Shown one piece after another: positions 1-47,265 of a stretch of DNA of 47,265 bases (the first letter of the stretch is position 1; each line of letters opens with the position of its first letter). Under the pieces are notes generated by a model. The model saw nothing but the letters and a program-made list of their open reading frames with translations, made no database searches and had not been told where the DNA came from. This DNA is from an uncultured Verrucomicrobiales bacterium (GTDB taxonomy: Bacteria; Verrucomicrobiota; Verrucomicrobiia; Verrucomicrobiales; Akkermansiaceae), in contig CALGZA010000073.1 in assembly GCA_937934595.1 (NCBI GenBank), positions 1 through 47,265 on the forward strand. Reading direction: 5' to 3'. The position numbers and the translations under genes are program-made.

Positions 1-121
1 CGTTGAGTTTATCCTTTTTGAAGTCATGAAAGACATCTGATAGACCATCAAAGCTTTTACGCATATCAACAGGAGGAACGATGAATCGAATTTTTATAGC
101 TTTTGAAGATTAATTAATCAT
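1..121 (-). pseudogene. IS66-family TnpB (Orf2) remnant, cut by window edge
   Basis: Read on the minus strand, this stretch encodes a peptide with the core VDMRKSFDGL, the signature of the N-terminus of the IS66 Orf2/TnpB accessory protein. The only ATG at the expected distance (119-121) is followed in frame by a TAA at codon 4. No other ATG, GTG or TTG lies between that stop and the conserved core, so the reading frame looks inactivated. The rest of the element lies outside the window. I am fairly sure of the family because the motif is distinctive, less sure that the copy is dead: an unusual start codon cannot be excluded. Confidence 0.6.
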
Positions 122-210
122 AGCCGGTGAGACTATGGCAATTTTGAATTTTGACTAGTAGCCCAATTTAAAGATGCTTTCAATGCCTCACATCATAAGC
201 AATATATCTA

Positions 211-252
211 ACAGTAAAAAACAAAAAAAGGCGCTCCTTGACGGAACACCTT
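211..252 (-). terminator. Rho-independent terminator of the rpsM-rpsK-rpsD operon
   Basis: On the minus strand a 10-bp stem (positions 252-243 pairing with 237-228, two G-U pairs, no mismatch) with a 5-nt loop is followed by a T-rich run. It sits 29 bases past the rpsD stop codon. It marks the end of the ribosomal protein transcript before the rpoA and rplQ genes that often follow in other bacteria. Confidence 0.85.
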
Positions 253-280
253 TAAAGTTTTGTAAATAAGTCTAAGAGGA

Positions 281-892
281 CTATCTAGAGTATAATTCAA
301 CAACAAGCTGAACATTTACTCCGTGATCCATATCTTCCTCCTCAGGAATACGAGCCACTGTTCCAGCCATCGCATCTCTATCGAGAGTAAGCCACTCTTT
401 AAGCGGAACCGCCTGAGTTAAATCAAGAGCGCGAAGTCCGAGTTGCTGTGAAGCTGCTCTATCTCTCACTTTGATGACATCACCTGGCTTGCACTGATAG
501 GAAGCAATATCCGTCTTTGTGCCATTCACTGTGATGTGACCATGATTAACCATCTGACGTGCAGCTGAACGTGTGTTGCCTAGACCTAGTCTATAACATA
601 CATTATCAAGACGTGTCTCTAGTAGCTGAACGATAGTATCACCTGTAACTCCACGCCTACGGGCAGCTTCTTGGTAGTAACCACGGAACTGCTTCTCAAG
701 CACTCCGTATTGAAAACGCAACTTCTGCTTCTCGCCTAGAGCAACTGAATACTCAGACTTCTTCTTACGTCCAGCACGGAATCCATGCTGTCCCGGAGGA
801 AAGTTTCTGCGCTCTAATGCCTTTGATGGTCCAAAGAGTGCTACTCCGAACCTACGACTGATCTTATCTTTTGGGCCAATATAACGTGCCAT
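281..892 (-). CDS. rpsD: 30S ribosomal protein S4
   Basis: S4 is a primary assembly protein that binds the 5' domain of 16S rRNA, contributes to decoding accuracy, and in many bacteria represses its own operon. The protein has 203 residues, the normal length. It begins MARYIGPKDKISRR and holds the N-terminal S4 region and the S4 RNA-binding module (about 92-155; RLDNVCYRLGLGNTRSAARQ). It ends in VVELYSR, as S4 usually does. It is the last gene of an rpsM-rpsK-rpsD operon: 38 bases separate it from rpsK, and a clear terminator follows. The usual downstream rpoA and rplQ are absent here. Confidence 0.97.
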   Translation of the reverse strand: MARYIGPKDKISRRFGVALFGPSKALERRNFPPGQHGFRAGRKKKSEYSVALGEKQKLRFQYGVLEKQFRGYYQEAARRRGVTGDTIVQLLETRLDNVCYRLGLGNTRSAARQMVNHGHITVNGTKTDIASYQCKPGDVIKVRDRAASQQLGLRALDLTQAVPLKEWLTLDRDAMAGTVARIPEEEDMDHGVNVQLVVELYSR

Positions 893-930
893 AATTTAAA
901 AATTGTTTATTGTTTGTTGTTGGTAATGAA

Positions 931-1503
931 TTATACGCGACGAGCCTTCTTAGGACGACAACCATTATGCGGAATAGCAGTAACGTCATTTATCTTAGAA
1001 ATCTCAAGACCTAGCCCCTGCGCTGCTCGCACTGCTGACTCACGCCCTGCTCCTGGTCCCTTAACACGGACTTCAACAGTCTTCAGACCGTGAGACATCG
1101 CCTGGCGACATGCGTCTTGGGATACTACCTGTGCTGCATAAGCTGTACTCTTACGAGAACCCTTAAAGCCCATCTTACCAGCAGATGACCAACCTATAGA
1201 ATTACCTCTAGCGTCAGTTACACTAACTAGTGTATTATTGAAAGTAGCTGTTACATGAACTATACCTGTAACTATATTCTTACTACCTTTAGCTTTGTGA
1301 ATCTTTACTGCCTCTTCCTCTCCACCTGCGATTTCAGCGAAAATATCTTTTTTCTTCTCGTCTTTCTTAGGTGTTTCAACAGCTGGAGTTTCCTCAGCTT
1401 TAGTCTCTACTGCAGGAACCTCTGTCTCTGCCGTAACCGGTGCTACCACTTCTTCACTCTTCTCCGGAGCTTCAGCGACTTCATTCTTAATTTCTTCAGA
1501 CAT
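931..1503 (-). CDS. rpsK: 30S ribosomal protein S11 with long acidic N-terminal extension
   Basis: S11 lies on the platform of the 30S subunit near the mRNA exit and the E site. The conserved S11 domain runs from about residue 70 ([18 protein letters not shown]) to the C-terminus ([14 protein letters not shown]). The whole protein has 190 residues against roughly 130 in typical bacteria. The extra 60 or so residues at the N-terminus are rich in Glu, Lys, Pro, Ala and Val with repeated ET/PAVET units, which looks like a disordered tail. The frame is open from the ATG at 1503 and the gap to rpsM is only 27 bases, so the long form is probably real. A start closer to the domain is not evident: no Met occurs in the extension after residue 1. 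Confidence 0.95.
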
Positions 1504-1530
1504 TATATTAAATGATCTATAGTTATAGGT

Positions 1531-1905
1531 TTACTTCTTGCTTGGTGCAGAAACTGAACGCTTCTTACCTTTTCTCGTGCGTGCGTTTGTCTTAGTGCGC
1601 TGACCTCTAACAGGAAGCCCTCGCTTGTGACATTGGCCACGGTAGCAGTTTATGGATTGAAGACGCTTCAAGTTACCCTGAAGTTCACGACGAAGGTCAC
1701 CTTCAATGATGAACTCCTCTTGAGTAATCACTGACGCGATCTTCACTAGTTGTTCTTCTGAAAGCTTGCCTGTACGGATATCTGGATTCACACCTGCATG
1801 ATCTAAGATCTTAGCAGAACGTGTTGTCCCAATACCGTAAATATACTGGAGAGAAGCTTCTATACGCTTCTCATTTGGAATTTCTATTCCGAAAATACGT
1901 GCCAT
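1531..1905 (-). CDS. rpsM: 30S ribosomal protein S13
   Basis: S13 sits in the head of the 30S subunit and contacts the 50S subunit and the P-site tRNA. The 124-residue protein starts MARIFGIEIPNEKRIEASLQ, has the helix-two-turn-helix region with the YIGIG-like YIYGIG segment, and ends in the basic tail GQRTKTNARTRKGKKR, which matches the family in length and layout. It is the first gene of the rpsM-rpsK-rpsD operon. No secY or rpmJ lies upstream, so this block is detached from the spc operon; an rpmJ gene is found about 21 kb away in the same window. Confidence 0.97.
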   Translation of the reverse strand: MARIFGIEIPNEKRIEASLQYIYGIGTTRSAKILDHAGVNPDIRTGKLSEEQLVKIASVITQEEFIIEGDLRRELQGNLKRLQSINCYRGQCHKRGLPVRGQRTKTNARTRKGKKRSVSAPSKK

Positions 1906-2374
1906 AATGATACTCTATTTTTCGTGGTTAATAACTGTGCTCCGCAGATTGTTTATGCGCACTGTGCGCAAAGCGGGACGCGTCATGTATCAAATAATAA
2001 CTAATTTGCAAGCGATTTGTGGCTTTTTTCTGAATTACCAATAAACATAACCAAAATAATAGCACAAAATGAAATACCTCAAGAAATTCTCACCCCATCC
2101 ATCTAGGCCTGCATTATCCAGTTATAATAAATCAAGAAAATCCATGTAGAAAGACAGAAGGCAGGAGTCCAGAGAGACACTCAATTAACTTATCACCCAT
2201 TTATTACTACTAAATTGATCTACCGATAAAAATCAACTCTACTTCAAAAATAAAAAATCCTTAACCCGACCATGTGTCCATCTTAAATGTGAAACTAATA
2301 GTATACAAACTACGGCAAGATTAACCCCACCAATATCCACTTTAAGGACAAACCAAATCAACAAGCAGAATAAA
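1906..2374. other. Non-coding stretch between rpsM and the PEP-CTERM gene
   Basis: No coding region or RNA gene is recognisable. The part next to rpsM must hold its promoter, although I see no convincing pair of boxes. The 5' leader contains a 15-nt perfect odd palindrome, TGCGCACTGTGCGCA, at 1956-1970. The remainder is A/C-rich without clear structure. No strong terminator for the PEP-CTERM gene was found. Confidence 0.5.
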
Positions 2375-3346
2375 CTAACATCTTCGCCTCATCCAAAAAA
2401 GACTCACCCCGAGCACCATTAATAAACCAGCCGAAGGCTCTGGCACAATTGCCTCAGCACTAAATGCATCCGCATTATAAGCAAAAAATGGTGGGTCCGC
2501 CTCATTTGGTAACGTCACAACCAGTCGTTTCGCAGTTTCAAAATCACTCTGACTCATGCCAGCAAAATCAGAAAACTCCATACTAAAACCCTGCACATTT
2601 TGATTCGAACTAGTCTGACTGCCACCATTATTAGAATTCGTGCCCATATTAAACCTATCGTTCCTCACACGGGCTATGTTACCCCCTAAGTTTTCAGGAG
2701 CACTGTGTGAACCCAAGCTCATACCGTTAGCATCAAAAAACTCATAAACTAACTGGTTACTGCTAGGCGCCGCCATATTAAAGTAAAACAAATCAGGTAT
2801 CCCATCTCCCATTGTTGAACTATCTACATTAGAGAGATCAAACACAAACTGACCTCCTACATTATTAGCAAAAGTGGACAACCCTAAACCGTTTATACCA
2901 TCTGTAAGATACGGGATAGCATCAGATTTACTAGGCACTGTACCTGGAGTCGCAGGAGCATAAATACCCCCAACAAAAGCACTACTGTTGCCATCTTCAG
3001 ACGCACCCTGACCAGCGTTCGTTGACTCAGCAACACTAGGAATAAAAGCAGTATAGTTCGCTCCTGTATAAGAAACTGTATTCGCATCTAAGACAGCATC
3101 GTTCACACCCGTTGAATACCACACTCTCGCACTACCAGGACCATTATCCACAGAAAATGCTAACAAGTTGTGCGCTGTATCAGGACGTGATGATACATTA
3201 TTTAAGTTTAAATTACTTTGTTCAGATGTAAAATAACCATTCCAATCACTTTTCAACCCAGTAATAGGGGTCGCTGCATAAGAGAATGCAACACCTAGAG
3301 TCATGACAACACTGGCAAACAATGTTGGGAGCTTTGAATATACCAT
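2375..3346 (-). CDS. PEP-CTERM sorting domain protein
   Basis: This is an exported protein of unknown function. It has a signal peptide (about residues 1-25, ending SYAA) and a C-terminal PEP-CTERM tail starting near residue 301: VPEP, a hydrophobic helix, then the basic end MRRRC. Such tails are recognised by exosortase systems, which cleave and anchor proteins at the cell surface in bacteria that make exopolysaccharide; no exosortase gene is in this window. The central 250 residues are rich in Asn, Ser, Gly and Asp, and resemble a secreted beta-rich domain without a motif I can name. It stands alone between the ribosomal operon and the kinase operon. Confidence 0.85.
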   Translation of the reverse strand: MVYSKLPTLFASVVMTLGVAFSYAATPITGLKSDWNGYFTSEQSNLNLNNVSSRPDTAHNLLAFSVDNGPGSARVWYSTGVNDAVLDANTVSYTGANYTAFIPSVAESTNAGQGASEDGNSSAFVGGIYAPATPGTVPSKSDAIPYLTDGINGLGLSTFANNVGGQFVFDLSNVDSSTMGDGIPDLFYFNMAAPSSNQLVYEFFDANGMSLGSHSAPENLGGNIARVRNDRFNMGTNSNNGGSQTSSNQNVQGFSMEFSDFAGMSQSDFETAKRLVVTLPNEADPPFFAYNADAFSAEAIVPEPSAGLLMVLGVSLFWMRRRC

Positions 3347-3492
3347 GTATATAATAAAAAACTAATCTCTTTGTTTAGTAAAGATAAAAATACTACTAGC
3401 AATAAAGATAAATAACTGACTTTGTTTACCAATACATCACACAGCCTCTACACAACATCTCGTGTTAGTATAATGACATGCCGCAAACACAT

Positions 3493-3521
3493 AAAAACCA
3501 GCCCAAGCAACCTTGAGCTGG
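3493..3521 (-). terminator. Rho-independent terminator of the sugar kinase operon
   Basis: On the minus strand a 10-bp stem (3521-3512 with 3507-3498, one G-U pair) with a GTTG loop is followed by TTTTTAT. It lies about 70 bases beyond the stop of the kinase gene and would end the dehydrogenase-kinase transcript. Confidence 0.8.
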
Positions 3522-3589
3522 CAACAATGATCTTCTCCAGAAAAACAAGTCCATGACACCCTTTCCAGAAAACCCCATAAGAGACTACT

Positions 3590-4687
3590 CTACCGATCAA
3601 CTCGTGCTGAACCTCCACCAACTAATTTAGCAACTTCCTCCTTAGTCACCATCGTTGTATCTCCGGGCGTAGTCATAGCCAATACACCATGAGCAGCACC
3701 ATATTCAACCGCCACAGCCGGCTCATTAAATTCCATAAAACCATAAATCAAACCAGACGCAAATGAATCACCCCCACCTACACGATCAAAAATCTCACAA
3801 TGCTCACGATTTACTGACGGATAAAACTCGCCATCATGCCATAGTAAAGCTCCCCAGTCGTTATCTGACGCAGTATGAACCTCACGTAAAGTCGTCGCAG
3901 TAGCCTTAAAGTTAGGATACTCAGCCACAGCCTTCTTTATCATATTCTTAAATGAATCTAACTCCAAACCAGTGATATTCTCTTCATCCACCCCCTCTAC
4001 CTCAAAACCCAAACAAGCTGTAAAATCCTCCTCATTTCCAATCATCACATCCACATACTTCGCTATCTCGCGATTCACCTCCTGCGCTTTCGACTGCCCT
4101 CCTATCGACTTCCATAAAGATGGACGATAATTCAAATCATAAGACACCACTGTCCCATATTTTTTAGCAATCTTACACGCCTCAATAGTCAACCTTGCAT
4201 TACCCTCAGATAGCGCCGCAAATATACCACCCGTGTGAAACCACCTCACTCCTAAAGTTCCGAAAATATGATCAAAATCAAAATCATCAATCGTAAGCTG
4301 TGATGCAGCAGTATGCCCCCTATCAGAAGTACCCTTCGCCGCTCGCAACCCAAATCCGCGCTCAGTAAAGTTCAAACCATTTCGTGCCGCAACCCCCAAA
4401 CCATCAAATTCCTCCCATTTAATAAACTGCGTATCCACACCACCCTGAAGAACCAAATCCTCCAGCAACCGACCCACCTCATTATCAACAAACCCTGTAA
4501 GAACTCCTGCACGCTTACCAAAACAACGTCGCAATCCACGTGCAACATTATACTCACCCCCTCCCTCGAATGCCTGAAACTGACGCGTAGTCCTCACTCG
4601 CCCATCACCCGGATCAAGGCGGAGCATGATTTCACCCATTGAAATAATATCGTATTGGCAGTCTTCTGCAGATTTAATGTTAAGCAT
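3590..4687 (-). CDS. kdgK: PfkB-family sugar kinase, probable 2-keto-3-deoxygluconate kinase
   Basis: PfkB/ribokinase-fold kinases phosphorylate sugars with ATP. Visible are the N-terminal substrate region (GEIMLRLDPGDGRVRTTRQF, then EGGGEYNVARGLRR about 41-54) and the C-terminal PfkB signature DRVGGGDSFASGLIYG at 301-316 with the catalytic base Asp307. The opening motif and the length of 365 residues suit 2-keto-3-deoxygluconate kinases, which make KDPG from KDG at the end of hexuronate breakdown. The gene follows a 2-hydroxyacid dehydrogenase gene by 55 bases and ends at a terminator. The uronate genes at 26.9-31.8 kb support the KDG assignment, but other substrates such as fructose or 5-dehydro-2-deoxygluconate remain possible. 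Confidence 0.75.
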   Translation of the reverse strand: MLNIKSAEDCQYDIISMGEIMLRLDPGDGRVRTTRQFQAFEGGGEYNVARGLRRCFGKRAGVLTGFVDNEVGRLLEDLVLQGGVDTQFIKWEEFDGLGVAARNGLNFTERGFGLRAAKGTSDRGHTAASQLTIDDFDFDHIFGTLGVRWFHTGGIFAALSEGNARLTIEACKIAKKYGTVVSYDLNYRPSLWKSIGGQSKAQEVNREIAKYVDVMIGNEEDFTACLGFEVEGVDEENITGLELDSFKNMIKKAVAEYPNFKATATTLREVHTASDNDWGALLWHDGEFYPSVNREHCEIFDRVGGGDSFASGLIYGFMEFNEPAVAVEYGAAHGVLAMTTPGDTTMVTKEEVAKLVGGGSARVDR

Positions 4688-4742
4688 AATATGTAGTTGT
4701 TTAGTTTTGAAAAATATAGATTAAAAAAATCGAAAAAAGGCA

Positions 4743-5720
4743 CTAGATTACTCCATTCGCACAGAGAACATCATCCCCACCATCAAAAAAATGAATTAAA
4801 TTATGCAATGACCGGTTCGCCTGCCGCTGAACTGACTCATGTGTCCTCGAAGCTATATGAGCCGTAATAATACAATTAGGAGCATGCAACAAAGGATGAT
4901 CCCCAGCAGGTGGCTCAGCATCTAAAACATCAGCAGCAAATCCAGCTATCTTACCAGACTCCAGTCCAGCAGCTATATCCACAGAATTAACCACCTCACC
5001 TCGCGCACAATTAATTATCCAAACTCCATCCTTTAAACGCTCGATCTGAGACGCATTAATCAAATCTCTAGTATCTGGCGTCAACGCACAATGCAAAGAA
5101 ACTATATCAGCCATCTCTATCACCTCCTGCGCAGAACTCCCCTGCCTGATACCATGTTGCTCCGCAAAATCACTATCAAAGGTTCTATTGTAAGCCACAA
5201 CATCCATACCAAAAGCCTTAGCTCGGATAGCCACCTCTTTACCTATACGCCCCATACCTATTATACCAAGCGTCTTCCCCATAATCTCATTTCCCACAGG
5301 CTTCTTCCAGCCACCTACCCACTTACCATCACGAACATCATTCGCATTCGTCTGAATCTGCTTACATAATGATAACATAAAACCAATAGCATGCTCAGCA
5401 ACAGTCGTATGATTCACACCAGGCGTATAACACACAGGAATACCCTTCTCAGTAGCATAAGCCACATCTATCTTGTCCAGACCAATCCCATACTTAGAAA
5501 TACACTGCAACCTTGGCAAACTCTTATCCAGAACCGCAGGAGTCAAAGCATCGTCACCACACAAAAAAGCATCAAACTCACCAGCCAACTCCAACATCCT
5601 CTCCTCACTCAGTGGCCCTCGTTCACGCACCAATTCCCAACCCTGTGCATTCAAAAGCTCTTGATGACTTCCCGGCGTATCCTGAAAACTTGTCGTTGTT
5701 AGTAAAACTCTCTTGCTCAT
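4743..5720 (-). CDS. D-isomer-specific 2-hydroxyacid dehydrogenase (PGDH-like)
   Basis: An NAD-dependent dehydrogenase of the D-2-hydroxyacid family. The 325-residue protein has the nucleotide-binding GMGRIG motif at 155-160, the catalytic Arg240 (NCARGEVV), Glu269 (DAEPP) and His288 (TAHIAS). There is no C-terminal ACT regulatory domain, so it is shorter than full-length SerA. It is the first gene of a two-gene operon with the KDG-type kinase. The pairing suggests a role in sugar-acid metabolism, for example on a 2-keto sugar acid or phosphoglycerate, rather than serine synthesis; this is an inference from context. The family is certain, the substrate is not. Confidence 0.85.
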
Positions 5721-5816
5721 AATATCTCTTAGTTGCTTGGCTTCTTAAATCATGCCGCATACATTGACCACCAAAAAAACAAAATCACATCCACACAATA
5801 AACAAAAAATTAAAAA

Positions 5817-5891
5817 TGGAGCGGGTGAAGAGATTCGAACTCTCGACATTGACCTTGGCAAGGTCACGCTCTACCACTGAGCTACACCCGC
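5817..5891 (-). tRNA. tRNA-Gly(GCC), copy 2
   Basis: On the minus strand the sequence folds as a standard cloverleaf: acceptor GCGGGTG/CACCCGC, D arm, anticodon loop TTGCCAA with anticodon GCC, T arm with GTTCGAATC, discriminator U73 and an encoded CCA. It is identical over its whole length to the copy at 5936-6010, and lies 44 bases downstream of it. Confidence 0.96.
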
Positions 5892-5935
5892 ATTCATTTT
5901 TATAGGCTAGTAAAACCAACCATATTTGCAAGCAA

Positions 5936-6010
5936 TGGAGCGGGTGAAGAGATTCGAACTCTCGACATTGACCTTGGCAAGGTCACGCTCTACCACTGAG
6001 CTACACCCGC
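5936..6010 (-). tRNA. tRNA-Gly(GCC), copy 1
   Basis: Same cloverleaf and GCC anticodon as the copy at 5817-5891, including the encoded CCA end. It is upstream of that copy in the direction of transcription. The identity extends two bases beyond the 3' end and seven beyond the 5' end (84 bases in all), which indicates a recent tandem duplication with a period of 119 bases. Confidence 0.96.
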
Positions 6011-6165
6011 ATTCATTAACTTGTATTTCGCCCCAAAACATAACGCTAATTTAATACCGCTTGAGCCTAAGACGATGCGTTTTCTACATGATCTGATGAG
6101 ATCAGCAAGCATTTTTTATCAAAAAATCGTATTTACAAGCTCCCACCAACATCTAACCTCCACGC

Positions 6166-6993
6166 GTGGACAAACTCACCGAAATAATTAATCACAAGCT
6201 AATAGAAGTAGAATCAATCATCCCACGCACAGCAAAACTACGCGCTGCTGCACTGGAAAGAAATGAATTCAAAGGATTTAGATCAGCCCTAGACCTAGGT
6301 CCTGACAGACTCGCTGTCATAGCAGAAGTCAAAAAAGCATCCCCCTCAGCAGGAATCATAGACCCCAATTTTGACCCAGTACGTCAAGCCACCATGTACT
6401 TCAAAGGCGGAGCCAACTGCATGTCCATACTCACCGATGAACATTTTTTCAAAGGCCACCTATCCTACCTATCCCAAATCGCTCGTAAATCCCCCATCCC
6501 ATGCCTCAGAAAAGATTTCATTATCCATGAAGCCCAAATCTACGAAGCAGTCATCGCGGGAGCAGACGCCGTCCTCCTCATCGCAGCTGCAATGAACGCT
6601 GATAAACTCAAAAAACTCTACAACATCGCAAGAGACTTCCAAATGGACGTCCTACTAGAAGTCCACAACCTCCCAGAAATGGAAACAGCTCTAGACATCG
6701 GTGCTGACCTCATAGGAATTAACAACAGAAACCTTAAAACCTTCACCACAGACCTAGGTATAACAGAAAAACTCGTAGACGAAGTCCCAGACGACGTCAT
6801 TCTAGTAAGCGAATCAGGAATAAAATCAACCACAGATGCACAACGCGTTCTCAACGCAGGCGCAAATGCAGTACTCGTCGGAGAGACACTCATGCGTGCT
6901 CACACACCAGCAGAAGAAATTCACGCATACCTTGACCTAAGAGCAGCCCAAGATGAGCCCCAACCATCAGACCCCAACACCATAGAAATTTAA
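6166..6993 (+). CDS. trpC: Indole-3-glycerol-phosphate synthase
   Basis: TrpC closes the pyrrole ring in tryptophan synthesis, converting CdRP to indole-3-glycerol phosphate with loss of CO2. The 275-residue TIM barrel shows the family motifs: IAEVKKASPSAG with Glu54 and Lys56, CLRKDFI with Lys116, LLEVHN with Glu165, GINNRNLKTF with Asn187, and VSESGI at 214-219. I take the GTG at 6166 as the start because it gives the normal N-terminal helix; no good ribosome binding site is visible. The gene stands alone: no other trp gene is in the window, so the pathway is dispersed. An ECF sigma gene follows in the same direction with its own promoter-like region. Confidence 0.94.
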   Translation: MDKLTEIINHKLIEVESIIPRTAKLRAAALERNEFKGFRSALDLGPDRLAVIAEVKKASPSAGIIDPNFDPVRQATMYFKGGANCMSILTDEHFFKGHLSYLSQIARKSPIPCLRKDFIIHEAQIYEAVIAGADAVLLIAAAMNADKLKKLYNIARDFQMDVLLEVHNLPEMETALDIGADLIGINNRNLKTFTTDLGITEKLVDEVPDDVILVSESGIKSTTDAQRVLNAGANAVLVGETLMRAHTPAEEIHAYLDLRAAQDEPQPSDPNTIEI

Positions 6994-7009
6994 CTTTCAA
7001 CGCAACTTA

Positions 7010-7045
7010 TCCACATCATCGATGTTTATGATTATAATAACATCG
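7010..7045 (+). promoter_or_regulatory. Probable promoter and inverted-repeat operator of the ECF sigma gene
   Basis: A perfect TATAAT box at 7033-7038 lies 17 bases after TCCACA (7010-7015), a weak -35 match. The -10 box is enclosed by a 7-bp inverted repeat, CGATGTT at 7020-7026 and AACATCG at 7039-7045. The start codon is at 7050, so the leader would be very short. A perfect DnaA-box 9-mer, TTATCCACA, occupies 7007-7015 and overlaps the -35 region. Confidence 0.45.
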
Positions 7046-7049
7046 AACC

Positions 7050-7670
7050 ATGGCTCCTCTGAAAAAATCAACTAAAAACTCAACCGATGAAGCTAACAAC
7101 ATCAATGTTGAGCTAATGCTTCGTGTGAAAAATGGAGGAAAAGATGCCGAAATCGCCTTTCAAAAACTCATAGAACTTCACCAAAATGCAGTCATTGGAA
7201 CCATAGCCAAAATGCTAGGCAATCACTCAGAAGCAGAAGACATAGCCCAGCAAGTCTTCATCCGCCTCTGGAAAAGCGCATCCCGATACAAAGTCAAAGC
7301 CAAATTCACAACCTTCCTATACACCATTACCAGAAACCTCGTCTTCAACGAAACCAAACGAAAACAAAGAAAAAAAGAACACTCCCTAGAAGAGCAAGAA
7401 GAAAACACCTTCACCCAAATCAAAGACGACATCCACAACTCCCCAGACCAAAAAATCCTCCAAGCTGAACTAAAAAGCCACGTCGATAAAGCCATACACA
7501 ACCTCCCAGAAAAACAACGCCTCGCCGTCATCTTAAGACGATATGAAAACATGCCTTACGAGGAAATAGCAGATGTGCTAGAGTTATCTATTCCCGCCGT
7601 AAAGAGCCAGCTATTCAGAGCCAGAGGAGCTCTTCGTGAATCACTCAGCTACTACCTTACACAATCATGA
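7050..7670 (+). CDS. ECF-type sigma-70 family RNA polymerase sigma factor
   Basis: A 206-residue sigma factor with regions 2 and 4 only. Region 2 spans about 35-107 (EDIAQQVFIRLWK, then FTTFLYTITRNLVFNE for -10 recognition and melting). Region 4 spans about 150-200 (LPEKQRLAVILRRYENMPYE, then a helix-turn-helix AAVLELSIPAVKSQLFRARG-like segment). A Lys/Glu/Gln-rich linker joins them. The stop codon overlaps the start of the sugar dehydrogenase gene by four bases (ATGA), so the two are translationally coupled. No anti-sigma gene adjoins it; how its activity is controlled is not visible. It could direct transcription of its own operon, which is inference. Confidence 0.9.
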   Translation: MAPLKKSTKNSTDEANNINVELMLRVKNGGKDAEIAFQKLIELHQNAVIGTIAKMLGNHSEAEDIAQQVFIRLWKSASRYKVKAKFTTFLYTITRNLVFNETKRKQRKKEHSLEEQEENTFTQIKDDIHNSPDQKILQAELKSHVDKAIHNLPEKQRLAVILRRYENMPYEEIADVLELSIPAVKSQLFRARGALRESLSYYLTQS

Positions 7671-8809
7671 AAACGCTTAAATTAATTATCACCACCATCA
7701 TCGCCTCGCATATAATCACCACAGCCGAGCCTAAACCCCGCGCCGTCAAAATCATAGACAACCTCAATGAACCAGTATTCCTCACAGCCCCAACTACATC
7801 ATCAGATGCACTCTACATACTAGAAAAAAATGGCCGCATCATGATATACGACAGAAAAACAAAAAAAATCAGACCCCGCCCATTCCTTGACATACGCCAC
7901 CAAATAAATATCAAAATGAACGAGCAAGGACTCCTAGGCATGGCATTTTCACCCACATACCATACTGACAAAAGATTCTACCTCTACTACACTAACACAA
8001 AAGGCGACACACAAATATCCCGCTTCACCACGCATAAAAAATCAGCCCAACCATCTGAAGAAAAGCTCATCACCGTCCCACAAGACTTTAGAAACCACAA
8101 TGGAGGATGGATCGGATTCGGACCAGACAAACTCCTCTACATCGCACTCGGTGACGGAGGAGCCGGAAATGACCCCAAACACAGAGCCCAAGACCTCACC
8201 AGCCTACTAGGAAAAATCCTCCGTATCGACGTCTCAACAAAAACTGGCTACAGTACCCCAAAAAGCAACCCATTCACTTCTCAAGCACCTAAACGAAAAG
8301 AAATATACGCATTCGGACTCAGAAACCCATGGCGATGCACTTGGGATAAAAAAACCAACATATTCTACATAGCTGACGTCGGCCAAAACAACTGGGAAGA
8401 AATCAACGCAGTCACACAAGATAAACTCAAAGCTGCAAACTTCGGCTGGAGAAACAGAGAAGCCACTCACGCCAATCCAAACCAAAACATTACAAACAAA
8501 AAACCAAAATCCGCCATAGACCCCATCCACGAATACGACCACTCACAAGGCAAATCCATCACAGGCGGATACGTATACAGAGGGAAAATAAAATCAATCC
8601 AAGGGCACTACTTCTTCGCAGACTGGATCTCTAACAAAATCTGGAGTATCAAATACAACGGTAACAAAATCACATCCAAAAAAAACTGGACCCACACATT
8701 CGCTCAACGCGGCAGGCCCATCACAAACATTTCTTCATTCGCCACAGACCCACAAGGAGAACTCTATATCATTAGCCATCAAGGCTCTATATACTCCATC
8801 AAAAAATAA
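7667..8809 (+). CDS. Exported PQQ-dependent sugar dehydrogenase (GDH-B/YliI type)
   Basis: A soluble six-bladed beta-propeller quinoprotein of the glucose/sorbosone dehydrogenase family, expected to oxidise aldose sugars in the periplasm with PQQ. A signal peptide occupies about residues 1-20 (ends ITTAEP). Family motifs in order: EQGLLGMAFSP, NHNGGWIGFGPDKLLYIALG containing the conserved His, GKILRIDV, YAFGLRNPWR, IADVGQNNWEEIN, NFGWR and ITGGYVYRG. The 380-residue length is normal for the family. The start ATG overlaps the sigma factor stop codon. Some family members lack sugar activity, so the substrate is uncertain, and no PQQ synthesis genes are in the window. Confidence 0.88.
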   Translation: MKTLKLIITTIIASHIITTAEPKPRAVKIIDNLNEPVFLTAPTTSSDALYILEKNGRIMIYDRKTKKIRPRPFLDIRHQINIKMNEQGLLGMAFSPTYHTDKRFYLYYTNTKGDTQISRFTTHKKSAQPSEEKLITVPQDFRNHNGGWIGFGPDKLLYIALGDGGAGNDPKHRAQDLTSLLGKILRIDVSTKTGYSTPKSNPFTSQAPKRKEIYAFGLRNPWRCTWDKKTNIFYIADVGQNNWEEINAVTQDKLKAANFGWRNREATHANPNQNITNKKPKSAIDPIHEYDHSQGKSITGGYVYRGKIKSIQGHYFFADWISNKIWSIKYNGNKITSKKNWTHTFAQRGRPITNISSFATDPQGELYIISHQGSIYSIKK

Positions 8810-8821
8810 TGCATTTTATTT

Positions 8822-8835
8822 TCACTTTAAAGTGA
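8822..8835. promoter_or_regulatory. 14-nt perfect palindrome upstream of the YegP-like gene
   Basis: TCACTTTAAAGTGA is a perfect 14-nt palindrome 81 bases before the start codon at 8917, and 12 bases after the stop of the dehydrogenase gene. It could be a dimeric regulator site. An imperfect hairpin around an A-run (about 8864-8905) follows it. Confidence 0.3.
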
Positions 8836-8916
8836 CCAAATTCTGATTTCGCCTGTCTATAGCAGTGTAAGTGAAAAAAAATCATTCACACTAACATAAA
8901 CAATAACAACATCCCT

Positions 8917-9243
8917 ATGTTTGAAATCTACCAAAGCGAAAAAACCAATAAATTCCACTTCAGACTCAAAGCAGCAAACGGACAAGTCGTACTGACCGGT
9001 CAAGCATTCAAAGACAAAGAAAGCTGCGAAAACGGAGTAGAATCACTACTCATCAACGGTGCTGACGAAAACCGCTACGAAGTTCAAGAAGCACTCGACG
9101 GAAGAAAATACTTCGTCATCAGATCAGAACAAGGACAGATCATCGCTCAAAGCCAAATGTACAAATCAGAAAGTGGCATCAAAAATGGCATCATGTCAGT
9201 AGGTAATAACATCGCAGACTCACGCATGAAAAGCCTCTGCTAA
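8917..9243 (+). CDS. YegP-like protein with two DUF1508 repeats
   Basis: A 108-residue protein made of two tandem DUF1508 units: residues about 1-52 (FEIYQSEKTNKFHFRLKAAN, GQVVLTGQAFKDKESCENGV) and about 53-106 (KYFVIRSEQGQIIAQSQMYK, SESGIKNGI). This is the layout of E. coli YegP. The family is widespread, small, soluble and without an assigned biochemical role. The length is typical. It has its own upstream region with a palindrome and ends in a strong terminator, so it is a single-gene unit. Confidence 0.93.
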   Translation: MFEIYQSEKTNKFHFRLKAANGQVVLTGQAFKDKESCENGVESLLINGADENRYEVQEALDGRKYFVIRSEQGQIIAQSQMYKSESGIKNGIMSVGNNIADSRMKSLC

Positions 9244-9313
9244 AAATAAATCTTAAATCACCCCTCAAAACAAACCTCCCTCATCACCTCCTAAACACCT
9301 CCCCCCTCCCAGT

Positions 9314-9353
9314 AAAAAATCCCGTCACACTATCCAGTGTCACGGGATTTTTC
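9314..9353 (+). terminator. Rho-independent terminator after the YegP-like gene
   Basis: AATCCCGT, one unpaired C, then ACACT, pair with AGTGT, C, ACGGGATT around a four-base loop, followed by a T-run. The A-run on the other side makes it able to work in both directions. It separates the YegP-like gene from the two-component system. Confidence 0.88.
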
Positions 9354-9427
9354 TTTCAACCAACTACCAAAACGCTATTTTTTACAAACTCTTTACAATC
9401 AAAATCAATCAACCAATGTAGTGTGAC

Positions 9428-9433
9428 TATAAT
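9428..9433 (+). promoter_or_regulatory. Possible -10 box of the two-component operon
   Basis: A perfect TATAAT ends only three bases before the ATG at 9437. No convincing -35 box lies 16-18 bases upstream. If used, the transcript would begin at or next to the start codon, so the message would be leaderless. Confidence 0.3.
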
Positions 9434-9436
9434 CAT

Positions 9437-10126
9437 ATGAATCCCACAACTATATTAGTAGCAGAAGACGATCCCGCCGTCAGACAAGGCGTAGTAGACG
9501 CCCTCACTTTTTCAGGCTACCATGTCATGGCAGCCGAAGACGGCAAGCAGGCCATGAACTACGCGCTATCCACCCAGTATAACCTCCTACTTCTAGACCT
9601 TGTCATGCCACATCACAGTGGATTTGAAGTACTTGAAGCATTGAAAAGAAATAGACCAGGCCAACCCGTAATCATACTATCTGCACGCGGTGAAGAAGCA
9701 GACAGATGCAAAGGCCTCAAAATGGGCGCAGATGACTACATAGTTAAACCATTCAGCGTCAGAGAGCTACTTGCCAGAGTAGACGCAGTACTTCGCAGAA
9801 GCAACGAACGCGCACCTAGCGTTGACGAATTCCAATTCACCAAAGGAACCGCCAGCTTCTCACGCAGAGAAATCTTATACTCAGATGAAAAAACTAAAAC
9901 AGAACTCTCAGAAAAAGAATCAGAACTTCTGCTCTATCTAGTCACAAACTCAGGCAGAGCCATAGCCAGAGAAGAAATCCTCAGACAAGTCTGGAACCTA
10001 GACCCAAAAGGCGTTAACACACGCACCATCGACATGCACGTCGCACACCTCAGATCCAAACTCAAAGACGATGACCAATCCATCCTCCAAACCGTTAGAG
10101 GCAAAGGTTACATGATAGCCTCATAA
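9437..10126 (+). CDS. OmpR-family response regulator
   Basis: A 229-residue two-domain regulator. The receiver domain (1-120) has the acidic pair Asp11-Asp12, the phosphoacceptor Asp54 (LLLLDLVMPH), Ser82 and Lys104 (YIVKPFSVREL). The C-terminal winged helix (about 135-228) has the usual ELLLYLVTNSGRAIAREEIL and RTIDMHVAHLRSKL segments and ends VRGKGYMI. It is four bases upstream of the histidine kinase gene, and the two form an operon. Target genes cannot be told from the sequence; the neighbours are an outward guess only. Confidence 0.95.
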   Translation: MNPTTILVAEDDPAVRQGVVDALTFSGYHVMAAEDGKQAMNYALSTQYNLLLLDLVMPHHSGFEVLEALKRNRPGQPVIILSARGEEADRCKGLKMGADDYIVKPFSVRELLARVDAVLRRSNERAPSVDEFQFTKGTASFSRREILYSDEKTKTELSEKESELLLYLVTNSGRAIAREEILRQVWNLDPKGVNTRTIDMHVAHLRSKLKDDDQSILQTVRGKGYMIAS

Positions 10127-10130
10127 TCAA

Positions 10131-12050
10131 ATGAACAAAACATCTACCATCTGGATCATTGCAGCACTCTGCGTCACCGTCGTTCTTACCGCTTTCGGAG
10201 TCATTACACACAGAATGGTTCAGAAAAATACCCAGCACTCCCAGCAGATCGTTGACGCACACAGAGAAGGCCGCATCAGACTCGCCATGTGGCGCCTAGA
10301 CACACTTGCTGCATCAATAATCGCAGATGAAGATGAAAGATCAGTTCTTGAATTCACGAACCCTGAACTAAACAACAGCAACACCCAAAACACACCTATC
10401 GTTAACGGCTTTTACTACAAAACCCCAGACACAGCCAACCTATACTGGAACATAGAACCTAACAAATCTCAGCCCATTAATTCCCCTCAAGTATACGGCA
10501 AAAAATACCTCATAAACAACAAAATCAACACAAAAAACAACGACAAAAACCTCCAACAACTCAATCAACTCAAAACCCTATTACAAGCCACAACACAACC
10601 CCCTGCTCTCACCCAAAACCATCAATACAGCAATCAAGCTATCATGTGCGCAGCTGCAGATGTCTCACTCGGCAACTGGGCCGCAAATAAACAAGAACAA
10701 AAAAAGACCCAAGACAAACAAGACTTCAGCTACAACTCCTACTCCCAAACATCAAAAAACAAACAAGCCATTAACGTAAAACTTAACGCACCAGCTGAAC
10801 AACGCAAACTAACACGTGCAGACAAGGGCGTCAGAAAAAAAGCACTTAGCAGAATATCAGGAGTTAAAAATAATACCAAATGGTCTGCAAGCCTCGAACA
10901 ATCTCAGCAAGAAGCCACCCCATCCCTAAAACAACTTAATCAAGCACCCGCGCAGCCCTTCTCCACCCCATTCAGCCCTATATGGCTAGACGATGAACTC
11001 ATGCTCGTAAGAAAAGCTAGCCTAGCCAACAACGAATCCGTTCAAGGTATCTGGTTAAACAAACAATCACTCATCAAAAAATTACTCTCAGAAATACAAG
11101 ACCTCTTCCCAAACGCCAAACTCATACCTGTAAAACAAGACATAGCCAGTATACTACAAGGCAAAAAAAACAAAGGAGACGACACCACACTTCTAAGCAT
11201 CCCTCTTCGACTCATCCACAATGACCTAGCCCTTATCAAAGCACAGCCAGTAGACATAATCCGCGGCCCTATTGGCCTCGCTTGGATAGGCGCTATACTA
11301 GCCATCATAGCCTCCTACTTCACTCTAAAAAGTGTCCTCACCATGGCCGAACGCAGAGCATCATTCGTCTCATCAGTCACTCATGAACTCCGCACACCAC
11401 TCACCACCTTCAGACTCTATTCAGACCTACTATCATCAGGCATGGTCAAAGACACTGAAAAACAACAAATATACCTAAATACACTAAAACACGAATCAGA
11501 AAGACTCTCCCACCTAATAGACAACGTCCTGTCATACTCCCAAATAGAACGTGGTAGCGCAAAAGCAAAAATTGAAACCATCTCTCTCTACCAGTTCATT
11601 CAACGTATCGAACCACGCCTCAATGAAAGAGCTAAAGATGACAACATGTTTGTAAACACCGTCTTCTCAGACAGCTCATCAGACCAGAAACTATACATCG
11701 ACGTTACAGCTGTCGAACAAATCATATTCAACCTCGTTGACAACGCCTGCAAATACGCATCAGCTCAAGAACATGGCAGAGAAATAACCCTCCTCGCCGA
11801 AGTCAAAAACAAAAAAGTAAGCATTCAAATCTGTGACCAAGGAAACGGCATCGCACGCTCAGAACAAAAGCGCCTATTCAAACCCTTCCACAAATCAGCA
11901 TTTGAAGCAGCTCACACCAAACCAGGTGTCGGTCTAGGCCTAGCTCTATGTAAACGCCTCGCAAAGGCTATGAAAGGTGACCTTACCATAGCAAAACAAA
12001 ATAAAACCAAAGGCGCCTGCTTCCTACTCAGACTCCCCATTAATCACTAA
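10131..12050 (+). CDS. Membrane sensor histidine kinase
   Basis: A 639-residue sensor that should phosphorylate the regulator encoded just upstream. Transmembrane helix 1 is about 7-26 and helix 2 about 379-398, with an extracytoplasmic segment of about 350 residues between. That segment is rich in Asn, Gln, Lys and Thr, and shows no domain I recognise; the middle (about 110-280) looks low-complexity. No HAMP domain follows helix 2. The kinase core has the H-box SSVTHELRTPLT with His418, the N-box NLVDNACKYA from 534, G1 DQGNG at 569-573 and G2 GVGLGLALC at 599-607. The stop codon lies inside the end of the convergent gene at 12047. Confidence 0.94.
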   Translation: MNKTSTIWIIAALCVTVVLTAFGVITHRMVQKNTQHSQQIVDAHREGRIRLAMWRLDTLAASIIADEDERSVLEFTNPELNNSNTQNTPIVNGFYYKTPDTANLYWNIEPNKSQPINSPQVYGKKYLINNKINTKNNDKNLQQLNQLKTLLQATTQPPALTQNHQYSNQAIMCAAADVSLGNWAANKQEQKKTQDKQDFSYNSYSQTSKNKQAINVKLNAPAEQRKLTRADKGVRKKALSRISGVKNNTKWSASLEQSQQEATPSLKQLNQAPAQPFSTPFSPIWLDDELMLVRKASLANNESVQGIWLNKQSLIKKLLSEIQDLFPNAKLIPVKQDIASILQGKKNKGDDTTLLSIPLRLIHNDLALIKAQPVDIIRGPIGLAWIGAILAIIASYFTLKSVLTMAERRASFVSSVTHELRTPLTTFRLYSDLLSSGMVKDTEKQQIYLNTLKHESERLSHLIDNVLSYSQIERGSAKAKIETISLYQFIQRIEPRLNERAKDDNMFVNTVFSDSSSDQKLYIDVTAVEQIIFNLVDNACKYASAQEHGREITLLAEVKNKKVSIQICDQGNGIARSEQKRLFKPFHKSAFEAAHTKPGVGLGLALCKRLAKAMKGDLTIAKQNKTKGACFLLRLPINH

Positions 12051-12349
12051 GTTAACAGCTCTTTCACTATCTCCTTCCACTCATCAATAAAGCTCACACT
12101 ACTCTTAGGCACTCTCTTATCTACCTTCAAATACCAATACTTAGCATTCGCTAAATCTCCCTCCTGCCTATGCAGCGAGGCATGTATCCATGTAGAAGCA
12201 GGCTCAGGTAGCTTCTCTACAAACTCATGAGCCTCATCCCATCGGCCTAATCCAGCCAAATACAAACAACGCTCAGTCTCATTCGTGAAAATCGGCTTCG
12301 TCTCCGTCTCCACTGCCTCAATCATATCTTTTGCTCTCATAATTATCAA
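12047..12349 (-). CDS. Small conserved-looking protein of unknown function
   Basis: A 100-residue soluble protein. The middle (about 25-80) has two short helical pairs resembling tetratricopeptide units: RCLYLAGLGRWDEAHEFVEK and LHRQEGDLANAKYWYLK. I do not recognise a named family. It follows hemL by 56 bases on the same strand, so it may be its co-transcribed partner. Its 3' end overlaps the kinase stop codon on the other strand by four bases. The start could be Met4 instead of Met1. Confidence 0.7.
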   Translation of the reverse strand: MIIMRAKDMIEAVETETKPIFTNETERCLYLAGLGRWDEAHEFVEKLPEPASTWIHASLHRQEGDLANAKYWYLKVDKRVPKSSVSFIDEWKEIVKELLT

Positions 12350-12405
12350 TTCTAGTTTAGGTTCATTTAAAAGTTAAAATTAAAGTGAATCACCAATGCA
12401 CACCA

Positions 12406-13689
12406 CTATATAAACTTCAGAGCCTTCCCAACGGCATCCAGTGTCTCATCAATATCACCCACACTATGAGCTACACTTATAAAACCCGTCTCATAAGGAC
12501 TCGGTGCAAAATACACACCATCATCTAACAAAGCCCAGAAAAAACGCTTAAACGCATCCATATCTGCCGCCTTCACATCATCCACATTCACAATCTCCCT
12601 ATCAGTAAAAAATAAACAAAACATAGAACCCACTCGGTTCATCTGATAATTCAAACCGTGCTCCTTAAGGAGCCCTCTTATCCCATCCTCTAACCGAGCA
12701 CCCAAAAGCTCCAGCTGGTCCCAGCCCTTCGCCTTCTCCATCTCCTTAAGCTGCCTCAAGCCCGCAGCCATAGCCAGCGGATTCCCACTCAAGGTCCCAG
12801 CCTGATACACCGGCCCATCCGGCGCCAAAAAATTCATAATCTCAGCCTTACCACCAAATGCCCCAACAGGCAAACCACCACCTATAACCTTTCCCATACA
12901 AGTCAAATCAGGCGTTACCCCCATTAACTCCTGCACCCCACCTCTCGCCACTCGAAAGCCAGTCATCACCTCATCAAAAATCAACACCGCACCATAACGA
13001 CTCGTTATCTCTCTCAAAAAAGCCAAATAACCCTCCCGTGGCATCACCAAACCAGCATTCGCTGGAATCGGCTCCAAAATAATCGCCGCAACATCATCCC
13101 CAACAGCATTAAAAACCTCCTCAACAGCATCAGGCTTATTAAAAGGAACCGTTATCGTATGCTTCGCAAAATCATCAGGCACCCCAGCACTATCAGGCTC
13201 ACCATGCGTCAGCGCTCCAGAACCCGCAGAAACCAACAAATGATCAACATGCCCATGATAACAACCCTCAAACTTAATCACCTTATCACGTCCAGTATAA
13301 CCGCGTGCCAACCGAATCGCAGACATCGTAGCCTCAGTTCCAGAATTCACCATCCTCACCTTCTCCACACTAGGCACCCAGTCCACAATAGTCTGCGCCA
13401 TCTCTATCTCCCACGGATTAGGCGTCCCAAAAGAAACACCATCCTTAGCCACCTCATGTAGCGTCTGTGTTATCACAATAGGAGCATGACCCAAAATCGC
13501 TGGCCCCCACGTCCCTATGTAATCAATATAAGTCTTACCATCAACATCAGTAATACGGCTACCATGCGCACGCCTCACAAAAAACGGATCACCATCCACA
13601 TTTTTAAAAGCCCTCACTGGAGAGTTCACTCCACCCGGGATGATTTCTTTTGCCTTAGCAAATAACTTCTGAGAAATAGGACCAATCAT
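12406..13689 (-). CDS. hemL: Glutamate-1-semialdehyde 2,1-aminomutase
   Basis: HemL is a PLP enzyme that turns glutamate-1-semialdehyde into 5-aminolevulinate, the first dedicated tetrapyrrole precursor in the C5 pathway. The 427-residue protein has the family pattern: PGGVNSPVRAFK at 18-29, NSGTEATMSAIRLARG at 115-130, the FDEVMTGFRVA block at 238-248 and the PLP-binding Lys267 in MGKVIGGGLPVGAFGG. Length and spacing are normal. No other hem gene lies nearby. The small gene at 12047-12349 follows it. Confidence 0.96.
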   Translation of the reverse strand: MIGPISQKLFAKAKEIIPGGVNSPVRAFKNVDGDPFFVRRAHGSRITDVDGKTYIDYIGTWGPAILGHAPIVITQTLHEVAKDGVSFGTPNPWEIEMAQTIVDWVPSVEKVRMVNSGTEATMSAIRLARGYTGRDKVIKFEGCYHGHVDHLLVSAGSGALTHGEPDSAGVPDDFAKHTITVPFNKPDAVEEVFNAVGDDVAAIILEPIPANAGLVMPREGYLAFLREITSRYGAVLIFDEVMTGFRVARGGVQELMGVTPDLTCMGKVIGGGLPVGAFGGKAEIMNFLAPDGPVYQAGTLSGNPLAMAAGLRQLKEMEKAKGWDQLELLGARLEDGIRGLLKEHGLNYQMNRVGSMFCLFFTDREIVNVDDVKAADMDAFKRFFWALLDDGVYFAPSPYETGFISVAHSVGDIDETLDAVGKALKFI

Positions 13690-13824
13690 TTTCTGATATA
13701 CTTTAAGTTGAGTTTATACAGTTAACACGTTATGAAATAAAATTCAAGATAACTATACCGCACCACCTAGCCCCGTTAACCACAGAAGTCAACAAGAGTC
13801 ACAAAACCAATCAAAAATCAGAAA

Positions 13825-13865
13825 CAAAAAAAATACCCTTCGCCAAATAAATGACAGAGGGCATT
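13825..13865 (-). terminator. Probable terminator of tRNA-Arg
   Basis: On the minus strand AATGCCCT (13865-13858) pairs with AGGGTATT (13839-13832, one G-U pair) across an 18-base loop, and is followed by a T-run. It begins eight bases past the 3' end of the tRNA. Confidence 0.6.
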
Positions 13866-13873
13866 AAGAAGAG

Positions 13874-13947
13874 TACTCCCATCAGGATTCGAACCTGAGA
13901 CCTACGGATTAGAAATCCGTTGCTCTATCCAGCTGAGCTATGGGAGC
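13874..13947 (-). tRNA. tRNA-Arg(UCU)
   Basis: The minus strand forms a cloverleaf with acceptor GCTCCCA/TGGGAGT (one G-U end pair), an anticodon arm ACGGA-TTTCTAA-TCCGT with anticodon UCU, and a T arm with GGTTCGAATCC. The discriminator is A73. The CCA end is not encoded, unlike the two tRNA-Gly genes. Confidence 0.95.
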
Positions 13948-14166
13948 TTTTTTACCCTTCGGTGCGAATGTGTTAAGCCCCATCAAGACAACATGCAAGG
14001 CGATTTTCACAAATTTTCACATTTTTCAACTCACAAGATAAACTCCCACCACAAACACACCAACCTACACAACACAAAATAAGCCAAAAAAGAACCAACC
14101 CACCACTCCAATAACACCAACAGCAATACTAACTAAAAATCACCCAAAGAATCCACCTACCCACAT

Positions 14167-15492
14167 TTACGAAGCAGTAACACCCCCCCCCACCTCATCC
14201 AACAAAACCTTCCTCAAACAATCAACCACATAAGCCATCTCACCCAACTTAAAATAAAACGGCGGCGTAAACGCCAAAATATTTCCATCTCTCCCATCCG
14301 CCAACATAATCACACCCTCAGCAAGCATCCGGCTCAGAACCCTCCCAGCAACATCACCTGCAGGAGAACTATCCACATGCCGTAACTCCATCCCTATCAT
14401 CAGCCCCCTACCTCGCACCTCATAAACCAAAGGAGAATCAACATCGCTCAGCATCGCCATCAGCTCCTCACCCTGCTTCAGCACATCCGCAGCTAATGAA
14501 CTCTCCCTATGTATCCCTAAAGCCGCCACAGCCATCGCACAGCCAACAGGATTCCCAAGATAAGTACTAGTATGTAACGCCTCACCCGTCGAGACCGGCC
14601 ACTTATCCATCACCTCAGACCTCCCCACACAAGCAGAAATAGGATAACCCCCACTCAGAGCCTTCCCTAAACATATCAAATCCGGATATACCCCATCCCA
14701 CTCACACGCAAACAACCTCCCAGTCCTATTAAAACCACTATAAATCTCATCAAAAATAAGCACCACACCATGCTCATCACACCAATCCCTTAATACCTGC
14801 AAAAAACCCCCAGCAGGAACCACCTTCCCACCTCTACCCTGAATAGGCTCCACCAATAACGCCCCAAAATGCGCAGCATCCAGCCCATCTAAATCCACCC
14901 TAAGCCTCGCCAAATCAACTTCATCACAAGGATACCCTAACTCCACCCTAACCTCAGCTAACTGAGAATCAAAAGGCACCCTAAACTTATCAAAACCACT
15001 CCCTAAAAGCGCCCCATACCCTAAACCATGATAACCATTCTCAAAACAAATCACCCCAGGCCTCCCCGTTGCTATCAGCGCCGTCTTCAACGCAGTCTCC
15101 ACAGCCTCAGAACCAGAATTAGACAACACCGTCTTACCCCTCCCCAGCCCCCACCTCTCATAGCTCAGCTCAGACAACAACCTACAAACCTCTACCTTCA
15201 GCTCAGTCGGATGAACATCTCCCATCGCATGAATCAACTTCTCAGACTGATCCCTCATCACCTCAGTTAATGAAACAGCACCATGACCTAACCCAGCCAC
15301 CCCAAAAGCACTAGTCAGATCAAGATACCTATTCCCATCCGCATCCCACACATTCGTTCCAGATGCTCGCTCCCAGAAAATAGGCCAGTCAGAAGCCGTA
15401 TAAGTCACATTATGACTCTCATACTCACCCAACCTCTCAGCCAACTCTAGCGACCTAGGCCCGGGAACAGCCGTTACTAACTTCGGTAACAT
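14167..15492 (-). CDS. Class III PLP-dependent aminotransferase, substrate unknown
   Basis: A fold-type I aminotransferase of the GABA/ornithine/DAPA group. The 441-residue protein has SNSGSEAVETALK at 124-136, the IFDEIYSGFNRTGR block at 247-259 and the PLP-binding Lys277 in LGKALSGGYPIS. It is more like 4-aminobutyrate or acetylornithine aminotransferases than HemL. It follows mpl by nine bases, in a HAD-mpl-aminotransferase operon, which hints at a link to wall-peptide or amino-acid recycling; this is inference only. A run of nine C on the plus strand (14183-14191) encodes Gly codons a few residues before the stop codon, and a slip there would alter only the last residues. Confidence 0.85.
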   Translation of the reverse strand: MLPKLVTAVPGPRSLELAERLGEYESHNVTYTASDWPIFWERASGTNVWDADGNRYLDLTSAFGVAGLGHGAVSLTEVMRDQSEKLIHAMGDVHPTELKVEVCRLLSELSYERWGLGRGKTVLSNSGSEAVETALKTALIATGRPGVICFENGYHGLGYGALLGSGFDKFRVPFDSQLAEVRVELGYPCDEVDLARLRVDLDGLDAAHFGALLVEPIQGRGGKVVPAGGFLQVLRDWCDEHGVVLIFDEIYSGFNRTGRLFACEWDGVYPDLICLGKALSGGYPISACVGRSEVMDKWPVSTGEALHTSTYLGNPVGCAMAVAALGIHRESSLAADVLKQGEELMAMLSDVDSPLVYEVRGRGLMIGMELRHVDSSPAGDVAGRVLSRMLAEGVIMLADGRDGNILAFTPPFYFKLGEMAYVVDCLRKVLLDEVGGGVTAS

Positions 15493-15501
15493 AACCCCAT
15501 A

Positions 15502-16890
15502 CTACTTCGCTAAAGCAGCCAATAACTTATCATGAATACCACCAAAGCCACCATTACTCAAAACCGCTACTACATCTCCAGGCCTAGCCTCAGTCGCCAC
15601 ATGACTAACTATATCATTCACCTGATCAATAAACCATGCCTCAGTCCCATGCGCCTTTATATCAGACACCAACTGCCTTGGATCCAACCTATCATGCTCA
15701 TCCACACGCTCCGGATCAGGCACCCCAGCCACCACAGCCCTATCCGCCCTAGACAATGCATCCGCCAAAGGAACCTGAAATATCTTCCTCCGCGTCGTAT
15801 TAGACCGTGGCTCAAATAACACCCACAAATTCTCCGCTGGATAACGCTGCCTCAGAGCATCAATAGCCAAATCAATCGCTGTAGGATGATGCGCAAAATC
15901 ATCTATCACCTTCACTCCACCAGCTTCACCCTTCAGCTCCTGCCTTCTCGCTATTCCAGAAAAACCCATTAAACCCTCTCGGATCTCATCTGGCGTCAAA
16001 CCAGAAAACAAAGCAGCACTCACAGCCATAGACGCATTCCTAACATTAAACTCACCAGACATCGGCACCGTATATCGCTCACCACTTAAACTAAAACTAC
16101 TCAGATCACCCTCATAAACTACATCCTCAATCAAAATATCATTCATCTCACCCAGACCCACACGCTGAACAGGCGCCGGCGAACCCTCAGCAACATCACG
16201 GCAATTCGGATCATCACCATTAATAAACGCCATTCCATTCGATGGAACAACCTTCAACAAACGCTCAAATGTAAGCTTAATCTCATCAATATTATCGTAA
16301 ATATCCGCATGATCAAACTCAATATTATTCATGATCACCACCTCAGGCAAATAATGCAAAAACTTAGAACGCTTATCAAAAAACGCAGTGTCATACTCAT
16401 CACCCTCTAAAACTGTAAACTCACTATCCGTAAAACGAGCACCCTTACCAAGATTACTCGGAATACCTCCAATCATGTGACTAGGATTCCTACCAGCAGA
16501 CTCCAAAATCCAAGCCAGCATAGAAGTCGTCGTCGTCTTCCCATGTGTCCCAGACACAACCAAATTTCGCTTACCCCTCAAAAAATTATCCTTAAGTATC
16601 TCCGGCAGTGAACAATACAAAAGCTTACGGTTCAGCGCCTCCTCAGCCTCAGGATTCCCACGAGATATCGCATTCCCTATTACTATCACATCCGTATCAG
16701 CAGGAATATGCTCCGCCTTATAACCAGATGAAATCTCCACCCCCTGCTCCTCCAGAAATGTAGACATCGGAGGATACACATTCCTATCAGAACCAGTCAC
16801 ATGATAACCCTTAGCCTTCATCGCAGCTGCTACAGACCCCATCGCCGTCCCACAGACGCCCACAAAATGAAAATTATTTTTTTTACTCAT
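15502..16890 (-). CDS. mpl: UDP-N-acetylmuramate:L-Ala-gamma-D-Glu-meso-Dap ligase
   Basis: Mpl reattaches the recovered tripeptide L-Ala-gamma-D-Glu-mesoDap to UDP-MurNAc, a step of peptidoglycan recycling. The Mur-ligase domains are in order: an N-terminal Rossmann-like region (HFVGVCGTAMGSVAAAMKAK, 8-27), the ATP-binding GTHGKTTTT at 114-122, the central NNIEFDHADIYDN block, and a C-terminal domain with DDFAHHPTAI and EPRSNTTRR. The GTAMG sequence at the start, in place of GIGG of MurC, points to Mpl, as does the 462-residue length. MurC is the only serious alternative. It lies between a HAD phosphatase and an aminotransferase on one transcript. Confidence 0.9.
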   Translation of the reverse strand: MSKKNNFHFVGVCGTAMGSVAAAMKAKGYHVTGSDRNVYPPMSTFLEEQGVEISSGYKAEHIPADTDVIVIGNAISRGNPEAEEALNRKLLYCSLPEILKDNFLRGKRNLVVSGTHGKTTTTSMLAWILESAGRNPSHMIGGIPSNLGKGARFTDSEFTVLEGDEYDTAFFDKRSKFLHYLPEVVIMNNIEFDHADIYDNIDEIKLTFERLLKVVPSNGMAFINGDDPNCRDVAEGSPAPVQRVGLGEMNDILIEDVVYEGDLSSFSLSGERYTVPMSGEFNVRNASMAVSAALFSGLTPDEIREGLMGFSGIARRQELKGEAGGVKVIDDFAHHPTAIDLAIDALRQRYPAENLWVLFEPRSNTTRRKIFQVPLADALSRADRAVVAGVPDPERVDEHDRLDPRQLVSDIKAHGTEAWFIDQVNDIVSHVATEARPGDVVAVLSNGGFGGIHDKLLAALAK

Positions 16891-16916
16891 CTAAAATATC
16901 GTTATTTACAGTTTCT

Positions 16917-17798
16917 CTAAAATTTTGGAGCAGACACCATTCCGTTATCCACCTCATCTTGACGCTTTGATAGAATATTATCGGCCATTTCCCTAACCAT
17001 TTTTTCAAGAATTAATCGAAGATGACTCCCCCGCCTATAATCCGCTGGCGCTATATGCTTAACCCGGTTCGCATGCGCACACATCTGAAAGCACTTATCA
17101 AAGCTCCTATTACTCTCATCCTCAGGGTTATAAACCGCTATTGACCGCCCACCATTCCTCTGCATCACCGTAAAACATGGCACATCAGTAGGACCATCAC
17201 CCACATAAACCATGTTCTCAAACGGCACAGGCCTCACCCCATCAGGCATATGATCATTCACATCATCATCATGCTCCAGCAGCCCCTTATTGATACGGAA
17301 AAGAAACTGAGTCTTCGTAGTATGAGATATCGCACGCTTAGGAAAACTAATAACACCATGCTCATCCTCCCCAAACTCACAACCATAAATCTTCTTAAAA
17401 TACTTCGCCAACCTACTCCCATCAATCAACGCCTTCAAACCAGATGACACTATGTAATGCTCAATCTTTATCCCAGCAGACCTATGTAAATCACTCAAAC
17501 AAATCCCCTCAAGCTCATCAAACATCCCAGGCAAACCAGGAAAAAAACTAAGCCCACCACCCAGCTCCGTCAAACGCTCATTCGAAACCCCATCCATCGC
17601 AAGATAATCCAACAAACACTTCAAATAAGCCAACTCCCCATCCCACTTATGCTCCCTCACTAGAACATCACACCTATTCCAAAAAGACTCCGGATTTATC
17701 CCAAACTCCGGAAACAAAACATCATCCTGCATATAACTAGGACTCAGAGTCTGATCATAGTCATATACAAGCGCAATGGTAGATTGGGGAATAGCCAT
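16917..17798 (-). CDS. HAD-superfamily phosphatase
   Basis: A 293-residue haloacid-dehalogenase hydrolase. Motif I is VYDYDQTLSP, with nucleophile Asp13 and acid Asp15. Motif III/IV is YVGDGPTDVPCF at about 201-212. A large helical cap of about 90 residues lies between motif I and the core. The substrate is unknown. It is the first gene of the HAD-mpl-aminotransferase operon and is 26 bases upstream of mpl, so a role in wall precursor or amino-sugar phosphate turnover is possible, but the sequence does not show it. Confidence 0.85.
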   Translation of the reverse strand: MAIPQSTIALVYDYDQTLSPSYMQDDVLFPEFGINPESFWNRCDVLVREHKWDGELAYLKCLLDYLAMDGVSNERLTELGGGLSFFPGLPGMFDELEGICLSDLHRSAGIKIEHYIVSSGLKALIDGSRLAKYFKKIYGCEFGEDEHGVISFPKRAISHTTKTQFLFRINKGLLEHDDDVNDHMPDGVRPVPFENMVYVGDGPTDVPCFTVMQRNGGRSIAVYNPEDESNRSFDKCFQMCAHANRVKHIAPADYRRGSHLRLILEKMVREMADNILSKRQDEVDNGMVSAPKF

Positions 17799-18302
17799 AG
17801 TGATTAAGTAAGAAAAGCATACTCAACTCATATCTTACAGAGAAGCTATTTCACAAAAAATATAAACAACCATCACCAATGTATTCACCATGTATTTATA
17901 AAAAACTCACAAAAAAATAGCTGAAAAACAACCTGACTCACTAAAAAACAAAGTGTCTTAGACAAAAAAAATCAAACGACTGATTAACAAAACCAAAAAC
18001 CAGCAACAACTCACCCCAAACCTATAATGTATATACATTAGAGATCGTAAAAAACACCTAATCGCACGCACAAAAAACAGAAAAAAAGACCCTAATAACT
18101 AAAAATGAGAAACTTACAACTTGTAATCTTTTTTTTCGGGGTGATAACAGCTTCTGATCATTAATTTTTGAGATGCATGATCATCAAGCGCACACTCAAA
18201 CAAATAAAAATAAATACATTACATAATCTTTCCACATAACTCCAGCCCACAAAGGTTAATTTAATGAAAAAAAATTAACTTAAAACTACTCATAAACTCA
18301 GT
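17799..18302. other. Divergent intergenic region with palindromes
   Basis: This 504-base region separates the HAD operon (minus) from the large DUF6288 gene (plus), and must hold both promoters. It has a perfect 16-nt palindrome TAATGTATATACATTA at 18025-18040, next to a TATAAT (18023-18028). It also has a 13-nt odd palindrome TTACAACTTGTAA at 18114-18126 followed by a T-run, and two TGATCA sites at 18155 and 18178. No gene or RNA is recognised. Confidence 0.5.
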
Positions 18303-21101
18303 ATGAAAAAAAATAATCCTACAGCCACCAGAGCACTCAAATCACTCCACCCGCTATTCGCATCTATCATACTCACCCTTACTCTAACTCTCTCATCAAA
18401 CCAAGCATCAGCACAGGTCGAATACGGAAATGGTAACCCCTGGCAGCAACGTGCCACCCACGGACCAGACGCGGAAGTACCTGGCTGGTATTACAACCTC
18501 GGAGTCACCGGACTCAGAGCGGAACTCGTATCAGACCAACCAAAAGCACTCGTCATTCGCCACATTTTCAATAACACTCCAGGAGCTAACATCATCAAAG
18601 TTGGAGATATCATCACTGGCGCTGGCGGTAAAGCCTTCGTAAACCCACACCGTAACGGATACGGAGAAGCCGTCTTCGGAGGTCACGGACCAGTCTCAGA
18701 AATGGCTCAAGCCCTTGAAGAATGCCAAGGACCTAACGGTAACGGACAACTTCAACTAGAACTCATCCGCAACGGCTCAAAAATGAACGTTAACCTCCAA
18801 ATAGGTAAAACTTACGGCACATACTCACCTACATACCCTTTCAACTGCCCAAAATCACAAAAAATTCTAGACGAACTCCTAGAATACATTGTCTCACAAC
18901 AAGCTGATAACGGATCATTCGGTGACCCTGTCCAAAATACCTTCTCCACACTAGCTCTCCTAGGTAGCGGTGATAGTAAATACATACCAGCTATTGAAAA
19001 AAACCTAACCTACATTATTGAAATCATCGGAGACGGAAGAGAACGCGGCCTTGTCAACTGGGAATACATGGGCGCTGCCATTACACTAAGTGAGTATTAC
19101 CTCATCACTAAAAAAGACTGGGTCATCCCCCATCTTAATAAAATGCACACCCTCATCAAAAACTCACAATACATGAACGTCTCCCAAATCGATCCCAAGG
19201 TCATGGAAACCCACCCAGATGACTTCCCTCGTACAGATCAAGAAAAAATCGGAGGATGGGGGCAAAACACAGGATTCGAAGGCTACGGACCCATCTCCAT
19301 GATCACAGCCCAAGGAGCTCTATCATACACTCTCTTACAACGTTGCGGTATAGAAATAGACAAAAACAGACTAAACGCTGCATACGAATTCCTCAAAAGA
19401 GGCACCGCTGCCAACGGCTACGTCTGGTACGAAGACAAACTAGGTGGAGGCCCTACCAACTGGGCCGACATGGGCCGAACTGGCGCTTCAGGCATCGCTA
19501 ACTTCCTCAGCCCATTCCCTACAGACTTAACCAGAAACCAAGCCATCATGAACTCTAACGTCATTGGCACTCACCCAGAAAGCTTCCCAGACACTCACGG
19601 ATCACCAATAATGGGCATGGCATACGCAGCTCTCGCAGCTAATACTAACCCACTGAATTTCCGTAAACTCATGGATTCTAACCGCTGGTGGTTTACCATG
19701 GCTCAGTGTAACGATGAAACATTCTACTTTCAACCAAACCGTGACAACGCCGGCTACGGTTCAGACGCCAGAATGACAGCATCTTGCGTAGTAGCATTCA
19801 TATACACCATCAAAAACAAAAACCTTATTATCACAGGCAGAACAAATGCAACCAATCCCACAGACCCAGTAATTCCTCCAAGCTCTAACGGACTAACAGC
19901 CGAGTTCTTTGACTTCAACTCAAACTTAACGCAACTCCCTGACCTCACAGACAAAACTCCAGACCTCGTCCGTGTAGACGCCACCATAAACTACCAAAGC
20001 ACAAATGCACAATGGGAAGGTCTCCCTACTTCAATGATTGACTCATTCGCATCCAGACACACCGGACTTATCGAAATCAAACAATCAGGAAACTACACAT
20101 TCTATCTCAGCTCTGATGACGGCTCTAAACTCTGGATTAAAGACCAACTCACCATTGACAATGACGGGGTTCACGGCATGGTAGAATTATCCTCCACCAT
20201 ATTCCTCACAGCCGGATTCCACCCCATCAGAGTAGAATTCTTCGAAAATTCTGGTGGCGCAGGATTAACCCTAAAGTGGGCCGGCCCCAGTATTCCTAAA
20301 CAAATCATAGCCTCTACATCCCTCTCTCAAGGCCCAAACAGCGAAGGCGGTAACTTCATACCAGGACTCTGGTACGGAACAGTAGCCGGAAATATCAACA
20401 CTACTGACCCAAACCCAAAAACCACTATTACAACCACACTAGCTGAAACAGAAGACTCCATCAATGACGACACCACAGAAATCTACACAGGCCAGATTTT
20501 CGATGCTGACGGCAACATATCCTTCTCAGAATTTATCGATGATAATACACGCCTCTACATCGACGGTACCCTCGTCCTTACTGATGACCAATGGTGGGTA
20601 AGAAAAAGCACAAACAACCTAAAACTCACTCCAGGCTGGCATGACTTTGAACTCCGCATCTCAAACGGTCACGGCGGCTCTGGCCCAGTTGAAAAACCCG
20701 GATTCGCATTTGACCCAGACGGAGGAACTAACTGGATTCATCCAGCTGACCCAGGTAATGGAACCTTATTCAGAACTACTAGCAACATAAACAGCGCACC
20801 AGCTAAAACGATTAAGCTAGCAGACCTTAAACTCCAAGCTCACGCAACCATCGGAACACTAGGACAATATAACCTATCTCACCAGTCACTTGGTGAAGAA
20901 CTAGACAATACCACCTACTATGAATGGTCCACTGACTTGAAAAACTGGCAGAAATTAGACGGCACATCAGTCTCAAGAGACGGAACCTCAGTAAGCAAAA
21001 ATGTCACCATCTCAAACAACAAAGTGAACATCTCAGCCAATTCAAATAGCAACCTACCCAAAATATTCTTCCGAGCTGGAAACAACAACCTAACTGAGTA
21101 A
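18303..21101 (+). CDS. Large exported PDZ-DUF6288-PA14 protein
   Basis: A 932-residue secreted protein. A signal peptide ends near residue 37 (NQASAQ). A PDZ-like domain lies at about 75-170 (VGDIITGAGGKAFVNPHRNG). A long helical repeat region at about 185-515 (IVSQQADNGSFGD, NTFSTLALLGSGDSKYIPAI) looks like an alpha/alpha toroid, as in terpene cyclase or lyase-type folds. A PA14-like domain at about 535-675 (LTAEFFDF, YTFYLSSDDGSKLWI, FHPIRVEFFENSGGAGLTLKW) would bind carbohydrate. A second beta-rich, PA14-like unit follows at about 690-815. The PDZ plus helical part is shared with the gene at 35827-38196. The activity is unknown; a surface glycan or lipid function is a guess. Confidence 0.85.
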   Translation: MKKNNPTATRALKSLHPLFASIILTLTLTLSSNQASAQVEYGNGNPWQQRATHGPDAEVPGWYYNLGVTGLRAELVSDQPKALVIRHIFNNTPGANIIKVGDIITGAGGKAFVNPHRNGYGEAVFGGHGPVSEMAQALEECQGPNGNGQLQLELIRNGSKMNVNLQIGKTYGTYSPTYPFNCPKSQKILDELLEYIVSQQADNGSFGDPVQNTFSTLALLGSGDSKYIPAIEKNLTYIIEIIGDGRERGLVNWEYMGAAITLSEYYLITKKDWVIPHLNKMHTLIKNSQYMNVSQIDPKVMETHPDDFPRTDQEKIGGWGQNTGFEGYGPISMITAQGALSYTLLQRCGIEIDKNRLNAAYEFLKRGTAANGYVWYEDKLGGGPTNWADMGRTGASGIANFLSPFPTDLTRNQAIMNSNVIGTHPESFPDTHGSPIMGMAYAALAANTNPLNFRKLMDSNRWWFTMAQCNDETFYFQPNRDNAGYGSDARMTASCVVAFIYTIKNKNLIITGRTNATNPTDPVIPPSSNGLTAEFFDFNSNLTQLPDLTDKTPDLVRVDATINYQSTNAQWEGLPTSMIDSFASRHTGLIEIKQSGNYTFYLSSDDGSKLWIKDQLTIDNDGVHGMVELSSTIFLTAGFHPIRVEFFENSGGAGLTLKWAGPSIPKQIIASTSLSQGPNSEGGNFIPGLWYGTVAGNINTTDPNPKTTITTTLAETEDSINDDTTEIYTGQIFDADGNISFSEFIDDNTRLYIDGTLVLTDDQWWVRKSTNNLKLTPGWHDFELRISNGHGGSGPVEKPGFAFDPDGGTNWIHPADPGNGTLFRTTSNINSAPAKTIKLADLKLQAHATIGTLGQYNLSHQSLGEELDNTTYYEWSTDLKNWQKLDGTSVSRDGTSVSKNVTISNNKVNISANSNSNLPKIFFRAGNNNLTE

Positions 21102-21554
21102 TGCCATATAGTGACTCAAATCAGTCATACAACGGAGTAGTTTTTGCTTCTACCATAGAATAATACCATTTGAACCGTTAGAATGGATTGATAGCACAAC
21201 AAGATAGCAAGAATAGCAAAGCAAAAGGAAAGCGAATAGTAGACTATGCAACTTACGATTAACGAAGCTAATCTTGAAATATTGTTGTGCACTTCAAAAA
21301 ATCAGCTCTGCTGCTGTTCCCAAATGTATTAAAACTACTATCAACCCAGAATAACTGTGAAAATGGTAGAAGAAGTCAATGATGCGGCCACAATAATTGT
21401 GGAATCACCCATATACTAAAAAAAACGCCCGCATCCACTCTCATTATGTAACACCTCCTAAAATACCTAATCCAATAACCAACATAACCCATCCCTCCAC
21501 ACCAATAAAAGGGAACACCTACTCTATAAATGAGAAATGAGAACGGTAATTAAC
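21102..21554. other. Intergenic region holding MITE copy A
   Basis: Outside the MITE I see only a 15-nt odd palindrome CCACAATAATTGTGG at 21388-21402 and A/C-rich sequence. No terminator for the upstream DUF6288 gene is evident, and no small gene is recognisable. Confidence 0.5.
21164..21368. mobile_element. MITE copy A (205 bp, TA-flanked)
   Basis: The segment begins TACCATTTGAAC and ends ACTGTGAAAATGGTA. The two ends form a 31-bp imperfect terminal inverted repeat with about 24 matching positions. It matches the segment at 46988-47192 end to end without gaps, with about 15 mismatches by eye. Both copies are bounded by TA on each side of CCATTT...AAATGG, consistent with a TA target duplication. 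There is no coding capacity. Confidence 0.8.
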
Positions 21555-22754
21555 TCATTCACTCAAAGTAGGCAACAACATCCCTTCAGCATCCAAGCCA
21601 TCAAGATCATCAGGCATATCAAAAGGTATCATATTCGGGTCAATATGCTGCTTATACTGATCTTTAGCATGAATACCATGTAACCTACCAGGATAAGCAT
21701 ACTGATCCATCAACTCCCCCTTATAATACAATTCCACTACATGACCAAAATACCGCCTCTCTCCAAACAAATGAACATCAGCTAACTCCAATTTAGGCAT
21801 CGTATACACAGCTTCCACGCTCTCCTCAACTCCTCCTACCCAGTCCGCCACACCCGTAACCCATCGCTTCGCTATATTTCGCTCTCGCTGCTTCGGAACC
21901 GGCTCAACAAACTTATTATCCACTATATCATAGAAAAAAATACGCACCTCCACCCTCGCAGGCTCCACCTCTCGCTCCGTTAACTTCCTTATCGGAACAA
22001 CAACACGAGCAGTCAACTTATTAACACTCAACCTCTTAACCACATTACCCAAACTAAAAGGCACCACATCAGGCGCATCCTGCACCCCATTCGCTATCTT
22101 ATCTGTCGCTATATCATAATAAGCACCCACCTCAGGCCCCAGCGCAAACAGCTTATCATACTCATCACCAGCACGCTCCCAATTCCTCATATCCTCAAAA
22201 ATTAACGCGCGCCTATACATAATTGCAGGCTCAACAGCATCCAAAACCTCAGCCTCCTCCAGCTTCAAAACAGCACGCACCACATCACCAGATAAATGTA
22301 ACTCCTTAGCCTCCTCCACCAGCTTCTCAACACGGCTATTCTTAATCGCTATAAACCTACCAGCCCCCTTCGCCTCTAACGGACGTATCCCCACTCCACT
22401 CGGCCTACTAGGACGCTCCACTCTCTCAGACTTCAACTTATAAGGCCCTACACTATCGCCACCCTTCCCTTCATAAGCCCTCAATAAATCATCATAGCTT
22501 CTTGGCTCCACCCTCTTAACCGCCGGCCCCGCATCCGCAACTGTCGGAATATAAACAACCTTCACATCTCCATCCTCCTTCACCGTAACAACTCGCGTCT
22601 CACCAACCCTATTCGCCAAAGCCACACCCACCATCACCAACTGAATAAACGCCACTAAACACAACAAACCACAAACAACGCCAAACGTAGGACGCCGCAT
22701 TAACGCCACCTCCCCATCAAACCCCACCCCATCAAATAATTCTCTCTCTGACAT
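21555..22754 (-). CDS. Membrane-anchored TPR-like protein of unknown function
   Basis: A 399-residue protein with a single N-terminal membrane helix at about 25-47 (FGVVCGLLCLVAFIQLVMVG) and the rest outside the cytoplasm. Residues about 140-215 contain helical pairs resembling TPR units (VEEAKELHLSGDVVRAVLKL, RNWERAGDEYDKLFALGPE). The C-terminal half (about 230-360) is beta-rich with RVEVRIFFYD and VHLFGERRYFGHVVELYYKG. I do not recognise a named family. It follows rpmJ and its terminator on the same strand, so it likely has its own promoter. Confidence 0.75.
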   Translation of the reverse strand: MSERELFDGVGFDGEVALMRRPTFGVVCGLLCLVAFIQLVMVGVALANRVGETRVVTVKEDGDVKVVYIPTVADAGPAVKRVEPRSYDDLLRAYEGKGGDSVGPYKLKSERVERPSRPSGVGIRPLEAKGAGRFIAIKNSRVEKLVEEAKELHLSGDVVRAVLKLEEAEVLDAVEPAIMYRRALIFEDMRNWERAGDEYDKLFALGPEVGAYYDIATDKIANGVQDAPDVVPFSLGNVVKRLSVNKLTARVVVPIRKLTEREVEPARVEVRIFFYDIVDNKFVEPVPKQRERNIAKRWVTGVADWVGGVEESVEAVYTMPKLELADVHLFGERRYFGHVVELYYKGELMDQYAYPGRLHGIHAKDQYKQHIDPNMIPFDMPDDLDGLDAEGMLLPTLSE

Positions 22755-22831
22755 AACTCAAAAACTATAACAATCACCCACAACCTGAAAAGCCATAAAT
22801 CATCAACATGTAAAAACCACCACACCTAAAT

Positions 22832-22871
22832 AACAACAAAAGCCTTCCCCAAAAAACAGGAGAAAGCTTCT
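22832..22871 (-). terminator. Rho-independent terminator of rpmJ
   Basis: On the minus strand a 13-base stem arm (22871-22859) pairs fully, allowing G-U pairs, with 22850-22838 across an eight-base loop, followed by T-rich sequence. It starts 28 bases after the rpmJ stop codon. Confidence 0.75.
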
Positions 22872-22899
22872 ATAAAAATTACCAACTACAGAATGTAAA

Positions 22900-23064
22900 C
22901 TACTTTACACCCTTCTTAGAAAGCTTAGTGCCACGGGTAGTGCCCTGGCGAGCCTTGAACTTAGGATTAGTCTTGCAGATCACGTAAAGTGTTCCCTTAC
23001 GCTTTACTACCTGGCAGTCTTCGTGGCGGCGCTTCATTGAAGCTAGTGATGATAAAACTTTCAT
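22900..23064 (-). CDS. rpmJ: 50S ribosomal protein L36
   Basis: A 54-residue protein that begins [20 protein letters not shown] and continues [20 protein letters not shown], which is the L36 fold of the variant with an extended spacer between the two metal-ligand pairs. The classic CxxC...C..H zinc site is reduced: only Cys17 and Cys30 remain, so this is the zinc-independent type of L36. A basic C-terminal tail of about 15 residues follows the usual ARQG end. It is a solitary gene with its own terminator, away from rpsM, next to which rpmJ usually stands. Confidence 0.92.
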
Positions 23065-23237
23065 ATCTTTAAAAAATCAGTGGTTGGAAGGCGCAAACTA
23101 CCCATAATCCAACACTTGTAAAGCCGATTCTACAAAAAATCATAAAAAAATACCCAGATAACACAAATCTAGCCATTTCATCATTTGACTATCAGCCCCC
23201 CCAACCTACTAATAGATAAACCAAACATCCTACCTCA

Positions 23238-24224
23238 ATGAAGCTACCACACATCATCCATAAAATCATCAAACCCACCACACACACCACCAGACAACCA
23301 AAAATCGGCCTCGCTCTCGGCTGCGGTGGCGCAAAAGCACTCGTACACATGGGTGTCATCAAAGTACTCGAAGACAACAACATCCCCATCCACGCCATAT
23401 CAGGATGCAGCATGGGCGCATACGTCGGAGCTCTATGGGCAGCAGGCTTGTCCGCTGAAGAAATGATCCACCTCGCAGCAGAAATGCGTGACAAAGACTC
23501 GTTCAAAAAATTCGCAGACCCAGCCGTCCCACCCATCAAAGGACTCTTCTACGGTCATAAAATCAAAGAACACCTAGAAAACAAAATCGGCAACCCAAAC
23601 ATACAAGACCTCAATAGAAAATTCATCGCCATCGCCGCTAACCTTGAAAACTACCAACGCGTCGTCTTCAACTCAGGCAGCCTCATAGAAGCCGTCCACG
23701 CCAGCTGCGCCATGCCCGGCATCATCGTCCCAGTCAATGTCAATGGTATCCGCTGCGTAGACGGCGGCGTCGTCGACCCAGTCCCCGTCAACGCACTCAA
23801 AAAATACGCAGACGTTGACTACGTCATCGCCGTCAGCACCACTCCAACACTCAGTGACCTAGACTCAGATGAAGCTCAAGAAGCAGTCATCACATCAAAC
23901 TCACCAGAAATAATAGACCAACTAGATGACGACAGCGCCAGCGCTTGGTTCAAATCAAAAATCTCCTCACTCGGCCAAAAATACAACCCAGTTGCAAAAG
24001 GCAACATGCTAGACACACTCAGACGCAGCCTCAAAGCATCTCAAATCAGAATCGCACACGATGCCTGTAAACGTGCAGACGTAGCCATCTACCCAGTCTG
24101 CAACGACTCAGCATGGGATGAATACGAAAGATACGAGCACTTCATCTCACTCGGCGCCAAAGAAGCAATAACCGCACTAGAACAAATCACCGAACTCACC
24201 AAACCAATACCAACATCAAAATAA
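23238..24224 (+). CDS. Patatin-like phospholipase (RssA/NTE-like)
   Basis: A 328-residue serine hydrolase with the patatin fold. The oxyanion loop is GCGGAKALVHMG at 28-39. The nucleophile elbow is GCSMG with Ser58. The catalytic Asp175 is in VDGGVVDPVPV. These three elements are in family order and spacing. No signal peptide or membrane helix is evident, so it is probably cytoplasmic or membrane-associated and acts on phospholipids or lysophospholipids. It stands alone between two minus-strand genes. The proximal Lys/His-rich N-terminus (1-20) is not conserved in the family. Substrate is not known. Confidence 0.9.
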   Translation: MKLPHIIHKIIKPTTHTTRQPKIGLALGCGGAKALVHMGVIKVLEDNNIPIHAISGCSMGAYVGALWAAGLSAEEMIHLAAEMRDKDSFKKFADPAVPPIKGLFYGHKIKEHLENKIGNPNIQDLNRKFIAIAANLENYQRVVFNSGSLIEAVHASCAMPGIIVPVNVNGIRCVDGGVVDPVPVNALKKYADVDYVIAVSTTPTLSDLDSDEAQEAVITSNSPEIIDQLDDDSASAWFKSKISSLGQKYNPVAKGNMLDTLRRSLKASQIRIAHDACKRADVAIYPVCNDSAWDEYERYEHFISLGAKEAITALEQITELTKPIPTSK

Positions 24225-24276
24225 CAAGCAAAACGCTAACCCTCAAAAAATCAAACAATCACAAACAACAAACCCA

Positions 24277-24729
24277 CTAAAACGAAGCCCTCGGAAAATC
24301 AACAACACGCTCAAGCTTCACCCCATACACAGCCGCCACCTCCGGCGCATCAGACGCCTTATACTCCTCCTCATAATAAATCTCCTCCACCCCATAAGCA
24401 CACAAAGTCTGCATACACGAAGTACAAGGCATCGTCGTCGTCGCTATCACACGCACCTCACCACGCTTAAACAAACTACAAAGATTAACCTCAGCATGAA
24501 GCATATACTTCTGCCGCTTATCTCGGTCATCCCAAAACCCCTCAGGCGCATCATACCCCGGCGCCAACCCATTATAAGCAGTCCCTATAACCCTATTATC
24601 AAAGTCAAGCGCCGCAGCACCCACCTTCCTATACGGATCCTCACTACGCAAGCTAGCCACATGAGCCAATGCCATCACATACTGAGGAATCGTTAACCTC
24701 TCACCATCATCCCGCACACCACTATTCAT
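24277..24729 (-). CDS. dCMP/cytidine deaminase family protein (ComEB-like)
   Basis: A 150-residue zinc deaminase. The zinc and catalytic motifs are HAEVN with His78 and Glu80, and PCTSC with Cys102 and Cys105. The N-terminal block DPYRKVGAAALDFDNRVIGT-like segment and the SNGLAPG-like YNGLAPG loop are typical of deoxycytidylate deaminases, which make dUMP for thymidylate synthesis. It is 21 bases after the SPFH gene, and probably on the same transcript. Members of this fold also act on other bases, so dCMP is likely but not proven. Confidence 0.88.
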   Translation of the reverse strand: MNSGVRDDGERLTIPQYVMALAHVASLRSEDPYRKVGAAALDFDNRVIGTAYNGLAPGYDAPEGFWDDRDKRQKYMLHAEVNLCSLFKRGEVRVIATTTMPCTSCMQTLCAYGVEEIYYEEEYKASDAPEVAAVYGVKLERVVDFPRASF

Positions 24730-24750
24730 AACAAAAACAAAATCTAAACT

Positions 24751-25734
24751 TTATTGAGGAGACAACCCTTTTGCAGAATCAACCTTCCCCCCGAGATCAC
24801 TCACGTTAATCATAGGCACAGCATTTCCACCAATTGTAACCCGAGGAAGAATTCCATTCCAGCGTTCTACTGACCTTAACTGGATAATCGCTGGATATTT
24901 TTTTAACGCCTCACCCTTAATACTTATAGCCTCTGCCTGAGCTTTCGCTTCAGCAGTAATCTCATACGCCTTCGCATCTGCTAGCGCTATTCGTTTTTCA
25001 GCTTCTTGTATAGCTGCCATTTTCTCAGCTTTAGCCTGAACCTGCTTTTGCTCTTGTTCCGTACTATACCTCTTCAACTCCTCAATCTGCCTCTCAGCAA
25101 GCTGCTTCTGCCTCTTTTTCTGCTCTACCCCCTGAACAATCATACTAGGAAGATCAAACGCCCTAAGCAAAACCTCTTCTACAAGGATACCCTTTGATGA
25201 CAATGTCCCAAGACCCTCCAGAATTTTTGCCTGCATCGATACCTGCACATTTGCTTGATAAAAATCCTCCGCATTCTCTATTTCTTTACCCGCCTCTCTT
25301 AAAAGTGACCTCAACATAGGTCTCAAATGAACCATCTCCAGCGCCTCTGCAGCCCCCGTTTCTTTATAAGCCTCAGATGCCTGAGTGCGGTCCACCCTCC
25401 ACTTCACAGTAACATCAACCTCTGTAGTAAGCTGGTCCTGACTAGGAACTCCAACCTTATTAATAGTAAGCTCTTTGTTCCGGCAATCAATACGCTGAAC
25501 TTTCTTCAAAGGATTGATAACATGAAAACCCTCGTTTAGCTCCTCCAGATCCACCTTACCAAATAAGGTAGTAACACCTACATGACCCGCCGGTATCGTA
25601 GTGAACGGACTTAATATAAATAAAAAAATAATGATTAAGACCGGTATAAATATCTTAAAACCCAATTTCTTAGCAGTCTTGACCTGCTCCGACTTAAAAG
25701 CCTCACTCTTATTAATCATGCGATACATTCGCAC
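24751..25734 (-). CDS. SPFH/prohibitin-family membrane protein
   Basis: A 327-residue band-7 protein. One membrane helix lies at about 27-44 (IFIPVLIIIFLFILS) and is followed by the SPFH domain at about 50-225 (TIPAGHVGVTTLFGKVDLEE, EVDVTVKWRVD). A long coiled coil at about 225-275, rich in Lys, Glu, Gln and Ala (KQLAERQIEELKRYSTEQEQ), comes before a short end domain. Prohibitin-like proteins form large rings at the membrane and often tune proteases such as FtsH. It is close to prohibitin rather than HflC. The start may be Met6 instead of Met1. Its base composition is less skewed than its neighbours. Confidence 0.9.
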   Translation of the reverse strand: MRMYRMINKSEAFKSEQVKTAKKLGFKIFIPVLIIIFLFILSPFTTIPAGHVGVTTLFGKVDLEELNEGFHVINPLKKVQRIDCRNKELTINKVGVPSQDQLTTEVDVTVKWRVDRTQASEAYKETGAAEALEMVHLRPMLRSLLREAGKEIENAEDFYQANVQVSMQAKILEGLGTLSSKGILVEEVLLRAFDLPSMIVQGVEQKKRQKQLAERQIEELKRYSTEQEQKQVQAKAEKMAAIQEAEKRIALADAKAYEITAEAKAQAEAISIKGEALKKYPAIIQLRSVERWNGILPRVTIGGNAVPMINVSDLGGKVDSAKGLSPQ

Positions 25735-25816
25735 AATTCACACAAGACTCAAACCATTTAATAAAGAAGAATCAAGCCAACAACTAAGGCGTTAATAATC
25801 AACAAAACAGCAACAC

Positions 25817-26866
25817 CTAAGACACACCCACCCAAGCACCATCATTCCGCGCACTCTCATAAATTGCACATATAACAGCCACAGCCTTACGCGCCTCATG
25901 ACAATCCACTGACGGACTACGCCCCTCATGTATCGCACTCACCACCTCCTCAAAATTCCGCTGATGACCCGTAAAATTAATCGCATTCGGATCATTCGCA
26001 CCCAGTCCAGCCGCTCCTCCACTCGCCATCAAATTCTCATGCACATACGCATCAGATGCCTCAGGCGTCTTGAAATCCCAAACCCTAAAATGCTCATCCG
26101 CCAAAAACGCACTCCCCTCACTACCACAAATATTCACTTCCGCAGGATGTCCTGTAGATGACCAACACGCAGTAGATCCCTGAACCACACCCTTAGCCCC
26201 ATTCTCAAACTCCAATATCGCCACCGCCGTATCCTCCACCTCTATCCCCTCATGCGCCAATAACGCCATCGAACCAGAAACTCGCTTCACCGGCCCCACC
26301 GTATGAATCAACTGATCAATAATATGAATCGACTGATTCATCAGCGCTCCCCCTCCATCCAGCGCCCACGTCCCACGCCATCCAGCTGAATCATAATAAG
26401 CCTGATCCCGATACCACTTAATAGAAGCCTCCACCAAAGAAATAGTCCCAAAACGTCCAGCATCAACAGCCTCCTTAAGCTTCACCACAGACTCATTAAA
26501 ACGCCTATTCAAAATAGCAGCCAAAGTCACCCCATTCACCTCAGAAGCAGCAATAAGCGGATCAATCCTCTCAGGAGTGACCTCCAGCGGCTTCTCACAA
26601 ATCACATGCTTACCCGCATTCATCGCCGCAAGCGCAGGCTCCAAATGCGTCCCAGATGGAGTCCCCACAGTCACTATCTCAAGCTCAGGGTCAGCCAGAA
26701 ACTCCTCAATCGTAGCATAAGACTTAATCCCATTCTTCTCAGCAAAATCCGCCGCCCTATCCACATTCCTATCAAAACAAGAATACAACTCACTACCCTC
26801 CATCGCACCTATCGCCTTCGCATGAAAGTTCGCGATCATCCCAGTACCTACTATTCCAAATTTCAT
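25817..26866 (-). CDS. Gfo/Idh/MocA-family oxidoreductase
   Basis: An NAD(P)-dependent sugar oxidoreductase of 349 residues. The Rossmann motif GIVGTGMIANFHAKA is at 4-18, and the Lys of the EKP motif is at 92 (CEKPLE). The C-terminal domain includes GGGALMNQSIHIIDQLIH with the DxxxH-like catalytic segment. It is the last gene of the uronate operon, 37 bases after the transporter. Its substrate may be a sugar acid or inositol-like compound; the context suggests hexuronate or oligouronide metabolism, as inference. Confidence 0.88.
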   Translation of the reverse strand: MKFGIVGTGMIANFHAKAIGAMEGSELYSCFDRNVDRAADFAEKNGIKSYATIEEFLADPELEIVTVGTPSGTHLEPALAAMNAGKHVICEKPLEVTPERIDPLIAASEVNGVTLAAILNRRFNESVVKLKEAVDAGRFGTISLVEASIKWYRDQAYYDSAGWRGTWALDGGGALMNQSIHIIDQLIHTVGPVKRVSGSMALLAHEGIEVEDTAVAILEFENGAKGVVQGSTACWSSTGHPAEVNICGSEGSAFLADEHFRVWDFKTPEASDAYVHENLMASGGAAGLGANDPNAINFTGHQRNFEEVVSAIHEGRSPSVDCHEARKAVAVICAIYESARNDGAWVGVS

Positions 26867-26903
26867 ATCTTTATTAATTCAAATGTTCAACTTTCAGCAA
26901 TAT

Positions 26904-28544
26904 CTATGCCGCTTTATTACGCTTAACAAACCCCAGCACACCTATCACAGCAAGTATTGCTAAAGCTATCATCCCAAAAAGACCAAAGTATTGCTCAAAA
27001 GGCTTAGGGCTATTAAATTTACCAACAAGAGACCACACGGAAGCTCCAGAAGCAACACCCGCCGAGAAAATCATAAACACATTAATGAGCCCACGTCGCC
27101 TTGGTAACTCATCCCCTAGCGCAGCACGAGAATTCATAAGCAGTAAGAACCCTAGGTAAGCGATCGGCAACAGAGTAGTAGCGAGTACTGATGCTGGTAT
27201 CTGCATCGCAGCTTTTGCATCTCCATTCCAAAGTAAGGGTGAAAATAATCCAGCTATAGCAGGCATAGAAGCTCCAATGATAAAGTATTTAGCATTACCT
27301 ACTTTGTTAAACGCCTCGCTTATAGCATAACCATTCATCATCATATGAACTAGCAAAGTAGAGATAGCCATAGCCAAGACTCCAATACCAAAGATCACTT
27401 GTGAACTCTTTCCTAAGAAAGGCTCCAAAGAAGCTGCCAGATTCTTTGCGCCCCTATTAGACATCATTGCCGCTAGTTTCTTATCAGCCAGTGGTAATGC
27501 TGCCCTGAGCTCATTCTTCGCCTCATCATCCAGAACCTTGAACCCCTTATCTTGATTCATCAGCTTTTTATCCACCACTTTATAATAAGCTTTCTCCATC
27601 CCTGGCAGAGGACTGCCGTCAGCTGAAATCATATCACCCGTTTTAGCATGGAAAGATGCTGCAGAAGCAATAACAAGTGCTGATGCTCCCATAATGAAAG
27701 GAACAAATAAACCAAGTAGCAAATCATAACGAGACAACTCACGGTGCGGCTTACTCCACCCTTTTTTCTTAAGAGAATAGGGCAATAAAAACGTCATATT
27801 AATACCCACTGCAGTTCCGAAAGCAGCTATTATCTTATCCCTCTGTTGCCCAGTGACATATTCAGTCCAGTACTCAGTATCACTTGTATTCGCAATAGCA
27901 GATGCTATTTGCTCAGTAGGACTCGTCAGAGCTGAAAAATCCGGCACATAACCAGACCAAATCTGACCCCACTGAACTACATCTTTACTTATTAGAACGA
28001 CAACCACAGCCATAAAACAAAGAACTATAACCCCCACAAGAACCTTCAATACATTATCAATCAAAGCACTAGCCTTAGCATTTTTTTGCGAAATGCAGAT
28101 CAATGCCATCGCCAAAATAAACAGTGATCCAGTAATAACATACGGCCCAGGGTCAAAGCCCAAATTATCCTCTATAGCACCCCTGCCTAGCGAGAACTGC
28201 GCTGCGCAAAAAACAGTATCAGCCACAACTGTCGCTATCAGCCAGCCCCATGCCAACGTTGGAGACACCTTCTTCTGCATCACCCGAAACGGGCGCTCTT
28301 TACAGGAGAGAGTAACGTAAGATATAGCCGAAAGCATAATAATACCACACAGCATAGCTAACGGTTGAAGCCATAAAAATTCGTAACCTCCAATTACACC
28401 CAAATAGAGAGCACCCACCAAAGATCCGCCTCCCAATGTCACTGCCGCCTGAATCCACCCCGGCCCAGACATTTTACCATAAACCCCTAACTTCGTCAGG
28501 AACCCTCCGTTCTGAGCTTTCTCTAGTTGTGCTTGATTTGACAT
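26904..28544 (-). CDS. Nramp-fold transporter lacking the metal-binding motifs
   Basis: A 546-residue polytopic membrane protein with about 11-12 helices and the Nramp (SLC11) start GPGWIQAAVTLGGGSLVGAL. True Nramp metal carriers have DPGN in helix 1; here the same place reads LGGGS. In helix 6 they have a Met/His metal site (MPHN); here it is GINMTFLLPYSL. A soluble insert of about 75 residues (about 295-370, rich in Lys, Asp, Ala) divides the helices. It is encoded between the fructuronate reductase-like and Gfo/Idh genes, so it may carry a uronate or product instead of a metal. Direct function is unknown. Codon and strand composition also differ from neighbours. Confidence 0.8.
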   Translation of the reverse strand: MSNQAQLEKAQNGGFLTKLGVYGKMSGPGWIQAAVTLGGGSLVGALYLGVIGGYEFLWLQPLAMLCGIIMLSAISYVTLSCKERPFRVMQKKVSPTLAWGWLIATVVADTVFCAAQFSLGRGAIEDNLGFDPGPYVITGSLFILAMALICISQKNAKASALIDNVLKVLVGVIVLCFMAVVVVLISKDVVQWGQIWSGYVPDFSALTSPTEQIASAIANTSDTEYWTEYVTGQQRDKIIAAFGTAVGINMTFLLPYSLKKKGWSKPHRELSRYDLLLGLFVPFIMGASALVIASAASFHAKTGDMISADGSPLPGMEKAYYKVVDKKLMNQDKGFKVLDDEAKNELRAALPLADKKLAAMMSNRGAKNLAASLEPFLGKSSQVIFGIGVLAMAISTLLVHMMMNGYAISEAFNKVGNAKYFIIGASMPAIAGLFSPLLWNGDAKAAMQIPASVLATTLLPIAYLGFLLLMNSRAALGDELPRRRGLINVFMIFSAGVASGASVWSLVGKFNSPKPFEQYFGLFGMIALAILAVIGVLGFVKRNKAA

Positions 28545-28635
28545 ATTCTTTGTAAGTTACTGTTCCTTATAAATAAATTCGTAATGTATGACCTCTTATT
28601 CCTCTGCTCTATGCTACCCTCTTAAATCCAAACCC

Positions 28636-29406
28636 CTAAATACTCATCGAATTAAAACCACCATCCACAACCAGCTCATGCCCCGTGATAAACCCTCCAG
28701 CTGTATTCGACGCCAAAAGTAACGTCGCCCCCACCAACTCATCAGGAGACCCAAATCGCTCCATCGGAGTATGATTCATAATACTAGCCACCCTAGACTC
28801 ATCCAGCACCTTCTTATTCTGCTCTGCAGGAAAAAAACCAGGAACCAATGTATTCACCCGTATCTTCTGATTCGCCCACTCACGCGCCAAATTCTTACTC
28901 AAATTATGAACCGCAGCCTTAGAAGCAGAATAAGAAAACACGCGTGAAAGAGGATTCAACCCAGAAATCGAACCCAAATTAATAATACTACCATCAGCAT
29001 CATTCTCTAACCAATACTTCCCAAAGACCTGACAAGCCGTCAAAGTAGCTGTCAAATTCACATTAATAATAGAATCAAACTCCTCAGTTGTAATATCCAA
29101 AATCGGCGTAGGTGAATTAATACCCGCTCCATTAACCAAAACATCCGCCTTACCAAAACGCTCAAGCACCTCATCTAACAAGCCCTGCACCGAATCCCGC
29201 TCACTAATATCCGCCGCCACAAAATGCACATCTCCACCTATCTGCTCTATCCTCTGCTCAGCCTTCTCAGCATTCCGTCCCACCAAAACAACCGTAGCAC
29301 CAGCCCTCGCTAACCCACCAGCCATATGACTACACAGCTCACCAGTGCCACCTATAACTACAGCAACCTTACCTTCTAACGTGAATAATTGTTCTAAATA
29401 ATGCAT
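28636..29406 (-). CDS. SDR oxidoreductase, probable D-fructuronate/mannonate reductase
   Basis: A classical short-chain dehydrogenase of 256 residues. The cofactor motif is [11 protein letters not shown] at 19-29, NGAG is at 92-95, the catalytic Ser is 146 or 148 (NLGSISG), and YSASK gives Tyr159 and Lys163. The C-terminal [14 protein letters not shown] is normal. Beside uxaC, the best-supported role is D-fructuronate to D-mannonate (UxuB/YjmF type of Bacillus, which is an SDR), but gluconate 5-dehydrogenase-like activity is possible. It is the third gene of the operon, 39 bases after uxaC. Confidence 0.85.
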
Positions 29407-29445
29407 AATAAATAATGAGGCATCACACCCCCTGTAACCAAGAGC

Positions 29446-30714
29446 CTACGCCCAATTAAAATAATGTTTAGGATTAAAATAACAAATATCGGAAATCAAC
29501 CGCTTCAATGCCTCCCGCTCACCAGGCATCTCACCAGCCTCAGCCGCATCACCTATATACTGACAAAGCAATCTCCTATAATACTCATGCCTAACATAGG
29601 AAGTAAATGACCTAGAATCAGTCAGCATCCCCACAGACGTACCAATAGCCCCCAATGACGTCAATATATCCATCTGCTCACGGATCCCCCGCACATGATC
29701 CAAATGCCACCAAGCAGGACCATACTGAACCAACCCCTTCGCATCCCCATTCTGAAAATTCTGCAGCGCACAGCAAATAGCCTCAGACTCACTCGGATTC
29801 AAATTATAAACAATCGTCCTCCCTAAATGACCCGCACTCAAAATCGCATTCAATGCATCTATCAACGGCCCAGCCTGCGGCCATGAACCCATCGTATCAA
29901 ACCCACTATCCGGCCCCGTAACAGAACTCATCACCTCATTCACCCTACGCTGTGGCCCCAAATGCAACTGCATCGTCCACCCCCTCTCCTTATTCCACTT
30001 CGCAATATGATTCAACACATCAAAAGCCGCAGAACCCACATCAGGCATACACGGCATCCCATGATCGGACAACCTACAACCATTCTCATGGAAATAATCA
30101 TGCTGCCGTCTCAACTCCGCCAAATCAAAACCCACCGCAGAATCCACAGAAAAATCAACCCTAAACGTAGGATAAACCTTCGTCTTAATCCCAGACCCAT
30201 TAATCTCTGAATGCTGACTCAAATCAGAATCCGGAGCATCAGTCGTACAAACCAACTCAACATTAAACTGCTCTAACAACCCCTGAACCCTAAGATCATC
30301 CCGCACCGCTATCTGACCATTAGCCTCACGCCAAATCACCGCCGCATTCTCCTTATTCAAAATCAAATCAATCCCAAACACCCTCCTCAACTCCAAATGA
30401 GCCCAATGATGAACAGGATTCCCCACCGCCATAGGCATCACAGAAGCAAACGCCTCAAACTTCTCCCACGCACTCCCATCACCAGTAATAAACCTCTCAT
30501 CCACACCACAACCACGCATCAACCGCCACTTGTAATGATCATGCTTTAACCACAGCTCCCACAAATCACCAAACTGATGGTTATCCAGAATCTCAGACTG
30601 AGGCAAATGCGTATGAAAATCAATAATAGGCAGCGCCTTCGCCACATCATGATACAACCACTTAGCAGTCTCAGTAGTCAAAAAAACATCATCGTGTAAA
30701 TAATCCATCATCAA
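29446..30714 (-). CDS. uxaC: Glucuronate/galacturonate isomerase
   Basis: UxaC interconverts D-glucuronate with D-fructuronate and D-galacturonate with D-tagaturonate, the first step of hexuronate breakdown. The amidohydrolase-like barrel is visible: the metal motif IIDFHTHLPQSEI at about 29-41, MQLHLG with the second metal site, and the active-site TDSRSFTSYVRHEYYRR block near 366-382. Length is 422 residues, about 45 fewer than E. coli UxaC (about 470). No frameshift or truncation is apparent and the C-terminus ICYFNPKHYF is intact, so it is a compact family branch. It is the second gene of the operon, nine bases after the Ldh gene. Confidence 0.92.
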   Translation of the reverse strand: MMMDYLHDDVFLTTETAKWLYHDVAKALPIIDFHTHLPQSEILDNHQFGDLWELWLKHDHYKWRLMRGCGVDERFITGDGSAWEKFEAFASVMPMAVGNPVHHWAHLELRRVFGIDLILNKENAAVIWREANGQIAVRDDLRVQGLLEQFNVELVCTTDAPDSDLSQHSEINGSGIKTKVYPTFRVDFSVDSAVGFDLAELRRQHDYFHENGCRLSDHGMPCMPDVGSAAFDVLNHIAKWNKERGWTMQLHLGPQRRVNEVMSSVTGPDSGFDTMGSWPQAGPLIDALNAILSAGHLGRTIVYNLNPSESEAICCALQNFQNGDAKGLVQYGPAWWHLDHVRGIREQMDILTSLGAIGTSVGMLTDSRSFTSYVRHEYYRRLLCQYIGDAAEAGEMPGEREALKRLISDICYFNPKHYFNWA

Positions 30715-30723
30715 ATCATCTCC

Positions 30724-31800
30724 TTACTCACTCTGCCCAATCGGCTCAAGACCCGGACGCCCCAGCCCCTTAGCTATCTCATTCAGCTCCTTAAGCTCCA
30801 AATCACTAAATAACAAACCACCCGCCGCCTCAGAACGCTTCGCCGCCTCAGCCTCAAAATATCCCGGTAAAATCGCCCTCTCATTCCCCTCCGTCAAAAT
30901 ATTCCCTAACACCTCCTTCACATTCTCACCCTGTGACCGCCCCTCTGCAAAATCATGCCCAGACAACGCATCAGGATGAATGATCTGAAAGAAAAATGAC
31001 GTCGTATTCTTCTCCCCATCACTCGGACACTCACGCCCACGATGCAACGGCAAAGACCCACCTATATAAGCCGCAGTCAACTCATTGACCAATGACAACC
31101 CATACCCCTTATGCGCTCCAAATGGCAGTAACGCTGAAACCTCATTCGGATCCTGAGTCGGATTCCCATCAGCATCCACCGCCGCCAAAGGCGGCAACTC
31201 CCCACCCTCACGCTTCAGCTGCTGCACACGCCCCATCGCCACAGTCGATGTAGCCCAGTCAATGCATACCGGAAAACCTACAGAATCCACAGTCGGAAAA
31301 CCCCAGCTATGAGGATTCGTCCCCAAAGTCGGCTTCTTGCCCAAAAAAGGAACCACCTCAGCTAGCGTAGAAGTACAGTTCGTATACGCAATATAACCCC
31401 TCTTAGCAGCCTCTATCACATAACCCGCCCCCCATAAATAATGAAACGCATTATCCACAGAAACTATCCCCACACCATGAACCTCAGCCAGCTCAATCGC
31501 CCTATCAAATGCCCTCTTAGCCACCGCCTGACCCAGCTTCTTATTCGCATTCCATACCTCAGTCGCAGAAAAACGTGACGCCAGAACCTCAACCTCAGCA
31601 CCAGGAACACAACCCCCAGCAGCAGAGCCAAATAACTCATCCAAATGCAAAGCCTTCAGCGCATTATGCGTATTATTCCCATGCCAAGTCGCAGCCACAG
31701 CCATATCAGCCGCCTCCTGAGCCTCATCCTTAGCGTAGCCCCTTGCCATAAAAGCCGCGACTACTAGTGCGTTGTGATCCTGAATTGAAATAACGTTCAT
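30724..31800 (-). CDS. Ldh-family malate/lactate-type dehydrogenase
   Basis: A 358-residue NAD(P)-dependent dehydrogenase of the malate/L-lactate (Ldh, COG2055) family, not the Rossmann-fold LDH family. Motifs include the GNNTHNALKALHLDEL region, WATSTVAMGRVQ and PFGAHKGYGLSLVNEL. This family reduces 2-oxo acids, including 2,3-diketo-gulonate (DlgD) and ureidoglycolate. It is the first gene of the uronate operon. In the Bacillus exu locus a gene of this family (yjmC) lies next to uxaC and yjmF, so the neighbourhood matches; its reaction there is also not firmly known to me. Confidence 0.88.
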   Translation of the reverse strand: MNVISIQDHNALVVAAFMARGYAKDEAQEAADMAVAATWHGNNTHNALKALHLDELFGSAAGGCVPGAEVEVLASRFSATEVWNANKKLGQAVAKRAFDRAIELAEVHGVGIVSVDNAFHYLWGAGYVIEAAKRGYIAYTNCTSTLAEVVPFLGKKPTLGTNPHSWGFPTVDSVGFPVCIDWATSTVAMGRVQQLKREGGELPPLAAVDADGNPTQDPNEVSALLPFGAHKGYGLSLVNELTAAYIGGSLPLHRGRECPSDGEKNTTSFFFQIIHPDALSGHDFAEGRSQGENVKEVLGNILTEGNERAILPGYFEAEAAKRSEAAGGLLFSDLELKELNEIAKGLGRPGLEPIGQSE

Positions 31801-31956
31801 AATAAATAATCTTAAACAATAAACTAAACCGCCGAAAACAGGATCACCACCAACCTAAAAATAAACATCCCCCTCCCCCTGCTCAACATACTGTCGGCCC
31901 AATACTTGATACTTTCTAGTAAATGGCAAATAAATAAATCTAAAAAACCTCCTTCA

Positions 31957-32880
31957 TCAGCACACAACATTCGCACCCACTAAACTCCCCACCACCGCAC
32001 CCCTGTGACAACTATCCCCACCCACTCGCGCATTCGCCAAAATAGCCGCATCCAAATCATCATGATACTTCCACGCCAAATAAAGAGCCGCAGGAAACGC
32101 CTGCGCAATATAACACACAGGACTCAACAAAGTCCCTATAACCACACGATCAGGACGCCCCTCCCACCCCATAGCCTTCTTCGTCGAAAACCAATCACCA
32201 GCAGCACTCATCAGAGCCTCACGTAAAGGAACACCATCAGCCACTAACCTTAACAATCGCACCAAACAATCCGCTGCACGCAAAACATTAGAATGCCTAT
32301 GAGTCAGTGCCACATGCCCCTTCACAACAGACTTCAATTCATCCAGCGGAACATCCGGCAACGCAGCAACCAATCCAGGAACCTGAGCCAAACCTCCAAT
32401 ATGCTCATCTTTAATCCCACACTTCCCAGGCGCCTTACCCGCCGCATAACGCTTAAAGAAACCCCTATGATACTCCTCCAAATACGTGTCTCTATGCCAA
32501 CCAGGTGTCAACATCGCATGAATGTATAAATCCAGCCAAGCAGCCTCATCATAAACACCAGCCTCCTTCACCTGATCATAAAGAGCCCTCGCTAATTGAA
32601 AATTCACCGTATTATCACCAGCCCTCAACTGATGATGATAATGAACCCCTCGCACACCCCAAAAACGTGCCTGATCATGTAAAATATCATCCTCAGCACA
32701 AGTCACCTCATAAACCGAACGCCAAAAAATACTATCAGGATGCTCCATAAGCGGATCCTGACCACCATCCAGAACCGGATAATCCCTATCCATAGCCTCC
32801 CTATCATAATACCAATGAACCGGAAGCGCAAAGGCATCAGCCCTCAACGCCCCACGATATCCAGCCTCTAAAGAATCCAT
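31957..32880 (-). CDS. ADP-ribosylglycohydrolase-family protein
   Basis: A 307-residue alpha-helical hydrolase of the DraG/ARH family. The N-terminal YRGALRADAFALPVHW, in place of the usual GxxxGDALG start, and the C-terminal ANARVGGDSCHRGAVVGSLV-type loop carry the metal-binding Asp residues that bind two magnesium ions. ALTHRHSNVLRAAD is the TH-type helix also typical of the family. It follows ileS by 36 bases. Such enzymes remove ADP-ribose from proteins or small molecules; the partner is unknown. A different glycohydrolase substrate in this fold is possible because the first motif is altered. Confidence 0.82.
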   Translation of the reverse strand: MDSLEAGYRGALRADAFALPVHWYYDREAMDRDYPVLDGGQDPLMEHPDSIFWRSVYEVTCAEDDILHDQARFWGVRGVHYHHQLRAGDNTVNFQLARALYDQVKEAGVYDEAAWLDLYIHAMLTPGWHRDTYLEEYHRGFFKRYAAGKAPGKCGIKDEHIGGLAQVPGLVAALPDVPLDELKSVVKGHVALTHRHSNVLRAADCLVRLLRLVADGVPLREALMSAAGDWFSTKKAMGWEGRPDRVVIGTLLSPVCYIAQAFPAALYLAWKYHDDLDAAILANARVGGDSCHRGAVVGSLVGANVVC

Positions 32881-32916
32881 AAATCTATCCTAGACCAGCA
32901 TCAAAGACAAGCAACT

Positions 32917-35703
32917 CTAACCCAGCCCTAACGCAACCACATCCTCACATCGCTGACAAAGACCACTCTCTAACAACGGCTCATAACGCCTACACCGAGG
33001 GCACATCACATACTCCGTTGCCTCAGCACTCGCTCGCACCTCATCACCCTCGACCAGAACAAGATCAGCCAAAATAAAGAACTCAGTAGCAAACTCCCGG
33101 CAAGACAACTCAGCCATACACGCATGATCAGCCGGCACAGTCAACGTCACAGAAGCCTCATTATTCTTATTAAAAACCTTAGCCTGAACCTGCTCTTCAA
33201 TAGCAGTCTGTATCACCCCACGTATCTCTAACAAAGAAGCCATCTTATCACTCACCTCACCAGGCTTACACTCATCCAGAGCCTCCGGAAAATCCTGCTC
33301 ATGAACAGACCCCTCAAACCCAGCGTGCTCCCACGCCTCATCTGCCGTATAAGCTAATACAGGCGCCAACAACTTAGACAAAGCAACAAAAACATCATGC
33401 ATCACAGTCTGAGTTGACCGCCTTCTCAAACTTGAGTCAGAATCACAATACATCCTATCCTTCGTCACATCCACATAAATAGCAGACAGATCCGCAGCAC
33501 AGAACTGGTTCACCTGATTGAACACTTTTCTAAACTCAAAATTCTCATAAGCACCACGGCACTCAGTTATAACGCCATGAAGCCTCTCCAAAACCCACTG
33601 ATCTAACAAAGGCATATCAGCCTTAGCCACCCGGTCTCTAGACGCATCAAATCCATCCATATTCCCCAATAAAATACGCAGCGTATTCCTCAGCCTACGA
33701 TACGGATCCGCAATCTGCTTGAACAAATCCTCACCAAAAGGAACCTCAGTCTGCCAGTCCACACTAGAAACCCACAGCCTTACAATATCCGCCCCATAAC
33801 TATTATAAAAATGAGATGCTACAGTAGGCTTCACCTTCTTCTTTTTATCATCCTTCCCCTTATCTTGATCAGACTTAGAAATCTTAGAACCATCCTGATT
33901 CACCACAAATCCATGCGTCATCACAGACTTATACGGCGCAGCATCACGCACCCCAACAGAAAGCATCAATGATGACTGGAACCACCCTCGGTGCTGATCC
34001 GTTGCCTCAAGATAAAGATCCGCCGGCCCCTCAAGTTCTGGCCTCCGATCCACCACCGCCTTGTGAGAAGAACCACTATCAATCCAAACGTCCAAAGTAT
34101 CTCGGCACTTCGTATAACCCCCAGGTAAACCCAAGCGCAGCGCCAACTCAGCATCATCCAGCTCAAACCAGACATTAGAACCCTCAGACTCAATAAGATC
34201 CGCTATCTTACCCGCAAGCTCAGAACAAATCACAGCCTCACCCTCCTCATCAAAAAACACCGGAACAGGCACTCCCCACGTACGCTGACGAGATACACAC
34301 CAGTCAGGCCTCGCCTCCACCGTTCCATATATCCGATTCCTCCCCCACTTCGGTAACCAATTCACCTTATCTATCTCCGCCAAAGCAGTCTCTCGTAATC
34401 CATCCAGTGATATGAAAAACTGCTCCACAGCACGGAAAATAATAGGCGTCTTAGATCGCCAACAATGAGGATAACTATGATGATAATTCTCCTTCCCCAA
34501 TAAATAACCCCTAGGTGCCAATATCTTCAACACCCCAATATTAGCCTCATTCTTCTCCATCACATGCAGCCCCACCAGCTCAGGAACACCCACCTCCTCA
34601 GTAAATAACCCACCATCATCAACAGGTGAAAAAACCTCCAGCCCATTCTGCTGCCCAGCAGAATAATCATCCGCCCCATGACCAGGAGCTATATGCACCG
34701 CTCCTGTTCCAGTCTCCGTAGTCACAAAATTAGCATGGATCAACTTAGACCGCCTATCCAAAAACGGATGCTGCGCCTCCATACCCTCAAAAACCTCGCC
34801 CTTAACCTCCTTATATGTCTCCAAAAGCGCAAAACCAGTCTTCGCCTCCACATTCTCCAAAAGCTCCTTCGCAACCACCAAATTCTTAGTAATCACCTCG
34901 CCATCATGCGCCGTCTTCTCAAACTTACCCACCACATAGTCAAACTGTGGATGCAGCGCCACTCCCATATTCGCAGGTAGAGTCCACGGAGTTGTCGTCC
35001 AGATTATCATCGAAACCTGATCATTCCCAAGCAGCTCACTCATATCTCCCACAAGAGGAAACTCCACATAGATAGAAATAGACTTCTTATCCATATACTC
35101 CACCTCAGCCTCAGCCAAAGCCGTCTGTGCACCATATGACCACTGCACAGGCTTCTTACTCTGATAAACAGAACCCTTATCAATAAGAGCACCAAATGTC
35201 CTAACTATATCCGCCTCATAAGCAGGATCCATCGTCAAATAAGGATTATCCCAGTCCCCTAAAACCCCCAACCTCCGAAAAGACGCCTTCTGCGTATCAA
35301 TCCATCCATTCGCAAAATCAACACAACGTCGTCGTATCTCCGCAGGCTCCAAATCACGCGCATCCTGAACCACCTTAAACTCAATCGGTAAACCATGACA
35401 GTCCCACCCAGGTATGAAAGGAGTCTCATATCCAGCCATCGTCTTAGACTTAACCACAAAATCCTTCAAAATCTTATTCAACGCCGTCCCCATATGAACA
35501 TCCCCATTCGCAAACGGAGGCCCGTCATGAAGTATATAACGTGGCGCATCCTGGTCAATGCGGCGCTTCTGTATACGCTCATACAAGCCATTCTTTTCCC
35601 ATTGCTCCAGTCTCGCCGGCTCATTCTTCACCAGATCTCCTCGCATAGGAAAGGTCGTCTGTGGCAGTGTCAGCGTATCTTTGTAATTTACTTCATCGCT
35701 CAT
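32917..35703 (-). CDS. ileS: Isoleucyl-tRNA synthetase
   Basis: Class I aminoacyl-tRNA synthetase that charges tRNA-Ile. The 928-residue protein has the HIGH-type motif GDVHMGTA at 67-74, GWDCHGLPIE at 99-108, the CP1 editing domain (about 180-390, TTTPWTLPAN at 236-245) and the KMSKS loop KISKS at 607-611. A C-terminal zinc site uses Cys901, Cys904, Cys916 and Cys919. A Lys- and Asp-rich insert of about 15 residues directly follows the KISKS motif. It is probably a two-gene unit with the ADP-ribosylglycohydrolase gene. Confidence 0.97.
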   Translation of the reverse strand: MSDEVNYKDTLTLPQTTFPMRGDLVKNEPARLEQWEKNGLYERIQKRRIDQDAPRYILHDGPPFANGDVHMGTALNKILKDFVVKSKTMAGYETPFIPGWDCHGLPIEFKVVQDARDLEPAEIRRRCVDFANGWIDTQKASFRRLGVLGDWDNPYLTMDPAYEADIVRTFGALIDKGSVYQSKKPVQWSYGAQTALAEAEVEYMDKKSISIYVEFPLVGDMSELLGNDQVSMIIWTTTPWTLPANMGVALHPQFDYVVGKFEKTAHDGEVITKNLVVAKELLENVEAKTGFALLETYKEVKGEVFEGMEAQHPFLDRRSKLIHANFVTTETGTGAVHIAPGHGADDYSAGQQNGLEVFSPVDDGGLFTEEVGVPELVGLHVMEKNEANIGVLKILAPRGYLLGKENYHHSYPHCWRSKTPIIFRAVEQFFISLDGLRETALAEIDKVNWLPKWGRNRIYGTVEARPDWCVSRQRTWGVPVPVFFDEEGEAVICSELAGKIADLIESEGSNVWFELDDAELALRLGLPGGYTKCRDTLDVWIDSGSSHKAVVDRRPELEGPADLYLEATDQHRGWFQSSLMLSVGVRDAAPYKSVMTHGFVVNQDGSKISKSDQDKGKDDKKKKVKPTVASHFYNSYGADIVRLWVSSVDWQTEVPFGEDLFKQIADPYRRLRNTLRILLGNMDGFDASRDRVAKADMPLLDQWVLERLHGVITECRGAYENFEFRKVFNQVNQFCAADLSAIYVDVTKDRMYCDSDSSLRRRSTQTVMHDVFVALSKLLAPVLAYTADEAWEHAGFEGSVHEQDFPEALDECKPGEVSDKMASLLEIRGVIQTAIEEQVQAKVFNKNNEASVTLTVPADHACMAELSCREFATEFFILADLVLVEGDEVRASAEATEYVMCPRCRRYEPLLESGLCQRCEDVVALGLG

Positions 35704-35826
35704 AATTCAGCTCAATTCATTGAGTGCGCGAAAACTAGACACTCACAGCCCCACGGTCAATCCCGAAGTAATAACCATTTCCAGCCATCATAAACACCAC
35801 AACCCAACTCCACACAATCTACAAAA

Positions 35827-38196
35827 TTAATATATCGACCTCAACTCAGGCTCCTCCTCAGCAGACTCAACATCCACAATCAATTTCCGCAAACTAGCCA
35901 CATGCTTCTTCAAACTCTTAAACTCACGATGACTCCTCAAATCCTTCTCCAACTGTCGCAACTTCGGCAACAAGGGCTTAACACTACCACCATAAGACGC
36001 CAAAACCTTTAAACAACGTCCAATCCGCTGCTTCTTACCCCACTTCTGCGCATCCATCGCATCAAAGCACAAAGCCATCCCCTCCTTGATCCCATGCTTA
36101 GCCAAAAGCTCAACACCTGCCAACCGAACCTCAGCAGAAAACATAATCCCACTCGGCGCTGCCTTCTTAACCGCATCATAAATAGCCGGCAGCAACGGCT
36201 TTATCTCTTCATAACTAAGCCTCTTATACAGCCTAGAAATACTCCCCCTAGAACGCCCATCCTCATTCTTTAACCCAGAAATAATCGCCTTCCCCAGCCT
36301 CTCCCTATCAACCCCATCCAGAGCCCCCTTCAGCATCTTATCAAAAAGAGCAAAATTCAAATACCGCTGCTCCATCCCACGCGGATCCTTAGCTGATGGA
36401 CCTCGCGCCGCCATCTCTAGAAGCTCCGGAACAGCAACCATACCAGGCTTCCCCATCGAAGCAAGAGCCTCAGCAGCACGAACCCGCAACCAAAGATGCT
36501 TATGCCGGAGACACTTTCGCAAGGGCTGCACAGCAGAAGCCACCTTCATATCCCCCAAAACCCGACAAGCCCCCATCCGAGCATTCAAATTCGATGAACT
36601 CAACAAACCAATAATCTGATCCACATCCCCTGCTCCCATAGTATGCTTTGTAAAAGCCTTCACAGCCCTCTCCCTTACAGCAGGTGACCAGCTCCCCAAA
36701 CGCTTAATCAAACGCTCCTTACTCAACCCATCATAAAACTTATTCTTATCCTTATAATTCCAACCCAAACCATCCTTCACTATACTCTTAGCCATCTTAC
36801 TACCCATCACGCCAAGCACACCCTTCTTCTTACCAGTCAAATGCAAACTCCTCAAAGGCAACGCATAAGACAACAAATAAGCCCCAGTACAGTCCCATCC
36901 ATAATAACTATCAGGCTTCACCCCAGGAGGCCCCTGATGAATAAAACCACCATCCCACTGCCTCGCTAAATCATAATACCAACCACCATACTGACTCATC
37001 CACGCTCCACAAGCATTCGGACCAGACTGAGCCACTCCAGGCATCGACCACAGAACATTAAAAAAATTACCCGTATGCCCACCATCTCGCTCAGACCCAT
37101 GTGAAGCCAAACTCATCCTAGAAAAGAATGACGCCGGCCTCTTCTCTCCCAGCAAATTAAACATCAATGCAGCCATCCCATTCTTACCATTATCCTCATG
37201 CGTCTCAAGCCACGGATGATGATCCCCATACGGAACCGAACCCTTCCCCTCATAAAAACGCACCAACTTAGCATTCTTCGCTATCGCATCAGACACCACC
37301 TTATCCTTCACCCCAGCCTCACGCGCCAAAATCAAAGATATCGTCAGCGGAATACTCGTAGCATTCATCATCCCATAACCACCTAACATCCCATCACCCT
37401 GAATAAAACGATGCCCCCAGGAACCCACAGCACTCTGACCATTCGCTATCTCTAACGCCAACCGCCGCATACCATCCTCAAAACTCGTATCGCCTGTAGC
37501 CATCGTATACTCAGATAAAAACATCAGCACATAACTATAAGTCCATGAATAGTATCCCTTACTACGGAACCTTGATGCCCACCTCGCCTCGCGCTTCAGT
37601 AAAGGCAAATACTCCTCTTTCCCACTCGCTAATAAAGCCAATGAATTTAAAGACCGCGTAATCGCACGCTTCTTCCGCTTACGAACAGACATACGCTTAG
37701 CCAACGCAGAACAACCACGCGCAAAAATCTTCCTCGACTTAGAACAACGATAAGGAGCCGTATCAGAATACGCACCCAATACAACCAACTTTAACCGAAC
37801 ATCCCTCGTCTTACCCCCTCGCCAACACCTCAACTTCAACAAACCACTACCTGCCTCAGCCAATGAAATCGCTCGCCCAAGATGCTTCCTCGGATCAGAA
37901 ACAAACAGCTTACCACCCGCCCCCAATAACACATCACCCACCTCCAAAACACCATCAGCAGGAGAACCACTCTCCACCTTCGTTACCAATATCTGCCTCG
38001 CATCTATCGTCGTCAACTTATCACTATACATCCACCCCCTCGCCCCAGTCGCCCCCAAATTCCAATCATGCCGCGCACCCGCCGGCACAACATCACCCTT
38101 AGTAAAATCAGGATGCTTCATCTCCCCCCCTCTCGGAGCCGCATGAAGAATTAAAGAGCATGCTATAGACAAAGATAATAGTAGTAATTTAGTCAT
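35827..38196 (-). CDS. Exported PDZ-DUF6288-HEAT repeat protein, paralog of 18303-21101
   Basis: A 789-residue secreted protein. A signal peptide covers about 1-19 (LILHAAP). A PDZ-like domain at about 50-125 (EVGDVLLGAGGKLFVSDPRK) and a helical region at about 150-470 (SLNSLALLASGKEEYLPLLK, SAVGSWGHRF) match the same parts of the 932-residue protein, including the shared order and the L-ALLxSG-YLP segment. Instead of PA14 domains, the C-terminus (about 490-700) has HEAT-like repeats (RMGACRVLGDMKVASAVQPL, RVRAAEALASMGKPG). It lies upstream of ileS on the same strand with a 123-base gap. Function is unknown. Confidence 0.83.
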   Translation of the reverse strand: MTKLLLLSLSIACSLILHAAPRGGEMKHPDFTKGDVVPAGARHDWNLGATGARGWMYSDKLTTIDARQILVTKVESGSPADGVLEVGDVLLGAGGKLFVSDPRKHLGRAISLAEAGSGLLKLRCWRGGKTRDVRLKLVVLGAYSDTAPYRCSKSRKIFARGCSALAKRMSVRKRKKRAITRSLNSLALLASGKEEYLPLLKREARWASRFRSKGYYSWTYSYVLMFLSEYTMATGDTSFEDGMRRLALEIANGQSAVGSWGHRFIQGDGMLGGYGMMNATSIPLTISLILAREAGVKDKVVSDAIAKNAKLVRFYEGKGSVPYGDHHPWLETHEDNGKNGMAALMFNLLGEKRPASFFSRMSLASHGSERDGGHTGNFFNVLWSMPGVAQSGPNACGAWMSQYGGWYYDLARQWDGGFIHQGPPGVKPDSYYGWDCTGAYLLSYALPLRSLHLTGKKKGVLGVMGSKMAKSIVKDGLGWNYKDKNKFYDGLSKERLIKRLGSWSPAVRERAVKAFTKHTMGAGDVDQIIGLLSSSNLNARMGACRVLGDMKVASAVQPLRKCLRHKHLWLRVRAAEALASMGKPGMVAVPELLEMAARGPSAKDPRGMEQRYLNFALFDKMLKGALDGVDRERLGKAIISGLKNEDGRSRGSISRLYKRLSYEEIKPLLPAIYDAVKKAAPSGIMFSAEVRLAGVELLAKHGIKEGMALCFDAMDAQKWGKKQRIGRCLKVLASYGGSVKPLLPKLRQLEKDLRSHREFKSLKKHVASLRKLIVDVESAEEEPELRSIY

Positions 38197-38340
38197 TCAG
38201 TAATCAAGTTAAGTGTATACTAATCCCTTATAAGTAGCTCAGACAAACAACGTCAATCACATTTAATTTACACCCATGTTTTATAGCTTGTGTTACCTAA
38301 ATTAACACGTAGATTTTCACCACCAATAAGTAATCACCCT

Positions 38341-39810
38341 ATGGATACCATTCTGCACATACTAAAAGTCATCGGACTCATTCTTCTCGTTCTCCTCAGC
38401 TTCAATATCATCATATTCATTCACGAACTAGGACATTTCCTCGCCGCCAGATGGAGAGGCCTACACGTTGACAGATTCCAAATCTGGTTCGGCAAACCCA
38501 TCTGGAAAAAAACCATCAATGGCGTCCAGTACGGACTAGGATCCATCCCCGCTGGCGGCTTCGTCTCACTACCACAAATGGCTCCCATGCAGTCCATCGA
38601 AGGCGAAAATGGCGAACAAAAAGAACCCCTCCCACCCATCAAACCAATAGATAAAATCATCGTAGCATTCGCTGGCCCACTCTTCTCATTCCTACTCGCC
38701 GTATTCGCCGCATGCATCATCTGGAACATCGGAGTCCCAGACAAAGTCATCAAAACAAACGAAGTAGGTTACCTAGCTAAAGGAATGCCAGCAGAAAAAG
38801 CAGGATTTAAACTCGGAGACAAAATCCTAGAAGTCAACGGCACACCAACCAACGGATTCAGAGGAAACCTAGATTCCACATCAGAACTCATCATCTTCAG
38901 TAAAGGCCCACACATCAACTTCAAAGTCGATAGAGACGGTGAACAACTATCACTAAAAAGTGATTTCATCGCCAAAGATGGAAGCCTTTTCCAGCGCCGA
39001 GGCACAAGAAAAGTAGGCATTGGCCCAAGAGTTAAACTCATCATTAACACCCCTAAAGATGGCACTCCTGCACACTTCAGCGGACTAAAACACGGTGATC
39101 TCATTGAAGCCATTGAAGGTGAAAAAATATATAGCTACGGCCAATTCCAAGACCTTATCAAATCACAAAAAAATAACGTATTCACAATCACTGTATTAAG
39201 AAACAACCAGCCTACTGACATCAAAACAATGGCATTAGAACCCAGCAATGGCTGGAAAGCTCATGATAAAGCAGAGCTAACTCCCATGTTAGGAATCGCA
39301 TTCACAAATGACCCACCCGAATTAGTCTACCCCACCCCAGGTAAACAAATCAAAGAAAGCAGCCTAATGATGTACAACACCCTCAGCACCCTCATATCAC
39401 CCTCATCCAGCATCGGCCTCGACCAGCTCTCAGGCCCAGTAGGAATAGGCAAAGTCCAATACCAAATGCTAGACAGCGCATACCCCATTAACTACATATT
39501 CTACTTCTGGGTCATCTTTAACATCAACCTCGCCATCTTTAACCTACTCCCATTCCCAGTCCTAGACGGCGGACACATCACCATGGCTCTCGGTGAAATG
39601 ATATTCAAAAAACCAATAAACACCAGAGTCCTAGAAATCGTCCAGACAGGCTTCGTCCTCCTACTCCTCAGCATGTTCGTCTACGTCACCATAAAAGACC
39701 TCTTCTCAAATGATCAAAATAAAATCACCAAAAAAACCATACCTAAAGAAGGCCCCATCTTTGACCTCACACCACTTAAAAAAGCCCTAGGTGAAAAAGT
39801 AACCGAGTAA
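38341..39810 (+). CDS. rseP: RseP-type site-2 intramembrane metalloprotease
   Basis: A zinc protease that cuts within membrane helices of its targets, such as anti-sigma factors and signal peptides. I take the ATG at 38341 as the start; a GTG at 38290 in frame would add 17 non-hydrophobic residues. From that ATG, HELGH is at 28-32 in the first helix. Two PDZ domains follow (KTNEVGYLAKGMPAEKAGFK and INTPKDGTPAHFSGLKHGDL). The third metal ligand lies in FPVLDGGHI. About four helices in total. Length 489 is normal. It converges with the last gene of the RpoE-like operon and overlaps it by 24 bases; dxr and other usual neighbours are absent. Confidence 0.94.
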   Translation: MDTILHILKVIGLILLVLLSFNIIIFIHELGHFLAARWRGLHVDRFQIWFGKPIWKKTINGVQYGLGSIPAGGFVSLPQMAPMQSIEGENGEQKEPLPPIKPIDKIIVAFAGPLFSFLLAVFAACIIWNIGVPDKVIKTNEVGYLAKGMPAEKAGFKLGDKILEVNGTPTNGFRGNLDSTSELIIFSKGPHINFKVDRDGEQLSLKSDFIAKDGSLFQRRGTRKVGIGPRVKLIINTPKDGTPAHFSGLKHGDLIEAIEGEKIYSYGQFQDLIKSQKNNVFTITVLRNNQPTDIKTMALEPSNGWKAHDKAELTPMLGIAFTNDPPELVYPTPGKQIKESSLMMYNTLSTLISPSSSIGLDQLSGPVGIGKVQYQMLDSAYPINYIFYFWVIFNINLAIFNLLPFPVLDGGHITMALGEMIFKKPINTRVLEIVQTGFVLLLLSMFVYVTIKDLFSNDQNKITKKTIPKEGPIFDLTPLKKALGEKVTE

Positions 39811-40317
39811 ACCTAGACTCACACCACTCAAAAAACCACCCAACAAAGCAACCCACCCATAATGACCCCTCACCACACCCTCCTCAATTAAAGCAGCCTG
39901 GTACTGTAAGGTAAAAATACTCCGCGCCGCATTCTGACACAACAAATAAAAACAAAGCAAACCAGCAAACAAACCCACTGGAGGAATAAAAACAGCCACC
40001 ACAGCCGCCACCATAGATGGCCACCTCGCCCACACATCAAACCTCCTCAAACCATAACCAGTAATCACATACACCGGCCCCATCAAAAAACACAGCGCAC
40101 CAGGCACCAACAACAATGGCATACCCAAGATAAAATACCCCCACGCTAAACAACCCCCAACAGCAACCAACATACTCCCCAGAAAATAATAAAACCAACC
40201 CACCGCAAGTATCGCCATCTCCTCCCTTCGAAACCTCTCCAGCAAATCATCAGACTGGAGATTCTCCACCTCCTCTAACGTCTGCTCCACCGGACTTCGA
40301 TAAGGATCAAACCCCAT
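39787..40317 (-). CDS. Four-helix membrane protein of unknown function
   Basis: A 176-residue protein with about four membrane helices (about 39-60, 63-85, 97-118 and 153-174) and a soluble N-terminus that starts MGFDPYRSPVEQTLEE. I do not recognise the family. It is the last gene of the RpoE-like operon and its start overlaps the cca stop codon by 11 bases, so translational coupling is likely. Its 3' end overlaps the rseP stop on the other strand. Confidence 0.75.
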   Translation of the reverse strand: MGFDPYRSPVEQTLEEVENLQSDDLLERFRREEMAILAVGWFYYFLGSMLVAVGGCLAWGYFILGMPLLLVPGALCFLMGPVYVITGYGLRRFDVWARWPSMVAAVVAVFIPPVGLFAGLLCFYLLCQNAARSIFTLQYQAALIEEGVVRGHYGWVALLGGFLSGVSLGLLGYFFT

Positions 40318-41665
40318 ATCGCCCCCTCACCCAGCTGATAGCAGACTCACTATCTTTTAACCTTCCCTCCAATTGCTCAGTCTGAACCAACATCAGTATC
40401 TCCTTAAACAAAGGCCCAGGAGACAAACCCAGCCCCATCAAATCACGCCCCTTGATAAGCGGCTCAGGGATCAAAGGCTCATTCGCAAACTCCTCACGCT
40501 TCTCCAAAACAAAATCATAATTCTCCGTAAACCCATTGCTACTCGCACAGTCAACACGGTGCAGCTCTATCTCATCCTCAAACGTCGGCCTAGACATAAA
40601 ACGCTTCAACTTCGAGACCTTCATCTGCCGAACATGCATAAAATTCATATGATTCGCCACCATCACCCGCACATCCTCAACCGTATCATTCGGATACTTC
40701 ATCCTCCGTAAAATCTCCTCACTCATCGCTGCACCCACACCATCATGACCATTAAAACGGATCCTCTCATCCGCCTCATCATACGTATACGTAGCAGGCT
40801 TACCAATATCATGCAACAACACCGACAAAGCCAAAGACAGAGAAACCTCCTCACTCCCTAACATCTCTAACATAATACAAGTATGAACATAAACATCCCC
40901 CTCAGGATGCCACTGCGGAGGCTGCTCACACCCTAACAAATCCAAAACCTCAGGAAGAAAATAACGTATTAACCCACTATCCACCAATAACTCCAAACCA
41001 CGTCGCCTACCACCAGATACAAGAATCCTCGAAAACTCCGCCTGCACCCTCTCAATAGATACCTTCTCTAACAAACCAGCATTATCACACATCGCCAACC
41101 ACGTCTCCCCCTCTATCTCAAATCCCAAAGTAGCAGCAAACCGTACCGCCCTCATCAAACGCAAGGCATCCTCCTGAAACCTCGCCGCAGGATCTCCAAT
41201 TGCCCGCAAAACCCCAGCCTTAAGATCATCCTGCCCACCCACATAATCAATCACCTCACCCGTAACCACATCCTGAAATAACCCATTCACCGTAAAATCT
41301 CTCCGCTGAGCATCCTCCTCAGGACTAGAAAACGCCACACTCTCAGGCCGCCGCCCATCATGATAACTCCCATCCGTCCTAAACGTCGCTATCTCAAAAG
41401 ACTCACGCCTTTCTCTACCCCTCACACCAGCCTTAACCAGCATCACACCAAAATGAGCTCCAATAGCATCAGAATCAGGGAAAATAACCTGCACCTCCTC
41501 AGGCGTTGCACTCGTCGCTATATCAAAATCCTTAGCCACCTTCCCAAGCAATGAATCCCTAACACACCCACCAGCAAAATAAGCCACATAGCCAGCACCA
41601 CGTAACTTCTCAGCCACACCTACTGCCGCCTCTCTAACCACACTATATTCTTCACACTTCATCAT
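40307..41665 (-). CDS. cca: CCA tRNA nucleotidyltransferase / polyA polymerase family
   Basis: A class II nucleotidyltransferase that adds or repairs the 3' CCA of tRNA. The 452-residue protein has GGCVRDSLLGK at 32-42 and the catalytic acids in DFDIATSA with Asp46 and Asp48. RRDFTVNGLF follows (about 124-133). A C-terminal HD domain has LLHDIGKPATY, with the His/Asp of the HD motif. CCA is needed here because tRNA-Arg(UCU) does not encode it. A family member with polyA polymerase or CC/A-adding specificity cannot be ruled out. It follows yraN by 63 bases. Confidence 0.92.
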   Translation of the reverse strand: MMKCEEYSVVREAAVGVAEKLRGAGYVAYFAGGCVRDSLLGKVAKDFDIATSATPEEVQVIFPDSDAIGAHFGVMLVKAGVRGRERRESFEIATFRTDGSYHDGRRPESVAFSSPEEDAQRRDFTVNGLFQDVVTGEVIDYVGGQDDLKAGVLRAIGDPAARFQEDALRLMRAVRFAATLGFEIEGETWLAMCDNAGLLEKVSIERVQAEFSRILVSGGRRRGLELLVDSGLIRYFLPEVLDLLGCEQPPQWHPEGDVYVHTCIMLEMLGSEEVSLSLALSVLLHDIGKPATYTYDEADERIRFNGHDGVGAAMSEEILRRMKYPNDTVEDVRVMVANHMNFMHVRQMKVSKLKRFMSRPTFEDEIELHRVDCASSNGFTENYDFVLEKREEFANEPLIPEPLIKGRDLMGLGLSPGPLFKEILMLVQTEQLEGRLKDSESAISWVRGRYGV

Positions 41666-41728
41666 TATAAAACGCTAAAACATCTAATCAACAAGAGCAA
41701 GCCAGAACACCTCACAAAAAAAACCGCT

Positions 41729-42169
41729 CTAAAACGCACCCTCCACCACAGTAATCTCAGGCTTCTCACCATCCGTTAACTCCACCTCCACAACATCAAA
41801 GCGCCACAAAATAGCATCATCCTTCAACAAATTCAACCAAGCCCTCGCCCCCCTCCTAATCAAGGCCTGCTTCTTCAAATCAACAGCATCCAATGGCCTA
41901 CTAGTCTCTCGCTTCCTACGCGTCTTCACCTCCACAAACGTCAACGTCTTACCATCACGGGCCACTATATCTATCTCACCACCACGCGGCCCTCTAAAAT
42001 TACTATACAAAATCTTCCTCCCATCAGCATATAGCCGTAACCGCGCCATCCTCTCACCCAGCTCACCCAGCGCCATATGGCCCAACCTATCACCCCGCTT
42101 ATCAATCAAACGGAAGCGTGAGTTGAGCAACGGGTGCAAACGATTTACGATGTATCTTAGTAGGCCCAT
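41729..42169 (-). CDS. yraN: YraN/UPF0102 nuclease-fold protein
   Basis: Small protein of the endonuclease-like UPF0102 family, of uncertain role, sometimes linked to recombination. The core LGELGERMARLRLYADGRKI is followed by GGEIDIVARDGKTLTFVEVK and the second FVEVKTR core, with Glu, Asp and Lys in the nuclease PD-(D/E)XK-like order. Start chosen at ATG 42169, giving 146 residues and a helical N-terminus; this overlaps rnhB by 68 bases. A shorter start at 42076 would give 115 residues, close to the family core alone. The frame is open further upstream to 42286, but a start there would lie deep in rnhB. It is co-transcribed with rnhB and cca. Confidence 0.85.
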   Translation of the reverse strand: MGLLRYIVNRLHPLLNSRFRLIDKRGDRLGHMALGELGERMARLRLYADGRKILYSNFRGPRGGEIDIVARDGKTLTFVEVKTRRKRETSRPLDAVDLKKQALIRRGARAWLNLLKDDAILWRFDVVEVELTDGEKPEITVVEGAF

Positions 42170-42737
42170 AAGCATAGAGAGCTTCAAGGTGAAACTTAGT
42201 CCCATAACCCTTATGCCTCTCAAAGCCATACTCAGGGAATTCCTCCGCATACTCCAGCATTTTCCTATCCCTCGTAACCTTCGCAATAATACTCGCCGCC
42301 GCTATACTCAAACTCTTCCCATCCCCCTTAACTATCCCCTCAGACGCAAAAGGAAAATTCTTCACCGCCAAACCATCAATCAAACAATAAATAGAACCCA
42401 CCCTCACACTCAGCTCCTCAGCCACTCGCCCCATTGCAGCATGCGTCGCACCCAGAACATTCAGCCTATCCACCTCATCAGCCTCCGCAAAACTATGCGC
42501 CCATAATATCCGCTCATCACCCACCAAATCCTCATAAATCTTCTCACGCTTCTTCTCACTAATCTTCTTAGAATCATCTAACAACTCATGCTCATACCCA
42601 CGCGGCAAAATCACCGCCGCAGCCGAAACCGGCCCAGCCAATGGCCCTCGCCCAGCCTCATCTATCCCCACTACACAAGAAAAATCCTCCGCATCCCCAC
42701 GCTCCACCACACTCTCCTCAAATGATAAATCAGGCAT
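42102..42737 (-). CDS. rnhB: Ribonuclease HII
   Basis: Cuts the RNA strand of RNA-DNA hybrids and starts removal of single ribonucleotides in DNA. From the ATG at 42737, the 211-residue protein has the DEAGRG motif with Asp26 and Glu27 (GIDEAGRGPLAGPV), LLDDSKKISEKKR, Asp121 in LIDGLAV and Asp139 in KGDGKSLSIAAASIIAK. An in-frame ATG at 42779 would add 14 residues and overlap nadK by 10 bases; the shorter start is preferred because it fits the family N-terminus. It overlaps yraN. Confidence 0.95.
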   Translation of the reverse strand: MPDLSFEESVVERGDAEDFSCVVGIDEAGRGPLAGPVSAAAVILPRGYEHELLDDSKKISEKKREKIYEDLVGDERILWAHSFAEADEVDRLNVLGATHAAMGRVAEELSVRVGSIYCLIDGLAVKNFPFASEGIVKGDGKSLSIAAASIIAKVTRDRKMLEYAEEFPEYGFERHKGYGTKFHLEALYAYGPTKIHRKSFAPVAQLTLPFD

Positions 42738-42769
42738 AAATAAACAAACGCATAAACCACTCTCAAACA

Positions 42770-43630
42770 CTAACCCCAATGCAACTTATGCCTCAAAGTA
42801 GAAAAAAAGGACCTACCCTCCAAACGAATAATATTCAACTTATAATCAGCCTTCTCAACCGTCACACTCCCACCATGAACAATCTCAACAGGACTACGCC
42901 CATCAACACTAAACAACGTCGGCACCTCCGAATCATCCACTGACCTCAACTCAACCACCGAACTATCCGTCAAAACCAGCGACCTATTACTCAAACTATG
43001 CGGACAAATAGGAGTTATCACCATATTCTCCGCCCTCGGAGACAACAACGGCCCACCAGCCGATAAAGAATAAGCAGTTGAACCAGTCGGCGTCGCCACT
43101 ATCAAACCATCAGCCCTATAATGATTCAACAAATCACCATCAATAAACGCATCCATAGCAACCACCCGCCCATTCTGACCCCGCGTTAACGTAATCTCAT
43201 TCACAGCATAAAACTCCGATGACAAACCATCTATAAAATGAATCGTAGCCTTAAGCAGCATCCGCGGAACAACATGATACGTCCCCCCAGCCAAGGCACC
43301 CACCAACAACTCCATCTCAGTATCATTACAACTAGACAAAAAACCCAAATGACCAAGATTCACACCAGCCACAGCCACAGCAGTCCTTCCCAGCCTATGA
43401 GCCGCATCCAAAATAGTACCATCTCCACCAAGCACTATAACAACATCACACTCATCAGCTAAACCTCTAGCAGATAAAACCTCAACCCCATGATCTCCAA
43501 GATCCAGTGCAGCAATAGTCTCATCCTCAACAACAGAAGACAGATCAAATGAAACCAAAATCTCCAGCAACCTCAAAAGAGCCAACCTCACCCCATCCTT
43601 ATACGGATTAGCTATGATACCTACCTTCAT
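42770..43630 (-). CDS. nadK: NAD kinase
   Basis: Phosphorylates NAD to NADP. The 286-residue protein has the ATP-binding GGDGT motif at 68-72 (VLGGDGTILDAAHRLG), GVNLGHLGFLS at 89-99, AVNEITLTRG at about 143-152, and the NAD-binding DGLIVATPTGSTAYSLSAGG block. All the family blocks are present in order. It is 30 bases after the PDZ gene in the RpoE-like operon, and its stop codon lies 32 bases before the rnhB start. Confidence 0.95.
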   Translation of the reverse strand: MKVGIIANPYKDGVRLALLRLLEILVSFDLSSVVEDETIAALDLGDHGVEVLSARGLADECDVVIVLGGDGTILDAAHRLGRTAVAVAGVNLGHLGFLSSCNDTEMELLVGALAGGTYHVVPRMLLKATIHFIDGLSSEFYAVNEITLTRGQNGRVVAMDAFIDGDLLNHYRADGLIVATPTGSTAYSLSAGGPLLSPRAENMVITPICPHSLSNRSLVLTDSSVVELRSVDDSEVPTLFSVDGRSPVEIVHGGSVTVEKADYKLNIIRLEGRSFFSTLRHKLHWG

Positions 43631-43660
43631 AAATAGAAGCCTAAAAAATCAAATTCATGA

Positions 43661-44548
43661 CTACTTATAAAGCGGATTAACCTCAGGAACCACACTCAAA
43701 TTCATCAGCTTCGTACCACGTAAAATCTTAAACTCAGTAGCCGTATCAGCCTTAAGATAATAAAAAGCATTCACCACCGCCGCATAATCAGAAACCTTCT
43801 CACCACCAATAGACAAAACCACATCATTCTTCTGTAAACCCGCCTTCTTAGCCGGCGTCCCTGGCCGCACTCCAATAATAAGCGGCGCATCACTTAAATC
43901 ATCCATACTCACCCCTATCCAACACGGCCTAAATACCCCCTCATTCTCAGCCACTACAGACTTAACATGTGTCAACACCTCCACAGGAAGAGCAAACATC
44001 GTCTTATCCACTCCGTCACGCTGAAAAACAAACGCCACCAACTCATCCTTCGAATTCAAAATCGGAGTCCCTGCCTTCTGTAAACCAACAGGATGATTAA
44101 TCCTAACAAAAGTCAGCGGCAAAATCTTACCATTAAAACGCTTCACATGACTAACTACCCGGCTCACCTCATCACGCTTATTCACATCAGTAATAACAGC
44201 ATCCCCAGGCTCCAAATTCTTACTCGCACCTATCATACTCACAATACCCACACCTTCCCTCTCAGACTCAGGCAGCTCCAAAACAGTAATCCGGCTCACA
44301 GGATCATGAATCTTCAACTTCAACTTAACCCGCTCACCCTTACTATTAATTACAGTAGCCTTCTCAGGATCTGCCCCCTTCAGAGCAATTGTCACTAAAG
44401 TCCCATTTTCATCCATCAAAGAACCCTCAGCCTCATACACATTACCCCCCTCCTTTACAGACGCAAAACGAAGCGCCTTGGACTGACTGAACGCAGAAAG
44501 CGATCCCAGAGCAAAAAGAGAAATAACGGAAATCCAAGTTTTAATCAT
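43661..44548 (-). CDS. Exported PDZ protein with a degenerate trypsin-like domain
   Basis: A 295-residue secreted protein. A signal peptide is at about 1-21 (LGSLSAFSQS). Residues about 40-195 look like the chymotrypsin-type fold of HtrA proteases: EGSLMDENGTLVTIALKG, then NHPVGLQKAGTPILNSKD, where HtrA enzymes have GNSGGPL. Here the catalytic Ser is replaced (KAGTP), and the His position is also not evident. A PDZ domain covers about 205-285 (GVRPGTPAKKAGLQKNDVVL). It is therefore likely a non-catalytic, chaperone- or sensor-like HtrA relative. It sits between the one-pass membrane protein and nadK, 30 bases before nadK. A true protease of another type is unlikely. Confidence 0.8.
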   Translation of the reverse strand: MIKTWISVISLFALGSLSAFSQSKALRFASVKEGGNVYEAEGSLMDENGTLVTIALKGADPEKATVINSKGERVKLKLKIHDPVSRITVLELPESEREGVGIVSMIGASKNLEPGDAVITDVNKRDEVSRVVSHVKRFNGKILPLTFVRINHPVGLQKAGTPILNSKDELVAFVFQRDGVDKTMFALPVEVLTHVKSVVAENEGVFRPCWIGVSMDDLSDAPLIIGVRPGTPAKKAGLQKNDVVLSIGGEKVSDYAAVVNAFYYLKADTATEFKILRGTKLMNLSVVPEVNPLYK

Positions 44549-44624
44549 AGCTAGTAGTTAAGATAAATGAAAAGTAGTGACAAGGACAAAGCCTCAAAAG
44601 CAGAGAACCATCACTCAACACATA

Positions 44625-45050
44625 TTAAAAAATCTTCTCATCAGTATAAAATACCGGAGCAGAAGCAGAAAAATCAACAGGCTCTACAAAAACCATACCC
44701 ACCGGCTCAATATCAGACCCCACAGCTGCCTCCACAGGAACATCTCTCACCACAACTGAAGTAACCTCATCATCAACAACAGCCAAAGCATCAACTCCAC
44801 CTTCAGATAGCACATTGACACACAAAGAAACAGCCGCATAAGCTGCACCTGCCCCTACCAACCACCTCATCGCACCAAACTCAGCAAACCAAGCCTTAAC
44901 TCTCTCTACAAAAAGCCCCCTAGCCGAGGTCTTCAATATCTCAGACCTCTGACGCTGCTGAAACTCAACCAGAAATTCATCAAAGTAACCCTCCTCAGGT
45001 TGCTCATACTTCTTAAGACTAATGAGATCTTGCACTTCTTTATCTGTCAT
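44625..45050 (-). CDS. One-pass membrane protein, candidate anti-sigma factor
   Basis: A 141-residue protein with a soluble N-terminal part of about 60 residues (helical, charged), a membrane helix at 61-80 (MRWLVGAGAAYAAVSLCVNV) and an outer tail of about 60 acidic residues rich in Val and Asp. It is 28 bases after the RpoE-like sigma gene, in the position where anti-sigma factors stand. No known anti-sigma motif (ZAS or ASD) is seen, so the role is inferred from position and topology. Sequence similarity to a named family could not be tested. Confidence 0.7.
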   Translation of the reverse strand: MTDKEVQDLISLKKYEQPEEGYFDEFLVEFQQRQRSEILKTSARGLFVERVKAWFAEFGAMRWLVGAGAAYAAVSLCVNVLSEGGVDALAVVDDEVTSVVVRDVPVEAAVGSDIEPVGMVFVEPVDFSASAPVFYTDEKIF

Positions 45051-45078
45051 AATACTTACTGTTAATTTCTGTAACCTA

Positions 45079-45768
45079 TTAGCTATGCCTCTCGCTTCCC
45101 TGAAACTCTGCTAAATAACCTCTTAATTGCTGGTGAGCATAGAACAACCTCGAGCGAACCGTGCCCTCAGATACTCCTAATACCCTCCCTATCTCAGCAT
45201 GTGGCATACCCTGAATGTCAAACATAGTAACCACCGCTCTATGATCATCTGACAACAACATCATCGCATTGTTCAATTTTTTTTGAAGTTCATTGATATT
45301 TATCTGCCGCCTAGGATTAGAACGATGACTCATATCCACAAAAGCTGCATCATTCTGTATACCTTTATCTACATCATCCAAACTTGAAGTCGCCCGCCTC
45401 TTTCGCTTCTTCAAAAAATTCAACGTCATATTGGTAGCTATAGAATAAATCCACGTATAAAACATCGAATTCCCCCTAAACTTACTGACAGATCGATAAG
45501 CCTTCGCAAAAATATCCTGCAACAAATCATGCGTATCATCTTTATTAGATGTCATATTATACACCAGCCCATACAACTTCTGGCTATACTTCATCACCAA
45601 CTCATCAAAAGCCTCAGTACTACCCTCCTGCGCCAGCGTCACAAGATGTAAATCAGGATCCACATTTGCACTAGGCTTTGTCTGAGCTCTCTCATCCATA
45701 GAAGATGTTGACGTTTCTACATCAACAGACCTCTCTAAATCAAGTGCATTGATAAGGTTTTTAGTCAT
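45079..45768 (-). CDS. RpoE-like sigma-70 family ECF sigma factor
   Basis: A 229-residue ECF sigma factor. Region 2 is about 54-123 (FDELVMKYSQKLYGLVYNMT, DLLQDIFAKAYRSVSKFRGN, FYTWIYSIATNMTLNFLKKR). Region 4 is about 165-217 (LSDDHRAVVTMFDIQGMPHA, SEGTVRSRLFYAHQQLRGYL). A 40-residue N-terminal stretch rich in Ser, Thr and Asp precedes region 2. It is the first gene of an eight-gene minus-strand operon. Its neighbours (one-pass membrane protein, PDZ protein, and RseP beyond the operon end) suggest envelope-stress control. Confidence 0.92.
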   Translation of the reverse strand: MTKNLINALDLERSVDVETSTSSMDERAQTKPSANVDPDLHLVTLAQEGSTEAFDELVMKYSQKLYGLVYNMTSNKDDTHDLLQDIFAKAYRSVSKFRGNSMFYTWIYSIATNMTLNFLKKRKRRATSSLDDVDKGIQNDAAFVDMSHRSNPRRQININELQKKLNNAMMLLSDDHRAVVTMFDIQGMPHAEIGRVLGVSEGTVRSRLFYAHQQLRGYLAEFQGSERHS

Positions 45769-45944
45769 CGTTGTTCGCTATCTATGACAAACATACCACA
45801 CATTTGTTCAATATTCACCAAGAGATTCTAATACCAACCAATATTCAAAACACACATGCTAAACCAAATCACCTCCTAGACACCACATCACACCGCAAAG
45901 CACACGCATTTCACTCTATTTCATAGACTAATAACAAGTGGCGA

Positions 45945-45973
45945 GAAAAACCAGACACAAGCCGGACTGGTTT
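45945..45973 (-). terminator. Possible terminator hairpin upstream of the RpoE-like operon
   Basis: On the minus strand AAACCAG pairs with CTGGTTT across a 15-base loop and is followed by TTCTC. It could stop read-through from the decayed transposase into the sigma gene. The stem is short and the T-run is weak. Confidence 0.35.
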
Positions 45974-46189
45974 AAACTCCAATAAAAGTGTAACCACAGA
46001 ATCATCCAAGCAACATGACTGAAGAATACCCCAAATAGTAACAAAAAAACCGCACCCACTCTGTACACGAAACACCTTCTAAAAAAACTATTAACCTGCC
46101 CCCCTTACACATCCTGATTCAACTCGCTTAGCGTGATTGACCATGGCTGGCTAAGTAGTTCTAGTTTCTTAAAGTAGCTGTATTGCAAA

Positions 46190-46755
46190 CACATGTGGGC
46201 ACACGAGCAACCCCATAGAATCGAGCTTACGGGCATACATCTCCTGAACACCTTCCATCGCCTCGACAAAGTTTACCTCTTATCTCGGAAATAAACACCC
46301 TCCTTTCTATTCCAATGGCCTAAGTTGGCTCTCTAAAAAAACCAGCTCACCGAACCAGGTGAGATAAAGTCGATAACTTCAATTTCTACTAATCTTTATG
46401 TGATGAGTTTAAGAGTCCATCACACAGCCCCTCAAATCCTTCACTGCAAGCGATTAGAATAATATGCACCTCCGATCTTAATATCTCTTGGTGGCGTATC
46501 GCGAGATTTAGCACCTAGCACAGCGATAGGACCTACTTCGCAACTACGTTTGCTAACTCAAAAGTAGGATGCAGTTCTGTAAATCCAGCTCCATATACGT
46601 CTTTTATAGCAGAACCAAACTCGCCACTAATCTGCTATTAGCAGCGTCACAACACGTCGGAATTTGATCGCCACATGAGAGCCCTTACCTCTAGCGAATT
46701 CCAGATGATCGCCTTCTTCTTTTGATAATTTAATGCGGTATATTTTAGCAGACAT
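46190..46755 (-). pseudogene. Decayed IS630-family transposase
   Basis: On the minus strand the fragment begins at ATG 46755 with MSAKIYRIKLSKEE, the usual start of IS630 transposases, followed by a helix-turn-helix-like segment. Further on, other frames give WTLKLIT, then RLVEIEVIDFIS after a stop codon, and NFVEAMEGVQEMYARKLDS at about 46220-46272, which correspond to the WTLRLLADRLVEL and AEFVAAMEDVLEVY regions of the family. Stop codons and frameshifts interrupt all frames and the end of the catalytic domain is missing. It is a relic, with clear family resemblance but poor boundaries. Confidence 0.7.
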
Positions 46756-46987
46756 TCTTCGCATGATGCACATACTCAAAAAAGCAAACGCCTAATTTAA
46801 ATTCCTTACACCTGAATAGTTACGTTTCTTTTTCATTTAATCATCTCTAGCGCTCCAACCTTTTATGTCCACATAGCCATTTAAAATGGCTATTAAAGCT
46901 ACAAATAGACACAATTACTTCTTCGCCCAATGTCATCACATCTAATGTGCCCACCTGCCACTCAAGGCTATATTTAAAGTCAATTAA

Positions 46988-47192
46988 TACCATTTGAACT
47001 GTTAGAATGGATTGATAGCACAACAAGATAGCAAGAGTAGCAAGGCAAGAGGAAAGCGAATAGTGGACTATGCAACTGACGTATAACGAAGCTAATCTTG
47101 ATATATTGTTTTGCACTTCAAAAAATCAGCTCTACTGCTGTTTCCTAATATATTGAAACTACTATCAACCCAGAATAACTGTGAAAATGGTA
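46988..47192. mobile_element. MITE copy B (205 bp, TA-flanked)
   Basis: Same length as copy A at 21164-21368, same ends TACCATTT and AAATGGTA, and about 93 percent identical by eye. The flanks are TTAA on both sides (AATTAA before, TTAAAC after), so TA or TTAA may be duplicated target. An open frame that spans its left part (46847-47116) is interrupted by the MITE boundary and has no family resemblance, so I do not call it a gene. Confidence 0.8.
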
Positions 47193-47265
47193 TTAAACCT
47201 AGAGAACATATAAAAGTGCAGCTATCCTCCTCACCATAAGAAGGCGAGAAACAACAAGCAATAAA

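Follow-up and report, generated by a model that had tools for sequence, protein, structure and literature searches.

An envelope-stress module of Verrucomicrobiota in which a catalytically dead HtrA-like protein may bind the tail of a candidate anti-sigma factor

The regulatory cascades closest to the locus analysed here are RpoE-RseA-DegS-RseP of Escherichia coli and AlgU-MucA-MucB-AlgW-MucP of Pseudomonas aeruginosa. In the latter, a periplasmic PDZ HtrA protein, AlgW, reads the C-terminal F of a small protein, the separate activator MucE (WVF tail), and AlgW cuts; the PDZ domains of DegS and AlgW bind YxF/WVF C-termini (PMC8545111). RseA and MucA are also controlled by caps, RseB and MucB respectively, which are non-catalytic periplasmic proteins that bind the anti-sigma factor and suppress its cleavage (PMC8545111). 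At the intramembrane step, the PDZ domains of RseP act as a size filter, keeping out bulky substrates (PMC7728848), and a truncated RseA is cleaved without site 1 (PMC10202637).

The window, which is the whole 47,265-nucleotide stretch of contig CALGZA010000073.1 analysed here, belongs to an uncultured bacterium of the Akkermansiaceae, and the nearest named relatives of its genome are uncultured Rubritalea and Akkermansiaceae. A preliminary description of this DNA had recognized in it the set of parts of the E. coli cascade, starting from an RpoE-like sigma gene at the head of an operon. Such a gene is indeed present, preceded by a promoter-like site:

45079-45768, minus strand: ECF sigma factor, RpoE-like, 229 aa (Pfam Sigma70_r2 and Sigma70_r4; TIGR02939 is the top match)
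45786-45812, minus strand: predicted autoregulatory ECF promoter, ATTGAAC-N16-TGTC, upstream of the sigma gene

The presence of both Pfam regions, together with a TIGR02937 score of 107 bits against a cut-off of 42.9, places the 229-aa protein among the ECF sigma factors, and its top PDB relatives are ECF factors of the sigma-H and E. coli sigma-E type. TIGR02939 (RpoE) is the best equivalog shown for it, at 132 bits, which is under the curated cut-off of 236. The ATTGAAC-N16-TGTC site is aligned at one place upstream of sigma in all 9 of the 9 sequences shown for genus g1, two of which are the window and the copy of it in its genome (genera and families are designated by anonymous codes: g1, g3, g9, f1 and f9). 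A looser pattern, GAAC-N15..20-[TCG]GTC, matches 33 of 72 upstream regions, drawn from eight genera; among shuffled regions the share is 7%. When the genome was searched for a regulon with the promoter pattern, 7 matches were obtained versus 4 for the reversed control, with no convincing target except the sigma operon itself.

Directly downstream of sigma lies the gene that had been proposed, on the basis of its position, to encode a one-pass anti-sigma factor:

44625-45050, minus strand: anti-sigma candidate, one-pass membrane protein of 141 aa, unannotated family (no Pfam family)
44871-45050, minus strand: its conserved cytosolic domain, residues 1-60, motif LKRYEqPeeGYFedFLeEFhrRQR (alignments; AF2 helices 3-13 and 22-58, low confidence)
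44805-44870, minus strand: transmembrane helix, about residues 61-82 (hydrophobic stretch; AF2 helix 62-82)
44628-44639, minus strand: C-terminal EKIF, proposed PDZ ligand (hydrophobic C-terminal residue, F/L/Y/M, wherever a pseudo-HtrA gene is present, with a single exception)

Past the transmembrane helix the protein has 2 K/R versus 13 D/E, consistent with a C-terminus outside, and the extracytoplasmic part of the anti-sigma candidate is short, with a median of 48 residues at the f1 loci that have the pseudoprotease. The layout recalls the class I/II anti-sigma domains (RseA, RsiW, CnrY), in which a short helical cytosolic N-terminal domain stands ahead of a membrane helix. Unlike these, the domain found here has no zinc motif and no sequence match in Pfam, in NCBIfam (a chance match only) or in the PDB (no meaningful match), and its poor AF2 model (pLDDT 57) predicts, with low confidence, one short and one long cytosolic helix. 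Class I is defined by a four-helix domain with three helices binding sigma region 4. The 141-aa protein matches none of the Pfam anti-sigma domains, RseA and zf-HC2 included, and a Pfam scan of 26 of its relatives returned one weak DUF match and otherwise none. Moreover, no zinc-finger anti-sigma factor (zf-HC2) was found in the genome, and no anti-sigma factor of this kind was found for Verrucomicrobiota in the annotation libraries or literature searched.

Profile searches with the N-terminal domain of the 141-aa protein showed that most genomes of its family and order carry it, as do many at the level of class and phylum, and the sigma gene is directly upstream in 167 of 178 genomes from 18 families, which, together with the charge bias across the helix (N-terminus in, C-terminus out), agrees with what is expected of an anti-sigma factor encoded with its sigma. 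This gene order, for which the preliminary description had suggested looking in other Verrucomicrobiota, is thus widespread as far as the pair is concerned. The 11 exceptions comprise eight genomes of genus g3 and three in which the match is near a contig end; in g3 (L170, L164, L161, L162, L171, L172) the anti-sigma-like domain has no detectable sigma gene beside it. Because the adjacency recurs in 167 genomes, the gene set lies far beyond chance. Position, topology and the autoregulatory promoter-like site lead us to infer that the 141-aa protein is an anti-sigma factor, probably holding sigma inactive.

The third gene encodes the HtrA-like PDZ protein:

43661-44548, minus strand: pseudo-DegS, predicted secreted HtrA-fold protein with a single PDZ and a lost triad, 295 aa (Pfam PDZ_2; HtrA alignment)
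43679-43933, minus strand: PDZ domain, residues 206-290, with a carboxylate-binding-loop-like WIGV (loop conserved in relatives)

The absence of the catalytic Ser had already been recognized, and the loss extends to the entire triad: in the alignment to HhoA, H is replaced by L, D by R and S by A, which excludes the protein from the DegS/HtrA serine proteases as far as catalysis is concerned. In 101 relatives the triad is likewise missing as a set, and a few of them have an isolated Asp or Ser. The fold is predicted to be retained: the AF2 model (pLDDT 74) has an HtrA fold followed by one C-terminal PDZ, it matches MucD, DegS with YQF peptide and AlgW with Z of 17-19, and against DegS it gives a Foldseek E of about 1e-15 and a VIA Z of 18.5. 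The putative binding loop is also retained: CWIGVSMD is unchanged in seven close relatives, and W-hydrophobic-G is found in most others. The Verrucomicrobiota protein differs from E. coli DegS in being catalytically dead, and it has a signal-peptide-like start. No RseB/MucB domain was found among the scanned operon proteins.

What is new here is an association across loci: of the 105 at which the dead HtrA is encoded by the third gene, 104 have an anti-sigma candidate with a hydrophobic end. The last residue at these loci is F in 76, L in 15, Y in 8, M in 5 and K in 1, and the locus with K (G219) is the sole one that combines a pseudoprotease with a polar end. Without the pseudoprotease, the end is hydrophobic at only 25 of 55 loci (Fisher p = 3e-16; p = 3e-5 after collapsing to genera), with the provision that the genomes are probably mostly metagenome assemblies, one per species, in which a pseudoprotease could be missed at breaks. 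Where no adjacent copy is present, the pseudo-HtrA was sought elsewhere in the genome, and just ordinary PDZ/HtrA matches, far weaker than the true members, were found. The idea was formed on the first 42 relatives, in which the anti-sigma candidate always has F or Y as its last residue if its gene is followed by that of pseudo-DegS, and rarely otherwise. In the genomes added afterwards, which broaden the sample to cover the family, a second family and the phylum, hydrophobic ends are found in 82 of 83 with the gene and in 22 of 35 without it (p = 2e-7); this value applies to the F/Y/L/M rule, a broader version of the original F/Y rule that was adopted once more data had been seen, and F/Y alone gives p = 0.01 in the later set.

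The rise in conservation is limited to the final two or three residues, a pattern like that of a PDZ ligand: the entropy is 1.29 bits at position -1, 2.21 at -2 and about 3.4 upstream. On the tree of sigma and anti-sigma, a Pagel-type two-trait test prefers dependent evolution (LR 33.3, p = 1e-6); the rate of tail loss is estimated at about 0 when the pseudoprotease is present and at about 1.2 when it is absent. Dollo parsimony infers 20 losses of the pseudoprotease, with non-hydrophobic ends in many of those clades; where it is lost, the sigma pair persists and the tail often goes. In the part of genus g9 that has lost the pseudoprotease, tails range from an intact F to GP or RP. In family f9, all 7 of 7 genomes have a -(L/I)KF tail, and no pseudoprotease was detected next to it or at any other site; this tail must have another reader or be a relic. 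The anti-sigma candidates of f9 (L258, L260, L262-L264 and relatives) have a long extracytoplasmic part, with a median of 193 residues and an invariant KF end. Given the exceptions represented by f9, g9 and G219, the tail may therefore have a second reader. Binding of the anti-sigma C-terminus by the pseudo-DegS PDZ is well supported by the covariation, which speaks for an interaction as such, not its sign, which may be either inhibition or promotion of cleavage.

The remaining part of the supposed cascade is on the opposite strand:

38341-39810, plus strand: RseP site-2 protease, 489 aa, with HELGH and LDGG (TIGR00054; PDB RseP relatives)

RseP is intact: TIGR00054 gives 224 bits against a cut-off of 147.6, and both motifs are in the sequence. 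As previously reported, its gene adjoins the operon and is convergent with it; the two overlap at 39787-39810, within the last operon gene. That gene (39787-40317, minus strand), which also overlaps cca, encodes a multi-pass membrane protein of 176 aa that belongs to no known family and is conserved in L002, L003 and L004. Between it and the pseudo-DegS gene, on the same strand, are nadK, rnhB, yraN and cca; gaps do not exceed 76 bases, which is consistent with one transcript. Nevertheless, rseP lies within about 10 kb of sigma only in the window and in three close relatives, L002, L003 and L004, out of about 42 neighbourhoods, most covering about 10 kb on each side, and it is present at other sites in the remaining relatives; nadK, rnhB, yraN and cca are linked to sigma only in the nearest relatives. 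The linkage of RseP to the operon in relatives, on which the preliminary description had made its reading depend, is thus confined to three of them, and rseP and nadK/rnhB/yraN/cca are not part of the module, although RseP may act in trans. An IspG-like gene follows rseP in some relatives, and inspection by eye established no link with dxr. Beside rseP and ileS there is also a 789-aa protein (35827-38196, minus strand) with PDZ, DUF6288 and HEAT repeats, and the order rseP-DUF6288-ileS is preserved in L004. Elsewhere in the window, two tandem tRNA-Gly(gcc) genes are found at 5817-5891 and 5936-6010 (minus strand), and positions 1-46000 have a very strong, constant strand asymmetry (GC skew from -0.12 to -0.53, AT skew mostly from +0.14 to +0.34).

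Of the set of parts originally proposed, sigma, the anti-sigma candidate and the dead HtrA stand as a module, and RseP as a linked part does not. The synteny across the phylum strongly supports the view that these three genes would form one envelope-stress module, and the evidence goes beyond the original reading, since the end of the anti-sigma candidate varies together with the presence of the dead HtrA. The likeness to E. coli lies in the RpoE-like sigma, the adjoining gene for a single-pass anti-sigma candidate, the single-PDZ DegS-like HtrA fold, RseP and the autoregulatory promoter-like site. As a genetic unit the system differs from the E. coli cascade, since rseP is unlinked to the sigma operon in most relatives; moreover, the anti-sigma candidate differs from RseA, having no match to its profile and itself ending in a PDZ-ligand-like residue. 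In P. aeruginosa the F tail is on the activator and AlgW is able to cut, whereas here it is the anti-sigma candidate that carries the F tail, and its partner is unable to cut. The cap that we propose, pseudo-DegS, would correspond in its role to RseB and MucB. RseB is a lipid-binding protein and has no PDZ or HtrA fold.

On balance we favour a phylum-wide switch of the sigma-E type, in which pseudo-DegS would cap the tail of the anti-sigma candidate, the C-termini of outer-membrane proteins would compete for the cap and RseP would cut. The N-terminal domain of the 141-aa protein would hold sigma at the inner membrane, leaving a short acidic C-terminal part in the periplasm, and pseudo-DegS, unable to cut, would bind its last residues (EKIF here) via the PDZ. 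At rest, the capped tail would make the anti-sigma candidate too bulky to pass the RseP size filter. Unfolded or misfolded outer-membrane proteins, also ending in F, would compete for the PDZ pocket, and RseP would gain access to the uncapped tail, either directly or once a further protease of the periplasm has trimmed it; sigma, once released, would switch on its own operon. Sigma binding, tail binding, the competition and the RseP step are all parts that we infer; capping is suggested by PDZ HtrA proteins that read F ends, the RseP size filter, the cleavage of RseA without site 1, the short anti-sigma tail and the fact that both Omp85 proteins of the window's genome end in F (YEF, TQF). The stricter proposition, that a site-1 protease has turned into a non-catalytic PDZ cap displaced by those C-termini, with RseP cutting in the absence of any site-1 cut, is put forward more tentatively, and we would not be surprised to see it fail.

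The main rival makes pseudo-DegS a recruiter, which would bind the tail and hand the anti-sigma candidate to an active HtrA or to RseP, promoting cleavage, with the C-termini of outer-membrane proteins as activators as in DegS. The same covariation would result, HtrA proteins form oligomers, and six strong Trypsin_2 domains in the window's genome could do the cutting; the persistence of the sigma pair after pseudoprotease loss, often with loss of the tail, has no obvious fit to a factor required for activation, and we regard this reading as rather unlikely, while taking it seriously. The straight RpoE-RseA-DegS-RseP cascade, with the HtrA-like protein as site-1 sensor protease, is suggested by the gene order, by RseP next door in the window and by the DegS-like fold, but it can hardly be maintained with three catalytic positions replaced here, the triad gone in the relatives and the RseP linkage not conserved, and of all the readings we give it the least credit.

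Two further explanations dispense with the direct reading of the tail by the adjacent protein. The hydrophobic end could be a degradation or OMP-like signal for tail-specific proteases, DegP-type proteases or RseP, its link with the pseudo-HtrA being indirect, in agreement with the F tails kept by f9 and by some genomes without the pseudoprotease. We consider this improbable, given that a tail-loss rate of zero is estimated only for lineages with the adjacent pseudo-HtrA and that adjacency and the PDZ domain make the latter the simplest reader. The correlation could also be an accidental result of common ancestry, without any interaction, as the sequences are related and much of the phylum probably inherited both genes from its ancestor; the dependence survives the tree model, and the repeated pseudoprotease losses have non-hydrophobic ends in many clades, so that we find an accident very improbable.

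Under the capping scheme, the system seems to be a variant of the E. coli envelope-stress cascade in which a cutting sensor has become a binding sensor. The three-gene stress switch is probably present in this bacterium and in most of its relatives across Verrucomicrobiota, with the gut genus Akkermansia probably among the carriers, and an unannotated protein family is now supplied with its sigma and a likely partner. If capping is true, regulated intramembrane proteolysis would here be steered by ligand displacement and not by a site-1 cut, and a dead HtrA protein kept across the phylum would have a function.
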